Source: Perlabentimonas gracilis (lineage in GTDB: Bacteria; Bacteroidota; Bacteroidia; Bacteroidales; Tenuifilaceae). Taken from it: 64,000 bases of DNA. This document shows, one piece after another, positions 1 through 64,000 of the stretch. The notes beneath the pieces were generated by a model. That model did no database searches, was not told the DNA's origin, and saw only the letters and a program-made list of their open reading frames with translations. The position numbers and the translations under genes were made by a program. The stretch covers positions 1 to 64,000 of the forward strand of contig NZ_JAANIG010000026.1 in the NCBI RefSeq assembly GCF_011174675.1, read 5' to 3'. Every line of letters begins with the position of its first letter. Position 1 is the first letter of the stretch.

Positions 1-1
1 A

Positions 2-36
2 AGGGGGTGAAGGCGGCGTAGCCGCCTTCACCCCCT
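2..36. repeat. Perfect long palindrome at window edge
   Basis: Two perfectly complementary 16-base arms (2-17 and 21-36) are separated by the three bases GTA. The core GAAGGCGGC..GCCGCCTTC resembles the imperfect hairpin at 41089-41113, which suggests a dispersed repeat family. It has no clean T-tract, so I call it a repeat rather than a terminator. Confidence 0.6.
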
Positions 37-59
37 CACCCCATACAGCGTAACAGCCT

Positions 60-85
60 GTCATTTCGAGCGAAGCGAGAAATCT
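60..85. repeat. Short dispersed repeat (GTCATTTCG..GAAATCT type)
   Basis: A 26-base element starting GTCATTTCGAGCGAAG and ending CGAGAAATCT, with short inverted ends (ATTTC/GAAAT). Elements of this type are, as I remember, scattered between genes in Bacteroidota genomes. No second copy was seen in this window, so the repeat status rests on recall rather than on the sequence shown. Confidence 0.4.
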
Positions 86-201
86 ATTACATTATTTTCA
101 TTTTAAAAAAGACTTAGTCGGACACTAGTGAAATTTTTTAGTCTTTCTTTATCGATTTGTCATATTAACACCCATATAATCAATGCATAAACAGTGTCTT
201 C

Positions 202-239
202 TTCTAATGGCGGTCATTAGAAAAAGAATCGCTAATGAC
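202..239. repeat. Two mutually exclusive hairpins
   Basis: TTCTAATG (202-209) can pair with CATTAGAA (215-222). The same middle segment, as GTCATTAG (213-220), can instead pair with CTAATGAC (232-239). The two hairpins share the middle arm and cannot coexist. Apart from this and the flanking repeats, I see no gene in the first 393 bases. Confidence 0.4.
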
Positions 240-339
240 AACCGGAGCGAAGCGTAGCTCAGCGTTAGCTAAATTTGGGTTTAACCTATTGGGTATTGTT
301 TTATGCTGTACTTTAAGCAATGTGAGGTGTGTTTTAACG

Positions 340-367
340 AAAAAAGCTCTGCATAATACAGAGCTTT
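340..367 (-). terminator. Intrinsic terminator of the mrp-nfu operon
   Basis: AAAGCTCTG (343-351) and CAGAGCTTT (359-367) form a 9-bp stem with a 7-base loop. On the minus strand it is followed by a run of T (345 down to 340). It lies 26 bases beyond the nfu stop codon, as expected for the end of that operon. Confidence 0.8.
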
Positions 368-393
368 AAGGCAAAAGAAGTTTTTATGTAAAG

Positions 394-636
394 TTACATA
401 TTTACCGCAACCACCTCCTTAATTTCGGGTACGTCGCGACGAATTGCCTGTTCAACACCATTTTTTAGCGTCATAAGGCTGTATGGGCAGCTACCGCAAG
501 CGCCATGTAGTTCTACCTTAACGGTTAGGTCATCGGTAACTTCAACCAACGATATGTCACCTCCATCATTCTGTAGGAATGGACGTACAAGCTCAATTGC
601 ATCGCTAACCTTTTTGTTGATTTCCTCTTTACTCAT
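394..636 (-). CDS. NifU C-terminal-domain Fe-S scaffold protein
   Basis: A stand-alone NifU C-terminal (Nfu) domain of 80 residues, which in this family carries or transfers a Fe-S cluster to apoproteins in the cytoplasm. The diagnostic CxxC is visible as GACGSCPYSL near residue 48, and the N-terminal half has the usual FLQNDGGDI segment. Length fits a domain-only Nfu protein with no A-type extension. It sits 27 bp downstream of mrp on the same strand, before a shared terminator. Mrp is itself a Fe-S carrier ATPase, so the pair plausibly works together in cluster delivery (inference from context). Confidence 0.9.
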   Translation of the reverse strand: MSKEEINKKVSDAIELVRPFLQNDGGDISLVEVTDDLTVKVELHGACGSCPYSLMTLKNGVEQAIRRDVPEIKEVVAVNM

Positions 637-663
637 TTTTGTTCGTGTTTAATTTAATCTACT

Positions 664-1770
664 TTATTTGTGTGTAATTTCAACTCTTTTTGTTGGGGGC
701 ATCTCGGCGTTTCGGCGAGTAACCTCTTCCATTACGCTTTGTGCCAACTTGCTAAAGGCATCGGAAAGTACGCCATCTTCAGTGGCTGCAGGAATACCAT
801 TGTCGCCACCCTCACGAATACTCTGTACAATGGGGATCTGTCCTAGGAGAGGCAAGCGCATTCTATCGGCAAGTTTTTTACAACCATCCTTACCAAAGAT
901 GTAGTAGCGGTTGTTGGGTAGCTCCTCGGGGGTAAACCACGCCATATTCTCAACTAGCCCTAGCACTGGAACATTTACCGATTTCCCGGTAAACATGCTA
1001 ATTCCCTTTACTGCATCGGCAAGTGCCACATCCTGCGGGGTGCTAACAATAACAACCCCGGTGAGGGCAACTTCTTGAACCAGGGTAAGGTGTATGTCGC
1101 TGGTACCAGGCGGAGTGTCGATAAAAAGGTAGTCGAGTTCGCCCCAAGCTCCTTGATGTATTAGCTGACGCAAGGCGTTGGTTGCCATTGGGCCTCTCCA
1201 CACCAGCGCATCGTTGGGGTTTACAAAGTAACCAACCGAAAGGTGCTTAACGCCATAGCTCTCTATGGGTCTAATTAGCTCCAAATCGCCCTCCTTAAAG
1301 CCCTCGGGCTTTGCGTCCTCCATGCCAAACATCTTGGGGATTGATGGGCCAAATATATCGGCATCAATAAGCCCAACAGAGGCACCTGTTTTGGCCATGG
1401 CAACGGCTAGGTTCACTGCAATGGTCGATTTCCCTACGCCCCCTTTTCCCGATGTAACGGCAATAATGTTTTTCACCCTGCTCACCGAGGCTTGCGCTTT
1501 ATATGGCGATTCTTTGGGCTGTGCCGCAGGTGCTTTTATATCGATGCTAACGGAAGCATCGGTAAAGGCAGCTGAGAGCATTTTACTGCAAGCTTTTTTT
1601 ACCGAAGAGGCAAATGGGTCATTGCTCTTGAGCAGGCTTAGGGTAAACGCGATGCTTTTTTCTGAGGATGATAAGTTGGTAACCATTCCTAGGCTAACGA
1701 TATCCTGCCCAAGTTCTGGGTGCTTAATTTGTTTTAGTATATCTAATATGGATTGTTCTGAAACGCTCAT
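664..1770 (-). CDS. mrp: Mrp/NBP35 family ATP-binding Fe-S carrier
   Basis: A 368-residue P-loop ATPase of the Mrp/ApbC/NBP35 family, which binds and transfers Fe-S clusters in the cytoplasm. An N-terminal MIP18-like (DUF59) domain occupies about residues 1-90. The deviant Walker A, TSGKGGVGKST, lies near residue 106, followed by GLIDADIFGPS and the switch region FIDTPPGTSD. I did not see the C-terminal CxxC that many family members carry. The gene is first in a two-gene operon with the Nfu protein, behind a full-consensus promoter at 1799-1829. Confidence 0.93.
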   Translation of the reverse strand: MSVSEQSILDILKQIKHPELGQDIVSLGMVTNLSSSEKSIAFTLSLLKSNDPFASSVKKACSKMLSAAFTDASVSIDIKAPAAQPKESPYKAQASVSRVKNIIAVTSGKGGVGKSTIAVNLAVAMAKTGASVGLIDADIFGPSIPKMFGMEDAKPEGFKEGDLELIRPIESYGVKHLSVGYFVNPNDALVWRGPMATNALRQLIHQGAWGELDYLFIDTPPGTSDIHLTLVQEVALTGVVIVSTPQDVALADAVKGISMFTGKSVNVPVLGLVENMAWFTPEELPNNRYYIFGKDGCKKLADRMRLPLLGQIPIVQSIREGGDNGIPAATEDGVLSDAFSKLAQSVMEEVTRRNAEMPPTKRVEITHK

Positions 1771-1798
1771 GCTGTTTTTAATTAATTTAAATAAACCG

Positions 1799-1829
1799 CA
1801 AAGTTAGGCATTCTGTATTACCAAACAAA
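1799..1829 (-). promoter_or_regulatory. Bacteroidota consensus promoter for mrp-nfu
   Basis: Read on the minus strand: TTTG (1829-1826), a 19-nt spacer, then TAACTTTG (1806-1799), an exact match to the -33/-7 consensus TTTG-N19-TAnnTTTG. The start codon of mrp is 29 bases downstream. Confidence 0.65.
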
Positions 1830-1870
1830 GAAATGGCTAAAAGGTTTCAGTATCAAGTAATAATCGCGGG

Positions 1871-2218
1871 TTACAGCGAAAGTGCTACCTGAGGATCCCA
1901 GAAAATCTTTTCAAAATCTTTAACCCGGTTGTCTTCAATCACAACACCTTCGCTTTCAAGCAGCTCCTGCATGGTGTTGCTGCCCGGGAAATGGATTTTA
2001 CCCGTTAGCAAGCCTTGCCGGTTCACCACCCTGTGTGCAGGAACCCAGCTGGGCAGGGTTTTGGTTGAATTTAACGCCCAGCCAACCATACGCGACGATT
2101 GGGTCGAACCCAAGTATCGGGCAATTGCACCGTAGCTAGTTACCCTGCCATATGGAATAAGGCGTGTTACTTCGTAAACCTGCTCAAAAAAGTTTGGGCT
2201 ACTCGAGTTCTGGTTCAT
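1871..2218 (-). CDS. Alkyltransferase-like (MGMT-fold) protein
   Basis: A 115-residue protein consisting only of the DNA-binding domain of O6-alkylguanine-DNA alkyltransferase. The active-site PCHR is PAHR here (VPAHRVVNRQG), so the alkyl-accepting cysteine is gone. Such alkyltransferase-like proteins bind O6-alkylguanine, flip the base and flag the lesion to nucleotide excision repair instead of repairing it. The SYGAIARYLG helix-turn-helix and the ARG-finger region (SSRMVGWAL) are present. It overlaps the 3' end of trmB by 20 bp, so the two are translationally coupled. Confidence 0.85.
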   Translation of the reverse strand: MNQNSSSPNFFEQVYEVTRLIPYGRVTSYGAIARYLGSTQSSRMVGWALNSTKTLPSWVPAHRVVNRQGLLTGKIHFPGSNTMQELLESEGVVIEDNRVKDFEKIFWDPQVALSL

Positions 2219-2900
2219 GGAGCTGCGCTTGGGTGTTTAGCTCAAATCGGAGGTAGGTTATGGGTTTTCCTTGCTCAAGGAACATGCTTTCGTAAAATGT
2301 TCTAATTGAAAGGATAGAGTCCACTATATTCGAGTTGTATAGGTCGTTGGTGCAAAAATGCACCTTAAGGTTATTCTGCTCAACCAGCGCCTTAGTATAT
2401 TCGTGCAGCCCTTGGCTATCGGTCTTTAGATGGATAATTGCGTTGGGCTTGGCGAACTGCTGGTAGTAGGTAAGGAACCTGCTCGACGATAGCCGCTTTC
2501 TGGCCTTGGCAGGGCGGGGTTGTGGGTCGGGGAAAGTTATCCAAATCTCGCTTACCTCATCCTTGTCGAAAAACGAAACGATATTCTCAATCCTAGTCCG
2601 CACAAACGCAACGTTTTCCATTTGCTTCTCGGTGGCATCTTTGGCACCTGTCCAAAGGCGAGCCCCCTTAATATCTACCCCAATAAAGTTTTTGTTGGGG
2701 TACATCTTGGCTAGGTTCACGGTGTATTCACCCTTGCCACAGCCCAACTCCAAAACAATGGGGTTGTCGTTTTTAAAGAAGCTAGTGTTCCACTTTCCCT
2801 TAATGGGGTGATCTTTTCTCCAAACATCATCAAACGAGGGTTGGAATAAGTTCTCGAACGTCTCGTTTTCGGCAAATTTTTTAAGCTTGTTCTTTCCCAC
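2199..2900 (-). CDS. trmB: tRNA (guanine-N7-)-methyltransferase
   Basis: SAM-dependent enzyme that makes m7G46 in the variable loop of tRNAs. Visible motifs are VLELGCGKGEYTV (SAM-binding motif I), FIGVDIKGAR, and ITFPDPQPR, close to the family PDPWPK motif. I chose the GTG at 2900 because VGKNKLKKFAEN aligns with the usual family N terminus. The upstream in-frame TTG (2957) would add 19 unrelated residues and overlap gldH. With GTG the protein is 233 residues, a normal length, 37 bp after gldH. Confidence 0.92.
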   Translation of the reverse strand: MGKNKLKKFAENETFENLFQPSFDDVWRKDHPIKGKWNTSFFKNDNPIVLELGCGKGEYTVNLAKMYPNKNFIGVDIKGARLWTGAKDATEKQMENVAFVRTRIENIVSFFDKDEVSEIWITFPDPQPRPAKARKRLSSSRFLTYYQQFAKPNAIIHLKTDSQGLHEYTKALVEQNNLKVHFCTNDLYNSNIVDSILSIRTFYESMFLEQGKPITYLRFELNTQAQLHEPELE

Positions 2901-2937
2901 GGTAAATAGCGAAATGTTATAAATGGAGGTTTTTGCT

Positions 2938-3414
2938 TTACAGCTTTGTTTTCTCAATACGGATACCTACTGATGCTATGCCCTTTAGCTGGTTAGTTCT
3001 CATTCCCTGTTGGATTGAAAACTCATAGGTTCCGGCTTCGGGAAAACGGATATACCGCTTGTAGGGTATTTGGTTGTCGCGAAGCGCGCCAAACCCTTTG
3101 CCAAGCCATCGTCCTCTTTGGTCGGCTAGCACGCACTCCATAGTATCGCGAAGCATTGCACCGTTTGGCGATGATGTTTGTATGAAGAGGTACAGATTGC
3201 TATTGGGGTAGCTTGTTGTGTTGCGTAGGTTGATGTATACGTTATGTACCGAAGTGGTATCGGTAATATTTACCCTAAAGGTGGCAATGCTGTCGGCGCT
3301 CCAGGTCTCCTTGGGGATATCTACATTACTGTTATATACCGACCTCTCGGAGCAAGAGGGAAAAACGAATATGGCCCAAATGCTAACAGCTGCAGCAAAA
3401 ACGATTCTATTCAT
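2938..3414 (-). CDS. gldH: Gliding-motility lipoprotein GldH
   Basis: A 158-residue lipoprotein: an N-terminal hydrophobic signal ends in the lipobox-like FPSCSE, with the lipidated Cys near residue 20. The body matches the GldH family (WSADSIATFRVNITDT, conserved YINLRNTTSYPNSNLYLFI, LADQRGRWLGKGFG). GldH is needed for gliding in Flavobacterium, but homologues are kept in non-gliding Bacteroidota. The gene overlaps ricT by 8 bp and lies in the holB-ricT-gldH-trmB run. Confidence 0.85.
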   Translation of the reverse strand: MNRIVFAAAVSIWAIFVFPSCSERSVYNSNVDIPKETWSADSIATFRVNITDTTSVHNVYINLRNTTSYPNSNLYLFIQTSSPNGAMLRDTMECVLADQRGRWLGKGFGALRDNQIPYKRYIRFPEAGTYEFSIQQGMRTNQLKGIASVGIRIEKTKL

Positions 3415-4558
3415 TGCCGGGTCTCCTTCGTATTTTATTTCGTCTTTTCTTGGCTGGCTTGCGTTTCTTCTTTTCGTCGAAACGGGTAAGGCTATCCTGC
3501 TCTATTACGCTTCCGTAACCAAACTGAATCTTTTCGTCAGCGGGTTCGATAAACTCAACAAGCTTTAGTGGCTTAACCCCTTTCGCGTTGAGTGTAATAA
3601 TCTCTTTTACTCTCTCAACTGGTACTGAGGTCATGTTGAGGGCGGAGTGGGGGTCGCTGCTATACCACATTACTCTTTTAAAGATATCGGTTTTCTGGTG
3701 GTAGTATAGCGCATCTTTTGTTTCGAGAACTATGTTGGTTTTTGGAAAGTCCTTACGTGCGTCGATGTAGCTCTCCAGCTCATAGTTGAGGCAGCACTTC
3801 AGCTTGCCGCATTGCCCTGCTAGCTTTTGGGGGTTAAGCGATATTTCCTGAACGCGAGCCGAGTTGGTTGTAACCGATACAAAGTTGTTTATCCATGACG
3901 AGCAGCAAAGTTCTCTGCCGCAAGAGCCTATGCCCCCTATACGTCCCGCTTCCTGGCGAGCACCAATTTGGCGCATCTCGATACGAATTTGGAACTCTTC
4001 GGCTAGGATCTTGATAAGTTCCCTAAAATCGACCCGCTCGTCGGCAATGTAGTAAAAAACGGCCTTTGTCTTGTCGCCCTGATACTCCACATCGCCAATC
4101 TTCATGTTAAGGTTTAGGTCGTTAACAATCTGGCGGGTTCTAATCATTGTGTTGTATTCCAGCGAGATGGCCTCAAGCCACTTCTCAATATCGGCGGGTT
4201 TTGCCTTTCGGTAAACCTTCTTTAGCTCGGTATCGTTGGGTTTTACACCAGCCTTGGCCATTTGTTTGTTTACTAGCCAACCGGTAAGGGTTACTGTTCC
4301 AATATCATGGCCTGGCGATGCCTCCACTGCCACTACTTCACCCTTCCGGAGAGGTAAATTATTTGCATTTCGGTAGAATGCCTTACGGGTGTTCTTAAAC
4401 TGAACCTCTATTACATCGGTATCTATTGGTGGTGTGGGTACATCGTTAAACCAATCGTATGTGCTAAGCTTGGCGCATCCACTGTTTTGGCAAACGGAGT
4501 TTTCACTTCCCTCGTTTTCTGTAAGTATTACGCCGCGTGAGCAAATGCTCTTTTCCAT
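3407..4558 (-). CDS. PSP1/RicT-family Fe-S protein
   Basis: A 383-residue PSP1-domain protein related to Bacillus RicT (YaaT), part of a Fe-S containing complex that affects RNA processing there; the role in Bacteroidota is not settled. The PSP1 core carries the cysteine clusters SCGRELCCSSW and QCGKLKCCLNYE, which in RicT-type proteins are candidate cluster ligands. An extra N-terminal stretch (CSRG, CQNSGCAK) adds more cysteines. The C terminus is a basic Lys/Arg-rich tail (KKKRKPAKKRRNK) that could bind nucleic acid. It is adjacent to holB and gldH. Confidence 0.85.
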   Translation of the reverse strand: MEKSICSRGVILTENEGSENSVCQNSGCAKLSTYDWFNDVPTPPIDTDVIEVQFKNTRKAFYRNANNLPLRKGEVVAVEASPGHDIGTVTLTGWLVNKQMAKAGVKPNDTELKKVYRKAKPADIEKWLEAISLEYNTMIRTRQIVNDLNLNMKIGDVEYQGDKTKAVFYYIADERVDFRELIKILAEEFQIRIEMRQIGARQEAGRIGGIGSCGRELCCSSWINNFVSVTTNSARVQEISLNPQKLAGQCGKLKCCLNYELESYIDARKDFPKTNIVLETKDALYYHQKTDIFKRVMWYSSDPHSALNMTSVPVERVKEIITLNAKGVKPLKLVEFIEPADEKIQFGYGSVIEQDSLTRFDEKKKRKPAKKRRNKIRRRPGNE

Positions 4559-4582
4559 AATCTTTAGTTATTTAGCTTGCTG

Positions 4583-4590
4583 CAAAGGTA
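4583..4590 (-). promoter_or_regulatory. -7 element before ricT
   Basis: On the minus strand the sequence is TACCTTTG, an exact TAnnTTTG, 25 bases upstream of the ricT start. No convincing TTTG -33 box was found at the right distance. Confidence 0.4.
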
Positions 4591-4648
4591 ACTATTTTGA
4601 TGGTTTTTTCCGATTTCAACCTATTTGCGAAGGGAAATCGGGATAATG

Positions 4649-5797
4649 CTACTTTTTGTTTATCAGCTTCACCAGCTTCATGGTCAAATCTGTGAACACA
4701 ATTTGCGCGTTGCCATACCGCATAATATGCTCAATGGCTCTGTTTAGCTCATTGTAAATGGGCACCACGTTGCTGCCATTAATGTATGGCGAAAAGTTTG
4801 AACTAAACTTTTCCTCCTCACCAGCAATATAGGCAATATCGTTAAGTCCCAGGTTCATCATAAAACTTTCTCTAATCATTCTTAGCGAGTAGCTAATAAG
4901 CTCCTTCTGGCTCTCTCGGCTCAATCGGGCTACCTTATCAACCCAGTCAAGAAGGGCCAGTACGTTGTTGGAGTAGCATGATCTTAACAGTTCTTTCAGT
5001 AGTTCGAAGTGAGGATTCGCCTCATCGGAGTGGGCTAGGGAGAGCGCCACCCTGAAATTTCCGTTGGCTACTCGGCTTACATCCTGTGCTCTGTGAGCAG
5101 GAACTTGGCATTTATTCACCAGTGCAGTGGCTATATCTTCGCGGGCAATGGGTGGTACTTTTACTATCTGCGTACGTGAGCGGATGGTTCCAATTATATT
5201 TTCGGGGTTCTCTGATACCAACAGGAAAACAGTTTTGGCTGGCGGTTCTTCAATTAGCTTAAGGAGCTTGTTGGCTGCGTATTGGTTCATACGCTCAGGC
5301 AACCAAATAATCATGGTTTTGTATTCGGACTCAAAGCTCTTTAGGCTAATCTTTTTGATAACCTCCGACCCCTCGCCTGTGCTTATGATACCCACCTTGT
5401 TCTCTAGCCCAAGCAGTGAGTACCATTCCGACTCGCTAATGTAAGGCGATTGGAGGATGGTTTCGCGCCACAGCTGGATATTGGCATCGCTACCCCTTCC
5501 ACCTGATGTTTCGTCATCGCTGTCATCAGATTTTTTCTTCTCGTTTACGGGAAACACAAAGTGGAGATCGGGGTGTATAAGCTTATGAAACTTATAGCAT
5601 GATGGGCATACACCACACGAATCATCATCTCTCTTGTCGGTGCAAGCAATGTACTGTGCATATGCAATGGCTAAGGCTAGCTTGCCAGTTCCCTCTTGCC
5701 CCACAAGAAGTTGAGCATGCGGAACCCTATCGTCTTTTACACTCTTAATGAGTTTTTGTATAATTGCCTGTTGACCAACTATATCCTTAAATTGCAT
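4649..5797 (-). CDS. holB: DNA polymerase III delta' subunit
   Basis: Clamp-loader subunit of the AAA+ family (382 residues). The N terminus has FKDIVGQQAIIQKL and the P-loop GQEGTGKLALA, followed by a zinc module (CxxCxxC type, CGVCPSCYKFHKLIHPDLHF) typical of DnaX/HolB-like loaders. The sensor-1 region is seen as IIWLPERMNQYAANKLLKLIEEPP, with EPP and the SRxxxxxV segment SRTQIVKV. An acidic/serine insertion (KKKSDDSDDETSGGRG) near residue 90 is unusual. It is followed 90 bp later by ricT. Confidence 0.88.
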   Translation of the reverse strand: MQFKDIVGQQAIIQKLIKSVKDDRVPHAQLLVGQEGTGKLALAIAYAQYIACTDKRDDDSCGVCPSCYKFHKLIHPDLHFVFPVNEKKKSDDSDDETSGGRGSDANIQLWRETILQSPYISESEWYSLLGLENKVGIISTGEGSEVIKKISLKSFESEYKTMIIWLPERMNQYAANKLLKLIEEPPAKTVFLLVSENPENIIGTIRSRTQIVKVPPIAREDIATALVNKCQVPAHRAQDVSRVANGNFRVALSLAHSDEANPHFELLKELLRSCYSNNVLALLDWVDKVARLSRESQKELISYSLRMIRESFMMNLGLNDIAYIAGEEEKFSSNFSPYINGSNVVPIYNELNRAIEHIMRYGNAQIVFTDLTMKLVKLINKK

Positions 5798-5828
5798 TGC
5801 TTCAAATTTTATTGTTGAGTAAGGTTTT

Positions 5829-5836
5829 CAAAGGTA
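5829..5836 (-). promoter_or_regulatory. -7 element before holB
   Basis: TACCTTTG on the minus strand, 31 bases upstream of the holB start codon. No good -33 box is visible. Confidence 0.35.
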
Positions 5837-5935
5837 GTAAAAAGTAAATAATTGAAAAGCTGGGAAAGTTCCTTTTACCCCAAACGATTGCGAAGAAATA
5901 TCGGTTCATCAAACCCTTCACACGGCAGATTTTCA

Positions 5936-5943
5936 TATCTTTG
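5936..5943 (+). promoter_or_regulatory. -7 element before pgk
   Basis: TATCTTTG, an exact TAnnTTTG, 28 bases before the pgk ATG in the divergent holB-pgk gap. A -33 TTTG is not obvious. Confidence 0.45.
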
Positions 5944-5971
5944 CTACTGAAAAAACCAATCTTTTAAAGCC

Positions 5972-7162
5972 ATGATAAACTTTGATACTTACAGCTTTGC
6001 TGGTAAAAGGGCTATTGTTAGGGTCGATTTTAATGTGCCCCTCGATAAAGCATTTAATGTAACTGACGATAACCGAATAAGGGCCGCACTACCCACAATT
6101 AAAAAGATATTGAGCGATGGAGGTTCAGCTATCCTAATGTCGCACCTGGGAAGGCCCAAGGATGGCCCCGAGGAAAAATTCTCGCTTAAGCATATTTTAC
6201 CCACGCTTAGCAAGCATCTTGGTGTTGAGGTTAAATTTGCCCCCGACTGCATAGGTGCCGAAGCCGTTCAACTATCAAGTGCGCTAAAGCCCGGGGAGGT
6301 GTTGCTGCTTGAAAACCTCAGGTTTTACAAAGAGGAGGAGAAGGGCGACGAGGGGTTTGCTCAAAAGCTGGCCAACCTAGCCGATGTTTATGTAAACGAT
6401 GCTTTTGGTACAGCCCATAGAGCTCACGCATCTACCACAATAATTGCTAAATTCTTTCCACAGAATAAGATGTTCGGATACCTTATCCAAAGCGAACTCA
6501 ACGGCTTGGAGAAAGTTTTACACAAGCCCCAGAAACCCTATACTGCCGTATTGGGCGGTGCAAAGGTTAGCACCAAGATCACCATTATAGAGAACCTTAT
6601 GGACAAGGTGGACAACTTGATAATTGGTGGAGGAATGATGTTTACCTTTATCAAGGCGCAGGGTGGCAAAATTGGGTCATCGATGGTTGAGGATGATAAG
6701 CTTGATATGGCCTTGGACATTATGGCAAAAGCCAAGCAGAAAGGCGTAAACATACTTCTACCCGTAGACACTGTAATTGCCGATTCGTTTAGCAATGAGG
6801 CTAACTCCAAAGTGGTTAGGGTTGACGATATTCCCGAGGGATGGCTTGGGTTAGATATTGCTCAGGACTCTGTTGAGCAATTCTCCAAGGTTATTGAAAA
6901 CTCCAAAACCATTCTGTGGAATGGCCCAATGGGGGTTTTTGAAATGCCAAAGTTTGCCGAGGGAACCAAACAGGTGGCTAAAGCAATGGCTAGAGCAACG
7001 GCTAATGGTGCTTTTAGTTTGGTAGGTGGCGGCGATTCGGTTGCAGCCATAAACTCTTTAGGCTTAGCCGATGAGGTTAGCTATGTGTCAACCGGTGGGG
7101 GAGCACTTTTAGAGTATCTGGAGAATGGCGACTTGCCAGGCATAAAGGCCGTGAGGGAGTAG
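5972..7162 (+). CDS. pgk: Phosphoglycerate kinase
   Basis: Glycolytic enzyme transferring a phosphate between 1,3-bisphosphoglycerate and ADP in the cytoplasm. The 396-residue length is normal. N-domain substrate motifs RVDFNVPL and MSHLGRPK, the [10 protein letters not shown] segment, GGAKVSTKI in the C-domain, and the nucleotide-loop GGGDSVAAI near the C terminus are all intact. It is monocistronic: a -7 element lies upstream and a strong terminator follows 18 bp after the stop. Confidence 0.98.
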
Positions 7163-7180
7163 TTCACACATATAGTATTT

Positions 7181-7209
7181 AACGGCTAGCCTCCCTAGCC
7201 GTTTTTTTT
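7181..7209 (+). terminator. pgk terminator
   Basis: AACGGCTAG (7181-7189) and CTAGCCGTT (7195-7203) form a perfect 9-bp stem followed by an unbroken T-tract. Confidence 0.9.
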
Positions 7210-7272
7210 ATCTCTAAGCATAGCAATAACGTGTTATATTCAATGGGTTCAAATAATCCATATCTTTGCAGC

Positions 7273-8256
7273 ATGAGCAGTAGGTTAAGCGATATAATTT
7301 TCGATGTAACAAGTGCAAACTTTGAGCAGTTGGCTTTGGAGGTGTTTCGGTTTCAGGCCGAGCATAATGCTGTGTACAAAAAGTATCTCGATATACTTAG
7401 GGTAAAGCCATCCGAAGTGCAAAGTGTAAACCACATACCCTACTTGCCAATAGCATTCTTTAAATCGCACAATATATATATTGGTGATAGCATACCCCAA
7501 GCAATCTTTACAAGTAGCGGTACCACCGGAGCAGAAACCAGCAAGCATCCTGTTCGCAGCGTGAGCTTATACGAGCAGAGCTTTATGGCTGGATTTAAGC
7601 AATTCTACGGTAATCCAACAGATTATACCATACTTGCCCTGCTGCCATCGTATCTTGAGCGGGAAGGGTCGTCGCTTGTGTATATGGTTCAGCAATTGAT
7701 TAAGGAGAGCCGAAATTCTCAAAGTGGTTTCTTTCTAAACGAGCATAATAAGCTGGTAGATATTATTCTGGAGCAGGAACGGCATCGGCGTCCCACCCTA
7801 CTTATTGGTGTTACCTTTGCCTTGTTGGAGTTGGCTTCAAGTTATAAAATGTCGTTGAGCAGTACCATAATTATGGAAACTGGGGGGATGAAGGGAAGGG
7901 GCAAGGAGCTTACCCGTGGCGAAATGCACTTGCTGCTCAAGGATGCGTTTAGTGTTGGTCATATCCACTCGGAGTACGGAATGACGGAGCTACTCTCGCA
8001 GGCATACTCAAAAGGAGACGGACTATTTGAGACACCTCCCTGGATGCAAGTTTTGGTCCGCGATCCCTACGACCCTTTTACTCTTTTACCTAAAAACAGC
8101 AGCGGGGCTATTAATGTGATAGACTTGGCAAACCTTTACTCCTGCTCGTTTATTCAAACCGATGATTTGGGTAAACTACACGCAAATGGCACTTTTGAAG
8201 TGCTTGGCCGTATGGATGGTAGTCAGGTTAGGGGATGTAACATGCTGGTCCTATAA
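7273..8256 (+). CDS. LuxE-like acyl-protein synthetase
   Basis: An adenylate-forming enzyme related to LuxE and phenylacetate-CoA ligases. The P-loop TSSGTTGAETSKHPV, the IMETGGMKGRGKELTR segment and HSEYGMTELLSQAYS match the family, which activates fatty acids and passes them to a protein thiol. In Bacteroidota these genes often belong to fatty-acid or pigment pathways; no partner is adjacent here. I chose the ATG at 7273 because MSSRLSDIIFDV aligns with family starts, giving 327 residues. An in-frame ATG at 7231 lies upstream of a TATCTTTG -7 box (7261-7268). That box implies a transcription start almost on the chosen ATG, so the message may be leaderless. Confidence 0.8.
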   Translation: MSSRLSDIIFDVTSANFEQLALEVFRFQAEHNAVYKKYLDILRVKPSEVQSVNHIPYLPIAFFKSHNIYIGDSIPQAIFTSSGTTGAETSKHPVRSVSLYEQSFMAGFKQFYGNPTDYTILALLPSYLEREGSSLVYMVQQLIKESRNSQSGFFLNEHNKLVDIILEQERHRRPTLLIGVTFALLELASSYKMSLSSTIIMETGGMKGRGKELTRGEMHLLLKDAFSVGHIHSEYGMTELLSQAYSKGDGLFETPPWMQVLVRDPYDPFTLLPKNSSGAINVIDLANLYSCSFIQTDDLGKLHANGTFEVLGRMDGSQVRGCNMLVL

Positions 8257-8288
8257 AAAACCACAGCCGGTGTATGAGCCGGCTGTGG
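8255..8288 (-). terminator. Terminator of the C1 peptidase gene
   Basis: CCACAGCCGG (8261-8270) and CCGGCTGTGG (8279-8288) form a 10-bp stem. A T-run follows on the minus strand (8260-8255), immediately beyond the acyl-protein synthetase stop. Confidence 0.8.
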
Positions 8289-8354
8289 AAACCTAAAAAA
8301 ACCATGAAAAAGCATACTCGCTCTCCACAGCAATGCTGCGGAAGGGTCTTATGC

Positions 8355-9545
8355 TTAGCGCTTAATGCCCAAATTCCTGGCTGTTGCTTTGGGTAAAGCA
8401 TCTTTGTGCACCATGATGGCAACAGTTTTCTTACGAACAAACTGCTCCGACATATGCAAGTATCCTTCGTATACATTGTTGGTTCCCCATGAGTTCTTGG
8501 TTATATAGTATGGGGTGCCATTCTGATCTTTTGAGATGCCTATGATGTGCATTAGGTGATCGTCGGTAGTTACGTAGTTATCGAAAGTCTCTTGGCGCAG
8601 CTCTTGGGTTACTTCAATTTCTGGAACAACAGACTTGAAGCTGTAAATCTCGTCCATAAGCTTATCGTTTGGCACCTCAGCCCACTTAGCCTGCTCGCTA
8701 TCCTTCATCTCTTCAACCTTAACCAATGGCATAACCGCCAACCCTTTGCCGTGTACAAATCCTTTTTCGCTAACATCACCATCCCAACATACGCTGTATC
8801 CCTTGTCAATGGCGTGGTTCATCACCTCCATTAGTTCGTCGATAGGTAGGTTGTAGTACCCCTTGTGCGCCCAGTTGTCGGGAATCTCCAACACTATCTT
8901 TTCGAAATATGGATGGTGACTATACGAGGTTAACTCTATGTAGTTGTCCGGATCAATACCCATCTCCTTGGCAAATGTAGCTGGCGTGTATTCCTTCCCA
9001 TTGAAGGAGAATGTAGCTGGGGTTTGCCCAAGGTAGGTGTCTAAAACACCTTCGATAGCGGGTTGCCATGCTGTTGATAGCCTTCTGTTGCGATTTTTTA
9101 TTACAGCATCAATCATTCCTCTAAGTACACTCTCTAGCTCTGAATGAACGTGACGATCCTCGCCATAGTTAAGTCCGCTGTAAACGCTCTCGGGTACCAT
9201 CCCCAGGCGAGCAATAACGTCCATAACGTTGTGCGCTTGGCCACCCTGGCCAAAGTTGTTGGTGCCATGGAATCGAATGTACCTGTCAATCCTGTCGGTA
9301 TATGTATGTCTCACAAAGAACATTGGCGATAGGATTACCTCGGGCTTTCCCATCCGAATAAGTTCGGTTTCAAGGAATGATGTGGTTGCGTAGCTCCAGC
9401 ATGTACCAGTGCGCTGCTGATCCTTTACTGGCGATGTTTCCAACTTTTTAACAGCTTCAAATTGGTAACCTGTTTCGTTTTGCCCTAAAGCATTTATTTG
9501 CAACAGGGTAAATAGCACAATCGGAATAATAAGTCTCATAATCAT
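8355..9545 (-). CDS. C1B-family cysteine peptidase (bleomycin hydrolase/aminopeptidase C type)
   Basis: A 396-residue papain-clan peptidase. Catalytic residues are visible: oxyanion Gln and Cys in QQRTGTCWSYAT (about residues 43-54), His in DDHLMHIIGI and Asn in TKNSWGTN. Unlike cytosolic PepC it starts with a clear signal peptide (LIIPIVLFTLLQINALGQ), so it is exported, probably to the periplasm or surface. Secreted C1B enzymes are common in Bacteroidota. It is monocistronic with its own terminator. Confidence 0.9.
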   Translation of the reverse strand: MIMRLIIPIVLFTLLQINALGQNETGYQFEAVKKLETSPVKDQQRTGTCWSYATTSFLETELIRMGKPEVILSPMFFVRHTYTDRIDRYIRFHGTNNFGQGGQAHNVMDVIARLGMVPESVYSGLNYGEDRHVHSELESVLRGMIDAVIKNRNRRLSTAWQPAIEGVLDTYLGQTPATFSFNGKEYTPATFAKEMGIDPDNYIELTSYSHHPYFEKIVLEIPDNWAHKGYYNLPIDELMEVMNHAIDKGYSVCWDGDVSEKGFVHGKGLAVMPLVKVEEMKDSEQAKWAEVPNDKLMDEIYSFKSVVPEIEVTQELRQETFDNYVTTDDHLMHIIGISKDQNGTPYYITKNSWGTNNVYEGYLHMSEQFVRKKTVAIMVHKDALPKATARNLGIKR

Positions 9546-9890
9546 AAGAAATGTTTTGTACGAGTAGTACTCTATTGATATGAATTGGAGCCAATAGTTT
9601 AAAGTATGAAAGAATTATTATGCATTGAAACGGATTAATTGTTTCTGTTTGCTAGTTGAATGACCTTTGGTAAGTTGTATAGCTGTTTGGCAACCAGCGA
9701 ACCCCTTTTTGTAGTCGATTTTCCATGTGTTTTCTGCTGTAACGATAGCAACAAGTAGTAAACCAGTAGAATAGTGTTACATTCATCAAATTGTTACCAT
9801 CGAAAGCACAACGCTTTGAACAATTGTTTATATTGCGTATGTATTTATTTCACATCCTAAAACAAATTGTATTAACCAAAAATCATTAGC
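9546..9890. other. Intergenic gap between divergent genes
   Basis: 345 bases without a plausible gene, between the divergent C1 peptidase and OmpP1 genes, so it must hold both promoters. I see no exact TTTG-N19-TAnnTTTG match; a weak TATATTG-like element lies near 9829. No strong hairpins were found. Confidence 0.5.
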
Positions 9891-11264
9891 ATGAAAAGAA
9901 AATTAGTAAGTGTAATGGTTGCACTTTGTATGCCAGCTTTTCTGTTTGCGGGCGGACTTGTTACAAACACCAATCAAAGCGCTAGTTTTATCCGTATGCC
10001 TGCACTTGACGCTGTAATTGGCATTGAGGGTGTTTACTACAACCCAGCAGGCTTGGCACAGCTGGAGAATGGCCTATATGTTTCTTTAAGTAATCAGTAT
10101 ATTAATCAGAAAAGAAGCGTGACAAGCACATTCCCAACTTTAAATAGTAGCGATTACGATGGTGTTGTAAAGGCTCCCTTATTCCCTAGTGCTTACGTTG
10201 CATACAAGGCCAATAAGTTTGTCTTCTCCTTTGCATTCAACCCAATTGGAGGAGGAGGAGGAGCAGAGTACGATAGTGGGTTGCCCTCATTTGAGTCGAT
10301 GGTTTCGCAAATTCCTGGAATGGTAACATTGCTTGGTATTCCTACCACCGCCTACAGTTTGGACCTGTTTTTTAAAGGGAGTTCAACTTACTTTGGATAT
10401 CAAGCGGGTATTAGCTATGCAATAAATGACGCCATTGGCGTTTTTGGTGGTGCTAGGTATGTTACAGCAAAGAATACTTACGAGGGTAATATTAGTGATA
10501 TTATGATTAATCCTCAGCATCCTTTGGTTAATCCCACAGGTGGAATGATGCTAGCCAGTACATTCTTCACAGAAATTGGGCAACCTGTTTATGCTGCGAT
10601 GACTGCCGATGCCGAGGTTGATGTTGTGCAGCAGGGCTCTGGGGTTACTCCAATTATTGGACTTAGCATTGTTGCTTCCGAGAAACTTAACTTCGGTGTG
10701 AAGTATGAATTTAAAACCAATATGGAACTTACAACCGAAACTAAGGTAGATGGAACAGGCTTGTTCCCCGACGGGGAGGTAATTTCTAATGATATGCCCG
10801 CTATGTTAACCCTTGGTGTAGGTTATAAACCCATCGACAAGCTTTCAGTTTCAGGAGGATTCCACTACTACTTCGACAAGTCTGCCAACTACGGCAAAAA
10901 GATTAATGGTGCTTTTGTTGAGAATACAGATGTTATTGACAATAACTACTGGGAGGCAGCCATTGGGTTGGAGTATCAGATAACCGACAATATTTTTGCC
11001 AGCACAGGATACTTGTATACCCAAACCGGGGTAAACGATAACTACCAAAGCGATATGGCCCATAGCCTAAACACCAACTCGTTTGGTGTAGGGGGAAAGT
11101 ACTTAGTAAACGAGAATTTGGGCATTAACATTGGTTTTATGACCACTCTGTACACTAGCTACACCAAGGATTATGCTGCTGTTGCACCTACAACCCCAGC
11201 GTATAGCGAAACCTATAACCGTTCGAATATGGTTTTTGCTATTGGCATCGACTATAAGTTTTAA
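9891..11264 (+). CDS. OmpP1/FadL-family outer-membrane transporter
   Basis: A 457-residue outer-membrane beta-barrel of the OmpP1/FadL/TodX family, which takes up hydrophobic compounds such as long-chain fatty acids. The signal peptide (MKRKLVSVMVALCMPAFLFAGG) is followed by the conserved N-terminal hatch (LVTNTNQSASFIRMPALDA, EGVYYNPAGLAQL), whose NPA box is a family hallmark. Alternating beta strands run to a C-terminal aromatic strand (MVFAIGIDYKF) as required for BAM recognition. A terminator follows at 11287. Confidence 0.9.
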   Translation: MKRKLVSVMVALCMPAFLFAGGLVTNTNQSASFIRMPALDAVIGIEGVYYNPAGLAQLENGLYVSLSNQYINQKRSVTSTFPTLNSSDYDGVVKAPLFPSAYVAYKANKFVFSFAFNPIGGGGGAEYDSGLPSFESMVSQIPGMVTLLGIPTTAYSLDLFFKGSSTYFGYQAGISYAINDAIGVFGGARYVTAKNTYEGNISDIMINPQHPLVNPTGGMMLASTFFTEIGQPVYAAMTADAEVDVVQQGSGVTPIIGLSIVASEKLNFGVKYEFKTNMELTTETKVDGTGLFPDGEVISNDMPAMLTLGVGYKPIDKLSVSGGFHYYFDKSANYGKKINGAFVENTDVIDNNYWEAAIGLEYQITDNIFASTGYLYTQTGVNDNYQSDMAHSLNTNSFGVGGKYLVNENLGINIGFMTTLYTSYTKDYAAVAPTTPAYSETYNRSNMVFAIGIDYKF

Positions 11265-11286
11265 TCTATTAGAGTATTGTTTATTA

Positions 11287-11314
11287 GGGCTGGGGGTAAT
11301 CCCGGCCCTTTTTT
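11287..11314 (+). terminator. Terminator after the OmpP1-family gene
   Basis: GGGCTGGG (11287-11294) pairs with CCCGGCCC (11301-11308) with one G-T wobble, followed by six T. Confidence 0.85.
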
Positions 11315-11388
11315 ATGGCATAATATGCAAATAGCAACAACCCTAACCGGGCGCGGTAGGGCTGGTGTGGCTGTATAGAATTTGGAGT

Positions 11389-11793
11389 TTAGTAGGCAAT
11401 CTCAACGAATTGAAGCGGCGTGTGTGCCATTTCGGAGAGTTCCTCACCCGCTTCGCGAAGCTCATCATCGTCCTCATCGTAGTACCAGAACACGTTTACA
11501 GGAACTCCTGCTTTTTGTATTTCGCTAACCTGAAGTATAATGTCGAAAATAAATTTTGCGGAAGAACTGTTGAAGTAGATGTACTTGAAATTGAAAATGA
11601 AAGGCTCAGCATGCGATGCAGATTGGTTCTTCATATACCAATCCTTAAGCTCTTCAATCCACTTGATAAGGGGGTTGTAGAAGTCGCGAGCATTTTCGGG
11701 CCTAGAGTATCCACTAATCTCAAGCAGGCGTTCCTGCGCAGAGAAATGCACTTTTGGTGATACGCTAGAACCGTCAATTTTCAATGTTTCCAT
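11389..11793 (-). CDS. SiaC-family regulatory phosphoprotein (DUF1987)
   Basis: A 134-residue single-domain DUF1987 protein. In Pseudomonas aeruginosa the family member SiaC is phosphorylated by the kinase SiaB, dephosphorylated by the phosphatase SiaA, and in unphosphorylated form activates the diguanylate cyclase SiaD. Here the family core is visible as ISGYSRPENARDFY near residue 30, the strand IYFNSSSAKFIFDI that holds the presumed phospho-acceptor, and VFWYYDEDDDE near residue 100. It is the last gene of a siaB-siaC-siaC run, separated by about 208 bp and a terminator-like hairpin from the second copy. Partner and output are unknown. Confidence 0.85.
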   Translation of the reverse strand: METLKIDGSSVSPKVHFSAQERLLEISGYSRPENARDFYNPLIKWIEELKDWYMKNQSASHAEPFIFNFKYIYFNSSSAKFIFDIILQVSEIQKAGVPVNVFWYYDEDDDELREAGEELSEMAHTPLQFVEIAY

Positions 11794-11941
11794 TAATGCA
11801 AGTATTTGCGTTCAAATATAGGCAAAAAGAGTAAAGAAAATCACATTTTGCTTGGGGCAGACTCCCTGCTTTTTGGTGAACGGTTCAAATTGCTTGACGA
11901 ATGTGTGTTTCTTTTGGATGTGCGCAAGTTTCACCTTATGC

Positions 11942-11975
11942 AAAAAAAGAAAGCCTCCGATGTTGATCAGAGGCT
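11942..11975 (-). terminator. Terminator-like hairpin between the siaC copies
   Basis: AGCCTC (11952-11957) pairs with GAGGCT (11970-11975). A T-rich tract follows on the minus strand (TTTCTTTTTTT). It would end, or attenuate, transcription after the upstream siaC copy. Confidence 0.55.
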
Positions 11976-12001
11976 CTCGGTTTGTGGTTTCAGGGTTAAT
12001 T

Positions 12002-12415
12002 TTAGGGAACGTATGAAATAAAGTTGAAGCTATATCCAAGCATATCCGAAATCTCCTCGCCCGACTCAAATATTTCGTCATCACCTTCCTCGTAGTACCA
12101 ATTAACCTCAACCTCATTGCCCTTCGACATGAACTTCATGAATTCGAGGAGGATGTCGAGGAGGAATTTTGATGAGGCGGAATTGAAGTAGGTCATCTTA
12201 AGGTTTAGGGTGAGGAGCATCTTTTTGTATTCGGTGTTCAGGCTTAATACCTGATCGTTGTATTCTTCCAGCCACTTGAGGATTGGTCGGTAAAACCCGA
12301 TGACATTTTCGGGTCTAGAGAAGCCAGATATTTCAAAGATGCTGTTCTCCGGATCGAAATGAACCTTTGGCGTAAACTCTGTGGGTTCTATATGCAAGGG
12401 GTCCATAGTTTGCAT
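12002..12415 (-). CDS. SiaC-family regulatory phosphoprotein (DUF1987)
   Basis: A 137-residue DUF1987 protein paralogous to the gene at 11389-11793, sharing ISGFSRPENVIGFY, a TYFNSASSKFLLDI phospho-site strand and VNWYYEEGDDE. It starts 15 bp downstream of the SiaB-type kinase gene, so it is the likely direct kinase substrate. By analogy with the Pseudomonas Sia module it would act as a phosphorylation-controlled switch. No cyclase (SiaD) or PP2C phosphatase (SiaA) is encoded in this window, so the output may differ. Confidence 0.87.
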   Translation of the reverse strand: MQTMDPLHIEPTEFTPKVHFDPENSIFEISGFSRPENVIGFYRPILKWLEEYNDQVLSLNTEYKKMLLTLNLKMTYFNSASSKFLLDILLEFMKFMSKGNEVEVNWYYEEGDDEIFESGEEISDMLGYSFNFISYVP

Positions 12416-12430
12416 TGGTGTTTTATGTAT

Positions 12431-12934
12431 TTATCTAGTGATATGAACATTAAGGGTAAAGTATGAGTACTCGTTATTGATCTCTTCAAACTTGTAGATA
12501 ATCTTGCTTTCGGAAACCTTCGCAATGTTTATGATTCCAAGGCCAGCACCTCCTTTGGGCGAAACATCGCCGCTAAGTATGGTGAGTTTATAAAGCTCCT
12601 TAAGGCCCTCCTTGTTGAGCGAATTAACCTTCTCGAGCTTTTCTTGTAGGGGAGGGACCTTGTGGCTAAGCAGGCTGTTGGACGCAAAAAGGGAGAACTC
12701 CTTATCGTCGAGATAAAGAGTGAAGCGGGGCTGATGATCCGTATTGCTGCTAATTATGTCCTGATGTTTATAGATGTTCTCAAGGCTTTCTACCATAGCT
12801 GAGTACACCTTTTTCTTTGTGGTGATAGACATACCCTGCTTGTCGACAAATGCCGACATTCTGTTGAGTAGAAAACCAATTTCTTCGTAGCTTAATGGAC
12901 CAAAATGCGCTAAAATATTCTCTTTTTGTACCAC
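12431..12934 (-). CDS. SiaB-family protein kinase (DUF6272)
   Basis: A 167-residue protein with a histidine-kinase-like ATPase fold reduced to the catalytic core. An N-box (MVESLENIYKHQ, residues about 47-58) and a G-box (GGAGLGIINIAKVSES) are present, but there is no dimerisation or sensor domain. SiaB of P. aeruginosa, the named relative, is a Ser/Thr kinase of SiaC. The start codon is GTG. It heads the operon with two SiaC paralogues and lacks an obvious signal-input domain, so input presumably comes from a partner. Confidence 0.82.
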   Translation of the reverse strand: MVQKENILAHFGPLSYEEIGFLLNRMSAFVDKQGMSITTKKKVYSAMVESLENIYKHQDIISSNTDHQPRFTLYLDDKEFSLFASNSLLSHKVPPLQEKLEKVNSLNKEGLKELYKLTILSGDVSPKGGAGLGIINIAKVSESKIIYKFEEINNEYSYFTLNVHITR

Positions 12935-12979
12935 CTCTAGTAATGTACGTTTAGTGTTGAGCCCAAAGAATATGGGATT

Positions 12980-12995
12980 TTTTGCTTAAGCAAAA
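12980..12995. promoter_or_regulatory. 16-bp perfect palindrome upstream of siaB
   Basis: TTTTGCTTAAGCAAAA, fully self-complementary, 45 bases before the siaB start. The size and position suit a dimeric regulator's operator, but no regulator gene is adjacent and no other copy was noticed. Confidence 0.3.
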
Positions 12996-13152
12996 TTGTC
13001 TGTTTTTACTATCTGTATTACAAATGTATTACTTTTTTTATAAACAACAACTCTTGCTGAAAAAATCGTTAGGCTTACTTACATTAATCGTTGGCTAGGT
13101 TTGAAGCGTAATTCATTTCTGTCAATAAACAATTGCGAAGGTAAAGGATATA

Positions 13153-13187
13153 AAAAATGCGGTTTGGGGCAACCAAACCGCATTTTT
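13153..13187 (-). terminator. Terminator of the S46 peptidase gene
   Basis: A 15-bp stem, 13153-13167 with 13173-13187 (core ATGCGGTTTGG/CCAAACCGCAT), with A- and T-runs at its ends. It can work in both directions but fits the peptidase gene ending at 13203. Confidence 0.85.
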
Positions 13188-13202
13188 GCATAATTCGTTT
13201 TG

Positions 13203-15353
13203 TTACTTTACAAGGGTCATTTCATCTACTAGATGCTTGGCGCCAGCATACTTATCGATAATGAAAAGTACGTAGCGGATATCAACACCAATGCAGCGCT
13301 GGTAGTCGGGCTCAAAAATGATGTCGCCGCTCATGGCTTCCCAGTTACCATCGAAGGCGCAGCCAATAAGGTGACCTTTGCCATTGATGATTGGGCTACC
13401 TGAGTTTCCACCGGTTATATCGTTGTTGGTAATGAATGCCACTGGCATTTCGCCATTGTCCATAGCGTATGGCCCGTAGTCCTCTGCCATGTATAGCTCT
13501 TTGAGTTTCTCGGGAACCACAAACTCCCAGTTATCTGGATCCTCTTTTTCCATTACACCCTTTAGGGTAGTGATGTAGTTGTAGTGAACCGCATCGCGTG
13601 GGTAGTAGTCCTGCACCTGACCGTAGGTAAGCCTCATAGTGAAGTTGGCGTCGGGGTAAATCGGTTGCCCTTCATTCATTTCCATAATTCCACCAACATA
13701 CAGCCTGTGCCCCTTGGCAAATTTCTTGTTAATCTCACCTAGCTCACTCCAAATCTTGCTTGTTACCTCGCTTATGGATTTGGTTGCAGCAAAGGCAGGG
13801 TCGTTTTCGAATGTTTCTGCTGTTGGGTTCTCAAGAGCCTTCCAAAGTTTGGTTGAGTCGGCAAAGATTGAGTTGTCGAACATATGGTCGATAAACTTAT
13901 CGAAGTTGCCTGCATATTCTTTCTCAATGGTTTCAAATACAGATGGGTGGAACTCGGGCTTCACCTGCTGGGCAAAAAGTTTGAACATAGCCTTGGCCAC
14001 CTTCCTGTCGGTTGGTGCATTGTAATCTTTGTAGAAAGCTGTAGCCGACTGCCTAAAGCGGTCAATCCTGTTTTCAAGGCCTTTGTCCTCGTCGCCCTTG
14101 AGGTATTCGTAAAGGGCATTTGCCCTACCTGCTAACGAAACTAGCTCGGTGCCACGAAGGAGGGTTTCGCTAATGTACATGTTGGCATACATATAGTCGT
14201 GGCGCTCCTCAATAGCTGTTCTAATTAAATCGAGAGCTTCGCCGTACTCCTTGGAGCGCTTACGCTTCTCGTTTACCCACTGGGTAAATTCATCCTGCTT
14301 CTTTTGTTTGGTTTCCTTAACCTTTAGGCGTTTTAGCGCCTGGTTCTGACCAATGGAGAATTTCCAGTAGTTAGTGCTACCCGAGTACTTTGATGAGTAT
14401 TTAATCCTAATCTCGTCGCTGGCGAGCATATCCTCAAGAATAATCTCCTGACGGATGCCCCTGATGAATGAGCGCTGGGCATTGGTAATTTTCTCGGCTT
14501 CATCAACCTCCCAGGAGGTCATGTAGCGGGTTGTGCCACCTGGGTATCCCATGATCATGGCGAAATCGCCTTTCTCAACACCTTCGAGCGAAACGGGTAG
14601 GTGATGTTTGGGCTGGTAGGGAACGTTGTCGGGAGAGTAATCGGCGGGTTTGTTATCCTTGTCGGCATATACACGGAAAAGAGCAAAGTCGCCAGTGTGG
14701 CGAGGCCACATCCAGTTGTCGGTGTCGGCTCCAAATTTTCCAATCGACGAGGGGGGTGCACCTACCATACGAACATCGGTAAAGCGCTCGTATACCAGTA
14801 GGTAGTACTTATTCCCACCGTAGTAGCTGCGTACCATAGCCCTGTAGTGGTTTCCATCGGTTGCTTTTTCTTCAATGGCTTTTGCTGCATCCTCGATAAC
14901 CTTTGAGCGTTCCTCCTCGGTCATTTTCGACTTTACGGGCTTGGTTATTTCATCGGTAACATCTTCAATCCGAACAAGGAATGTTACGGATAGACCTGGT
15001 GTGGCTATCTCCTCATCCATCGACATGGCCCAAAAGCCATCCTTTAGGTAGTCGTGCTCCGTGCTGCTGTGCCTCTGAATTGCTCCGTAGCCACAGTGAT
15101 GGTTAGTTAGGATTAGACCCTTATCGGAAATGATTTCGCCAGTACAGCCGCCACCAAAAATTACAATGGCGTCCTTTAGGCTGGTGCTGTTGATACTGTA
15201 AAGCTCTTCTGCACTTAGCTCAAGTCCCATCGATTGCATGGTGGCAATATTGTACTTTTGCAGGAGCGGTAGTAACCACATCCCTTCATCAGCTTTTGCA
15301 AGCGATGATGAAATAAGTAGAATGCTAAGCAGTAATACTTTGAATCTTTTCAT
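13203..15353 (-). CDS. S46 family dipeptidyl-peptidase (DPP7-like)
   Basis: A 716-residue exported exopeptidase removing dipeptides from oligopeptides in the periplasm. After the signal peptide (VLLLSILLISSSLAKADEG) the catalytic triad is visible: His in LTNHHCGYGAIQ, Asp in DTDNWMWPRHTGDF, Ser in TGGNSGSPIING. The residue 18 positions after the catalytic Ser, which discriminates DPP7 (Gly) from DPP11 (Arg) in Porphyromonas, is Gly here (AFDGNWEAMSGD). That predicts preference for hydrophobic rather than acidic P1 residues. Length matches the family. It is monocistronic. Confidence 0.93.
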   Translation of the reverse strand: MKRFKVLLLSILLISSSLAKADEGMWLLPLLQKYNIATMQSMGLELSAEELYSINSTSLKDAIVIFGGGCTGEIISDKGLILTNHHCGYGAIQRHSSTEHDYLKDGFWAMSMDEEIATPGLSVTFLVRIEDVTDEITKPVKSKMTEEERSKVIEDAAKAIEEKATDGNHYRAMVRSYYGGNKYYLLVYERFTDVRMVGAPPSSIGKFGADTDNWMWPRHTGDFALFRVYADKDNKPADYSPDNVPYQPKHHLPVSLEGVEKGDFAMIMGYPGGTTRYMTSWEVDEAEKITNAQRSFIRGIRQEIILEDMLASDEIRIKYSSKYSGSTNYWKFSIGQNQALKRLKVKETKQKKQDEFTQWVNEKRKRSKEYGEALDLIRTAIEERHDYMYANMYISETLLRGTELVSLAGRANALYEYLKGDEDKGLENRIDRFRQSATAFYKDYNAPTDRKVAKAMFKLFAQQVKPEFHPSVFETIEKEYAGNFDKFIDHMFDNSIFADSTKLWKALENPTAETFENDPAFAATKSISEVTSKIWSELGEINKKFAKGHRLYVGGIMEMNEGQPIYPDANFTMRLTYGQVQDYYPRDAVHYNYITTLKGVMEKEDPDNWEFVVPEKLKELYMAEDYGPYAMDNGEMPVAFITNNDITGGNSGSPIINGKGHLIGCAFDGNWEAMSGDIIFEPDYQRCIGVDIRYVLFIIDKYAGAKHLVDEMTLVK

Positions 15354-15462
15354 CGGAATTAAATTATTAAGGTTTGGTTTATTTATTGATTTATTAGAAT
15401 GTTCGATGTTGCATTGGGCAAACGGTTTAAAATAAATGGCAAGTATAGTAATATCTTTTCAA

Positions 15463-16065
15463 TTAAAGATTAGGTATTGCCAGCTGGCTATTGGTGAGCC
15501 TAAATGTACGCCTGTGGTGAGGGCTAGCGCCATGCTCCTCAATGGCTCTTCGGTGTTCACGTGTTGGGTAGCCTTTGTTTTTTGCCCACAAGTACTCAGG
15601 GAACTCAACCGATAGGTTTTTCATATACTCATCGCGGTACGTTTTGGCCAGTATCGAAGCTGCTGCAATGCTCAGATACAGAGAGTCGCCCTTAACTATG
15701 CAGCTATGAGGTATTTCTTTGTAGGGTTTAAACCTATTTCCGTCAACAATAATGTAATCGGGGTTAATGGTTAGCCTGTCAATGGCAAGGTGCATTGCCT
15801 TGATGGATGCGTTAAGGATGTTTATTTTATCAATTTCCTGCGGAGTAACCATAGCCACCGAGTGCGCCACAGCTGACTGCTCAATCTCAACCCTTAACCA
15901 TTCTCTTTGCTTGTGCGATAGCTGTTTCGAATCGTTGAGCAAAGGATGCGAGTAGTTTGCAGGCAGTATTACGGCCGCAGCAACAACCGGTCCGGCCAAG
16001 CAGCCACGACCAGCCTCATCGCAGCCAACCTCATGGGTAAATTCGCTAAAGCGTGATTTAAGCAT
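15463..16065 (-). CDS. rnhB: Ribonuclease HII
   Basis: Cleaves the RNA strand of RNA-DNA hybrids and initiates removal of single ribonucleotides from DNA. Active-site residues lie in [16 protein letters not shown] (the DEAGRG motif), in IIVDGNRF and in the downstream [22 protein letters not shown] use the ATG at 16065 (200 residues), which puts [19 protein letters not shown] at the normal distance from the DE motif. A longer in-frame ORF to 16203 only reads through the upstream gene. It overlaps the glycosyltransferase stop by 8 bp. Confidence 0.93.
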
Positions 16066-17203
16066 TGCGCATAATTTTTTCTGATAGTACCTTTTGCATT
16101 GCTGTGTACAGGGCGTCGGCAGTTTTATCCCAGGAAAAGTTGTTCTTCCTTCGAGCCGATCTTTCGGCCAGCGCTTCGCGTAGCTTACTATCAATTGCCA
16201 CAAGCTTCATGGCGTTGGCAATAGCGTTGGTGTCGAATGGATCAACCAGAAGCGCTGCATCACCTACCACTTCGGGAATAGATGTTTTGTTTGAAGCAAT
16301 AATTGGCAGATGGCATCGCATGGCTTCCACCAGTGGAATGCCAAAACCCTCGAAGTAGGGCACGTAAACCAATGCTATAGCGCTACCAAGTACTAAGCGC
16401 AACTTTTCAACCTGGAGTCTCCCGGTAAATACAACCGAGCAGGAGTTGCCCATACTCTTTAGCGCCTCTTTAATATCATTGGTCATAAACATCGGTTCAC
16501 CCACAATGACCAGCTTGTAGTCTTTTTGGCTCCTGGCCAAGAACTGGCCAAAGGCTGTAATAAGCCTTGCCACATTCTTGCGGGGGCTTAGTGCCCCAAC
16601 AAATACAAAGTAGGGCGCCCCCGATGTGAGTTCATTGCGAAGGCTTTGTGCCTCAGTGTCACTTACCGGGGTGTATTGCTCGTTGGCACCATTGTGTGCA
16701 ACGCTTATTTTTTCTGGAATAATCTTAAAACTTTGGGCAATATCGTTTTTAGAGTAGCTGCTTACGGTTACTATATGGTTTGCCTTATTCGCAAAGCGAG
16801 GGAAAAAATGGTTGTAATACCTACGTGTAAGGTAGGGAATTCCCTCGGGGTGGTGCTTGAAGTTGATATCGTGAATTACGCTAACGCTAGGCACATTGCT
16901 CCGTAGGGGAATATATCCATCGGGCGAAACGAAAAGGTCGATACGATGCTTTTTTAAAAATCGTGCTACCGAAACCTCAAACCACAAGTACCAAAGAAAG
17001 GGATGTCTGGCCTGAGGCCATAGAACTACTGGGGTAATATTTGCAGAAAATACAAAGTCGGGATGTGGGTCACGATCGAACAGAAAGTAAAACTGATGCT
17101 CTGGATGCTTAGCTGCTATTCTTCTGATGGTTTCGAAGGTAAACCAGCCAATGCCCTCGAGCTTATCTTTAATTAAAAGTCGGGTGTTTACAGCAATCTG
17201 CAT
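16058..17203 (-). CDS. GT4-type glycosyltransferase
   Basis: A 381-residue GT-B fold glycosyltransferase of the GT1/GT4 group, expected to extend a surface polysaccharide or O-antigen from a nucleotide sugar on the cytoplasmic face. The C-terminal Rossmann domain shows [17 protein letters not shown] and the nucleotide-sugar signature [16 protein letters not shown], where the [10 protein letters not shown] stretch is the E-x7-E motif. The acceptor domain carries [15 protein letters not shown] divergent flippase gene (17333) supports a polysaccharide role, but acceptor and sugar cannot be told. Confidence 0.87.
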
Positions 17204-17258
17204 ATGGTTAAATTTTTAACGGAAGACAAAATAGCATATTTTTATCGAAACCATTAGC

Positions 17259-17266
17259 TAGTTTTG
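17259..17266 (+). promoter_or_regulatory. -7 element before the flippase
   Basis: TAGTTTTG, an exact TAnnTTTG, 66 bases upstream of the GTG start. No clear -33 box. Confidence 0.35.
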
Positions 17267-17332
17267 TAAATTATCTACAAATCGAAGTAAAGCTTTGTAG
17301 CAATTTTCATTAGCAAAAAGGACTAGGCTCAA

Positions 17333-18775
17333 GTGAAACGTAAGTTTGCCACCAACCTAATACTGCTTTTAAGCCTTAACCTGCTGGTTAAGCCAATTTG
17401 GATATTTGGAATAGACCGAACTGTGCAGAATATGGTAGGTGCAGGGGAGTATGGTCTCTTCTTTGCACTTTTCAATTTTTCAATACTACTTAACATCACC
17501 CTCGACTTTGGGCTAACCAACTTTAATAATAGGGAGATAAGTCAGAATCCACAGATGTTGCCTAGGTACCTGTCAAACATGGTGGGTATAAAGTTTTTTA
17601 TGGCCATCTTGTTCATGGTAGTATGCTTTGGTGCAGCATTTATGCTGGGCTATTCCGACAGGCAGCTATGGCTGTTACTTTTCCTGGCCATTAATCAGTT
17701 CCTGTCGAGTTTCATTCTGTACCTGCGAAGCAACATCAGCGGATTACATCTTTTCCGAACCGATAGCTTGCTTTCCGTTACCGACCGGGTGCTTATGATT
17801 ATTCTTTGCAGCGTATTGTTATGGACCCCTCTGCGGCAAAGCTTTTCCATTGAATGGTTTGTTTATGCCCAAAGCTTAGCCTATGGCTTAACGGCTCTTA
17901 TTGCGCTTATGGTAGTGGCCGGCAAGGTCGATTCGTTTTCTCCACGGTTTAGTCTTACATTTCTTGCTAGTATAGCCAAGCAAAGCTATCCCTATGCCCT
18001 ACTGGTACTGCTAATGTCGTTTCATTACAGGGTTGACTCAGTTATGCTGGAGCGGCTACTACCCGATGGGCAAATTCAGGCTGGTGTTTATGCTCAGGCA
18101 TTTAGGTTGCTCGATGCCAGCGTTATGGTTCCGTTCTTGTTCTCTACCCTTTTGCTCCCCATCTTTTCGCGCATGCTTCGTTTGGGTGAGTCAGTCAATC
18201 AGCTGCTGAGGTTCTCATTAAGCCTACTGATGGTGTTTGCCATAGCCTTTGCAACGGCTTGCATTGTGCATCGACAGCCCATCATGGAGTTGTTATACGT
18301 TAGCAAAGCTATGGAATCAGCTTCAATATTTGCCATTCTTATGGCTTGTTTTGTATTCTCTTCAATGTCGTATGTATTAGGTACGCTTCTTACAGCCAAT
18401 GGCAGCCTTGCACATTTAAACGTCATTGCACTTGTAGGGGGTGTTGTAAATATTGTGTTTAACTTCATCTTCATACCCAAGTACGGTGCGCTTGGGGCTG
18501 CAGTAGTTAGCCTAATAACGCATTTAATTATTGCCATATTACAAGGGTTGGTTACACTCCGAACCTTTACTTTAAAGATACCATGGGCTGCTGTGGGAAG
18601 GCTTTTTGCTTTTCTGGGCGTCTTCGCTTTGCTTGCGCTTATGTTAGCATGGTTGCCTTTACACTGGGCCTTAAGCGCAGCTTTAATCGCTGTTGCGGGC
18701 GTGGGCGTTGCATCTGTTTTCAACTTTTTTCGGGTTAAGGAATTGGTGGCAGCCGTATTAGATTTTGACCACTAG
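17333..18775 (+). CDS. Polysaccharide flippase (MOP superfamily, Wzx-like)
   Basis: A 480-residue membrane protein with about 12-14 hydrophobic helices and the MOP/Wzx layout. The N terminus (NLILLLSLNLLVKPIWIFGIDRTVQN) is followed by repeated helical blocks and a C-terminal region with FNFIFIPKYGALGAAVVSLITH, characteristic of oligosaccharide flippases. It would move lipid-linked glycans across the inner membrane. The start codon is GTG. It is divergent from the glycosyltransferase at 16058-17203, probably part of the same glycan pathway (inference). Confidence 0.87.
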   Translation: MKRKFATNLILLLSLNLLVKPIWIFGIDRTVQNMVGAGEYGLFFALFNFSILLNITLDFGLTNFNNREISQNPQMLPRYLSNMVGIKFFMAILFMVVCFGAAFMLGYSDRQLWLLLFLAINQFLSSFILYLRSNISGLHLFRTDSLLSVTDRVLMIILCSVLLWTPLRQSFSIEWFVYAQSLAYGLTALIALMVVAGKVDSFSPRFSLTFLASIAKQSYPYALLVLLMSFHYRVDSVMLERLLPDGQIQAGVYAQAFRLLDASVMVPFLFSTLLLPIFSRMLRLGESVNQLLRFSLSLLMVFAIAFATACIVHRQPIMELLYVSKAMESASIFAILMACFVFSSMSYVLGTLLTANGSLAHLNVIALVGGVVNIVFNFIFIPKYGALGAAVVSLITHLIIAILQGLVTLRTFTLKIPWAAVGRLFAFLGVFALLALMLAWLPLHWALSAALIAVAGVGVASVFNFFRVKELVAAVLDFDH

Positions 18776-18801
18776 CAGTGGGGGCAAATTTTTTCGGCTT
18801 T

Positions 18802-18831
18802 TTTGTAGCCTGCTTTTTTTCATTAATTTTG
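18802..18831 (+). promoter_or_regulatory. Consensus promoter for the siaC pair
   Basis: TTTG (18802-18805), an 18-nt spacer, then TAATTTTG (18824-18831), an exact -7 match. The start codon lies 78 bases downstream. Confidence 0.6.
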
Positions 18832-18909
18832 ATTATTTAAAACCAAAAGATTACTTTTAAGGCGAGTTAGGTTTATCCTAAAACCTTAGCATACATAAAT
18901 TCAACAACT

Positions 18910-19425
18910 ATGGGGATTCTTATTGATAAAACACCAGATTGCCCTTACGTAAACTTTTCCGAGAATGGTGTGCTTGAAATTGAAGGCCGCTCAATAACCG
19001 AGGATGTATTCTCCTTTTGGCAACCCCTTGTCGATTGGGTAGAACAGTACGTTAAAACGCCAGCAGAGTCAACTAAGGTTACCTTCTTCTTTGAGTATAC
19101 CAATAGCAGTACCAATAAGTATATAAACGAGATGATGAAGCATCTAGATATTTGCGCACAGAATGGACATAACGTAAGTATCCATTGGCGCTACGAGGAG
19201 GATGACGAATCAATACTTATGCTGGGACAAGATTTGGATGCGCTGATATCCATCCCATTCCAGTTCGAAGAGGTGGAGATGGAAAGACAAAAAAGCCAAA
19301 GAGTTAGGGTTAAAAGCAAAAAAACGGGCAACGAGGCTATTATTACCTATAGATACTGGGATGCCATCGTTCGAAACGGTCATAGTGACGACTACATCAT
19401 CCTTGATGAGGATGTGAAAGCCTAG
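18910..19425 (+). CDS. SiaC-like protein with C-terminal extension
   Basis: A 171-residue DUF1987 protein. Residues 1-120 follow the SiaC pattern (LEIEGRSITEDVFSFWQPLVDW, EYTNSSTNKYINEMM, IHWRYEEDDESI). Here the phospho-site strand reads EYTNSS instead of the YFN(S/T) of the other copies. About 50 residues then follow (from ERQKSQRVRVKSKKTGNE to the end) that the other three paralogues lack; they are basic at first and acidic at the end, with no recognised domain. It forms an operon with the next siaC gene (33-bp gap). Confidence 0.75.
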   Translation: MGILIDKTPDCPYVNFSENGVLEIEGRSITEDVFSFWQPLVDWVEQYVKTPAESTKVTFFFEYTNSSTNKYINEMMKHLDICAQNGHNVSIHWRYEEDDESILMLGQDLDALISIPFQFEEVEMERQKSQRVRVKSKKTGNEAIITYRYWDAIVRNGHSDDYIILDEDVKA

Positions 19426-19458
19426 TGATAATCTGAGCGTAGTTAATTCGTAGCTTAT

Positions 19459-19839
19459 ATGCAAACATTCGAACTCAAAGAAACCCTAACCTCACCGTAT
19501 GTGATGTTAAATGCGGAAGAGGGTGAGATACGTATCGAGGGGCGTTCAATCCCCGAAAATGTTATCGACTTTTATCATCCTATCTTAAGCTGGGTTGACC
19601 GATATGCACAAGAGCCTAAGGATGAAACCAAGGTGTACTTTAAGCTCGAGTATTTTAACACGAGCTCATCAAAACGCCTATTCGATATCATGAAGAAGGT
19701 GGAGGCTATTGCTAGCCAGAATGATAAAAAGGTCAGCATATATTGGTACTACGAAGAGGATGACGAGGACATCTACTTTGCAGGTAACGATTACAAAGCG
19801 CTCATCAACAAGGTCGATTTCAACCTCGTTGAACTCTAG
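19459..19839 (+). CDS. SiaC-family regulatory phosphoprotein (DUF1987)
   Basis: A 126-residue DUF1987 protein, the most canonical of the four copies in the window. It has IRIEGRSIPENVIDFYHP, the phospho-site strand LEYFNTSSSKRLFDIM with Thr at the presumed acceptor position, and IYWYYEEDDEDI. No kinase gene is adjacent; the only SiaB in the window lies about 6.5 kb away. It could be a second substrate of that kinase or of one outside the window. Confidence 0.85.
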   Translation: MQTFELKETLTSPYVMLNAEEGEIRIEGRSIPENVIDFYHPILSWVDRYAQEPKDETKVYFKLEYFNTSSSKRLFDIMKKVEAIASQNDKKVSIYWYYEEDDEDIYFAGNDYKALINKVDFNLVEL

Positions 19840-19864
19840 TTTGTTCTAAATAAGCTATTTTTGT

Positions 19865-19886
19865 AACCAGCGAAAGCTGGTTTTTC
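19865..19886 (+). terminator. Terminator after the siaC pair
   Basis: AACCAGC (19865-19871), a GAAA tetraloop, GCTGGTT (19876-19882), then T. Confidence 0.85.
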
Positions 19887-19971
19887 TTATTGTGAACAAT
19901 TGCCCCAAATCTTTCGTACTTTGCTTAAGCATTTTGCTTTTCTCGGCTTATAACCTCCAAATTAATGGTAA

Positions 19972-21207
19972 ATGCTTCCTACAAATAAAAAGAAAATTGT
20001 TAACGATCCTGTACACGGGTTTATTAACATATCCTACCCTTTGGCTTTTGATATAATTGAACACCCCTACTTTCAGCGGCTTAGGCATATTAAACAGCTG
20101 GGGCTTACCTACTTGGTGTACCCCGGTGCAAACCATTCCCGTTTTCAGCATGCCCTTGGGGCAATGCACCTAATGGAGCTAGCCATAGGGGTGCTAAGGG
20201 CCAAGGGGCATACCATAACCGACGAGGAGGCCGAGGCAGCATCGGCTGCCATTCTGCTGCATGATATTGGGCACGGCCCTTTTTCCCACTCGTTGGAGTA
20301 CAGCCTTATTCAGGGTGTTAGCCATGAGGATATTGGGCGGGGCATTATGCGTAAGCTTAACCTGCAGATGGGCGGTAGGCTCGATATGGCCATTGAGATT
20401 TTCAAGGGAACCTACTCCAAAAACTTTTTGCATCAGCTTGTGTCCAGTCAGCTCGATGTCGATCGGCTCGATTACCTAAGACGCGATAGCTTCTTTTCTG
20501 GCGTTACCGAGGGGGCAATAGGCTCAGACAGGATTATCAAGATGCTAAACGTTGTGGACGATAATCTGGTGGTTGACGCCAAGGGTATTTACTCTATCGA
20601 GAAGTTTATTATTGCCCGTAGGCTTATGTACTGGCAGGTGTATCTGCATAAAACGGTTGTTTCGGCCGAGAAGCTACTAACCCAGCTTCTTTCGCGGGGG
20701 AGGCAGCTTGCTTTGGCTGGGGAGCAGCTGTGGTGTACTCCAGCACTCTCATTCTTTCTTAGTAATCAGATTTCACCTAGCTTACAAGCCGAAGTTGACC
20801 TTAGTTCCGAGGTCATTGATCATTATGTTAAGATTGACGATTCTGATATCATGGTGGCGGCCAAGCAATGGCAAAATCACCCCGATGCAACCCTGTCGAC
20901 TTTGGCTACCATGGTTACCAATAGGCAGCTCTTTAAGGTTGAGCTCAGAAACAACGAGTTTACCCTCGATGAGGTAGCGGCTAAACAGTCCAGCTTTGAA
21001 AAGTTGAACCCCAAGATTGCAGAGTATAGTCACTTTTTTGTGTTCACGGGTTCGGTTAGTAACAATGCCTATCGAATGTCCGAAGAATCAATAAAAATAC
21101 TATACAATAATGGTGCTCTGGTCGATATTGCTTCTGCTTCCGATATGATAAATACCAAGATATTGTCGAAGGAGATTACCAAATATTTTCTATGCTATCC
21201 AAAATAG
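19972..21207 (+). CDS. HD-domain phosphohydrolase (dNTPase-like)
   Basis: A 411-residue HD-superfamily metal-dependent phosphohydrolase related to dGTPase/SAMHD1-like enzymes. The metal-binding motifs are seen: HSRFQHALGAMHL, ILLHDIGHGPFSHSLE (HD pair) and SSQLDVDRLDYLRRDS, whose Asp completes the site. The N terminus IVNDPVHGFINI is typical of this subgroup, found in most Bacteroidota just upstream of lpxD. Substrate is not established; a deoxynucleoside triphosphate is likely. lpxD follows 58 bp later but has its own -7 box. Confidence 0.85.
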   Translation: MLPTNKKKIVNDPVHGFINISYPLAFDIIEHPYFQRLRHIKQLGLTYLVYPGANHSRFQHALGAMHLMELAIGVLRAKGHTITDEEAEAASAAILLHDIGHGPFSHSLEYSLIQGVSHEDIGRGIMRKLNLQMGGRLDMAIEIFKGTYSKNFLHQLVSSQLDVDRLDYLRRDSFFSGVTEGAIGSDRIIKMLNVVDDNLVVDAKGIYSIEKFIIARRLMYWQVYLHKTVVSAEKLLTQLLSRGRQLALAGEQLWCTPALSFFLSNQISPSLQAEVDLSSEVIDHYVKIDDSDIMVAAKQWQNHPDATLSTLATMVTNRQLFKVELRNNEFTLDEVAAKQSSFEKLNPKIAEYSHFFVFTGSVSNNAYRMSEESIKILYNNGALVDIASASDMINTKILSKEITKYFLCYPK

Positions 21208-21234
21208 TCATAAGCTACTTTCGTTATAAATTGT

Positions 21235-21242
21235 TAGTTTTG
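21235..21242 (+). promoter_or_regulatory. -7 element before lpxD
   Basis: TAGTTTTG, an exact TAnnTTTG, 23 bases upstream of the lpxD ATG. No -33 box at proper spacing. Confidence 0.4.
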
Positions 21243-21265
21243 CCACAAAATTAAGTAAGCACACC

Positions 21266-22309
21266 ATGGAATTTACTGCACAAGCCATTGCCGATATTTT
21301 AAACGGAACGATTGAAGGAGATCCTAACGTAAAGGTTAGCACAGTGGCAAAAATTGAGGAGGGAAGCCCCAACGCGTTATCATTCTTGTCAAACCCAAAG
21401 TACTCAAAGTATTTATACTCAACCCAGTCATCAGTTGTACTTATCAACAGCAATTTTGAACTAGAGCAACCAGTTAAGGCTACACTTATTCGAGTTGCCG
21501 ATGCCTACGAGGCTTTTGCCAAGTTGCTAAGTATGGTTTCCGCCTCACAACGGCCCAAAGCCAAGGTGCATAAGCAGTCGGTAGTGGAGAAAAGCGCCAA
21601 GGTGGGCAAGAGCCCTTTTATCGGCGCATTTGCCTATGTTGGACAAAACGTGACCATTGGAAACAACGTGCAGATTTACCCTCAGGTATACATAGGCGAT
21701 AATGTGGTAGTTGGCGACAATACCATTCTCTTTGCAGGAGCAAAGGTATATAGCGGTTGCGTAGTAGGAAACAATTGCATTATCCATGCCGGTGCTGTAA
21801 TTGGTGCCGATGGATTTGGCTTTGCCCCACAGCCCGATGGCTCCTATCAAAAAATACCTCAAATTGGGAATGTGGTGATTGAAGACAATGTGGAGATTGG
21901 AGCAAACACTACCATCGACAGAGCCACCATGGGTTCAACCATTATACGTAAGGGTGTTAAGCTCGACAACCTTATTCAGGTAGCTCATAATGTTGAAATT
22001 GGAGAGAATACAGTGATTGCTGCTCAGGTGGGGATTGCCGGTTCAACTAAGATTGGGAAAAGCTGTATGTTTGGTGGGCAGGTAGGCGTTTCCGGGCATA
22101 TATCTATAGCCGACGGGGTTAAACTGTCGGCTCAAACGGGCGTCCCTAACAGTTTAAAAGAACCCAACGAAACCTATATGGGCACCCCTGCTATGACCTC
22201 CCGAAAGTATAGCCGTTCGTTCGTGGTATTTAAGCAACTCCCCGACATGAAACGCGACCTCGATAGTATTAAACAATTGATTGATAAAGGTCACCTTAGT
22301 TTAAAATAA
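21266..22309 (+). CDS. lpxD: UDP-3-O-acylglucosamine N-acyltransferase
   Basis: Third step of lipid A synthesis: adds the N-linked hydroxyacyl chain to UDP-3-O-acylglucosamine. The 347-residue protein has the N-terminal uridine-binding domain ([18 protein letters not shown]) and then a left-handed beta-helix of hexapeptide repeats from about residue 105 to 310. The active-site His is in [12 protein letters not shown], followed by [14 protein letters not shown]. It leads the lpxD-lpxC/fabZ-lpxA operon. Confidence 0.96.
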
Positions 22310-22361
22310 TTTTGAGTACTTTTGAGGGTTTTTTCAATTTTACCCATAATCCAAGATCGCT

Positions 22362-23756
22362 ATGCTTGAGAAACAAACTACACTAAACGACTTAATAGAA
22401 TTTACAGGTAAAGGGCTACACACAGGTGTAGATATAAAACTGGAGGTGTGCCCTGCACCTGAAAACACAGGCTATGTGTTTGTAAGAACCGACCTTGAGG
22501 GTGAACCAACCATTGATGGTATTGCCGATAATGTGGTGGACACATCACGTGGAACTACCATTGAGCAGAATGGCATTCGCGTTACCACTGTGGAGCACGT
22601 TTTGGCATCACTATCGGGCCTTGGTATCGATAATGCCTTTATTAAGGTAGATGGACCCGAAATGCCCATTATGGATGGAAGTGCCAAGGTTTTTGTAGAG
22701 GAGATACAGAAGGTTGGCGTAAAAACTCAGGAGGCCGAGAGGGGGTTCTATGTAATAAAGGAGAAGTTGGTATATTCTGATCCTGAGCGTGGAATTGAGA
22801 TTGCTGCATACCCCGATGAGTCATTTAGCATCGATGTCCTTATCGACTATAACTCAAAGGTTCTGGGTAATCAGTACGCACAGCTTATTAACCTCGACAA
22901 TTTTGCCCAAGAGGTAGCACCCTGTCGAACATTCGTGTTCTTCCATGAGCTCGAGGTGCTTCTGAAAAATAACCTCATCAAAGGCGGCGACCTGCAGAAT
23001 GCCATTGTTATTATGGAGAATGAGGTGCCCCAGGAGGAACTCGATAGAATCGCAGATCTTTTTAACAAGCCACGTGTTCACGTTAAGCCCGAAGGGATAC
23101 TCAACAATGTTGACCTGAGATTCCATAACGAGCCTGCACGACATAAACTCCTCGATATTGTTGGCGATTTAGCGCTTGTTGGCCGTAGAATTAAAGGTAA
23201 GATCATTGCAAAGCGCCCTGGCCACCATGCCAATACCGAGCTTGCCAAGATTATTCGAAAGATGGCTCGCAAGGAGGCTATGAAGCCCAACATCCCCAAG
23301 ATTGATTTAAACCAAACGCCAATATACGACATAAACCAAATCAGAAACATCCTGCCACACAGGCCACCATTCCTTCTTGTTGACAAGATTCTGCAGATGG
23401 ACGATAACTCAGTGGTGGGCATCAAGAACGTGACCATGAACGAAGATTTCTTCGTGGGTCACTTCCCCGAGGAGCCTGTAATGCCCGGGGTACTCCAGAT
23501 TGAGGCAATGGCCCAGGTGGGAGGTATCTTCGTGTTGAACACAGTGCCCGACCCCGAGAACTACATAACCTACTTCCTTAAAATTGATAGGGTGAAGTTT
23601 AAGCGCAAGGTTGTGCCCGGCGATACCATTGTGTTTAGGTTGGAACTGCTGGAGCCCATCCGCAGGGGAATTGCAAATATGTTTGGCCAAGCGTTTGTGG
23701 GTGAAAATTTGGTTATGGAAGGTGAACTTTTGGCTCAAATAGTAAAACAGAAATAG
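22362..23756 (+). CDS. lpxC-fabZ: Bifunctional LpxC deacetylase / FabZ dehydratase
   Basis: A 464-residue fusion. Residues 1-300 are LpxC, the zinc deacetylase that commits UDP-3-O-acyl-GlcNAc to lipid A: FTGKGLHTG, TVEHVLASLSGLGIDN with a zinc His, and further zinc ligands near RRIKGKIIAKRPGH. Residues about 318-464 are FabZ, the 3-hydroxyacyl-ACP dehydratase: LPHRPPFLLVDKI with the catalytic His, GHFPEEPVMPGVLQIEAMAQ with the catalytic Glu. The fusion is standard in Bacteroidota. It links lipid A and fatty acid synthesis, which compete for the same acyl-ACP. lpxA follows after 3 bp. Confidence 0.97.
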   Translation: MLEKQTTLNDLIEFTGKGLHTGVDIKLEVCPAPENTGYVFVRTDLEGEPTIDGIADNVVDTSRGTTIEQNGIRVTTVEHVLASLSGLGIDNAFIKVDGPEMPIMDGSAKVFVEEIQKVGVKTQEAERGFYVIKEKLVYSDPERGIEIAAYPDESFSIDVLIDYNSKVLGNQYAQLINLDNFAQEVAPCRTFVFFHELEVLLKNNLIKGGDLQNAIVIMENEVPQEELDRIADLFNKPRVHVKPEGILNNVDLRFHNEPARHKLLDIVGDLALVGRRIKGKIIAKRPGHHANTELAKIIRKMARKEAMKPNIPKIDLNQTPIYDINQIRNILPHRPPFLLVDKILQMDDNSVVGIKNVTMNEDFFVGHFPEEPVMPGVLQIEAMAQVGGIFVLNTVPDPENYITYFLKIDRVKFKRKVVPGDTIVFRLELLEPIRRGIANMFGQAFVGENLVMEGELLAQIVKQK

Positions 23757-23759
23757 CGT

Positions 23760-24560
23760 ATGATTTCATCGCAGGCATATATTCATCCCGATGCAAAAAT
23801 TGGAAAGGATGTTAAGATAGAACCTTTTGCCTACATTGCACAAGATGTGGTAATTGGTGATGGTACTTGGATTGGGCCAAATGCAACCATAATGGATGGC
23901 GCTCGGATTGGGTCAAATTGCAAGATTTTTCCTGGAGCTGTTGTTGCAGCCATACCGCAAGACTTGAAGTTTAAGGGCGAGGTTACTACAGCTGAAATAG
24001 GCGACAACACGGTGCTAAGGGAATGTGTTACCGTTAACCGGGGCACAGCGTCTCGGGGAACAACCAGGGTAGGCACGAATTGCCTGCTAATGGCCTATGT
24101 GCACGTTGCACACGATAGCATTGTTGGGAATTACGTAATCCTTGGCAATGCCGTTCAGCTAGCCGGTGAGGTTGAGATTGAAGACTTTGCCATCCTTTCG
24201 GGGGGATGTCTTGTGCATCAGTTCGAAAGAATAGGCTCACATGTTATGATTCAGGGAGGCTCAAAAGTTAATAAGGACGTACCTCCTTTTGCTATGGCCG
24301 GGCGCGACCCGCTTTCGTTTGTAGGATTAAATGTTGTTGGCCTTAGGCGTCGGCAGTTTAACCCCGAGAAGGTAGCCGAGATCCAGCAGATATACAGGAT
24401 TATTTATGGCATAGGCCTAAATGTATCACAAGCTGTTGCCGAGATTGAGGGCACTATGCCATCAACGCCTGAGCGTGACCTGATCTTAGACTTTATTAAA
24501 TCGTCGAGCAGAGGCATAATCCGCAGCGGCCTTTCAAAATCGATAGAGGATAACGAGTAG
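23760..24560 (+). CDS. lpxA: Acyl-ACP--UDP-GlcNAc O-acyltransferase
   Basis: First enzyme of lipid A synthesis, a trimeric left-handed beta-helix in the cytoplasm. The 266-residue protein has hexapeptide repeats from residue 2 on (YIHPDAKIGKDVKIEPFAYI) and the catalytic His in MAYVHVAHDSIVGN. The C-terminal helical domain holds NVVGLRRRQFNPEKVAEIQ. It ends the operon, with a bidirectional terminator behind it. Confidence 0.97.
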   Translation: MISSQAYIHPDAKIGKDVKIEPFAYIAQDVVIGDGTWIGPNATIMDGARIGSNCKIFPGAVVAAIPQDLKFKGEVTTAEIGDNTVLRECVTVNRGTASRGTTRVGTNCLLMAYVHVAHDSIVGNYVILGNAVQLAGEVEIEDFAILSGGCLVHQFERIGSHVMIQGGSKVNKDVPPFAMAGRDPLSFVGLNVVGLRRRQFNPEKVAEIQQIYRIIYGIGLNVSQAVAEIEGTMPSTPERDLILDFIKSSSRGIIRSGLSKSIEDNE

Positions 24561-24578
24561 AAATAATTTAAGAAGCAC

Positions 24579-24608
24579 AAAAAAGGAGGCCAATTAGCCT
24601 CCTTTTTT
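24579..24608. terminator. Bidirectional terminator, lpxA / DUF4837
   Basis: AAAAAAGGAGGC (24579-24590) pairs with GCCTCCTTTTTT (24597-24608) around a 6-base loop. A-run and T-run flanks serve both convergent genes. Confidence 0.92.
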
Positions 24609-24614
24609 TATGTT

Positions 24615-25631
24615 TTACTCTTTCTCCTCAACGGGTGCAGGGTTTATGGTTTGTAGTATGGCCTCAACTTGCCGTACATAGTTCCGTTTGTTTAGCCTGG
24701 GAGCGTAAACGTATCCATCAACAGTTATTACCTTATTTCGGTCTTCATCAACGGTTGTAAGGCTAATGAATGGGCCGCCCATAGGGTGCTGATGAACATC
24801 CCATAGGCCACGGAGCTGCCCGAAGTACCTTCCCTTAAACATTAACGAGTTGAAAGCAGGCGGTATAAGTGTTTCGGTAACCATATAGCTGCCGGGGGTT
24901 GGCCCAGGAACAAATCGCTTAAGGAAATCATTTCGTTTCTCAACTAGATAATCAGCTGTGAAGGTGTTGTCGTCGGTATACGGATACTCATAAATAAATA
25001 TACCCTGGCTTGTGTGGGGCGTTTCGTACGAAATCCACACAAAATCAGTGGTGTCAAGGTTTAGGGTGTAGCCCGTAGGAAAGTACATCGACATATCAAA
25101 TTTCCTTTCCACCAATCGCCTTAATCCTTCGGCCTCAAATTTCTTGGCATTTTGCACAACCCTATCGCGTTCGGCTTGCTCCAGCAGCTGTATCAGACGA
25201 TCCTTTTCCTGTGCAAGCATACGCTCAATGGCAGGATAGGTAGGCCCTACAATGTTAATAACCGTTTGTGGGGCAGCCCACACGTCGCGCTGGGTTACTA
25301 TTTGTGCCTCTTTAAACTCATCGCCAACCTTTGTGATGATGATGTTGCGGTGGGTTTTGAAGATGTCGGTAAAGTTAGCTGTTGGCACCATGGCCAAGCT
25401 AAAAAGAGGTTCCGATTGGGGTAGTAGAGGGTATTCCTCCTCAAGTATTTCTTTGTACAGGTTACCCATTGACTCGTTAATTACCGAACCACTTACCACA
25501 ATCACCACCTCACCGGCAGCTCCTGTAATATTGGGCAATAGGGTTCGGCGTCCATCAGTACCCTTGTCGCATCCTACTATTATTGTGAGCAGAGATAATG
25601 CAAAAAGTGAATGTATTAATGCCTTTTTCAT
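24615..25631 (-). CDS. DUF4837 family lipoprotein
   Basis: A 338-residue predicted lipoprotein: signal segment LIHSLFALSLLTIIVGC with Cys21 at the lipobox. The body matches the DUF4837 family, restricted to Bacteroidota as far as I know and without assigned function. Visible features are a segment IVVSGSVINESMGNLYKEIL and a repeat of the same alpha/beta pattern from about residue 180 (FDMSMYFPTGYTL, FVWISYETPH). It lies last in a minus-strand cluster of envelope genes, 68 bp after the lytic transglycosylase, so an envelope role is likely. Confidence 0.75.
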   Translation of the reverse strand: MKKALIHSLFALSLLTIIVGCDKGTDGRRTLLPNITGAAGEVVIVVSGSVINESMGNLYKEILEEEYPLLPQSEPLFSLAMVPTANFTDIFKTHRNIIITKVGDEFKEAQIVTQRDVWAAPQTVINIVGPTYPAIERMLAQEKDRLIQLLEQAERDRVVQNAKKFEAEGLRRLVERKFDMSMYFPTGYTLNLDTTDFVWISYETPHTSQGIFIYEYPYTDDNTFTADYLVEKRNDFLKRFVPGPTPGSYMVTETLIPPAFNSLMFKGRYFGQLRGLWDVHQHPMGGPFISLTTVDEDRNKVITVDGYVYAPRLNKRNYVRQVEAILQTINPAPVEEKE

Positions 25632-25699
25632 AACGGGTGATTTTTTAATAATGATTTATAGTTTGCTTGGTGCTAAGATATAACAATTTTTGGTAATGG

Positions 25700-26977
25700 C
25701 TAAAAGCCTACGGTTGGTAGCTGTATCAGGTCATAGGTTTGCTTATCGACCCAAAGGGTAATCTGTTGCCCAATGGCAAGGTCGGGGCTCATATTGGAAT
25801 TCCAAATGTTAATGTCATCAATGGTGCAATTATACCTAACAGCAATTTTATGCAGATAGTCGCCAGGCTGAACAATGTGAATAGTTCTTACCCTATTCTC
25901 AGTACTACCGGCCTTGGCCAGAATGTCGTGAAAGGTCATATGGCTGGGAGTAGAGCCAAGAATGTCCTGTTCATGCTCCAGGTAGTTTTGCACCTCCGAT
26001 ATGGGTAACCGAATTGAGTTTCCTTTGTCGTTCTCGGGTACAACACCTCGCCTGTACTTAGGGTTTAAAAACCGAAGGTAATCAACAGGTATGTTGGTGT
26101 GCTGTGCAATGGCCTGAAGGGTAACCGTTTTTGTTACAACCACTGTATCCGTTTCCATATACTGGGCTGTAGGCATAGCGCTCACAATGTTGTGCTCATG
26201 GGCGTGTTGCATGATGTAGGCAGCGGCAACAAAAGCAGGCACATAGTTTTGAGCGGCTTCGGGCAGGTGGTTAAGTAGCTTCCAAAAGTTAGTTTCGCCA
26301 CCAGAGCGGAAAATGGCGTTACGAACAACCCCTGGTCCAGCGTTGTAGGCGGCCATTACCAAATGCCAGTCGTTGAAAATTCGATACAGATACTTGAGGT
26401 AAAGACAGGCTGCTTCGGTCGATTTTTCTGGATCCATTCGCTCATCGATGTAGCTGTTTACCTCAAGGTCGAACATCCTACCGGTGTTAATTTTAAACTG
26501 CCAAAGCCCAACGGCACCGCTGGTTGAAACAGCCAATGGGTTTAGTGCAGATTCCACCACGGCAAGGTATTTTAGCTCAAGCGGAAGTTGGTACTTATCG
26601 AGCAGCTCATCGAATAGGGGGAAGTAAAGTTGTGCTAACCCCAGCATTTGCGAAACCTGCTCCCTGCGCTCAATGGAGTAAATGTCGATATATCGTTTTA
26701 CATGCTCGTTGTAATCGAACTCGATGGGAGAGAGGTTGTCGATGGCAGCTATCCTCACCTCGTACACCAGATCGGGAAAGGTGGGGTAGGTACCATCGGT
26801 ATTGTGTCCAGTACTAGTAAATGGTGCAGTGAGATTCTTTAGGCTATCGAGATTTTGAATTATTCCACACCCAATGCCACGGCTTCGGATAGCACCACCT
26901 GTAGGGGTTGGGTTACTCCAAACCCCAAGGGGTAATGCTACAGCAATAATTGCGATTAGCAGTTGGTGGCTTCGCAT
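25700..26977 (-). CDS. MltD-like lytic transglycosylase with LysM
   Basis: Cleaves peptidoglycan glycan strands in the periplasm, forming 1,6-anhydroMurNAc. After a signal peptide (LLIAIIAVALPLGVWS) the SLT domain spans about residues 125-270: catalytic Glu142 in VVESALNPLAVS, then GAVGLWQFKI and MAAYNAGPGVV. A degenerate LysM-like module (about 290-335) and a clear LysM (HIVQPGDYLHKIAVRYNC, about 370-415) follow. The gene is 27 bp downstream of tatA, within the rseP-tatA cluster. Confidence 0.9.
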   Translation of the reverse strand: MRSHQLLIAIIAVALPLGVWSNPTPTGGAIRSRGIGCGIIQNLDSLKNLTAPFTSTGHNTDGTYPTFPDLVYEVRIAAIDNLSPIEFDYNEHVKRYIDIYSIERREQVSQMLGLAQLYFPLFDELLDKYQLPLELKYLAVVESALNPLAVSTSGAVGLWQFKINTGRMFDLEVNSYIDERMDPEKSTEAACLYLKYLYRIFNDWHLVMAAYNAGPGVVRNAIFRSGGETNFWKLLNHLPEAAQNYVPAFVAAAYIMQHAHEHNIVSAMPTAQYMETDTVVVTKTVTLQAIAQHTNIPVDYLRFLNPKYRRGVVPENDKGNSIRLPISEVQNYLEHEQDILGSTPSHMTFHDILAKAGSTENRVRTIHIVQPGDYLHKIAVRYNCTIDDINIWNSNMSPDLAIGQQITLWVDKQTYDLIQLPTVGF

Positions 26978-27003
26978 CCCAGCTCTCTTTCCCTAATTAA
27001 AAT

Positions 27004-27204
27004 CTATTTATGCTCCTGATCCTTGTCCAGGGTGTCTTCTTGATCTTCGCCCTCGCGGATCCCCTTTTTGAATTCGCCAACTCCCTTACCCAGGCCTCGC
27101 ATGAGCTCGGGAATCTTTTTCCCACCAAAGAATAGAAGAACTATGGCAATAATCAGTACGATTTGCCAAACCCCGGGAACACCGGCTATTACAAAGTTTG
27201 TCAT
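27004..27204 (-). CDS. tatA: Twin-arginine translocase subunit TatA/E
   Basis: A 66-residue TatA-type protein: a short N-terminal membrane helix ([17 protein letters not shown]), the hinge [22 protein letters not shown] forming the amphipathic helix, and an acidic charged tail. It forms the pore of the Tat export system with TatC, which is not in this window. I use the ATG at 27204 ([11 protein letters not shown]), since the 15 extra residues of the longer ORF are charged and would precede the membrane helix unnaturally. Confidence 0.9.
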
Positions 27205-27282
27205 GGCTTTAGTGTTAGTTGTGTCTTTCAACCGTTTTTCATCTGCCACAAATTTAGCAGCAACTATTGAAATGCAATAGGT

Positions 27283-28599
27283 TTATCTAAAAAGTTTAAT
27301 CACGTCGTTGGCGTTGGCAAATACAAATAGAGCCAGGATAAATACCATTCCCATAATCTGCGCATACTCCATAAACTTATCGCTGGGCTTACGGCCCGAT
27401 ACCATCTCGTAAACAAGGAATAGCATATGGCCCCCGTCAAGTGCAGGGATGGGGAGCATATTCATAATCGCTAGTACAATTGATATAAATGCGGTAAGGT
27501 TCCAGAAGAAATGCCAGTTCCATGTTTTGGGGAAGATGCTACCGATGGTAATAAAACCACCTACCGATTCGTAGGCCTTGGTTTTGGGCGAGAAAACCAG
27601 TTTGAGCTGCTTGATGTAGCTGCTAAAGGTATCAACTCCGCTCTTTATGCCTGCAGGGATAGCGCCAATTAGTGAGTATTCAATTCTTTCCAGCTCGTAG
27701 TAGCTGTAGGGGCTCATGGGGGCAATGCCCACCATTCCGGTTTCGGGTACTGCAACATCAAGTTCTATGGGTGAACCGTTGCGCTCCATGGTTATGAGTA
27801 GTGTTTCGTTAGGGCTGCTCATTACGGCGTTGCGGAACTCATCGAAGTATAGAGCCCTTTGGCCGTTTATGGCAAGGAGCTTGTCGCCTACGCGAATATC
27901 GGAACTTTCAGCTGCCGATCCCTCAGCAACGTATTCAATTACCAGTGGGGTTCGTGGCTGAAAAAGCATTTGCGTTTTCAGTAGCTGGGGTATAAAAGCC
28001 GGATCAATCGATACGTCCACTATTTCACCCTTGCGTTCAACGGCTACCACTTTTGCTCCATCGATAATAATTGCCAAGGGAATTTGGCTAAACGATTCAA
28101 CCTCTTTTCCGTCCACACTTAATATCTTGTCCCCATTTATAAAGCCAATTTCTTCTGCTAGTGGATCGCAGTAAACGCCATGGGTTACATTTTTGGTGGG
28201 TAAAAATTCTTCGCCCCAGGTGTATAGAACTGCGGTGTATATAACAATGGCTAACAAAAAGTTAACGAGAACCCCACCCGAAATGATTAAGAAACGTTGC
28301 CAAGCGGGTTTCGATCGGTACTCCCAAGGTTTTGGCGGAGTGCTCATCTGGTCGGTATCCATCGACTCGTCAATCATCCCCGATATTTTTACATATCCAC
28401 CCAAGGGTAGCCAACCTATACCGTACTCTGTATCGCCCTTTTTAAGTTTAAAAAGCGAAAACCAGGGGTTGAAAAACAGGTAGAACTTTTCAACTCTAGT
28501 GTTGAATAGGCGTGCAAAGAAGTAGTGCCCCAATTCATGCAAAAATACCAGAATTGATAGGCTTAGAATAAACTGAACTATTTGATTAAAAATTCCCAT
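27283..28599 (-). CDS. rseP: Site-2 protease RseP
   Basis: Intramembrane zinc metalloprotease (438 residues) that cuts membrane-bound anti-sigma factors or signal peptides. The zinc motif HELGH is at residues 21-25 in the first helix, two PDZ domains lie at about residues 140-190 and 220-290 (GSAAESSDIRVGDKLLAING), and the third metal site NMLPIPALDGGHMLF is near the C terminus. It lies between dxr and tatA. The unlinked membrane-bound anti-sigma-like protein at 59885-61168 is a possible substrate class (inference). Confidence 0.93.
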   Translation of the reverse strand: MGIFNQIVQFILSLSILVFLHELGHYFFARLFNTRVEKFYLFFNPWFSLFKLKKGDTEYGIGWLPLGGYVKISGMIDESMDTDQMSTPPKPWEYRSKPAWQRFLIISGGVLVNFLLAIVIYTAVLYTWGEEFLPTKNVTHGVYCDPLAEEIGFINGDKILSVDGKEVESFSQIPLAIIIDGAKVVAVERKGEIVDVSIDPAFIPQLLKTQMLFQPRTPLVIEYVAEGSAAESSDIRVGDKLLAINGQRALYFDEFRNAVMSSPNETLLITMERNGSPIELDVAVPETGMVGIAPMSPYSYYELERIEYSLIGAIPAGIKSGVDTFSSYIKQLKLVFSPKTKAYESVGGFITIGSIFPKTWNWHFFWNLTAFISIVLAIMNMLPIPALDGGHMLFLVYEMVSGRKPSDKFMEYAQIMGMVFILALFVFANANDVIKLFR

Positions 28600-28661
28600 T
28601 TTCTTTTTTTCTTAATGAACAGTGATTATGTGTATATGTTTTACGTTTGCTGATATATGCT

Positions 28662-29807
28662 TTACAAAAGTGAGTAGGCGAACTCACGTGTCGATTTGTC
28701 GGTTAGTAGATAATCGTCGTAGGTTGGGTGTGCAATAAAGGGTTGTTTCCCTAGGCAGGCCTCCACCATGTCGGCCATTTTTAGGAAGCTAATCTTTTCG
28801 TTGAGAAATGCCTCAACTGCAATTTCGTTCGATGCGTTTAGTATGCAGGGCATATTTCCACCTTTAACCATTGCCTCGCGGGCAAAGTCTAATGCAGGAA
28901 ACCTATCGGTATCGGGTTCTTCAAACGTTAGGTTAGGGTAGCTTAGAAATGAGAACCGAGGGAAGTCCGATTTTAGGCGTTTGGGAAAGGCCAGTGCATA
29001 CTGTATTGGCAACTTCATATCGGGAAGCCCCATTTGTGCCTTTATCGATCCGTCCTCGAATTGCACCATGGAGTGGATTATCGACTGGGGATGAACCACC
29101 ACATCTATTTGCTCAGGCCTAAGATTGAACAGCCACTTGGCTTCAATCACCTCAAAGCCCTTGTTCATTAGCGTGGCCGAGTCGATGGTTATTTTGTTGC
29201 CCATGCACCAATTTGGATGATTTAGAGCGTCGGCACGGGTAACCTGTGCCAGCTGCTTGGGCGATAGGTTTCGAAATGGTCCTCCCGAAGCGGTGAGTAT
29301 AATCTTCTCAATGGGATTATTCTCGCCCACCAGGCACTGGAAGATGGCAGAGTGTTCAGAGTCAACAGGTATTATGGGAACGTTATACTCCTTGGCCATT
29401 CCCATTATGAGTTCCCCAGCCACCACAAGGGTTTCCTTGTTGGCAAGGGCGATGGGCTTTTGGGCCTTCACGGCACGAATGGTGGGTAGTAGCCCTGAGT
29501 ACCCCACCATGGCGGTGAGCACCATATCAACGGTTTCCATTTCTACCACCTGTGCTATGGCATCGTGTCCGGCAAAAACTTTAATATCCTCATTCTCCAG
29601 AGCAACCATAACCTCGGTGTAAAGGTCTTTGTTACCTATAACCACCACGTTGGGTTTGTACTTTAGGGCTTGGCTTATTAGTAGCTGTGAATTGTTATGG
29701 GCGGTAAGAACCTCCACCTGAAAAAGGTGTTGGTGGGCGCTTATCACATCTAATGCCTGCGTGCCTATCGATCCTGTTGAGCCCAAAATGGCTATACGCC
29801 TTTTCAT
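28662..29807 (-). CDS. dxr: 1-deoxy-D-xylulose 5-phosphate reductoisomerase
   Basis: Second enzyme of the MEP isoprenoid pathway, using NADPH and a divalent metal. The 381-residue sequence has the nucleotide loop ILGSTGSIGTQALDV at the N terminus, VDSEHSAIFQCL with metal ligands, LTASGGPFRNLSP, and NHPNWCMGNKITIDSATLMNKGFEVIEA as the core segments. The pathway partner ispG is at 41372-43282 in this window but not linked. It is 62 bp upstream of rseP, the usual Bacteroidota order. Confidence 0.97.
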   Translation of the reverse strand: MKRRIAILGSTGSIGTQALDVISAHQHLFQVEVLTAHNNSQLLISQALKYKPNVVVIGNKDLYTEVMVALENEDIKVFAGHDAIAQVVEMETVDMVLTAMVGYSGLLPTIRAVKAQKPIALANKETLVVAGELIMGMAKEYNVPIIPVDSEHSAIFQCLVGENNPIEKIILTASGGPFRNLSPKQLAQVTRADALNHPNWCMGNKITIDSATLMNKGFEVIEAKWLFNLRPEQIDVVVHPQSIIHSMVQFEDGSIKAQMGLPDMKLPIQYALAFPKRLKSDFPRFSFLSYPNLTFEEPDTDRFPALDFAREAMVKGGNMPCILNASNEIAVEAFLNEKISFLKMADMVEACLGKQPFIAHPTYDDYLLTDKSTREFAYSLL

Positions 29808-29838
29808 TATGGTTGGGAGTGTTTACAGTTGAAAATCA

Positions 29839-30705
29839 TCAGAAAACAATGTATTGCTCAGGATTTATTGGGGCTCCATTGTGCCAAAGCTCAAAGTGCA
29901 AGTGTGGGCCTGTGGTTAGCTCGCCCGAGTTGCCAATAATAGCAATGGCCTCGCCAGCTTTAACCTGTGCCCCCGATTGCTTCAACAGCTTGCTGTTGTG
30001 CTTGTATACCGAAAGCAAATTGTTTTCATGCTGAATTTGTATAACATAACCCGTTTCCAAAGTCCAGCTCGAGAGGGTGACCGTACCATCGGCAATGGCC
30101 ACAATTACTTCGTTGGGTGGGGCTACCACATCAACACCCAGGTGTCCGAGCCTTGCATTGAACGAGTTGGTGATAACACCTTTAACGGGAGGGAAAAAGT
30201 GCAGACGTGTTAGGTTGCCCCTATCGTTTTTCGTGTCCATTACAGAGAGGTTGTACAGTTCTTCCGTTTCAATTTGCATACGTAAGAGTGAGTCCTCCAT
30301 CGATCGAGAAAAGCTTATCTCGCTATACCTAATTGATGTGTCGGGGATGCTCTCCAAATTGTCGGGGCTATCACCCCTAAGTATTGTATGTAAATTGCCC
30401 AGGTAGATTTTCCACTGCTGAAGTTCTCGCTCTAAGCTATCGGTTTTTAGCGCATTCTCCACAATATGCCTGCGTGTGGTGCCATCGGGGTAGCCAGGGA
30501 TAAACTCGCGGATTGGAGTAAAAGCAATTAGCACAGTAACCAACGCTACAAGCAGGATGGCCGTCCCTCCAACTATAGCAATTACGTTCAGCCTCGATAA
30601 GCGCATAACTAGCACTTCCTCAAAAGTCTGGTCGTTGTATATGCTAAGCCGATATTTGTTTTTCAGCCTGTGGATGTACTTCTTCTTCGATGTGTCCTTA
30701 GCCAT
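29839..30705 (-). CDS. M23 family peptidoglycan peptidase
   Basis: A 288-residue LytM-type endopeptidase or LytM-like regulator. It has a short cytoplasmic N terminus, one membrane helix (VIAIVGGTAILLVALVTVLIAF) and a coiled-coil-like periplasmic part. The M23 domain shows the zinc ligands in HLGVDVVAPP and GPHLHFELWHNG, so all catalytic residues are present. It probably trims peptide cross-links during growth. I use the ATG at 30705 (MAKDTSKKKYIHRL); the longer frame would start at a TTG. Confidence 0.88.
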   Translation of the reverse strand: MAKDTSKKKYIHRLKNKYRLSIYNDQTFEEVLVMRLSRLNVIAIVGGTAILLVALVTVLIAFTPIREFIPGYPDGTTRRHIVENALKTDSLERELQQWKIYLGNLHTILRGDSPDNLESIPDTSIRYSEISFSRSMEDSLLRMQIETEELYNLSVMDTKNDRGNLTRLHFFPPVKGVITNSFNARLGHLGVDVVAPPNEVIVAIADGTVTLSSWTLETGYVIQIQHENNLLSVYKHNSKLLKQSGAQVKAGEAIAIIGNSGELTTGPHLHFELWHNGAPINPEQYIVF

Positions 30706-30726
30706 AACCTTTTGTTCGAATTGGTG

Positions 30727-30734
30727 CAAATATA
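30727..30734 (-). promoter_or_regulatory. -7 element before the M23 peptidase cluster
   Basis: TATATTTG on the minus strand, an exact TAnnTTTG, 21 bases upstream of the ATG at 30705. It supports that start and a promoter for the M23-dxr-rseP-tatA run. Confidence 0.45.
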
Positions 30735-30937
30735 GCTTTTTTTACTGTAAGCCTTTGATGCCAAATTGCAATCTGCTGTAAATAGAGCCCCACATCCTAT
30801 TAAATTTTGTTAATTACTCCTTAAACTTTGGCGCGGGAAAGTACCCTTGGTAACAACAACGATTTGCATACCGAAGTTTTTGGGAGTTTCTACTGGAAAT
30901 TATTTATGTTGATAAAACAAAAAGTTTTTCGATATAG

Positions 30938-30968
30938 TTTGTGGGGTTGTAATTTTTTTCTACCTTTG
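30938..30968 (+). promoter_or_regulatory. Consensus promoter of the initiator tRNA
   Basis: TTTG (30938-30941), a 19-nt spacer, TACCTTTG (30961-30968): an exact match in both boxes. The tRNA begins 45 bases later. Confidence 0.7.
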
Positions 30969-31013
30969 CACCGCAATAACGGCGAAAGTTCTTTTAAACT
31001 TAACATATTATAT

Positions 31014-31086
31014 TGCGGGGTGGAGCAGTTGGTAGCTCGTTGGGCTCATAACCCAAAGGCCGCAGGTTCGAGTCCTGCCCCCGCTA
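31014..31086 (+). tRNA. Initiator tRNA-fMet (CAU)
   Basis: A 73-nt cloverleaf without encoded CCA. Anticodon CAT is at 31047-31049 in the loop CTCATAA. Three initiator marks are visible: an unpaired 1-72 position (T31014 opposite T31085), three consecutive G-C pairs in the anticodon stem (TTGGG/CCCAA), and the A11-T24 pair in the D-stem (GAGC/GCTC). The T-arm is GCAGG-TTCGAGT-CCTGC. It starts translation with formyl-Met. It has a consensus promoter and its own terminator, and stands at the border of the restriction-modification island. Confidence 0.95.
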
Positions 31087-31089
31087 CTA

Positions 31090-31130
31090 AAAACCCTTGT
31101 AAGTGCTTAACTTGCAAGGGTTTTCTTTTT
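31090..31130 (+). terminator. Terminator of the initiator tRNA
   Basis: A 14-bp stem (31090-31103 with 31111-31124, one G-T wobble, core ACCCTTG/CAAGGGT) followed by TTTTCTTTTT. Confidence 0.9.
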
Positions 31131-31289
31131 ATTGGGGGACGTTTGAGGGACGGTTTTTGTGAAAACTAGTGAAAAGATTCTTGAGGGTTTTTATATGTGC
31201 CATCAAGTTTGTTGAGTAAGTCCTGACTTTTTAGGGGCTTTGAATATATTGACCCCAGATGACTTTTGTTCATCATAAACGGCTACCTG

Positions 31290-31484
31290 TTAAAACCTTG
31301 GCAAGGTATAGGGTAGTAGTTTGATAAGCAGTTCTAGCCTATCCTTTGCTTCAACTTGCTCTAGCAACGAGTCTACCTTGTTAAGTTCTTCTGTTACAAA
31401 TTCTTTTAGTAACTGCCTTAAGTCTGTAGTTACTTTGTTTGAAGTTCCCTTTTGTCTTCCTCCTGTTTTTACTCCTATGGCCAT
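31290..31484 (-). CDS. Small conserved hypothetical protein, phage-type GGRQKGT motif
   Basis: A 64-residue protein starting MAIGVKTGGRQKGTSNKV, a motif found at the N terminus of small proteins near phages and mobile elements in Bacteroidota. The rest is helical and charged (LLKEFVTEELNKVDSLLEQ, KDRLELLIKLLPYTLPRF). Relatives I recall run on past the LPY motif, so this may be a truncated copy. It lies between the tRNA and hsdR, in a 460-bp stretch that looks like worn mobile-element border. Function unknown. Confidence 0.5.
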   Translation of the reverse strand: MAIGVKTGGRQKGTSNKVTTDLRQLLKEFVTEELNKVDSLLEQVEAKDRLELLIKLLPYTLPRF

Positions 31485-31593
31485 ATTCTGAAATTTGTTG
31501 TCTATAAGTGTCTATTTTAGATAAATGATAATTCAAAAATATGGTATTAGATTATATTTAATGGCCTTAATAATGCTATTTAGCACCTAAAAC

Positions 31594-34500
31594 TTATTCC
31601 CCCTCAGCAGCCAAACCATAATCCTTTTTGCTATCAGCAAAAGGGTACTGCTTGGCATCGGTTTCCGATAGCCTATCGGCCATCATTTTGGCCTGTTCAA
31701 GTACCGTTTCGGTGGCTTTGGCCTGTAGGTCGGGTGGGTAGCCATGCTTCCTGAGTAATCTTTTAACCTCTCTTCTCATCTTGGCCTGAACGTTCTCCCT
31801 TACTGTCCAGTCGATGCTGGTGTTTTTCCTTACGGTTTCAACTAGCTCCTGTGCAATGTGCCTTAGCACCTCATCACCTAAAACCTTAACGGCACTGTCG
31901 TTAACCTCAAGGGCAGAGTAAAAGGCATACTCCCTAAAATCTAACCCCAGTTCCTCGCCCCGGCGGTCGGCTGCCTTTATCTCCTTGGCCAGCTCAATCA
32001 TTACCTCAATCACCTCCATTGAGGTGAGTAGGTTGTTTTGATATCGTCTAACGGCATCGTCGAGCATTTCTGAGAACTTTCTCGACTCAACAAGGTTCAC
32101 CCTCATCCTTACCTTTACCTCGTCCCTTAAGAGCCTTTTAAGCAACTCTAAGGCAAGGTTCTTATGCTTCATTCCCTTGACCTCGGCCAAGAACTCATCG
32201 GAGAGGATGGATATATCGGGTTTCTTTAGCCCTGCTGCATCAAAGATATCTACCACCTCATCGGTAACAATGGCATCGGAGAGGATTTGCCTAATGGCGG
32301 TGTCAATCTCATCGTCGGAGAGTTGCTTTTTGCTTTGGGTAACCTTAACAATCCTTGTTTTGATGGCTTGGAATAGCGCCACCTCATCCCTAATCTCCTC
32401 GGTGTAGGGGTGTGGTACCGATATGGCAAATGCCTTGGTTAGGGCTACCACAGCGTTGGTATAGCGTTCCTTGCCATTGTCGAGGGAGAGGATATAGTTT
32501 GCTGCATCGATGGGGAAAGCCAGTTTCTCCTTGGGCGTTAGCCCAAAGAATCGTTTGTAATCAAACCCTTTGACAAGGGTTGTATCAGTGGGTTGCTCGC
32601 TGAACAACTGTGCTACCACCTCATACTTGCCCATCATCACCTCGGCAGCCTCTTGCTGGTCGAAGGTGGGTTTACCCTGACCGCCACTCTCGGTGTAAAC
32701 CGATAGGGCTTTTTTAAGGTCGGAGGCAATGCCAATGTAATCGACTACCAAACCGCCCTCCTTATCCTTAAACACACGGTTAACCCTTGCAATGGCCTGC
32801 ATAAGGTTATGGTCTCTCATGGGTTTATCAATATAGAGGGTGTGCAGGCAGGGAGCATCAAAACCAGTGAGCCACATATCGCGGACTAAAACTAGTTTTA
32901 TGGGATCGTTGGGGTCTTTTACTCGGTTGCCAATATCCTTCCGTTTCTCTTTGCTTCGGATATGCTTTTGCCAATGGAGTGGGTCGGACGATGAGCCTGT
33001 CATAACCACCTTTACCATGCCCTTGTCGTCATCATCAGAATGCCATTCAGGACGAAGTTTGACTATGGCAGCATACAGCTCAACACATATCCTTCGGCTC
33101 ATACACACAAACATTGCCTTGCCGTTGAGGGTTGAGGTTCGTTGCTCAAGGTGGGTAACCAAATCCTTGGCAACTTCCTGTATTCTATGCTCACTGCCCA
33201 CAATGGCCTCTAACCTTGCCCACTTAGCCTTTAGCTTCTGGCGGTTGGTTAGCTCCTCGCTCTCGGTTAGCTCCTCAAACTCAGTATCTATCCTTGGCTT
33301 TTCCTCTTCCTTTAGGTCGATTTTTGCCAAGCGGTTCTCATAGTAAACCCTAACGGTTGCCCCATCGTCAACGGCCTGCTGAATATCATACACATCGATA
33401 TAATCGCCAAAAACGGCTTGGGAGTTTTTATCGGTTTTCTCAATGGGTGTGCCTGTAAAACCAATAAACGAGGCGTTGGGCAGGGCATCCCTCATGTGTC
33501 GGGCAAAGCCATCCATAAAATCGTACTGGCTTCGGTGGGCTTCATCGGCAATAACCACAATGTTTTTCCTATCCGATAGCTTTTCATACTGACCCTTTAT
33601 GCTCTTGGTTTTGCCATTGCCAAGGTCTATCTTCTCAATGGTCTCGGGCAAAAACTTCTGTATGGTGGTAAAAACAATTCCGCCTGATGATACCTTTAGC
33701 CGTTTCTTTAAATCCTCCCTGTCGGTTGCCTGTACTGGGGTTTGGCGGAGCAAATCCTGACTAAGTGAGAAGGTATCGAAAAGCTGCTCATCCAAATCGT
33801 TCCTATCGGTTAGCACCACAAGGGTTGGGTTATTGAGCGATAGCACAATTTTGCCAGCATAGAAAACCATGGTTAGGCTCTTGCCACTGCCCTGAGTGTG
33901 CCAGATAACGCCTATACGGCCGTTACCCCCAACCCCGTCCCTTCCCCCAAGGGGGGAAGGGGGTAGGGTTGTTGATGAGAACTCACCCCCTGCGCCAGTG
34001 GTATAAGGAAGTGCTGATGTGACTGAATTTTCATTTTTTGTATCTAGTGTGCTAGTTGGGTTTGGTGGGATTGGATTTGAAAAGATGATATTTTCTAACT
34101 CAATAAGAACATTTTCAATATCATTCAAAATTCTCTCGTTTCTAAAACGAATGATTTTGTTTCCAATGCTACTTAAATATTTGTCTCTTTTTATATCTTT
34201 TTTAATTCGTTCTTCTGTATCGTGGACAGAGCCGTCTAACTCAATAATAAGTTTATGTTCATTGCAATAAAAATCTACAATATAATGACCTATTTGATGT
34301 TGTCTTCTAAACTTTAAACCTAGAAATTTTTTGTTTCTTACAATTTGCCAAAAAACCTCTTCAGCAGGAGTTTGTTTTTTTCTAAGTTCCCTTGCTTCTT
34401 TTAGTAACCCGTTGAATTTAAATCCACCCTTGTAGTTTACGCTCCCTTCCCTTTGGGAAGGACTGGGGTAGGGTTGAACAGCACTTATTGTGCGTTCAAC

Positions 34501-35355
34501 CGCCTTGTTCACGGCAAAGTACTGATGGTATCGGGGTATAATCTTTTTAATCTCCTCCTTATCGCTATGGAAAACGGTGAAGTGCCTTACAAGGTCGAGT
34601 AGCACACGCCTGTTGAGCAAACCCTTGGCCAGCACCTCCATCTGTGGGATGTTCTCATCGGCCACCACACGGCCATCGATGGATTTCCAAGGGAGGAAGA
34701 ACTGACGAGGCGATGTGAGGGAGCCATACACGGCATCCCAGCCATCGGAGGCAATAAGCAGGGCGTTGTAGTGGAATAGCGATGGAATGGCCTGCTTGTA
34801 GGTTTGCAGCTGGTTAAAAGCGGCTTTGATATTTGCCCCCTCATCGGCTGCATTCTTTAGCTCAATAACCACCAAGGGCAGCCCATTAATAAACAGGATG
34901 ATATCGGGGCGTTTGTTGGTGCCTGCCCGCCCAATGGCGTGGTTGTTCTCGATAACTGTAAACTGGTTCACCACCAGAAACTCGTTGCTCTCGGGGTTGT
35001 TATAGTCGATTAGCCAAATTTTATCGCCAATAATTCTATCGCCACAGCGGTACTCCACCTCAACGCCCTCGGTTAGGAAGCGGTGGAATGTGTAGTTGTT
35101 GTGGTACAGGCTGGGGCTATCGCTCCTAAGCACTTTTCTGAGTGCCTCTTCCTGTGCCTCGGTTGGCACGTTGGGGTTAATGGTGGCAATGGCATTCTGT
35201 AGGCGTTGCCTAAGCACCACCTCGCTGAACTCACGCTCCTGCTGGCTACCATCGGGCGATATGGATGTACCGTGTATGTAGGTGTAGCCAAGTTCTATTA
35301 GCTCTTGGATTACCACCTGCTCAATGCTATCTTCGGTTATAACATTTACCATCAC
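31594..35355 (-). CDS. hsdR: Type I restriction enzyme R subunit with inserted DUF559 domain
   Basis: The 1253-residue motor/nuclease subunit, about 185 residues longer than expected. Order: PD-(D/E)xK nuclease (P150-D151, E165-x-K167 in [12 protein letters not shown]), then an in-frame insertion (about residues 294-478) carrying a DUF559/Vsr-like nuclease, then the helicase. Helicase parts seen are [12 protein letters not shown] (Walker A, about residues 485-496), [10 protein letters not shown] (DEAH), FIGFTGTP, and the C-terminal domain [22 protein letters not shown]. It needs HsdM and HsdS, encoded upstream in the same cluster, to cut unmodified DNA. The insertion falls at the nuclease-helicase junction, so activity may be kept. 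Confidence 0.95.
33922..34476 (-). mobile_element. DUF559 nuclease-bearing repeat element inside hsdR
   Basis: About 555 bp, an exact multiple of three with no stop, interrupting hsdR between [13 protein letters not shown] and [10 protein letters not shown]. Each end carries a CCTTCCC..GGGAAGG hairpin (33940-33960 and 34445-34461), each followed by the same 12-bp sequence GGGGTAGGGTTG (33960-33971 and 34465-34476). The ends encode low-complexity YPSPSQREG and [14 protein letters not shown]. Between them lies a complete DUF559 domain ([44 protein letters not shown]), a fold related to Vsr nucleases. The DUF559 part is more AT-rich than hsdR. I infer insertion of a mobile unit. Confidence 0.7.
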
Positions 35356-35387
35356 TTTGGTTTTTTGGGGTTTAATTGACGCTTACC

Positions 35388-36269
35388 TTAATCATTCTCT
35401 TCGTAGTAATATGAGTAGTCAATCCCTTTCATAAAGATTTGGTGGTCGTTTATTTTGGTGGTGAGCGCTTTTTGCAGAAGTGTTTTTAGAACAATACTAT
35501 TGGTTGGACTTAGCATCATGGCATTCAGGTAGTCCTGCTTGCCTATTTTACTCCAATCGACACATTTTTTGAGGCGTTTCTTTAGTATTAAATCTAACCA
35601 TATTCTGGTGCTTCGGCCATTCCCTTCCAAAAATGGGTGTGCAATGTTCATCTCAACATACTTGTTAACTATTTCGTTGAATGTGGTTTCGGGCATTGCC
35701 TCAATTTGTTTTAGGGTGTTACCCAAAAAGTGAGATACGGCAAACTGAAAACCACCCTTTGAAATATTTTTTTGCCTGATTTGCCCCGCAAAATCATACA
35801 GGCCGCCAAACAGATATGCGTGTATCTGCTGCAAACCCTTGGTGGTGCCAACCTCAATGCTATCGATAAACGAGCTATCAAACAGGGCATAGGCTTTGGC
35901 CTTGCTTTTCCCGTCGATGCTCTCGTCGCTAAAGGTAAACCATTCCATAAATTGGTTTGCCTTTTTGCTTGGGAACTCTTTACCCAACGCTATAATGCCG
36001 TTGTAATCGAGCATATCGGTTAAACGCCTTTTGCCATCGGGTGCAAGGAGCTTCAACTGGGTAGTGGCACTAACCACTTGACTGTTCTCCTTCTTTAGCT
36101 TCGCTTTAAGGTATTTCCAATAGTTGCGGGTTTTGGTATAGTTATTTTGATTGGTAAGTATGGCAACAATATCGAGCACCGAGAACCACCACTTGGCGTT
36201 TTCCCCATCCCAGAGGGCCCGCACCTCGCGGTCGTTAAAAAAGCGTATGGATATTTTTGCCTCGCTCAT
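35388..36269 (-). CDS. Fic-domain protein with Bro-N/RhuM-like N terminus
   Basis: A 293-residue protein. The Fic core motif [12 protein letters not shown] is at residues 211-222 with all catalytic residues (His211, Glu215, Asn217, Arg219, Arg222), so AMP or another nucleotide part could be transferred to a target. The first 110 residues ([40 protein letters not shown]) resemble the Bro-N/RhuM-type N terminus seen in phage antirepressors. I see no clear inhibitory S/TxxxE(G/N) helix. It overlaps hsdS by 4 bp and sits 32 bp before hsdR, so it is made with the restriction system, perhaps as a guard or toxin. Confidence 0.85.
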
Positions 36270-37474
36270 ACGGAAACGGTATTAATGCCCTTTACTTCTA
36301 GCTCTCCTGATATTAACTTGGGGAGGAGGGTGTTTCTTAATGTTGATATTGATTGATTTTCTTTAATAATTGCATCTTTATTATCAAAGATTGGGTTTAT
36401 TGCTTCATCAAATTTCCTTACAATATTGTCAGATGGTATAATTATGTTTAAATCATTCAATACTTTAGTCGTCATGCTAGGTACTGCTGAACCCACATTC
36501 ATTGATGCTAAATCAAACGATTTTAAAGTATAAAAGAGATACTTTGAATAATAGTCTGTTTTGATAATTGTATAAAACATTGTGTCAACAGACCAAAAGG
36601 GCTCATTAATAAAAAACATATTGCTTAAAGTTCCTTTTCTGGGAATTAGTATTGATTGCTTATCATAAAGAGCCTTATTTGCATATCTCATTATTCCACC
36701 AGAACCATATACAGGAATATCTCCATCTTCAAGATGTTTGTGGTCTTTGCCATATTTAACCTCTATAACTTCGTTTAATTTCTCAACCCTCCACCCCTTC
36801 GGCATCATCCCCAGCTCGCGTTCAACTAACTCACCGCCTGAATCTTTATAACCCCTCTGTCCTTCAGACATCTCCCCTGAGAGGGGAGAGAAGTTACCGT
36901 GGTCGTCAACGGGGAAGTTGAACTCCACAAACCACTGCTTAAACAGGGCTTGGGCAAGGGCTTCGAGGTTTCGGTTAATGGCGTTGTTAAGCTCAATCTT
37001 CTCATCGAGGGAGGAGAGGATGGAGGCGATGGCGGTTTGGGTGGGGAGGTCGGGAATATTCCATAAAGTTTCAGAAAGATGCTTCCAATCTGCCCTTGGC
37101 ATTCTTGTGCCAGTACTTCCTGAGTTTGCTAATTGTGTGAACTCATCGGTAGCAAATAGATAAAATAAGTATTTTGAGTTTACACCATTCTTGGCTTTAA
37201 CAACATATATATCAGTAGAACAAACACCCTCAAAATTTGGAGAGTACACTTTTTTAAAATACGGCCTAAGCTTGCCATAAAGAACATCATTAGGATAAAA
37301 CTTAAATTTTTGACTTGTAACGTCTGAAGATTGCCCAATTCCATTTAAGGACAAAGATTCTGGCTCAATGTGTTCTAACCCAATATAAGGAAAAACCATA
37401 TCACTATTTGGCATAAAGCCTTCTTTCCTTAGCTCTGCAATCTCCCCCAATTTATATTCTTTCCAGTGGCTCAT
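36266..37474 (-). CDS. hsdS: Type I restriction-modification specificity subunit
   Basis: A 402-residue DNA-recognition subunit. Two target-recognition domains (about residues 1-150 and 215-370) are each followed by a conserved coiled-coil spacer ([36 protein letters not shown] and the C-terminal [26 protein letters not shown]). The TRD coding stretches (about 36300-36780 and 37060-37440) are visibly more AT-rich than the spacer, as expected from TRD exchange. A palindromic repeat inserted in frame at 36852-36890 lengthens the linker before TRD2. It overlaps both neighbours by 4 bp. Confidence 0.93.
36852..36890. repeat. In-frame palindromic repeat in hsdS
   Basis: Two adjacent hairpins: TGTC..GACA (858-861/867-870) and TCTCCCCT..AGGGGAGA (871-878/882-889). 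It encodes the low-complexity [15 protein letters not shown] in the linker before the second recognition domain. I recall similar sequence as a dispersed Bacteroidota repeat; typical HsdS linkers lack it. Confidence 0.6.
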
Positions 37475-38580
37475 AGTGGGTTGGTTTTAAGTAGTTGCAC
37501 TGTTTGATACCAGTAGTAGAATGCCGACTTATCGGGCTGCTTCTTTAGCTTGTTTAGGAAGTTCCAGCTTGACTCCTCGATGATTAATGGAGAAATATCC
37601 TGTCCTTTGAAATGGTCAATGGGAGCGATGTCGTTTTGCAACAACTTGGCTGCTAAATATGCCACCTTTGAGGCTGCTACGATTGCTTCATCTATCCTAA
37701 AGCTGCCCATCATCAGGAAACCCGTGCCAAAGGCTTTAATACCTTCCTGTAGCAATCGGAAGTTCGTTTTTTCGGGCTCGTTCCTGTTCATATCCCTCTT
37801 AACAAGGGTAATGCAGGTTTTAATGGTGTCGTACAGAACCATATTGGGGGTAAGCCCCATTGCTTCACCCTTACTACTTCTGAATTGTATTTCCTGCTGG
37901 GTGTGTGCCATAAAGCTTCTATGCACCATTTCAATATCTGAAATTTTATCGAAAAGCCTTCCCAAGTCGAATAACTGCTTACAAATCTCCATGGAAAAGG
38001 ATATTTCCCTTTTATAATATGGAATGCCAATTGTGTTTGGGGCAAAGGCTGTTAGCTTATCACCTGTTATTGCATCAATGGTAGGCGTTTTTACTACAAG
38101 TTCGGTGTCGGTTTCTATCCACTTTGCCTTAATTCTGCTTTCGATAGTCTTTGGGTAAATGGGACTATCAATGAGCACATCGAGCAGTATAGTAGGAGGA
38201 TTTTTTGTTGTAAAAACCGAGTTGAATGTGAAAATGTAGTGTGCCTTGGGAACCCCCGGCTTATAGCTTCTATCCTCATCAAGGGTAACTGAGGTAAACC
38301 TCGAATTTTCAACTATTCTGTTTAGAATCTCCTCCAGTTCTTTTCGGTTAGTATTGCAGATAATATCCACATCGATGGAAAAGCGATGCTCGCCATCGAG
38401 CAGTAGAATCAAACTGGTACCACCTTTAAACACAAACTTAAGCCCACTAGCCTGTAGCATTTCGAGCAGATGCAGGGCATAAATCATTTTTTCAAGGATA
38501 TTTACCTGAATATTCTTATGCTCCTTCTGCTGCTTGAAAGAGTTTAACCATTGGGTAGTATAGCATTTCTCGCTAATCAT
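37471..38580 (-). CDS. AbiEii-type nucleotidyltransferase toxin
   Basis: A 369-residue DUF1814/AbiEii-family protein. The nucleotidyltransferase motif KGGTSLILLLDGEHRFSIDVDI is at residues 52-73, with GG(T)S and the metal-binding Asp70 and Asp72. AbiEii toxins block growth on phage infection and are countered by AbiEi. The gene overlaps abiEi by 8 bp and hsdS by 4 bp, so the pair is translationally coupled into the restriction-modification operon. Confidence 0.85.
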   Translation of the reverse strand: MISEKCYTTQWLNSFKQQKEHKNIQVNILEKMIYALHLLEMLQASGLKFVFKGGTSLILLLDGEHRFSIDVDIICNTNRKELEEILNRIVENSRFTSVTLDEDRSYKPGVPKAHYIFTFNSVFTTKNPPTILLDVLIDSPIYPKTIESRIKAKWIETDTELVVKTPTIDAITGDKLTAFAPNTIGIPYYKREISFSMEICKQLFDLGRLFDKISDIEMVHRSFMAHTQQEIQFRSSKGEAMGLTPNMVLYDTIKTCITLVKRDMNRNEPEKTNFRLLQEGIKAFGTGFLMMGSFRIDEAIVAASKVAYLAAKLLQNDIAPIDHFKGQDISPLIIEESSWNFLNKLKKQPDKSAFYYWYQTVQLLKTNPL

Positions 38581-39340
38581 CGAGTAAGTTTTTTACCATA
38601 TACGACATATTCTTCTCAATAAAAATCTTAATATCCTCTTCACAATCACGCCTTTTAGCGTAGCTAAATAGTTTGGTGAAGTTGATGGTGTAATTTTTTA
38701 AGGTATTCTCATAGATTCTAGTTAGCTCTGCCCCCTGATAGAAGTAAAAAAGTTTATTGTCAGCAAAAAGATCAACCAGAATTTTTTCGAGAAGAGGAAC
38801 GGGCACTTTTGCCTTTTTGCTGATAATCTTTCCAACTGGAGAACGTGTAACTAATTTTTTAATCACAACAGGAAAATTGCTTTCAGCAATATAGAAGTCA
38901 ACATCTTTCTTGTCGGGGTTAATGTAGGTATCAAAATTAAAAGAGTCCTTTACATGGTAGTAGGTCGATTCAACAAAATCCTTTTCAACCTCAACAATAA
39001 CAATATGCTTGTTAGATTGGTGCTGCGAGAACTCGTTAACCCAATCGGTTTCCCAGATACAATACTTTACATCCGAGAATTTTTCCTGAATGCTTTTTGC
39101 AAGTCTTAGAGATTCTGTCGAAAGTTGGGGCTTGAAAAAAGGTTTGTATGAGATGGTGTAAACACCCCTTTTTAATACTTTAATAATGTTTTTACTCTTT
39201 AGGTTGTAAATTCTCCAGCCCAAAGTACCTTCTTTTATATCAGGTTCAAATCCTCGATAGAAATCAAGGAGTTCTTCCCGGCTAAAGGACTCTTTGCCAT
39301 TAAATTCATCTATAAGTTTTTTCTCAATTGCTCTTGGCAT
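38573..39340 (-). CDS. AbiEi-like antitoxin (DUF6577)
   Basis: A 255-residue protein immediately upstream of the AbiEii toxin. The first 70 residues look like a winged helix (SFSREELLDFYRGFEP, LGWRIYNLKSKNIIKVLKRGVY), as in AbiEi antitoxins, which repress their own promoter by binding inverted repeats. The rest resembles the DUF6577 family. A three-copy TTGGCAA motif lies right in front of the start codon (39353-39428), fitting autoregulation. It heads the five-gene overlapping run abiEi-abiEii-hsdS-fic-hsdR. Confidence 0.75.
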   Translation of the reverse strand: MPRAIEKKLIDEFNGKESFSREELLDFYRGFEPDIKEGTLGWRIYNLKSKNIIKVLKRGVYTISYKPFFKPQLSTESLRLAKSIQEKFSDVKYCIWETDWVNEFSQHQSNKHIVIVEVEKDFVESTYYHVKDSFNFDTYINPDKKDVDFYIAESNFPVVIKKLVTRSPVGKIISKKAKVPVPLLEKILVDLFADNKLFYFYQGAELTRIYENTLKNYTINFTKLFSYAKRRDCEEDIKIFIEKNMSYMVKNLLDD

Positions 39341-39352
39341 GCTTTACAAATT

Positions 39353-39428
39353 TTTGCCAAATATAGAAAATATTGGCAAATATTAGAAATCAAAAAAACG
39401 CCAGCAAATAAAAATATTGGCAATAATT
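39353..39428 (-). promoter_or_regulatory. abiEi promoter with three operator-like repeats
   Basis: Three copies of an ATATTGGCAAA-like motif: inverted at 39353-39364, direct at 39369-39384 and direct at 39411-39428. The first two form an inverted repeat around a short centre. The first copy overlaps the -7 element TATATTTG (39358-39365, minus strand), so a bound protein would block RNA polymerase. AbiEi is the natural candidate. No -33 box at normal spacing. Confidence 0.55.
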
Positions 39429-39437
39429 TGATTTATT

Positions 39438-40973
39438 TTAAATCTTAATGCCTACTCTCAGCAGATTTTCTTTGATCTTGATTTGCAACTCATTGGATTG
39501 CTCAAACTGCTCCTTTAGCTCTGCTGCTATAGCGTTTACCTTCTCCTCAAAGGGAATCCCATCGTCCTCCACCTCCTCGGTGCCCACATATCGCCCAGGC
39601 GTTAGTACAAAGTTATTGGCCTCAACCTCGGCAATGGTGGCTGCCTTGCAGAAGCCTGCTACATCCTCATACTTGCCATCCTTGTTTCGCCAAGAGTGGT
39701 AGGCGTTGGTTATTTTGGCAATATCATCATCGGTAAAGGCCTTGTTCTTTCTGCTGGTCATTGTACCAATTTTTCTGGCATCAATAAACAGAATCTCGTT
39801 GCTTCTGTCCCTAAATTTGCCTGCCCGACTACTAGGCGGGTGGTTCTTCCTGTTCCTTGCCAAGAACCAAAGGCAGGCTGGAATTTGGGTGTTGAAGAAT
39901 AGCTGTGTGGGTAGGGCTACCATACAGTCAACCACACCCTCCTGTATCATTGCCTTTCTAATCTCTCCCTCGTTGCCCGAGTTGGTGGTCATGGAGCCAT
40001 TGGCCAGCACAATGCCAGCAGTGCCACTTGGGTTAAGTTTGTTTATGAATAGCTGTAACCATCCATAGTTGGCATTACCCACAGGAGGTATTCCATACCT
40101 CCATAGATGGCTATCCTGTAAACTTTCTCCGCCCCAATCGGAGATATTGAAAGGAGGATTAGCCAGTATGTAATCGACCTTTAAATCCTTGTGCTTATCG
40201 GCATGAAAGGTATCGCCCAGCTCAATCTTGGCATCAATACCACGGATGGCAAGGTTCATCTTGCACAGCTTATAGGTGGTTGGGTTGCTCTCCTGACCAT
40301 ACACCGCTATATCGCCAATTCTTCCACCGTGAGCATCGAGAAATTTCTCACTCTGCACAAACATACCACCTGAGCCACAGCAACCATCATATATTCTACC
40401 AGAATAGGGTTCTAGCATCTCCACCAAGAGTTTTACAATGCTTTGAGGGGTATAGAACTGTCCACCACGCTTGCCCTCGGCATCGGCAAACATACCAAGG
40501 AAGTATTCATAAACACGGCCAAGCAAATCCTTGCTGCTATGCCCCTGCTGGTTAAAGCCAACATTCCCGATCATGTCAACCAGCTCACCCAATCGCTTCT
40601 TGTCGAGGGCGGGGCGGGCATAGTCCTTTGGTAGCACGCCCTTAAGATTTGGGTTCTCCTTCTCAATGGCCTCCATAGCATCGTCAATATCCTTACCTAT
40701 GCTGGGTAGTTTGGCTCTCTCATGCTGTAGGTACTGCCAACGTGCTGTTGGTGGCACAAAGAACACATTCTCGGCAAGGTACTCGTCCTTATCCTCGGGG
40801 TCGGATAGGGGATCGCCCTTTAGCTTGTTGTATAATTCATCAAAGGCATCGGAGATATACTTTAGGAAGATAAGCCCAAGCACAACATGCTTGTACTCGG
40901 CAGCATCCATATTGTTTCTTAACTTATCGGCTGTAGCCCATAGGGTTTTTTCAAGGTCTTTAGTATTGAGCAT
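39438..40973 (-). CDS. hsdM: Type I restriction-modification methyltransferase subunit
   Basis: An N6-adenine methyltransferase subunit of 511 residues. The N-terminal helical domain ([34 protein letters not shown]) is followed by the SAM site [13 protein letters not shown] and the catalytic NPPF motif ([15 protein letters not shown]). The pattern [11 protein letters not shown]...[11 protein letters not shown] is typical, but a short in-frame repeat (PPSSRAG) separates the two halves. It protects host DNA with HsdS. It is 97 bp upstream of abiEi and has its own -7 element, so it may be made independently of the abiEi-hsdR run. Confidence 0.96.
39819..39841. repeat. In-frame palindromic repeat in hsdM
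   Basis: GCCTGCCCG-ACTACT-AGGCGGGT forms an imperfect hairpin coding for PPSSRAG between KNH and KFRDRS, where related HsdM proteins are, as I recall, continuous. It is the third repeat insertion in this system. Confidence 0.5.
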
Positions 40974-41013
40974 TACAGTTGAAGTGAAATGTTAAAAAGG
41001 AAATGTGTCACTT

Positions 41014-41021
41014 CAAAATTA
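41014..41021 (-). promoter_or_regulatory. -7 element before hsdM
   Basis: TAATTTTG on the minus strand, an exact TAnnTTTG, 40 bases before the hsdM start. No -33 box at normal spacing. It lies in the 398-bp hsdM-ispG gap, which otherwise holds a repeat hairpin, a decayed reading frame and an inverted repeat. Confidence 0.4.
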
Positions 41022-41088
41022 ATGAAAAATGGGAAACGGTCACGATATCTTCTGTGGTAATTGTCGTGTTATTGAACAGAGACTGATG

Positions 41089-41113
41089 AAGAAGGAGGCG
41101 CTGCCCCCTTCTT
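41089..41113. repeat. Imperfect hairpin repeat near hsdM
   Basis: AAGAAGGAGGC (41089-41099) and GCCCCCTTCTT (41103-41113) pair at 10 of 11 positions. The core GAAGGnGGCG..GCCnCCTTC matches the palindrome at 2-36, suggesting copies of one repeat family. Confidence 0.45.
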
Positions 41114-41130
41114 TAATACAATAGTTAAGA

Positions 41131-41265
41131 TCAATTGAAGTATCTTGTTGATTGTTTAATTTTTCTGTCCAGTTCCTCTATAAACTCATCACTAGAGTTA
41201 ATGAACTCTTTTTTAACAGATTCACGGATTGCCTTCCGATGATAGTTTGCTTGCTTTTTTTGTAA
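41131..41265 (-). pseudogene. Possible decayed small ORF
   Basis: An open frame of 44 codons with no start codon (QANYHRKAIRESVKKEFI...DRKIKQSTRYFN), ending in TGA. Upstream in the same frame an in-frame TAA interrupts it, and before that HLIANWNEQN continues. The charged helical look is protein-like, but I recognise no family. It may be the remnant of an island gene. Confidence 0.3.
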
Positions 41266-41332
41266 TTAATTTTGCTCGTTCCAGTTAGCAATCAAATGTA
41301 TTTGCAAGGTTTTTTCTTTTATTGTGGGCGCT

Positions 41333-41360
41333 TGTAGAATGGTTTTATGTATATTCTACA
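41333..41360 (-). terminator. Inverted repeat after ispG
   Basis: TGTAGAAT (41333-41340) and ATTCTACA (41353-41360) are exact inverted copies 12 bases beyond the ispG stop. There is no T-tract, so termination is uncertain. Confidence 0.35.
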
Positions 41361-41371
41361 GGTTGTAAAAC

Positions 41372-43282
41372 TTACCCATCAACCCAGTCGCCATTCAATT
41401 TTATTAGCTCAATTAGCTCATCTACGGCTTTGTCCTCTGGGATATTCTTTTTCACAACCTCCTGCTTTCGGTAAAGCGTAACCTTTCCAGGGCCTGAGCC
41501 CACATAGCCGTAATCGGCATCGGCCATCTCGCCAGGGCCATTCACTATGCAACCCATTACCCCAATCTTTAATCCCTTAAGATGCCCAAGGCGTTGCTTT
41601 ACCTTAAGCAGGGTTTGGTTTAGGTTAAATAACGTTCGCCCGCAGCCGGGGCATGATATAAACTCCGTTTTGGTGATACGAACCCTAGAGGCTTGCAGAA
41701 TGCCAAAGGCGGTGGATCGTATGGATGATTGGGTGACCTGACTGACGTCGGCAGGCAGATTGATTGTGAGCATAAGGCCATCGGCTAGGCCATCGATAAA
41801 CAGCGGGCCAGCAATGGCCGAGGTTTGTATTTGGAGGTTGGCCGAGGTGGTGTCTCTAAGCTTTAGCGAAGCAACTATTGGTATGGTTAGCCCTGCTGTT
41901 ATAATGCTAAATATGGCATTTCTTAGGGCGTAAAAATCGTTGTAATCTCTGGCAGCTATAATAAGCGCAGTATCAGACAAACCTTTTAGCCTCTCAACCA
42001 ATTCGGGGGTTATATCAATAGCATCAATTTCTATAAAACTTAACTCAGTTGCGGGTTTTGAAGGTGTGGCTTGAGCTAGGTTAACAAGATGATATCTACA
42101 AAGCCTGCTTGTTCCAACAAGGGGTAGTTGATGCGAATTCTCCAATCCATCGGGTGCAGCATCTCCAACGTAAATGTAGTCGGCAGCATTCTCATCAGAT
42201 TTCCACTCGCCATTCTCATTGTCGTACAACCAACCCCACTGCGCTAGTATATCGTAATTTAAGCTTTGGATATTAGCCATGACAATTGGCGGGTTGTCGC
42301 CTCCAACGTTACCAACAGCCTTGCTATTAATCTTTTTAAATTCAAATGGATTTACGGGGATATCATCAACGTGTGGTATGCTCACATTTTGCCAATGGGC
42401 AAAAATATTCACCAGGTTTTGAGCCACGGGTATCTCATTGGCCGGTTCTTCGGTGAGTGATACGCGAATAGTATCGCCAATGCCATCAATTAGCAATGCG
42501 CCAATGCCAACAGCCGACTTTATACGACCATCTTCGCCCTCGCCAGCCTCGGTTACGCCTAGGTGTATGGGGTAGTTCAGGTTCTCGTCCATCATCATGG
42601 AGTATAGGTGGCGTGTTGCCTGCACCATTACCCGCGTGTTGCTCGATTTCATGCTCACCACCACCTTGTGGTGATTATGCTTGCTGCAGATACGCACAAA
42701 CTCCATGGCGGAGTGCGCCATACCAATGGGCGTATCGCCATACCTACTCATAATGCGTTGCGATAGCGAGCCGTGGTTCACGCCAATGCGTATGGTAACA
42801 TCGTTCTGCTTGCAAATAGCCAGAAGTTCGAGAAATCTTGATTCGGCTCGCTGCAGCTCCTTTCCGTACTCAGCATCTGTAAAAGTAAAAGTGGAGGTTC
42901 TCGATTTATCCGAGAAGTTTCCGGGGTTTATCCTTATTTTATCAGCGTGTTGTGCTGCTTCCATAGCAGCAGCCGGATTGAAGTGTATGTCGGCAATAAG
43001 CGGAGTGTTGTAACCGCGCTGGCGGAGTCCCTGCTTCACAAGTCCTAAACTTTGCGCCTCCTTAACACCCTGGGTAGTTAGTCTTACATATTCAGCACCT
43101 GCCTTTATAGTCAAAATGCACTGCTCAACCGTTGCCTCAATTTGATTGGTGTTGGTGGTGGTCATGGTTTGCACCCTAATGGGATTGGAGCCCCCCAGTG
43201 CAATTCCACCAATATTCACCTCGAGAGTTGGTTTGCGTTTGTAGGTGCTTGTGTTGTATATGTCTGCTTGGAGGTTATTCAT
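41372..43282 (-). CDS. ispG: 4-hydroxy-3-methylbut-2-enyl-diphosphate synthase, long form
   Basis: Penultimate MEP-pathway enzyme, using a [4Fe-4S] cluster. At 636 residues it is the three-domain form known from Bacteroidota, Chlamydiae and plants. An N-terminal TIM barrel (VQTMTTTNTNQIEAT, ADIHFNPAAAMEAAQ, IRIGVNHGSLS) is followed by an extra middle domain (about residues 300-510). The C-terminal cluster domain has the cysteines in ISCPGCGRTLFN and GVMGCIVNGPGEM. It lies outside the island and is monocistronic. Confidence 0.96.
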   Translation of the reverse strand: MNNLQADIYNTSTYKRKPTLEVNIGGIALGGSNPIRVQTMTTTNTNQIEATVEQCILTIKAGAEYVRLTTQGVKEAQSLGLVKQGLRQRGYNTPLIADIHFNPAAAMEAAQHADKIRINPGNFSDKSRTSTFTFTDAEYGKELQRAESRFLELLAICKQNDVTIRIGVNHGSLSQRIMSRYGDTPIGMAHSAMEFVRICSKHNHHKVVVSMKSSNTRVMVQATRHLYSMMMDENLNYPIHLGVTEAGEGEDGRIKSAVGIGALLIDGIGDTIRVSLTEEPANEIPVAQNLVNIFAHWQNVSIPHVDDIPVNPFEFKKINSKAVGNVGGDNPPIVMANIQSLNYDILAQWGWLYDNENGEWKSDENAADYIYVGDAAPDGLENSHQLPLVGTSRLCRYHLVNLAQATPSKPATELSFIEIDAIDITPELVERLKGLSDTALIIAARDYNDFYALRNAIFSIITAGLTIPIVASLKLRDTTSANLQIQTSAIAGPLFIDGLADGLMLTINLPADVSQVTQSSIRSTAFGILQASRVRITKTEFISCPGCGRTLFNLNQTLLKVKQRLGHLKGLKIGVMGCIVNGPGEMADADYGYVGSGPGKVTLYRKQEVVKKNIPEDKAVDELIELIKLNGDWVDG

Positions 43283-43401
43283 GGCAAAAAGTTTTCACAA
43301 AGTAAATCCTTTGCATCATTTTAAACAACAACACTGTAGTTTGTTTTGCATAACATCAAAAAAAAGATGGAGTTAAAACCTGTAAAGTATGAGTTTATTG
43401 C

Positions 43402-43409
43402 TAAGTTTG
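43402..43409 (+). promoter_or_regulatory. -7 element before the stress protein gene
   Basis: TAAGTTTG, an exact TAnnTTTG, 31 bases upstream of the ATG at 43441. No -33 TTTG at proper spacing. Confidence 0.4.
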
Positions 43410-43440
43410 CTAAGTCCCTAATCTTTAATATCATTAAACC

Positions 43441-44304
43441 ATGAAGAATATAATTGTTCCCATCGATTTTTCGGAAGAATCGCTGAATGGCCTTAGGCTT
43501 GCCATTCATTTTGCCAACAGGTTTAGCAGTAGAGTGCAAATGGTGTATGTGCAAAAGTACCCATCGGAGATGGGGCGAATAGGCTATGAGGAGGAGAAGA
43601 AAAATGCGTTGCAGAAGTTCGAGTTACTTAAGCAGGAGTACGCACCTAAGCTTCATAAACCCGAACTACTGGAGTATATCGTGAAAAAAGGTAAGATTTT
43701 TCGTGAGGTGGTGAACCAAGCGCAGGCCTTCGATAACTCTGTAATTGTTTGCTCAACCCATGGAGCATCGGGGTTCGAGGAACTGTTTATTGGTAGCAAC
43801 GCCTTGAAAATTGTTTCTGCATCAGATCTCCCTGTTATCACCATTCGCCACGGTTCTGTAGCCCGCGAGGTTAAAACCATAGTGCTCCCCATCGACTCGT
43901 CCAACGAAACTCGGCAAAAGCTACCCCTTACGGCTCAGGTTGCGGCAGCATTTGATGCCGAGGTGCACGTGCTAGGGCTAACTACCACCGAAAGCGATGA
44001 TATTGAGAACAAGGTGGCTGCTTACTGCAAACAGGTTTGTGAGTATCTAAAGGATCATGGTGTTAGGTACAAGCTCGAACGGCAAAAGGGTCGCGATGTA
44101 ACATCAACAGCAATTAGCTATGCCCTTGATGTGGAGGCCGACCTTATTTCGATTATGACTGAGCAGAACGACAGCCTTGCCGATATAGTGCTTGGAACTG
44201 CAGCACAGCACATGCTCAACAAATCGCCAATTCCGGTGCTAAGCGTTACACCCAAAGAGATCTTTATTCTTGGTAGCTTCAGAACCAGTGGTGCTCCATA
44301 CTAG
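43441..44304 (+). CDS. Tandem universal stress protein
   Basis: A 287-residue protein of two UspA domains (about residues 1-140 and 145-275). The first begins IIVPIDFSEESLNGLRLA and holds an ATP-loop-like STHGASGFEELFIGS. The second (TIVLPIDSSNETRQKLPLTA) has a more degenerate loop (EQNDSLADIVLGTAAQHM). Such proteins are linked to survival under starvation or stress; this one's role is unknown. It is monocistronic, followed by a 268-bp gap in which I see no gene. Confidence 0.85.
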   Translation: MKNIIVPIDFSEESLNGLRLAIHFANRFSSRVQMVYVQKYPSEMGRIGYEEEKKNALQKFELLKQEYAPKLHKPELLEYIVKKGKIFREVVNQAQAFDNSVIVCSTHGASGFEELFIGSNALKIVSASDLPVITIRHGSVAREVKTIVLPIDSSNETRQKLPLTAQVAAAFDAEVHVLGLTTTESDDIENKVAAYCKQVCEYLKDHGVRYKLERQKGRDVTSTAISYALDVEADLISIMTEQNDSLADIVLGTAAQHMLNKSPIPVLSVTPKEIFILGSFRTSGAPY

Positions 44305-44572
44305 GTGTTAGGTTTTCTTGTTGACTTGTTGTAGGCATTACTTCAACTTTAGTAAACCTACAAACTAATGGCGTAGCCACTAGCATTGTTGTACAACAGA
44401 ACAAAACGTTAAACTTAGTTAGGATTATCTAAATTTTGCAAAACTTTTTTTGTAAATTGCTGTATAAGCACCAAAATGTTCCAAATAAGCTGCATATGGC
44501 ATTGCAACAATTTGTTTCCCCAAGATGCATGCAAGACATGAGGTTTAGGACAATTAAAACACGCTAAAGGGT

Positions 44573-44941
44573 ATGTCAGAAAAGGTTTCATTGCTTTACG
44601 TTGACGATGAGTCAATCAACCTAAAGCTCTTTGAACTTAATTTTAAATCGAAGTTTAGAGTTGTAACTGCGCTTTCGGGCGTTGAGGGTCTTGAAATTCT
44701 TAATAGCGACCCTAGCATCTCGGTGGTTATTAGCGATATGCGTATGCCCAAGATGGATGGCCTAGAGTTTATTGCCAAGGCCAAGCAAACCTTTCCGCAC
44801 ATTGTGTATTATATATTAACAGGCTTTGATATTACCGATGAGATTAACGAGGCTCTTAGTACGAACCTGATAGATAAGTACTTCAGAAAGCCTTTCAACT
44901 TCAGAGAAATTGAGGGTGCTATTGCTTCTGCCCTGGATTAG
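44573..44941 (+). CDS. Stand-alone response regulator receiver domain
   Basis: A CheY-like protein of 122 residues with no output domain. The acidic pocket is in LLYVDDESI, the phospho-acceptor Asp in VISDMRMPKMDG (about residue 53), the conserved Thr in YYILTGFD and the Lys in KYFRKPFN. It probably relays a signal to another protein; no kinase gene is adjacent. A terminator follows. Confidence 0.88.
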   Translation: MSEKVSLLYVDDESINLKLFELNFKSKFRVVTALSGVEGLEILNSDPSISVVISDMRMPKMDGLEFIAKAKQTFPHIVYYILTGFDITDEINEALSTNLIDKYFRKPFNFREIEGAIASALD

Positions 44942-44969
44942 GTTTACTACCCAAAGAATATTTCCATTG

Positions 44970-45001
44970 CCCCCTCAGTATAAATTGCCGAGGGGGTTTT
45001 T
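44970..45001 (+). terminator. Terminator after the response regulator
   Basis: CCCCCTC (44970-44976) and GAGGGGG (44990-44996), then five T. Confidence 0.85.
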
Positions 45002-45046
45002 GGTAAAAAGAAAATAATTACCTTAGTGTAAATAATTCTGAATAGT

Positions 45047-45928
45047 ATGGAATCCTTCTCCGACTTTTACCGAATGGTTGTTGACTTCCTGTCAAAGCCT
45101 GTGTTCTCTTCCTCCGACTCAAGGATTTCAGTAGGTATGTTGCTATACCTTGTGCTGGGGTCGTGGCTCATCATTTTTCTCTCTAAGCTTTTAAGCCGGC
45201 TGGTGGTTGAACGTTTGCTAAGAAGGTATGGAACCGAAAAGGGGGTTTCCCATGCCATTGGCACCATTTTTAGGTACATATTTGTTTTTATTGGCCTAAT
45301 AGTGGTTATTCAGTCTACAGGGATTGACCTTAGTGCTCTAACTGTTCTGGCTGGCGCCTTGGGTGTGGGTATTGGTTTTGGCCTGCAGAACGTAACCAAC
45401 AATTTTATTAGTGGAATAATAATTCTTTTTGAGCGACCCATTAAGGTAGGCGATAGGGTGGAGCTGCCCGAGCTCGATAACCTTACAGGCGATGTGGTTA
45501 ATATCTCGGCAAGGAGTACAACCATTAATACCAACGACAATATTACCATTGTGGTTCCCAACTCAAAGTTTGTGTCCGATACAGTGATAAACTGGAGTTA
45601 CAATGATGCCAATGTGAGGTTCAATATCCCCGTAGGGGTGTCATACAAAGAGGATCCCGAGGTGATTAGGCGAATTCTTGTTGATGTGGCCAAAGCACAC
45701 CCCGGAGTGCTCATAAATCCCCCGCCCGATGTGCTTTTCGATGAGTATGGTGATAGCAGCCTAAACTTTTTGCTTCGAATTTATACTAACGAGTACAGCC
45801 GAACGCCAAGGGTGCTTAAAAGCGATTTGTACTACGCAATATTTAAAAAGTTTAAGGAGAAGGGCATTGAAATTCCCTTTCCGCAGCGCGATGTGTACAT
45901 TAAGGAGAATGTTACTACCCCCAAATAG
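45047..45928 (+). CDS. MscS family mechanosensitive channel
   Basis: A 293-residue small-conductance mechanosensitive channel that releases solutes on osmotic downshock. Three membrane segments in the first 125 residues end in the pore helix LTVLAGALGVGIGFGLQNVTNNFISG. The beta domain contains FERPIKVGDRVEL and the ARSTTINTNDNITIVVPNSKF segment typical of MscS. It ends 26 bp before the stop of a convergent second MscS gene. Confidence 0.93.
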   Translation: MESFSDFYRMVVDFLSKPVFSSSDSRISVGMLLYLVLGSWLIIFLSKLLSRLVVERLLRRYGTEKGVSHAIGTIFRYIFVFIGLIVVIQSTGIDLSALTVLAGALGVGIGFGLQNVTNNFISGIIILFERPIKVGDRVELPELDNLTGDVVNISARSTTINTNDNITIVVPNSKFVSDTVINWSYNDANVRFNIPVGVSYKEDPEVIRRILVDVAKAHPGVLINPPPDVLFDEYGDSSLNFLLRIYTNEYSRTPRVLKSDLYYAIFKKFKEKGIEIPFPQRDVYIKENVTTPK

Positions 45929-45953
45929 CCTTACCTAAACATCATTTTTTCGC

Positions 45954-46973
45954 TTACATATCGTCGATTAGTCCCTCCTTTTGTAGCTCTCTGAGCACAA
46001 GTTCGGTCATCTCGCTTTTAAATGGGAATTCATGGCGCACATCGTTTACGTAAGCCTTTAGCCGCATCTTGAGTATAGGTTGATTGTTAGTTTTCTCACT
46101 AAAGAAAAGCACGGTAATGGGCTTGTTTAGGTAGATGTATTTTGATACCTGAGCAACCTCAAGGGCTATTTCGCGGGCGCGTTTGGTATCGATGGTGTGG
46201 GGTAGGTACACCTCGGCTACTACCTGACAGTTATTCTCGCTCGAGTTGGCGTTGGAAATGGACTGGTTCATCATCTCGGAGTTGGGGATGGTAACCACGC
46301 TGTCGTCAGGGGTTACAATTCGTGTAGATCGGAGCCCCACCTCAAGCACCTCGCCGTAGTACTTCCCCGACTCAATCTTATCACCAATCTGAAAGGGCTT
46401 GTCGAAAAGTATCATCAGCCCACCAAAGATATTCTTGAGCAAGTCCTGCGAAGCAAAGCCAATGGCCACACCCACCGATGCAAAGAATGCGAATACCGTT
46501 TCTCGTGGAGGCTGAAATATTCCGCTAATAATTATGTATGTTACAAATGCCCAACCCGCAATTTTCACCATGGGTAGTATACGTCGAATTGATGGCTGAT
46601 ACTTGGGTTGCCTATCGCTAATTAGTGAGAGTATTCCAGAGATTGCCTTGAGTATGAAGTAACCAATAAAAATGAAAACGATGGACCAGAAAATCTTACC
46701 AAACGATATCATTCCCTTTACGTCGGGAGGGTGAGTAATCTCTTCTCTGAGCGATGGTGTGGTTTTTGCTTTCTCCGTGGGCGTGTCGATTTGGGGCTCT
46801 TTGGCTAACCCTTTGGTTGTTACAACTACAACAGTTGAATCGGTACCCTCTGGATTAGTTGGCTGTGCTTGTTGCCATATGTAGGCATTGGAGCCTGAAG
46901 CTGTGGTAAGCCCCAAAAGGCATAGCATCAGAATTATCGTTTTCCTTCTTATGTCGGTTGCTATTCTATTCAT
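45954..46973 (-). CDS. MscS family channel with periplasmic N terminus
   Basis: A 339-residue MscS channel. A signal-peptide-like start (IILMLCLLGLTTASGSNA) is followed by about 70 Thr/Pro-rich residues before the first channel helix. The pore region reads FFASVGVAIGFASQDLLKNIFGGLMILFDKPFQIGDKI, with the conserved VGLRSTRIVTPDDSVVTIPNS after it. The gene lies 38 bp downstream of the large degenerate-P-loop protein gene on the same strand, so the two are probably co-transcribed. Confidence 0.9.
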   Translation of the reverse strand: MNRIATDIRRKTIILMLCLLGLTTASGSNAYIWQQAQPTNPEGTDSTVVVVTTKGLAKEPQIDTPTEKAKTTPSLREEITHPPDVKGMISFGKIFWSIVFIFIGYFILKAISGILSLISDRQPKYQPSIRRILPMVKIAGWAFVTYIIISGIFQPPRETVFAFFASVGVAIGFASQDLLKNIFGGLMILFDKPFQIGDKIESGKYYGEVLEVGLRSTRIVTPDDSVVTIPNSEMMNQSISNANSSENNCQVVAEVYLPHTIDTKRAREIALEVAQVSKYIYLNKPITVLFFSEKTNNQPILKMRLKAYVNDVRHEFPFKSEMTELVLRELQKEGLIDDM

Positions 46974-47011
46974 GGTTTGTATAGTGTTTTTCAGTGGGTT
47001 CAGGATGTTGG

Positions 47012-50000
47012 CTAGTGAATCAAATTCTTATCCTTTAGCAGCTGCACCGTTTGGCGGTATAGCAGGGGGTGAACAGAGAAGAAGCGGCCATTCTCAACCA
47101 CTATTCCCCGATCGCTTAGCCTCATCAGCATAAGTTTGGCTTGCCTTGCATTAATATTGAGCACGTTGGCAAGTTCCTGCGCCTCGAGCTTCTCATGCAG
47201 TATAAGGCCATGCAACCCAAATACAACATCCTGCTGCAGGTTCTGAATAAAGCTAAAGTCAACCCCATCGAGCGAGTTGATATGGCAGGTGTTCTCTTCA
47301 ATCTTATCTATACTCCTAATCCAGAGCTGCAGCGCAAAGGCAATGTTCGAGCGGGTAAACCCATTAAGCATATCAAAAAACTTGTCCTTTAGGTAAGCCT
47401 GCTGTTGCTCGGGGTTCATTTTCACAAACGAGCGAGTGGACAGATCGATACCTGAAGGCTTAAAGTTGAGGTAGTAGCCGCTGGTTTTGTGGCGCAGCAT
47501 AATTATGCTCTCTATCTCCTCAGCGTTTAGGTTATCCATACGAATAACCAGAGGGAAATATCCGTAGAGCCCAATGGATTTATTAAGGTATTGCGAGGGG
47601 TATAACCCGCTGGTGCATACCCAAAATATACTTTTGCTGGTGCTGCTCATAAGCTCAAATAAATGCTTAAGGCTTTTAAATCCCCCAGGCTGGCGGATGT
47701 AAAGTAGGTGGAGCTTGTCGAGGTAAACAATAAAGGGCTCTTGTTGTGTGGCAAACCCAGTAAACTCCTGAGCGCTGGCAAATCCAGTGCCCCTTATGCT
47801 TAACCCAAGCTGATTTAGCAGTTGCTCTTGGCTAACGATTCGTTCGCTAAGGGTTACGGTTTTTATCAAGGGCTTAGGGTTAAGCTGGTTCTCGAAGAAC
47901 ATTTCGCAAAACGAGCTTATACCGCTACCCATTTCGCCCACAATGAGCACGGGCATAAAGCTGCCCGCCTGCCACTTCTCGTAGGCTTGCCCTAAGGCTT
48001 TTGTCTCAGGGGTTCGCTCAAAGTAAAAGGTTTCGTCCTTTAGCGGCTCGTTTACAAATAGCCTACGGTACACAAAAGGCAAGCTTTGGAATGCTTGCTC
48101 GCTCTTCACAAGAAACTCGCTTACCTCAATGGAGATATCCTTGGCTGTATGCTGAATGCCCAGCTTGCCCTTTAGGTACCCAATGCTTTTGTTTACCTTC
48201 TGATTTGTTAATCGGTATGTACTTACGGCTTTACTTATAGACCTCAGAACGATAAGCCTTACTGCTTTGGCCACCCGTTGGCCCCTACGTATGGCTCTTG
48301 CTTTTGCTATTCGGTATTTAATTTTCTCAACCGTTGAGTTATCGGTTAGTTCGAAAAGGGAGTTGGAGAACTCTTCGACTGCTGCGCCAAAATCTTTTTG
48401 CAGCTCATCGATAAACTGCTTGAATCCATTCCTTAGATCCTCATACTTGTTCGCTGCACGCTCCATCCCCGAGAGGGCATTGTCGAGGCTTGCCTGTAGG
48501 CCTTCTGCCCCTTGCTCATCGAGGATTACAAGTGAGGTTTCGAGGTTGAAAAGAACAATCCGACCAAGGTCATCAAGCTGTAGCCTAATCTGCTCCAGCT
48601 CGTCAATGCTGTGGGTTTTAATGTTTTTAGCCGCTCTTTTTAGCTCCTCCGTCATCTCAAACTCAATCAGCTCGTTGGCCGAGATGGAGCTAAGGGCTTT
48701 GCTTGGGTAGGCCTGCGAGGGGTCAAAGCCTTCAACTAGGATTCGTTGCTGAGTCATTTCACCAAGATCGGAAAGCAGCTTACTCTCAGCCTCGTCGATA
48801 ATAAGGGGAAAATCCTGCTTGAAAAGGGTATTTGTTATCGCGCTGATTATACCATTTATTAATACTTTGCCTGCATTGTACTTTAGTAGCTGAACGCTTT
48901 TTTTGAACTCATCCAAATCCTTTAGCTCAATGCTTTCTTTAACCTTTGCAATAAATTCAGGTATCTTTGCTAGCGGTTCCCCAACCACTTCAGCCTTTCC
49001 TTGCAGCCTATACTTGAAATGCAAACCAGCCTTTTGCGCATTGGTGGTGAGCACATAGATTTCTTGGTTAAATTTCCAGTCGTCGGCCAGTATGTACAGG
49101 GTGTTAAGCCGGTTGTTCAGCTGGTTGGTGTAACGCTTCTTGATTCTGGATAGGTCGCGTTTACGCCTTGCCTCGCGATGCTTAAACGATTTAAACTCTA
49201 GGGTGCCACCAATCTTAACCTGTTGAATAAGCTGCTCATCAATTGAATTCAGTCCTTCAGTCAGCAGTTTTACCAGCCTGGTTCTGTGCGAAGTTACCTT
49301 ACGCTTAATGCTCCTTAGCTTCTTTTGGTGTATATCTTTCCAACCCTGGGTAAACTCCTCTCTGTTTATTTCGTTAAGCGCAAACTTGTTGATATGTTCG
49401 TACAGCTCATCATCTACCATCCACATTTCGTTGGCCAGCAGAGCACTTTGCTTGTATGCCTCATCGGCAATGTCGATAAATTGATGAAGGAAAAGGTTGC
49501 CGAAGTACCAGCTGCTTAGCTTGCGTATGGGGATTTTCTGCTTCCACGGAGGGGTTTCCTTGGCAGATTTCTTAAAGATTTTTCTAACAAGATTTCCTGA
49601 TTTGGTGGGCGTGGAGTATAACCAGAACCCTACTCGTTTTAGTAGCTTGATCAGCTTCTCACGAGACCCATCGGTGGCAATGGGGTAAAATCTTTCTTCG
49701 GGCTGATTCGCAACCCAGTGCCTGGGCAGTTTTTTAATAAATCTGAAGAACTCATCATCAAATGTACCGAGGCATTGCTTTGGGTTTAATGAGATTCTGT
49801 CGCCTATCCACCCATCGAGCGCGGTTAGCATATCGTTGCGAAACCGAATATGCTCCAATAGTATTCTAATGCTGTCCTCTTCGTCCTCAAAGCCTTCAAG
49901 CTCTTCAATATGTTTTTGGCTTAGGTTGATGTAGCTAGCAAGCCACTGCTCAAGGTTGGTTAGGGGTTTTTCAACTATTGGGGTAAGGCTTTCCGATATC

Positions 50001-50050
50001 AGCCCTTTTATGCTGTGCAGATGATTGCCAATGCGCTTATCGATATTCAT
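47012..50050 (-). CDS. Large protein with degenerate AAA/STAND-like ATPase domain
   Basis: A 1012-residue protein, not recognised as a named family. Residues 1 to about 660 are helical and charged, with Lys/Arg-rich stretches. A P-loop-like domain follows: GEMGSGIS (705-712), in which the Walker A lysine is Ile711, and FIVYLDKLHLLY, where Walker B has D778-K instead of D-E. A C-terminal winged helix (NVLNINARQAKLMLMRLSDRGIVV) follows. I use the ATG at 50050, because a promoter at 50104-50132 puts the transcript start about at the upstream ATG (50101). It precedes an mscS gene by 38 bp. A role in envelope-stress or channel control is only a guess. Confidence 0.6.
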   Translation of the reverse strand: MNIDKRIGNHLHSIKGLISESLTPIVEKPLTNLEQWLASYINLSQKHIEELEGFEDEEDSIRILLEHIRFRNDMLTALDGWIGDRISLNPKQCLGTFDDEFFRFIKKLPRHWVANQPEERFYPIATDGSREKLIKLLKRVGFWLYSTPTKSGNLVRKIFKKSAKETPPWKQKIPIRKLSSWYFGNLFLHQFIDIADEAYKQSALLANEMWMVDDELYEHINKFALNEINREEFTQGWKDIHQKKLRSIKRKVTSHRTRLVKLLTEGLNSIDEQLIQQVKIGGTLEFKSFKHREARRKRDLSRIKKRYTNQLNNRLNTLYILADDWKFNQEIYVLTTNAQKAGLHFKYRLQGKAEVVGEPLAKIPEFIAKVKESIELKDLDEFKKSVQLLKYNAGKVLINGIISAITNTLFKQDFPLIIDEAESKLLSDLGEMTQQRILVEGFDPSQAYPSKALSSISANELIEFEMTEELKRAAKNIKTHSIDELEQIRLQLDDLGRIVLFNLETSLVILDEQGAEGLQASLDNALSGMERAANKYEDLRNGFKQFIDELQKDFGAAVEEFSNSLFELTDNSTVEKIKYRIAKARAIRRGQRVAKAVRLIVLRSISKAVSTYRLTNQKVNKSIGYLKGKLGIQHTAKDISIEVSEFLVKSEQAFQSLPFVYRRLFVNEPLKDETFYFERTPETKALGQAYEKWQAGSFMPVLIVGEMGSGISSFCEMFFENQLNPKPLIKTVTLSERIVSQEQLLNQLGLSIRGTGFASAQEFTGFATQQEPFIVYLDKLHLLYIRQPGGFKSLKHLFELMSSTSKSIFWVCTSGLYPSQYLNKSIGLYGYFPLVIRMDNLNAEEIESIIMLRHKTSGYYLNFKPSGIDLSTRSFVKMNPEQQQAYLKDKFFDMLNGFTRSNIAFALQLWIRSIDKIEENTCHINSLDGVDFSFIQNLQQDVVFGLHGLILHEKLEAQELANVLNINARQAKLMLMRLSDRGIVVENGRFFSVHPLLYRQTVQLLKDKNLIH

Positions 50051-50103
50051 AATGCCTAGGTTGAATGTAAAGTATGGGCTTGCTCTGCAGAGCAAACCCA
50101 TAC

Positions 50104-50132
50104 CAAATTTAGCATAAATAGCATTTAGACAA
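50104..50132 (-). promoter_or_regulatory. Promoter of the large P-loop gene
   Basis: Minus strand: TTG (50132-50130), an 18-nt spacer, TAAATTTG (50111-50104), an exact -7 box. It lies in the 76-bp gap after DUF4914. Confidence 0.5.
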
Positions 50133-50176
50133 CCCCTCCTTGAGGTTTTTTTCTGCGCAATAAGTCCTGCAAGAGC

Positions 50177-52099
50177 TTATACCTCGCCAATTTGGGGGAA
50201 ATTGTATTCGTAGTTCAAGGGAATAATGTCGTTGTATGCTTCCATTGTACCATTCGCAAGGCAGGTTTCAATAATTATGCGACCCACCGGATGAAGCTCA
50301 GGGGTTAGGTACTGGGGCAACTCCTTTTTAAAGAAGTCGAATAGGATCTTTGCTCCAGCATCGTAGCCCTCTGTTCCCACATCTACCTGATGGTGAACCT
50401 GAAGAAATCGCTTGGGAACGCTTGCCCCCTCAATGGTGAGGTACTTTAGCTCGTAGCCTAGCAACGAGCAGCGAGCCTCTTGGTACTGGTCGGTGCGCAG
50501 CTTGGCGCTTCCCCTGCGGGTAAGGTACTCGCGCATGAGCAGCTGGGGCTTAAAGCCAACTTTCCAGGCGCCAATGTGCTGGTTCGGTACCAGGGTGTAT
50601 CGGGTGCGGGGGTTATCCATAATCTGCTCAAGCAGAAGGTTGGCGTGTCTTACCCTTAGGCCCGAAGCGAATGGCCAGTAGGAACCCACACCTTCCGACT
50701 CCATACCCTCGCCACCCACAATGCTGGGGTTGCCATGTCCACGGGGCGAAACCAATCGCCATAACCACGCCAATGCTGGCGGTAAAATATGGAATAAGCC
50801 CAGAATACCATAGGTAGGATTTTCCTTTGTACAAGGGGGTGTTCGAACCCCAAAGCTTCGCACATCAACCGAGATGGGTGTACCAATAACATTGGGCATA
50901 CTCTCGCGGGGCAATACCACCCTAGGGTTTGGGCATCGCTTACCCGGCGCATCCTCAATGTGATTCCATGCAAGCGCTGTGCTGTCGGGCATGGTGTCGA
51001 TATTTAGGAATAGTAGAGGTCTGCTGGGGTTTATGGTTATTTTTTCGAGAAGCGGATCGTCGCCATACTCCTGTATGCTATCAACCCTAATAAACCAAGA
51101 GTTCTCGGCATCGGAAACCCAAAGCTTGCCATTATCCTTTTGTATCGATGGATGGCAGAAGGCCATGTCGTCGGTAACGGGGTTGAACGAGCAGAACATG
51201 GGTAGGTTAATAAATCGCGATTCGCCAGTTATAATATTCTGGCCTATCTTGATATCCCCTTTGGGTTCACGCACAATGGTTTGTAGCATCTCACTTTTTC
51301 CTCCACCGCTGGCTCCTTCATGCATGAATGTGGTGATATTGTCGTAGGGACTTATTACCTGAACTGTTGAGCAGTGGGCTGTTACCCAACCCTCGCGCTC
51401 GCCCTTGGTGAGTAACGCTCCGTAAAGACCCTTTTTGGCACTGGGGCCAGGGTAAAGGTTGTACGAGTATATTTCATGAAGCGTTTGGGTGCGGTTGTGC
51501 ACAACCACCTGCTTCCCGTCGAAGTGGGTATGGCGGAAGGGCGGTGCAACGTATATAACCGATTCAACCTTAAAATCGCTTGTAAGGTCATCAATGGGTA
51601 CAATTTGCTGAAGCATGGCCAACCCCAGCGCAAAGAAACCTGCATTGGCAGGGGCAATCGCAATACCACCCACACCAATCCCATCGCGACCAGCAAAGTA
51701 GAAGAATACGGCCAACTCCTGATTCTTAAGCCACTCGAAGGTTTCGGCTTTTAATGTGTTGAACTCATACTTGTACTTATCCCTAAATCGGGCTTTATCG
51801 CTGGGCAGATCATCGGCTATTACCATGGTGCCCGGATCGCGGCGGCGCATATAGGGCTCAACGTAGTTGGCCGAAATACCGTTGGTTACACGATGCACTA
51901 TGGCTTCGGTAATCTCTCCCTTCCCGGCTACATCGTACTTCACTTCGTAGGTGTTTTGCCCCTCGCCACCCAGCGCGGCCATAGCTAGTTCATCTGTCGT
52001 ATTAAACACTGTGTAGCCCTTACAGCTGTTGAGTAGATCCTTCACGTTATCGGGAACAATAACGCCTTTGGCTTGTAATGATTCGAAAAGTTTGCTCAT
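50177..52099 (-). CDS. DUF4914, PEPCK-like P-loop protein
   Basis: A 640-residue protein of the DUF4914 family. A phosphoenolpyruvate-carboxykinase-like kinase loop, HEGASGGGKSEM (G262-S269), is intact and other segments recall the PEPCK/HprK fold (APPFRHTHFDGKQVV, KLWVSDAENSWFIRVDS). No reaction has been assigned to the family as far as I know, and true PEPCK activity is not assured. It lies between the lysA-lysC operon and the large P-loop gene, with gaps of 42 and 76 bp; functional linkage is not evident. Confidence 0.8.
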   Translation of the reverse strand: MSKLFESLQAKGVIVPDNVKDLLNSCKGYTVFNTTDELAMAALGGEGQNTYEVKYDVAGKGEITEAIVHRVTNGISANYVEPYMRRRDPGTMVIADDLPSDKARFRDKYKYEFNTLKAETFEWLKNQELAVFFYFAGRDGIGVGGIAIAPANAGFFALGLAMLQQIVPIDDLTSDFKVESVIYVAPPFRHTHFDGKQVVVHNRTQTLHEIYSYNLYPGPSAKKGLYGALLTKGEREGWVTAHCSTVQVISPYDNITTFMHEGASGGGKSEMLQTIVREPKGDIKIGQNIITGESRFINLPMFCSFNPVTDDMAFCHPSIQKDNGKLWVSDAENSWFIRVDSIQEYGDDPLLEKITINPSRPLLFLNIDTMPDSTALAWNHIEDAPGKRCPNPRVVLPRESMPNVIGTPISVDVRSFGVRTPPCTKENPTYGILGLFHILPPALAWLWRLVSPRGHGNPSIVGGEGMESEGVGSYWPFASGLRVRHANLLLEQIMDNPRTRYTLVPNQHIGAWKVGFKPQLLMREYLTRRGSAKLRTDQYQEARCSLLGYELKYLTIEGASVPKRFLQVHHQVDVGTEGYDAGAKILFDFFKKELPQYLTPELHPVGRIIIETCLANGTMEAYNDIIPLNYEYNFPQIGEV

Positions 52100-52141
52100 A
52101 TGATTATGTTTAGTTTTTCCAAATACTTTGACTTTTTACAC

Positions 52142-53287
52142 CTACTCTTCAACCACCATTTCTAGCTTTGCTTCGCTCCCTGTGGTGAAAAAGCTTGGTG
52201 TAACGTTTCGGAGGTTGTAACGCGAGCTCATCGACTCGCCATATGCTCCAGCTGAGCGAATAGCCAACAGATCGCCGCGCATAAGTTTTGGGAGTTCAAT
52301 CTCGGTGCCAAACACATCGCTACTTTCGCAAATTGGCCCCACTACATCATAGGTGTCACGCTGATCAACCAGAGGACTAACACAGTAAATACTGTGTTTA
52401 GCCTGGTATAGGGCAGGTCGAATTAGGTTGTTCATGCCTGCGTCAACAACTGCAAAGGAGCGATCTTCGCCTCGTTTGATATAAAGTACTCTGGTGAGTA
52501 GCTCGCCACATTGTCCAACCAGCGATCGTCCCGGTTCAAAGTGAACACTAACCTCATTCCCAACGTTGAGGTTGGTGGCAAAGGTACCAAAATATTCGGA
52601 GAAGTTTGGTATGGGGTTCTCCAACGGGTTCTCGTAATCGATGCCCAATCCCCCGCCTAGGTTGATGTATGTTAGCATTAGGTTGCTAAACCGTTGGTAT
52701 ACCCCATTAGCAAATTGGGCCAGCTGGGTAAATTTTGTGAAATCGAGAATTTGTGAGCCAATATGGAAATGAAAGCCAATAAGTTTCACCCCGTTAAGGG
52801 TAGGTAGAACCCTAATGGCCTCCTCCAGCTCCTCATTGCTAAAGCCAAATTTATTTTGGCTAGTTCCTGTGGTGATGTACTTGTGCGTACCAGCATCGAG
52901 GTTAGGGTTTAGCCTAAGGGCAACGGGCGTTACTTTTCGCTTGGTAGCCGATAGTTCATCTATTACCAGCAGCTCCTCGAATGATTCTACATGAATACAT
53001 TGAATTCCCTTAACAATGGCTAGCTCTATCTCTGCATTGGTTTTGCCTACCCCAGCAAATACAATTCTGCCTGCAGCAAATCCTGCATCGAGAGCTGCTT
53101 GCACCTCGTTGCCGCTCACGCAGTCGGCACCTATACCACTTTGGGCAATTGTTTCGAGAATTCTAGGGTTTGAGTTGGCCTTTACGGCGTAATGGAGGTT
53201 GTATCCGTATGGCGAAGATTCGGCTATCGCCACATCCAGTGTTTGCCTTAGCAGGCCTAGGTTGTATCTATATGCTGGTGTTTCCAT
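52142..53287 (-). CDS. lysA: Diaminopimelate decarboxylase
   Basis: Last step of lysine synthesis: meso-diaminopimelate to lysine, PLP-dependent. 381 residues. The PLP lysine is in LHYAVKANSN, with GFHFHIGSQI, GGGLGIDY, EPGRSLVGQCG and the substrate Cys in CESSDVFG all present. The gene overlaps lysC by 20 bp (53268-53287), so the two are translationally coupled and under the lysC attenuator. Confidence 0.95.
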   Translation of the reverse strand: METPAYRYNLGLLRQTLDVAIAESSPYGYNLHYAVKANSNPRILETIAQSGIGADCVSGNEVQAALDAGFAAGRIVFAGVGKTNAEIELAIVKGIQCIHVESFEELLVIDELSATKRKVTPVALRLNPNLDAGTHKYITTGTSQNKFGFSNEELEEAIRVLPTLNGVKLIGFHFHIGSQILDFTKFTQLAQFANGVYQRFSNLMLTYINLGGGLGIDYENPLENPIPNFSEYFGTFATNLNVGNEVSVHFEPGRSLVGQCGELLTRVLYIKRGEDRSFAVVDAGMNNLIRPALYQAKHSIYCVSPLVDQRDTYDVVGPICESSDVFGTEIELPKLMRGDLLAIRSAGAYGESMSSRYNLRNVTPSFFTTGSEAKLEMVVEE

Positions 53288-54620
53288 TATTTACTGTGCT
53301 TACTGTTTGTGGGTTATTAACTACTTGCTGTAATGCCCGTAGGGCATCAATTTTTCTCTCGCTTTGAACCAAAAGGGTTATGTTGTGCGAGCTTCCTCCG
53401 TACGATATTAGGCTGATGGGAATATTTCGTAACGAATTGAATACCCTTGAGGCCATTCCTGGGTTTTGTGCAAGAAAATCGCCTACCACGCAGATAATGG
53501 TTTGGCCCTGCTCAACCTCTACAGTGGAAAACGATGTAAGTGCCTTAAGGATATGCTCCAGATGGCTTGTATCGTCAATGGTTAGGGTTAAAGCAACTTC
53601 CGATGTGGTGATAAGGTCGACCGGGGTTTTATACTCATTAAAGATGTCGAAGACCTTCTTCAGAAAACCGTGTGCCATCAGCATTCTAAGCGATTTAATT
53701 CGAATGGCGGTAATGCCATCCTTGGCGGCAACTGCTTTAATACCACCTTCACGTTGTTGCGATGTAATGGTGGTGCCTACATCGTTGGGGTTAAGGGTGT
53801 TCTTGAGCACCACTGGGATATTCTTTTCCTGGCATGGGTGAATGGTTGATGGATGAAGAATTTTAGCTCCAAAGTAGGCCAGCTCTGCCGCTTCGTCGAA
53901 CGAAAGTTCACGGATGGGCAGCGTTCCCTCAACGTATCGAGGATCGTTGTTGTGGAATCCATCAATATCGGTCCATATTTGCACTTCGCTAGCATTTATG
54001 GTATGGCCAATTATTGCTGCGGTATAGTCGCTACCCCCACGTTTTAGATTGTCGACCTCTCCACGGGAGTTTCGGCATATAAAACCTTGGGTTATTATAA
54101 CATTGATTCCTGTGCATGAGTCGAGCAGTCGGTTTAAATTCTCGGCAATATAATAATGGTCTGGTTCGCCATCCTTATCAATCCGCATAAAGCTAAGTGC
54201 AGGTAGTAGTGCGGAGTCTACGCGTTGCTCGTTGAGGTACAGATGGAATAGGTTGGTGGACAGGATTTCGCCTACGGCCAGTATCTCTTTTTTTGCAGTT
54301 GAGTCTGCATTCTCAACTTTGTTGTACAATTCGTTAAAAATCTTTTTAATCAACTCTTTACCCTTCATTTTGTATTTTGATGATGCAAAAAGGTTGTCGC
54401 AAGTGGTCATGTGCATCTGTTCAACCTCTTTCAGCTTATCCTTAGCCAGCTTGGTATTACCCTTTGCCGCCAGGTTTGTTGATTCCACTAGAATATTGGT
54501 TACCCCGGCCATAGCCGATAGAACCACTACAATGGGTTCTGTGGTGGGGATAATGCGCCTCAGGTTCTGAATGCGCTCTGCGGATCCCACCGATGTGCCG
54601 CCAAACTTTAAAACTTTCAT
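53268..54620 (-). CDS. lysC: Aspartate kinase (lysine-type, monofunctional)
   Basis: First step of the aspartate pathway leading to lysine, threonine and methionine. 450 residues. The catalytic motif KFGGTSVG is at the N terminus, then RGGSDYTAAIIG and DIDGFHNNDPR. Two ACT domains in the C-terminal 150 residues (LMAHGFLKKVFDIFNE, LISYGGSSHNITLL) allow feedback inhibition. It is not fused to homoserine dehydrogenase. Its 5' region carries a leader peptide and terminator (see 54648-54867), pointing to attenuation. It overlaps lysA. Confidence 0.96.
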   Translation of the reverse strand: MKVLKFGGTSVGSAERIQNLRRIIPTTEPIVVVLSAMAGVTNILVESTNLAAKGNTKLAKDKLKEVEQMHMTTCDNLFASSKYKMKGKELIKKIFNELYNKVENADSTAKKEILAVGEILSTNLFHLYLNEQRVDSALLPALSFMRIDKDGEPDHYYIAENLNRLLDSCTGINVIITQGFICRNSRGEVDNLKRGGSDYTAAIIGHTINASEVQIWTDIDGFHNNDPRYVEGTLPIRELSFDEAAELAYFGAKILHPSTIHPCQEKNIPVVLKNTLNPNDVGTTITSQQREGGIKAVAAKDGITAIRIKSLRMLMAHGFLKKVFDIFNEYKTPVDLITTSEVALTLTIDDTSHLEHILKALTSFSTVEVEQGQTIICVVGDFLAQNPGMASRVFNSLRNIPISLISYGGSSHNITLLVQSERKIDALRALQQVVNNPQTVSTVNNGNTSI

Positions 54621-54647
54621 CTTTGTAATTGAAGGGTTTGATTAAAC

Positions 54648-54678
54648 AAAAAAAGGCCTGCAGAATTCTGCAGGCCTT
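54648..54678 (-). terminator. Attenuator terminator upstream of lysC
   Basis: A perfect palindrome at 54653-54678 (arms GGCCTGCAGAA/TTCTGCAGGCC plus AA/TT), followed on the minus strand by seven T (54654-54648). The T-tract ends 27 bases before the lysC ATG. It lies inside the operon's leader, so it must be read through for lysC expression. Confidence 0.85.
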
Positions 54679-54704
54679 GTATCTATCTAGATTTAGAGTT
54701 TTCG

Positions 54705-54818
54705 CTATTCACCCATTTCACCTAGCCTGCGTAAGAACATACGTTTCTTCATCAACATAGCCATAGCCATGTCGTTACGTTTATCCTTAAGCATAGAGGT
54801 GAAAATGGTCAGTGTCAT
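54705..54818 (-). CDS. Met/Lys-rich leader peptide of the lysC operon
   Basis: A 37-codon ORF starting with ATG at 54818, about 16 bases after the predicted transcript start, and ending TAG at 54705, 27 bases before the terminator. It has 8 Met and 4 Lys, concentrated in residues 17-27 (MAMAMLMKKRM), and 3 Thr near its start. Met, Lys and Thr are all end products of the pathway that aspartate kinase opens. Codons 30-32 contain GCAGGCT (54730-54724), which can pair with the 5' arm of the terminator. It is likely a control element, not a functional protein. Confidence 0.7.
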   Translation of the reverse strand: MTLTIFTSMLKDKRNDMAMAMLMKKRMFLRRLGEMGE

Positions 54819-54837
54819 AACTTGCTGTTTACGGGTG

Positions 54838-54867
54838 CAATATTAGTCATAATTTTTTTACTGCAAA
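54838..54867 (-). promoter_or_regulatory. Promoter of the lysC leader
   Basis: Minus strand: TTTG (54867-54864), an 18-nt spacer, TAATATTG (54845-54838), one mismatch from TAnnTTTG. It lies 19 bases before the leader ATG. Confidence 0.5.
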
Positions 54868-54982
54868 TTTTTTGGATTGATTTTTTTTATTCTTGCAGCG
54901 TTTAAAAAGGTAAATGCGTAATAGGTATGTAAATGCTTTTGTTTCGTTTTTCTTTATGGTAGCCCAACAATAGATTAAATGT

Positions 54983-56794
54983 ATGAAAAGATTAGCCTAT
55001 ACAGCCATTGCGTTTTTTATGCTTGCGAGTAGCCATGCGCAATATTATAGCGACAGACCCCTCGAAATGACTTTTGAACAGTCCGATTTCTTTTTTTCTC
55101 CATTGCACATAAATCCATATGGTACCCATAATTTTGCAATGGCCTCGCAGCTTTCACTAGATCACCCGCTGCTCAATATTCAGCGAAACCCTTCCACGGT
55201 TTCCGAGGACAGATCCGATTCGTTACCATCAAATTATTTATATATCGATTTTAGAAATTCCTTAAGTACTACAAATAGAGGTTATTCAGGGATTTACCCT
55301 ATGGTTTACGACTATATCCCCAGGTATGGCTATTACTACACCTCTAAACGAAACGAAGTATCACCCTTGCTGAGCTTGGCATATTTAACACAACTCCCTG
55401 TTTTAAATAACTCCATTTCGATAGGAGCAACCTATCAGATAATAACTCAGGGCGAGCGGTACTATGCTATTCCTTACGATATTTACCGAAGCAATGCAGG
55501 GAAAACTTTTGACGGATATACCTATATGGGAACCGAGGGCTATACAATCGAAGATCGTTTTTCAGGTTCCGATGAAATGTACCATGAGGGGCATTCGTTA
55601 AATCTTTTCCTTAGTTGGAAGCCCACTGATGCCTTATCGATTGGCGCTAAGGCTGGTCGTTTTATTTTCGATCGTGAGGGAAGTTTTGGGAGTAGCAATC
55701 TTTGGAATCAGAGGCCAGATTACCAATCGTATTGGAAAAATTTCGAGAACCGAAGTCAGGAGTATGATCATTGGGATTTCTCTCTTGGATTAAACTATTT
55801 GGCAGGTAAAAATAAAATCGGTTTCTACGCTGGTTATTTAACTGGAACGGCAACTCAACTATTGGACAGGGACGATGAATCGATCTCGAATAGTGGACAG
55901 GAGGGTAGCACCAGCTGGAGCGATTACAGTAGTTGGTACGTGTCAGATCAGAGTTGGGAGCATATGGGACAAAATATTTACGGTGGATTTCAGTGGGAGC
56001 GGGAGGTTCGATCCGATTTAACTTTTCGCTTGTTATACAACCTGTCATTGTCTGAACAGGATATTTCACTAGCCTCAAGCATTGAGAGTGAATCGGAGAA
56101 CGATTACTACTACGAGTACTCCAGCAGGGTAAGCGAAAGTAATGGGTATTCCAATATGCACGATTATAGAACGGGCTCGGGTATGCGAACCAAGTTGACC
56201 CATTCTGCTGGCGCAGGGTTTGAGTGGCAGCTGGGCGAAGGTAAAAAGGTTCGATTTGGAGCCATAGCCGGAATTCGCAAGCAGCAAACCGACACCAGCG
56301 AGGATGTTGATGCCTATGCAGAGTCGTACTATTACTCAAGGTACGATTACGAATCAACAATAAATACGTGGGAAAGGTACACCAGAACTGTCGAGGACAA
56401 AACTATTCTTTGGGAGTTCGATTCTCGATTGAGATCTTTTCAAATACCCATATTCTACGAACGGAGTTATAGCGACCGTTTCACAATGATTTTTGGATAT
56501 AATCGTACGATGAATTTTTGGCTGGTCGAAAGTAGTACATTGATTCTTTACGATTATCGCGAGAGGGAATTTGATGGAGACATAACAATAGATCAAAACG
56601 TAGGCGAGAGAATTACTGAACCCCGCGATAGGGTTAGTCGTGTGTCCAATGCCTTTATGGGTGGGCTAAAGTTTAATCCAACCCAGCGATTTGGGGTCGA
56701 ACTAATCGTTTCACCTGTTTTCGAGAAGAGTGCATTATCAAGTGAGCACCACTTTGGAATACAGGTTTGGCTGGGCGTGAATATGAATTTGTAA
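54983..56794 (+). CDS. Predicted outer-membrane beta-barrel protein, unknown family
   Basis: A 603-residue protein with a signal peptide (MKRLAYTAIAFFMLASSHAQ) and many alternating Tyr/Ser/Asp-rich beta strands (FRNSLSTTNRGYSGIYPMVYDYI, KIGFYAGYLTGTATQLL). The C-terminal strand HHFGIQVWLGVNMNL is compatible with BAM insertion. I do not recognise a family. It is unusually rich in Tyr and Ser for a porin. It is followed 137 bp later by the PD40 lipoprotein. Confidence 0.6.
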   Translation: MKRLAYTAIAFFMLASSHAQYYSDRPLEMTFEQSDFFFSPLHINPYGTHNFAMASQLSLDHPLLNIQRNPSTVSEDRSDSLPSNYLYIDFRNSLSTTNRGYSGIYPMVYDYIPRYGYYYTSKRNEVSPLLSLAYLTQLPVLNNSISIGATYQIITQGERYYAIPYDIYRSNAGKTFDGYTYMGTEGYTIEDRFSGSDEMYHEGHSLNLFLSWKPTDALSIGAKAGRFIFDREGSFGSSNLWNQRPDYQSYWKNFENRSQEYDHWDFSLGLNYLAGKNKIGFYAGYLTGTATQLLDRDDESISNSGQEGSTSWSDYSSWYVSDQSWEHMGQNIYGGFQWEREVRSDLTFRLLYNLSLSEQDISLASSIESESENDYYYEYSSRVSESNGYSNMHDYRTGSGMRTKLTHSAGAGFEWQLGEGKKVRFGAIAGIRKQQTDTSEDVDAYAESYYYSRYDYESTINTWERYTRTVEDKTILWEFDSRLRSFQIPIFYERSYSDRFTMIFGYNRTMNFWLVESSTLILYDYREREFDGDITIDQNVGERITEPRDRVSRVSNAFMGGLKFNPTQRFGVELIVSPVFEKSALSSEHHFGIQVWLGVNMNL

Positions 56795-56931
56795 TGCGCA
56801 AAATTCATAATCTATTAACCAGATAGTATTATTGTAATTTCTTACTAACATTTGCATTAGCATTGCAGCGTTTCCAATATGATGTGCGTATTACATTATA
56901 AAAGCTAATACCTAACTTTATTTTTAGAATT

Positions 56932-57957
56932 ATGAATACCTCAAAAAAAATCATTCTCGGCATTGTTATCCTATTGCCATTCCTTTTAATATCCTGTTTG
57001 CCCGAGCCCGAGCCCTACTTTCAAGGTGAATTGCCATCAACACCTGTAAATCTGGCTCCATTTAATACCGAGTACGACGACTATAACTCAACGGCACCAA
57101 CCCTTGGAAGCCTTATCCCATTCTGCTTCTCAACCAACAGGAAAACCAGTGGGGGGAATTTTGATATTATTTACCAGCCCATGACGGTGTCGTTCTCAAA
57201 AATATCGGGAGAACTTGCCATTATTAATGGTTATTCGCACTGGGGTGTTTACCAGCCTACCCTTGATGTTATAAATGATGCAGTTGATAAGGCTAATACC
57301 GTTGGCAACGAGTTCGGGCCATACCTGGTTTTTAATCCCAATAGAAAAACTAACAGCGACGAATTCCTCCTACTTTACGCAACCGATATCACGGGTAAGT
57401 TTCAGATTGGCTACACACACAATGTTGATTTAAACACCTTTACCGAAGGAGCACCACTTAGTGCATTCGCCTCGGATTATAACGATTTGTACCCATCTTT
57501 CAACAGCGATCTATCCAATGGCGATATATTAGGTATCTACTTTTGTTCCGACCGTGAGGATGATGTTTTTAACATCTACTTTACCCCAATTGATATTTCC
57601 GATGACAATCTTATTGAATCATTAGAAAACCTAAATGATATTGAAGTGGCTAAGGTTGAGGCCCTGTCGAGCGAGTACGACGATAAGTGCCCTTACTTTT
57701 TTGGTGACAAAATGGTTTTTGCATCTAACAGACCCGGTGGGCAGGGTGGTTACGATTTGTACTACTCCACGTTTGAGGATGGCCAGTGGTCGGCACCTGT
57801 GAACTTTGGGCCAACAATTAACTCCCCCGAAGATGAGTTTCGCCCAATTCTAATTGAGGAGTATGTTGATGTGGCGAAGTTTATGATGATCTTCTCTTCA
57901 AATCGCCCTGGAGGTAAGGGTGGGTACGACCTGTACTTTGTGGGTATTGATAAGTAG
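56932..57957 (+). CDS. PD40-repeat beta-propeller lipoprotein
   Basis: A 341-residue lipoprotein (signal segment ILGIVILLPFLLISC with lipidated Cys near residue 22). The C-terminal half has two clear WD40-like/PD40 repeats (FASNRPGGQGGYDLYYSTF, FSSNRPGGKGGYDLYFVGI), and degenerate ones precede them. Such propellers bind protein or peptide ligands in the periplasm or at the surface. The serpin gene follows 25 bp downstream, so they probably form one operon. Confidence 0.85.
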   Translation: MNTSKKIILGIVILLPFLLISCLPEPEPYFQGELPSTPVNLAPFNTEYDDYNSTAPTLGSLIPFCFSTNRKTSGGNFDIIYQPMTVSFSKISGELAIINGYSHWGVYQPTLDVINDAVDKANTVGNEFGPYLVFNPNRKTNSDEFLLLYATDITGKFQIGYTHNVDLNTFTEGAPLSAFASDYNDLYPSFNSDLSNGDILGIYFCSDREDDVFNIYFTPIDISDDNLIESLENLNDIEVAKVEALSSEYDDKCPYFFGDKMVFASNRPGGQGGYDLYYSTFEDGQWSAPVNFGPTINSPEDEFRPILIEEYVDVAKFMMIFSSNRPGGKGGYDLYFVGIDK

Positions 57958-57982
57958 TAAGGAAACTTAAACAGATAAAACA

Positions 57983-59212
57983 ATGAAAAATTTACTTCCA
58001 ACTTTACTGATTCTTCCCCTTGTGTTTTTGGGAGGTTGCAAGAAGGATGACCCAATCCCCAACCATACCCCCAAGGTGATCGAGCTAACTACAAAATCGG
58101 CCGAAGTGATTTCCAACAGCAACGACTTTGGCATTGAGCTGTTTACCAAAACGGCTGCAGAGGAGAATAAAAACCTTATGCTGTCGCCCCTTAGCGCTAG
58201 CACCGCGCTTACAATGCTACTGAATGGATGTGCTGGAGAAACTTACACCCAGCTCAAAAGCACATTGAAATACCCAGAGGATATGAGTATTGTTGAGGTA
58301 AACGAAGCTTATAATAGTTTGGTAGGACAGCTTTTGCAGGCCGACCCAAAAGTTAAGTTGGCCTTGGCCAACGCCATATTCTACCGCAACGGGTTCTCCG
58401 TTAAGCCTTCATTCCTAAGCACAATGGACAACGATTTCGACGCCCTCATTCAGGGGCTCGATTTTGGATCGCCATCGGCACTTACTACAATTAACAAGTG
58501 GGCTAGCGATAATACCTTTGGGAAGATCCCCAAGGTTCTGGACGGTATTTCTAGTAATGCTGTGATGTTCCTTATGAATGCCCTTTACTTTAAGGGCGAT
58601 TGGAGCTACCAGTTCGACAAGTCGCTTACCAATAACAGGCCATTCTACTTCGATAACGGAACCACTGCCAATGTGCCAACCATGCAGGGCGATGTGGGTG
58701 CACGAGTAGTCTATGGCAATAGTTATAAAGCCATTGAACTGCCATACGGACGAACCAATTTTACTATGGTTCTTATTGTACCCAACGAAACTTTACAGGA
58801 TTTTAACACTGATTTTTCTGGTGGAGCATGGCAATCAATTACCTCATCGCTCGATAGCTACCCCGAGTTTGGGACGGCAGAGGTTTATATGCCCAAATTT
58901 AAGTTCTCATACGAGAAAATACTGAACGACCAGCTCAAGAGTATGGGTATGAATGATGCCTTTGATGAATTGCTAGCCGATTTGTCGGGTATTGCCGATG
59001 CATCAATATTTGTAAGCTTTGTAAAGCAAAACACCTTTGTTGATGTTAACGAAGAGGGTACCGAGGCTGCTGCTGTAACAACCATAGGGGTAGAGCTTAC
59101 CTCCACTCCAGGGCCCGTAATCTTTAGGGTCGATAAACCTTTTGTGTTTGCCATTCGTGAGCGTACCACCAACACGCTAATGTTTATTGGTCAGGTTGCC
59201 GATCCCCGATAG
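57983..59212 (+). CDS. Serpin-family protease inhibitor lipoprotein
   Basis: A 409-residue serpin with a lipoprotein signal (LLILPLVFLGGC, Cys near residue 18) and the serpin core (SPLSASTALTMLLNG, FLMNALYFKGDWSYQFD, VPTMQGD). The hinge EEGTEAAAVTT is canonical for an inhibitory serpin, with small residues at P12-P10. Counting from the P15 Gly suggests Thr-Ser (ELTSTPG) at P1-P1', but the loop is about two residues longer than in antitrypsin. It ends with the conserved KPFVFAIRERTTNTLMFIGQV. It may protect surface proteins from proteases; the target is unknown. Confidence 0.92.
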   Translation: MKNLLPTLLILPLVFLGGCKKDDPIPNHTPKVIELTTKSAEVISNSNDFGIELFTKTAAEENKNLMLSPLSASTALTMLLNGCAGETYTQLKSTLKYPEDMSIVEVNEAYNSLVGQLLQADPKVKLALANAIFYRNGFSVKPSFLSTMDNDFDALIQGLDFGSPSALTTINKWASDNTFGKIPKVLDGISSNAVMFLMNALYFKGDWSYQFDKSLTNNRPFYFDNGTTANVPTMQGDVGARVVYGNSYKAIELPYGRTNFTMVLIVPNETLQDFNTDFSGGAWQSITSSLDSYPEFGTAEVYMPKFKFSYEKILNDQLKSMGMNDAFDELLADLSGIADASIFVSFVKQNTFVDVNEEGTEAAAVTTIGVELTSTPGPVIFRVDKPFVFAIRERTTNTLMFIGQVADPR

Positions 59213-59310
59213 ATCTGGCTTTATTGAATCTTATTGCATTAATCGGTGGAAAACAAAATTAAATCGGGTCAATAAGAGTTATATTTATGGATTCGATTTA
59301 GTGGTACAGA

Positions 59311-59898
59311 ATGGCTTGGAACAAACAGGATATTACGAGTTTATCGGATGAGGAGCTGATTGAGGGTTGCCTAAAGGTCAACTCGAAGTATCAGGAGGCC
59401 TTTTACAAACGGTATTTCTCTTTCGCCATGTCAATCGCTATTCGATATTTTCCAAACCAGAGCGAGGCTATGGCCATAGTAAACGATGGCTACGTAAAGG
59501 TGTTCGAATGTCTCCCCAGTTATAACCATGCCAAGCCATTTAAACCATGGTTTGCAACGATATTGGTCAATACAGCTATCGATAGCTTAAGGCGAAATCA
59601 GAAGCACTCATATAATTTGACCATTGATGATAACGAGCTAGGCAACGATATTGAACCCGAAGTGGAACAATCACTTAGTGCCGACGATATTATAAAGCTA
59701 TTTGCCCAGCTTCCCGAGGTGTACCGCATAACCTTTAATCTTTACGAGATTGAAGGTTACACCCACGAGGAGATAGGGGAAATGCTGGGGGTGGCCACAT
59801 CAACATCGCGATCGAATTTGACTAGAGCCAAAAGGATGATTCAAAAGATATATAAGCTGCATATTAATTCTGAGAAGAGGTGCCATGAAGCAGTTTGA
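59311..59898 (+). CDS. ECF sigma factor
   Basis: A 195-residue sigma-70-family factor of the extracytoplasmic-function type. Region 2 is in FYKRYFSFAMSIAIRYFPNQSEAMAIVNDGYVKVF (about residues 30-65), region 4 in YTHEEIGEMLGVATSTSRSNLTRAKRMIQK (about 150-180). The next gene overlaps it by 14 bp and encodes a membrane protein, as is typical for sigma/anti-sigma pairs. Class and target promoters are not evident. Confidence 0.92.
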   Translation: MAWNKQDITSLSDEELIEGCLKVNSKYQEAFYKRYFSFAMSIAIRYFPNQSEAMAIVNDGYVKVFECLPSYNHAKPFKPWFATILVNTAIDSLRRNQKHSYNLTIDDNELGNDIEPEVEQSLSADDIIKLFAQLPEVYRITFNLYEIEGYTHEEIGEMLGVATSTSRSNLTRAKRMIQKIYKLHINSEKRCHEAV

Positions 59899-61168
59899 TA
59901 AAGATTTTTCAGATAGGGTTAAGGAAACATTTGGCGGCTACAACGCCGAGCATTTGGCCAATGCCGGATGGGAGGCTTTTGTTCAAAAGCAGAATAAAAC
60001 CAGAGGTATCCTTGCTCTATTGCCCTTTTGGGCAAAGGCTGCATCCGTAGCAATTCTGCTTTCCCTTGGCAGCTATATGGCCTTTAGGGCGCTGCAACCC
60101 CATTCTCAAGGTACACAATTGGTCGAAAGTCAGGTGCGTGAACTCCCTCAAGCCATAATGGCAAACGAATCCGATGAGCAAAAAGCTTTGCCAGCATCTC
60201 ATCAAGCCAAACCTACAAATCAACCAACAGTTGCACGAAGTAAGGAGGATAATAAAGTATTGGTTGAGAAAAAGAGTTACAATCAGCTTGCTGTTTTGGA
60301 TTCCGTTTTGGAGAAAGAACCCGACACGTTGCTTATGGCCGAAGCAATTAGCTCTGTTGAAGAAGGAGCCGATCTAAAGGAGATACAACAAAAGGATCAT
60401 ATGGGCGAGTTGGATTCGAAAGCAGAAAGCGATAAGCATGTAAGTACAGGCTATACGATGCAGCAACTTGTTGAGCCAATGGCTCAAGCCCACCGAACCC
60501 AGAGAACTAAAATTGCTGCTGGGCTTTCGGGTATGGTGGCTGCAGTGGAAAACCTAATCTCCGATGCCCCGGGCGTTTCCGTTGGGCTGTACACCGAGCA
60601 TAAGCTAAGCAACAAAATCTACATAAGGCCTGGTTTGGCCTTGGCCAAGCATAGCTACGGTTTGCAGACCCTTGCCTCTGGCAATAGCGATTTAATGTAC
60701 AACGCCCTGCCCACCACTAGCCATGGTGAGTACTCAAGTGAGGCCGTGCTGTTCGACAACCACCTTGACCTTGTGGCAATGGAAATTCCCATCAACTTTG
60801 TTTTTAAGATATATGAGAGAAAAAATTCGAATTTCTTTGTTTCTGCAGGTGCTTCATCGCTAATTTATCTTAGCCAAAAATTTACGGGCACAAGCCGTTA
60901 CTCCGAAAAGTTAATCGATTTTTCATCAGGAGCATATTATCTCGACTCCAACACTACTTCATCAGTAGAGGTAAGTAATGAGTACAGCGCTTTTAGCCGA
61001 TCAGATCTTTTCGGGCTGCTAAACCTATCGGCTGGTTACACCTTCCCTTTTACCGATAAGTCCACAATGTCGGTCGAACCTTTTGTGCAGCTACCCTTAG
61101 GTCAGCTAACCAGCAACGAAATGCGGATGGGGTTTGGCGGAATATCACTTAAAGTGCAAATAAAATAG
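59885..61168 (+). CDS. Membrane-anchored partner of the ECF sigma factor with C-terminal barrel-like domain
   Basis: A 427-residue protein overlapping the sigma gene by 14 bp. The order is unusual: about 45 residues that would be cytoplasmic (FDKDFSDRVKETFGGYNAEHL), one membrane helix (AKAASVAILLSLGSYMAF, about 47-67), an acidic/Gln-rich linker to about residue 200, then about 220 residues that look like an outer-membrane beta-barrel domain (GVSVGLYTEHKLSNKIYIRPGLALAKH, SAGYTFPFTDKSTMSVEPFVQLPLG). There is no cleavable signal peptide. It is the likely anti-sigma factor by position; the barrel-like domain's place is unclear. Confidence 0.6.
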   Translation: MKQFDKDFSDRVKETFGGYNAEHLANAGWEAFVQKQNKTRGILALLPFWAKAASVAILLSLGSYMAFRALQPHSQGTQLVESQVRELPQAIMANESDEQKALPASHQAKPTNQPTVARSKEDNKVLVEKKSYNQLAVLDSVLEKEPDTLLMAEAISSVEEGADLKEIQQKDHMGELDSKAESDKHVSTGYTMQQLVEPMAQAHRTQRTKIAAGLSGMVAAVENLISDAPGVSVGLYTEHKLSNKIYIRPGLALAKHSYGLQTLASGNSDLMYNALPTTSHGEYSSEAVLFDNHLDLVAMEIPINFVFKIYERKNSNFFVSAGASSLIYLSQKFTGTSRYSEKLIDFSSGAYYLDSNTTSSVEVSNEYSAFSRSDLFGLLNLSAGYTFPFTDKSTMSVEPFVQLPLGQLTSNEMRMGFGGISLKVQIK

Positions 61169-61300
61169 ACGGGATATTTTCACAATTCTACCCTACCCAT
61201 TTAATTCCCTATGATTATTCTATTTCAGCAAAAGCCAATTATATATAGCCATAAAGTATGGGTGGAAAATAGCGCATTGCATTAGAATTCAGCGAAATAT

Positions 61301-61331
61301 TTTGCTGTGTAATGTTTTTTTTATACTTTTG
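61301..61331 (+). promoter_or_regulatory. Consensus promoter for rimP-nusA-infB
   Basis: TTTG (61301-61304), a 19-nt spacer, TACTTTTG (61324-61331): exact in both boxes. The rimP start is 63 bases downstream. Confidence 0.7.
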
Positions 61332-61352
61332 CACCGTCATGCCGCAGGCGCG

Positions 61353-61376
61353 CAGGGGACCCGAGTCCCCTGTTTT
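61353..61376 (+). promoter_or_regulatory. Hairpin in the rimP 5' UTR
   Basis: CAGGGGAC (61353-61360), CCGA loop, GTCCCCTG (61365-61372), followed by TTTT. The short T-run makes it terminator-like, and it lies in the leader of an operon that encodes the termination factor NusA. Autoregulation by termination is possible but unproven. Confidence 0.45.
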
Positions 61377-61394
61377 GCTATAATAACTTGAACG

Positions 61395-61862
61395 ATGATT
61401 GACAAAAAACTAGTTGAAGAAATTGTTAATGAGCAGCTTAATCCTGATGAGGAGTTTGTTGTTGATATCTCTGTTTCCGCTAGTAATAAGATAATTGTTC
61501 TGCTCGATGGCGACAACGGAATTACCATCGATAGGTGCGTAAGGGTTAGTCGTGCCGTTGAGCAGAGCTTCGATAGGGAAGAGCAAGATTTTGAGCTAGA
61601 GGTAGCATCGGCTGGCTTATCCGAGTCGCTTAGGCTGCCAAGGCAGTACAAGAAGAATGTGGGCCGAAGCCTCGAGGTGGTGAAGTCCGATGGGCAGAAG
61701 TTGAAAGGGCTACTCCTTAGCGCCAACGACAGCTCCCTAGTGCTTGAGATTGAGAGCATGGTAAAGCCAGAGGGTAAAAAGCGCAAGGAAAAGGTAGTTG
61801 AGCAGTTCGACATTCCCTACACCGATGTGAAAAGTGCCTTTGTAGTGATTTCGTTTCGATAA
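61395..61862 (+). CDS. rimP: Ribosome maturation factor RimP
   Basis: Needed for 30S subunit maturation. 155 residues. The N-terminal alpha/beta domain holds VLLDGDNGITIDRCVRVSRAVEQ and the DFELEVASAGLSESLRLPRQYKKNVGR segment, with the conserved ELEVxSPGL motif as VASAGL; the SH3-like C-terminal domain follows. It is the first gene of rimP-nusA-infB, the usual order in bacteria. Confidence 0.95.
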   Translation: MIDKKLVEEIVNEQLNPDEEFVVDISVSASNKIIVLLDGDNGITIDRCVRVSRAVEQSFDREEQDFELEVASAGLSESLRLPRQYKKNVGRSLEVVKSDGQKLKGLLLSANDSSLVLEIESMVKPEGKKRKEKVVEQFDIPYTDVKSAFVVISFR

Positions 61863-61885
61863 GATATTTAAATACTAATAAGCAA

Positions 61886-63124
61886 ATGAGTACTATTAAT
61901 TTAACCGACACCTTTGCAGAGTTTAAGGAGCTAAAAAGCATCGACCGGCCCACTATGATGAGCGTGCTGGAGGATGTGTTTCGCAATATGATCATCAAGA
62001 TGTATGGCTCCGACGACAACTACGACATCATTATCAATATTGATAAGGGTGACTTCGAAATATGGAGAAACCGCGAAGTGGTTGAGGATGGTGAAGTTGA
62101 AGACCCAAACAGGCAGATTGCCCTTACCGAAGCCAAAAGTATTGAGGAGGACTATGAGGTTGGCGAGGAAGTAACCGACGAGGTTAAGCTGGCCGATTTT
62201 GGCCGTCGCGCCATTCTTGCCCTTAGGCAAAACCTTACAGCTCGTATCCTCGAGCTCGAAAAGAATAACCTTTACTCAAAGTATAAAGATAGGATAGGTG
62301 AAATTATTACCGGTGAGGTATACCAGGTATGGAAAAAGGAAATTTTGGTGCTTGATGACGAAGGAAACGAGCTGATCATACCCAAAACCGAGCAAATTCC
62401 ATCCGACTTTTTCCGTAAGGGCGATACCATAAGAGCCGTTGTTGTTAGGGTTGAGATGAGGAATAACTCGCCAATCATCGTGCTGTCGCGTACTTCACCC
62501 GTTTTCCTTGAGCGTCTTTTCGAGCTTGAGGTACCCGAAATTTTCGATGGCCTTATCACCATCAAAAAGATTGTACGCATACCCGGTGAGCGCGCTAAGG
62601 TGGCTGTTGAGTCGTACGACGAGCGTGTTGACCCCGTGGGAGCTTGCGTGGGGATGAAAGGAAGTCGTATTCATGGCATAGTGCGCGAGCTTCGCAACGA
62701 GAATATCGACGTAATAAACTTTACCAATAACATCCAGCTATACATCACTCGTGCGCTAAGCCCAGCCAAAATCAATTCCATTCGAATTGACGAGAAGAAT
62801 AAGCGTGCCGAGGTTTTCCTACAGCCCGAAGAGGTTTCGTTGGCAATTGGTAAGGGCGGCTTTAATATCAAGCTGGCTGGCCAGCTCACTGGATACGAGA
62901 TTGATGTATTCCGCGAGGCCGATGTGCAAGACGAAGAGGATGTTAACCTTGACGAATTCACCGATGAGATCGACAGCTGGATCATCGATGTGCTTAAGGG
63001 CATTGGTTGCGATACAGCCAAAAGCGTACTCGAAATACCATACGAAGAGCTAGTTAAGCGAACCGATTTAGAGGAAGAAACAGTTAAAGAGGTAATACGA
63101 ATTTTAGAATCAGAATTTGAATAG
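61886..63124 (+). CDS. nusA: Transcription termination/antitermination factor NusA
   Basis: RNA polymerase-binding factor controlling pausing and termination. The 412 residues contain the N-terminal RNAP-binding domain (about 1-130), an S1 domain (YKDRIGEIITGEVYQVWKKEILVL), KH1 and KH2 (VGACVGMKGSRIHGIVREL, EVSLAIGKGGFNIKLAGQLTG), and an acidic tail with a helix-hairpin-like end. Second gene in the operon, 23 bp after rimP. Confidence 0.97.
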   Translation: MSTINLTDTFAEFKELKSIDRPTMMSVLEDVFRNMIIKMYGSDDNYDIIINIDKGDFEIWRNREVVEDGEVEDPNRQIALTEAKSIEEDYEVGEEVTDEVKLADFGRRAILALRQNLTARILELEKNNLYSKYKDRIGEIITGEVYQVWKKEILVLDDEGNELIIPKTEQIPSDFFRKGDTIRAVVVRVEMRNNSPIIVLSRTSPVFLERLFELEVPEIFDGLITIKKIVRIPGERAKVAVESYDERVDPVGACVGMKGSRIHGIVRELRNENIDVINFTNNIQLYITRALSPAKINSIRIDEKNKRAEVFLQPEEVSLAIGKGGFNIKLAGQLTGYEIDVFREADVQDEEDVNLDEFTDEIDSWIIDVLKGIGCDTAKSVLEIPYEELVKRTDLEEETVKEVIRILESEFE

Positions 63125-63177
63125 TACAGGCTTTAGCTTAGATTTGCAACAATTTTCAAAACCTGGATTAACATAAT

Positions 63178-64000
63178 ATGACAAACGCCGAGAAAGCAAT
63201 AAGATTAAGTAAGTTGGCAAGAGAGTTTAACGTTGGAATCTCTACCCTGGTCGATTTCCTGAATAAAAAGGGACATAAAATTGAGAGCAATCCTAACACA
63301 AAGGTCGATTCCAGCTTGTACCAAGTGCTTGCCCAAGAGTTTGGCGCCGAGATTAACCTGAAGAAAGAATCGCAAAAGGTTAGTCTTCAGAATCTTCGCG
63401 AGAAGAAGGAATCCGTTTCCATCGAGGATGTGGATGGAACCATTGCTGACGACGATGAAAACGATACAGCAGACGACGAGGTAATTGTTAAAAATGTTAC
63501 TCCAGAAAAGGAAACCTACAAAACAGAGAAGCCTCAAATTCAGCTTAAGGTTAAAGGCAAAATTGATTTAGAAACTCCAAAGAAGGAAGAGAAGCCAGCC
63601 GAAAAGCCAGCTCCAAAAGAGGAAAAGCCTGCCGAAAAGCCCGAGCAGAAGCAAAAGCCTAAGGAGGCAAACGTTGAGCATATCGAGACCGAGTCGAAGC
63701 GCCTAGAGCAACCCAAAGTGGTTGGCAAGGTAAATGTTGACGATTTTGAGAAGCGAAGGCCAACCAAGAAGACTAAAAAAGCTGAAGAGCCACAGGTTGA
63801 GAAAGCCGAGCCGAAAGCACCTGCGACTTCTAAACCCGAAAAAGTTCAGAAACCCGTTGAGGCCAAGAAGGAAGAGGTAAAGAAATCAATAGAAAAAGAA
63901 CCTGAGGCTGGTACCCCAAAGGAAGAGAAGGTGAAAACCGAGGAGGTTTTTTATCGCTCAGCGGTTGAAAAACTATCAGGACCAACCGTGGTAGGAAAGA
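63178..64000 (+). CDS. infB: Translation initiation factor IF-2, N-terminal part
   Basis: The frame is open from the ATG at 63178 to the window end (274 codons), so the G domain lies beyond. The N terminus (AIRLSKLAREFNVGISTLVDFLNKKGHKIESNP) is the IF2 N-domain fold; then a long Lys/Glu/Pro-rich linker begins, as is usual for Bacteroidota IF-2. It is third in rimP-nusA-infB. It will deliver fMet-tRNA, which matches the initiator tRNA at 31014. Confidence 0.95.
   Translation, partial: MTNAEKAIRLSKLAREFNVGISTLVDFLNKKGHKIESNPNTKVDSSLYQVLAQEFGAEINLKKESQKVSLQNLREKKESVSIEDVDGTIADDDENDTADDEVIVKNVTPEKETYKTEKPQIQLKVKGKIDLETPKKEEKPAEKPAPKEEKPAEKPEQKQKPKEANVEHIETESKRLEQPKVVGKVNVDDFEKRRPTKKTKKAEEPQVEKAEPKAPATSKPEKVQKPVEAKKEEVKKSIEKEPEAGTPKEEKVKTEEVFYRSAVEKLSGPTVVGK

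Follow-up and report, generated by a model that had tools for sequence, protein, structure and literature searches.

What controls lysC and lysA in this window, by which we mean the whole 64,000-nt stretch of DNA that was analysed, and does the short ORF rich in Met and Lys codons in front of the two genes take part in that control? All parts of the element lie on the minus strand and follow one another in the order promoter boxes, leader ORF, terminator, lysC and lysA:

54838-54867, minus strand: predicted promoter, TTTG (54867-54864) and TAATATTG (54845-54838), from sequence reading
54705-54818, minus strand: leader peptide ORF, 37 codons and a TAG stop, MTLTIFTSMLKDKRNDMAMAMLMKKRMFLRRLGEMGE, with counterparts of 38-46 codons at 17 other loci
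54716-54804, minus strand: long hairpin in the leader ORF, from folding, a feature of the window leader and not general in relatives
54738-54770, minus strand: cluster of Met/Lys codons, codons 17-27 with five Met and two Lys, from sequence reading
54744-54749, minus strand: Lys codons 24-25, the "gate", codon 25 starting 16 nt upstream of segment 2
54724-54730, minus strand: antiterminator segment GCAGGCU (segment 2), codons 30-32, complementary to GGCCUGC
54668-54678, minus strand: terminator 5' arm AAGGCCTGCAG (segment 3), from a terminator scan and alignment
54648-54663, minus strand: terminator 3' arm CTGCAGGCCTT with the T tract (segment 4), from a terminator scan and alignment
53268-54620, minus strand: lysC, monofunctional aspartate kinase of 450 aa, by family model
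52142-53287, minus strand: lysA, diaminopimelate decarboxylase, overlapping the end of lysC

LysC scores 305.7 bits against TIGR00657 (cut-off 208.7) and LysA 382.2 bits against TIGR01048 (cut-off 297.9). The leader contains eight Met codons, the start counted, and four Lys codons. The terminator (54678-54653) consists of 11 pairs and a 4-nt loop, and its 7-T tract runs to 54648, ending 27 bases before the lysC ATG at 54620. The original prediction had described both this ORF, with its Met/Lys cluster at codons 17-27, and the strong terminator at this distance from lysC, and the counts and coordinates hold. It had also called the promoter consensus-like; the boxes are indeed present, but they look like a Bacteroidota-type promoter rather than a sigma-70 consensus. 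A sigma-70 scan did not report the TTTG and TAATATTG boxes, which resemble the Bacteroidota -33/-7 promoter type. Of the 18 leaders compared below, 17 (all but L014) have a TAnnnTTG box 26-30 nt ahead of their ATG, and transcription would start upstream of the leader, at the predicted promoter. The neighbouring ORF beyond the promoter (54983-56794, plus strand) is divergent. An Rfam scan of the window matched a tRNA as its sole hit, thus no riboswitch; the window has no match to the aptamer of the Lysine riboswitch (RF00168) or, at gathering score, to Thr_leader (RF00506), and the lysC locus has none to the SAM riboswitch aptamer (RF00162).

The window genome (G000, 4.37 Mb) was compared with 26 other genomes of the same family, 27 in total. 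A lysC of the window type, full or nearly so, is found in 16 of the 27, G000 included, and leader, Met/Lys codons, segment 2 and matching terminator accompany it in 16 of 16 loci. The same arrangement was found in both sampled genomes of another family, f80 (L169 and L170), among 198 genomes of the order, 71 of which carry LysC at E <= 1e-100. Conservation in relatives, on which the original prediction depended, is thus borne out. Excluding L029 (partial lysC) and L030 (37% identity), the set comprises 18 leaders of 37-46 codons, which are kin and not independent events, and covers seven genera. An intrinsic terminator stands before the first gene in 18/18 loci, and a LysA-like N-terminus, called in relatives by motif or ORF and not by family model, follows lysC in 17 of the 18, namely those whose contig reaches far enough. 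A covariance model gives one strong match per genome (69-109 bits) in the 16 family genomes whose lysC is complete or almost so and in no others of the family, where the next-best match scores 39.9 bits; at E <= 0.1, 21/27 genomes have a match, 16 of them strong. Training members match this model by construction; what is informative is that the element occurs once per genome and is lacking elsewhere. G023, with only a 120-residue fragment of lysC, is without a strong match. Across the order, 59 of 393 genomes match at E <= 0.01; six of them (four f1, two f80) reach at least 79 bits, and the remaining matches, at most 47.9 bits, were treated collectively as background.

If the element works through RNA pairing, the pairing should be conserved. 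Segment 2 reads GCAGGC in 14/18 leaders, GCAAGC in L006 and L011, GCAGGT in L014 and GTAGGC in L170, and one antiterminator pair is broken in L006 and L011. The segment lies in frame 1 in eight leaders and in frame 2 in ten; it is therefore conserved as RNA, not as peptide. In the alignment, the pairing predicted between GCAGGCU in codons 30-32 and GGCCUGC is confirmed by standard pairs in 97.6% of 126 antiterminator cells, against 16-42% when the alignment is slid; the terminator is paired in 96.9% of 195 cells, against 22-61% when slid. An alternative antiterminator using the terminator 5' arm is thus found, including in L170, where a triple compensatory change (GTAGGC / GGCCTAC / GTAGGCC) keeps both terminator arms matched. 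Co-varying stems, which had been expected of a genuine element, are seen in this compensatory variant, but both-side changes are few (2/11 terminator pairs and 1/7 antiterminator pairs), and the covariation score is matched by 29/500 shuffles for the antiterminator and 0/500 for the terminator. With so little variation in the arms, only modest covariation can be seen. In the window, the complementarity to the terminator arm is a 6-nt Watson-Crick run that 18/400 shuffles match; in seven other leaders (8/18 tested, window included), it extends over 7-8 nt and is matched by 0 to 16/400 shuffles. As the window alone is weak in this respect, the case for complementarity rests on conservation.

The codons of the leader point in the same direction. 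Over the 18 leaders, start codons excluded, Met occupies 90/729 in-frame codons, against 3/711 and 2/711 in the other frames, and Lys 109/729, against 42/711 and 49/711. The gate Lys is spelled AAA in some leaders and AAG in others. Since the Met/Lys excess is bound to one frame and both spellings occur at the gate, what is selected appears to be the amino acid. Thr and Ile make up 6.8% and 7.2% of 651 residues over 16 leaders, without a Thr/Ile run. By its sequence, the leader looks like the short ORF of a classical attenuator, rich in codons for the product of the operon, as lysA makes Lys. The position of these codons is also constrained. The frame differs, yet 18/18 leaders have a Lys codon whose first base lies 14-17 nt upstream of segment 2. 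When codon order was permuted within leaders in 20,000 trials, a Lys at that distance was found in a mean of 4.0/18 and a maximum of 12/18; among eight chosen representatives, 8/8 have the gate Lys, against a permuted mean of 2.0, and 0/20,000 trials reach 8. Farther out, each of the 18 leaders has 3-6 Met codons 19-64 nt upstream of the antiterminator segment. The leading edge of the ribosome lies about 12 nt past the first base of the A-site codon, as known from E. coli toeprints, and in our model a ribosome waiting at the gate Lys would just leave segment 2 free.

For this model, each leader was folded to the terminator loop with the ribosome footprint kept unpaired at every codon in turn; it is equilibrium folding, without kinetics or pseudoknots. 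The predicted antiterminator probability at the gate Lys is 0.69-1.00 in 18/18 leaders, and three codons past the gate it is below 0.5 in 18/18 (footprint -18..+12). Across eight footprints, the gate-ON and later-OFF counts each range from 16 to 18 of 18. As control codons, the gate Lys are thus predicted to be suitably placed in all 18 leaders and the Met codons in 16/18, the window's leader not among them; in those 16, the model puts all Met codons ahead of the switch point in the ON state. It also predicts that the response to Lys would be lost if the gate stood less than about 10 nt from GCAGGCU. In the window leader (L001), a single ribosome would turn the switch ON at one of five upstream Met codons and three of four Lys codons, the Met codons at -40 to -22 giving antiterminator probabilities of 0.00-0.07; in L011, it would do so at none of four Met codons and two of four Lys codons. 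In these two leaders, which have a competing hairpin, Met stalls are mostly OFF in the model. With a second, queued ribosome, the Met codons of L001 are predicted to be ON (0.98-1.00); in L011, some codons would be restored and the Lys gate would fall from 0.70 to 0.23-0.29.

The predicted state without a ribosome also differs between leaders. A protecting 1:2 hairpin is predicted in L001 and L011 only, its probability in the other 16/18 leaders being at most 0.06. In the window, the long hairpin 54804-54716 would hold the antiterminator region when the ribosome is absent. Without a ribosome, the antiterminator is favoured in 16/18 leaders (at least 0.83), and its probability is 0.00 in the window and 0.06 in L011. 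Near codon 5, the seven g7 leaders have GGCTTG(C/T) in common, and judged by eye this sequence could pair with GCAGGCC; in the model, this protecting hairpin wins in L011 only.

These results revise the original prediction in its details. It had supposed that a stall on the Met/Lys codons frees the segment; the model agrees for Lys codon 25 (0.86) but not for a lone ribosome at Met codons 17, 19, 21 and 23 (0.00-0.07). It had read the control as Met-rich; the Met codons are there, but the decisive position is Lys in 18/18 leaders and Met comes earlier. Its claim that a ribosome reaching the stop codon covers the segment needs qualifying, as the segment lies 17-23 nt upstream of the stop and not squarely beneath such a ribosome; in L002, L009, L010, L012, L013 and L014, the segment is predicted to be free (0.56-1.00) once the ribosome has arrived there. 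In those six leaders, shut-off would thus need tight timing, with the ribosome on or just past the segment. The attenuator reading itself gains support from the conserved parts, the gate Lys in 18/18 and a switch that operates in 18/18 leaders as modelled.

We therefore propose that lysC-lysA is quite likely preceded by a ribosome-mediated transcription attenuator that senses at least Lys; the sequences themselves show its parts and that these are conserved in two families, as well as the Met/Lys excess in one frame and the fixed Lys distance. RNA polymerase would make the leader, and a ribosome would translate the Met/Lys-rich ORF close behind. When Lys-tRNA (at the last gate) or Met-tRNA (at the earlier gates) is short, the ribosome would wait with its front no farther along than the beginning of GCAGGCU. 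The free segment would then pair with the terminator 5' arm, no terminator would form, and lysC-lysA would be transcribed. When both amino acids are plentiful, the ribosome would overrun the segment, the terminator would form, and transcription would end before lysC. The ON and OFF states are those of the folding model, and stalling at the gates and the response of termination are what we infer. That Met is sensed as well as Lys we regard as somewhat probable, and with a slight preference we picture a two-amino-acid OR gate, Met serving the early gates and Lys the last one, which evolved from a lysine-only leader such as other families are likely to have. If this is true, one aspartate kinase would respond whenever Lys or Met, both end products of the branched aspartate pathway, runs short.

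The main competing explanation is a lysine-only attenuator, in which the Lys codons near the antiterminator regulate and the Met codons serve otherwise, for example as extra in-frame starts that would maintain translation of the leader in a phylum said not to depend on Shine-Dalgarno sites. It accounts well for the Lys at the decisive position in 18/18 leaders, for the failure of most modelled Met stalls in L001 and L011, and for Lys-rich leaders before lysC in other families that lack internal Met or have a single one near their end (L018, L031, L032 and L206). Two family genomes also fit it: G001 (96% complete) and G025 (77% complete) keep the leader Met codons, and neither hom nor metX was found in them, so that no Met branch is seen. 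This absence speaks against Met sensing there, or it reflects recent loss or missing sequence. Moreover, a SAM-I riboswitch is already in place at the met locus. What a lysine-only attenuator leaves unexplained is that all 18 leaders keep three to six Met codons at 19-64 nt from the segment while the positions of these codons vary between genera, and that the Met codons upstream of the switch point would all be ON in 16/18 leaders. We consider it unlikely. The Lys-rich, Met-poor leaders of a few other families hint, as a lead only, at a Lys attenuator that later acquired Met codons.

The genes of the wider pathway were surveyed as well. G000 has a metY-metX-hom-metH run followed by a metF-like ORF; MetY, Hom and MetH exceed their family-model cut-offs, and MetX is the best match yet below its cut-offs. 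A SAM-I riboswitch lies directly upstream of metY in G000 (L161:11748-11851) and is present in 8/8 family hom regions examined (L161-L168; 18 genomes have Hom). It appears that the methionine genes are controlled via SAM and lysC-lysA via the Met/Lys leader. A lysine riboswitch occurs in 1/27 family genomes (G026:C48:2800-2981, L246), where by eye it precedes substrate-binding-protein-like and permease-like ORFs; G026 is listed at 4% contamination, and the riboswitch contig is possibly a contaminant. ThrC exceeds its cut-off in 17/27 family genomes, including 13 of the 16 that carry the leader, and no ThrC above the cut-off is found in G000, G001 and G005. An account of the leader in which the pathway makes no end product but Lys and Met thus cannot hold generally, given ThrC in 17/27 genomes.

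Several further observations concern this pathway. Upstream of a bifunctional thrA (aspartate kinase/homoserine dehydrogenase) in G021:C101 (L122) lies a leader-like ORF with nine consecutive Thr codons, MFASSFSITTTTTTTTTPVRE as translated by eye; classical attenuation is thus probably at home in the family. A second aspartate kinase is found at L125:3582-4967 (G000:C51:9689-10834) and also at L112, L114-L116, L118-L120, L123 and L124; in G000, it adjoins a divergent ORF that by eye is fructose-bisphosphatase-like. The sequence AAACGTTTGCG stands upstream of the second aspartate kinase in nine family loci and looks like a repressor operator. At L143 (G000:C11), the end of metX and the first hom codons are tandemly duplicated, leaving a 25-residue MetX remnant, which is either real or an assembly artefact.

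An arrest peptide is another conceivable explanation, whereby the nascent chain stalls the ribosome on a small molecule (lysine, SAM or methionine) and not on uncharged tRNA. The place of the stall is fixed relative to the antiterminator, and the residues before it are alike within genera, as an arrest peptide might require. However, the spacing from Met to the gate Lys varies by genus group (-40, -34, -28 and -22 in L001; -61, -46, -43 and -31 in L004), which means that types of amino acid are shared rather than a fixed motif. A stall would also switch the operon ON, fitting shortage rather than product excess, and we regard an arrest peptide as very unlikely.

A plain terminator, which only ends transcription or yields a small RNA beside an incidental ORF and incidental complementarity, seems scarcely credible. 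In its favour, the shuffles that match the window complement (18/400) can be cited, as can the antiterminator-terminator pattern, which occurs once in G000 and in 8/393 order genomes: outside the family, its matches are mostly terminators behind unrelated ORFs, four of the five lying just behind an ORF stop and L141 not being placed, and no lysC was found downstream of them within the 1.5 kb examined. Against it stand the frame-bound Met/Lys excess, a segment kept in two frames and the Lys distance fixed in 18/18; besides, as the upstream neighbour ORF (54983-56794) is divergent, no transcript from it needs to be ended here. Equally hard to credit is an uncatalogued riboswitch or protein-bound leader that is not translated, since the strong folding of the window leader (54833-54640, terminator included: -67.1 kcal/mol against -40.4 +/- 3.8 for shuffles, z -7.0) is set against the lack of an Rfam match, selection on the codons of one frame and, in individual folds, no structure common to the 18 leaders beyond terminator and antiterminator.

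How far does the proposed Lys attenuator extend? Among the matches listed, the nearest named LysC relatives, including Marinifilum and Labilibaculum MAGs, have 58-59% identity, which suggests a member of the Bacteroidales. A terminator lies within 160 nt of lysC in 15/80 named loci, the best 80 of a longer list; of these 80, 13 were read fully, and related GCCTGCA- or ACCTGCA-type terminators with short ORFs are found at L032, L035, L036, L039, L041, L046 and L064. In the order search, 6 of 57 lysC upstream regions, a set that counts L169 and L170, have a terminator; the lysC start was left at its default for L180, L217, L222 and L223, where the motif was not found, and was set by hand for nine others. 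Nine leaders outside f1 and f80 were modelled: L018, L032, L064 and L206 are predicted to switch 1-3 codons after a Lys codon, and the folding model gives no clear switch for L036, L039, L041, L046 and L180. A general Lys attenuator of lysC beyond f1 and f80 is thus only a lead. Other arrangements were noticed on the way. The leaders of L035, L036 and L041, from uncultured Bacteroidetes, are of another shape (KK..W..H peptides), and L035 and L041 have CAGGTC/GACCTG segment-terminator pairs. At the Sphingobacterium loci L076, L077, L088 and L093, lysC is preceded by a common terminator of 13 pairs, about 102-67 nt upstream of the gene, and no Met/Lys leader was recognised at these four.

Among the closest known systems is the thrL attenuator of E. 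coli (RF00506), in which a Thr/Ile-rich, bivalent leader precedes an aspartate-kinase gene and decides between antiterminator and terminator. The lysC leader resembles it in having an end-product-rich leader peptide before an aspartate-kinase gene and competing antiterminator and terminator, and differs in that Met and Lys take the place of Thr and Ile, the genes downstream are a monofunctional lysC and lysA, and there is no Rfam match. In the trp, his, leu and phe attenuators, the position of the ribosome picks the antiterminator or the terminator, and in our model the choice in the lysC leader would be set likewise; unlike in those systems, 16/18 lysC leaders are without a predicted 1:2 hairpin, and the ribosome itself would mask segment 2. 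Control of the lysine synthesis genes is usually ascribed to riboswitches, that of the methionine genes to riboswitches or repressors. The lysine riboswitch (L box, RF00168), known before lysC elsewhere, has the same target gene and also acts by premature termination; however, it binds lysine directly, and in this family it occurs in one of 27 genomes, before a transporter-like gene.

Reports on other bacteria give further points of comparison. A survey of Actinobacteria (PMC1262725) agrees on the L box for lysine and the S box for methionine genes, and in that group it saw no RNA element conserved at the operons for lysine or methionine; a survey of Shewanella places lysC under a lysine riboswitch (PMC2659441). 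In Sinorhizobium meliloti, the candidate leader SEP5 (PMC10117765), with six Thr and three Lys codons, belongs to the 5'-UTR of a gene for aspartate dehydrogenase. It is similar in carrying codons of two aspartate-family amino acids and differs in the pair (Thr/Lys), the gene and the host, an alphaproteobacterium; the accessible part of its description contains no terminator or antiterminator. Within the same phylum, Flavobacterium psychrophilum is described as giving "strong clues" of leader-peptide attenuation upstream of amino-acid biosynthesis operons (PMC9723704), with elements before pheA and hisG among others, but not lysC; "lysC" and "aspartokinase" are absent from the main text of that paper. 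Short ORFs in long 5'-UTRs of B. thetaiotaomicron are reminiscent of leader peptides (PMC7366714). In searches of the open-licence literature in PubMed Central, the titles, abstracts and passages retrieved contained no attenuator before lysC whose leader peptide is keyed to codons for Lys or Met, and the titles and abstract openings described neither a lysC leader-peptide attenuator in Bacteroidota nor one based on Met codons. Set beside these systems, the lysC leader would be a switch of familiar type that senses an unusual pair of amino acids: a single leader seems to respond to Lys and Met before an enzyme that feeds both branches, and its gate Lys, 14-17 nt from the segment across seven genera, makes the reach of the ribosome directly testable.
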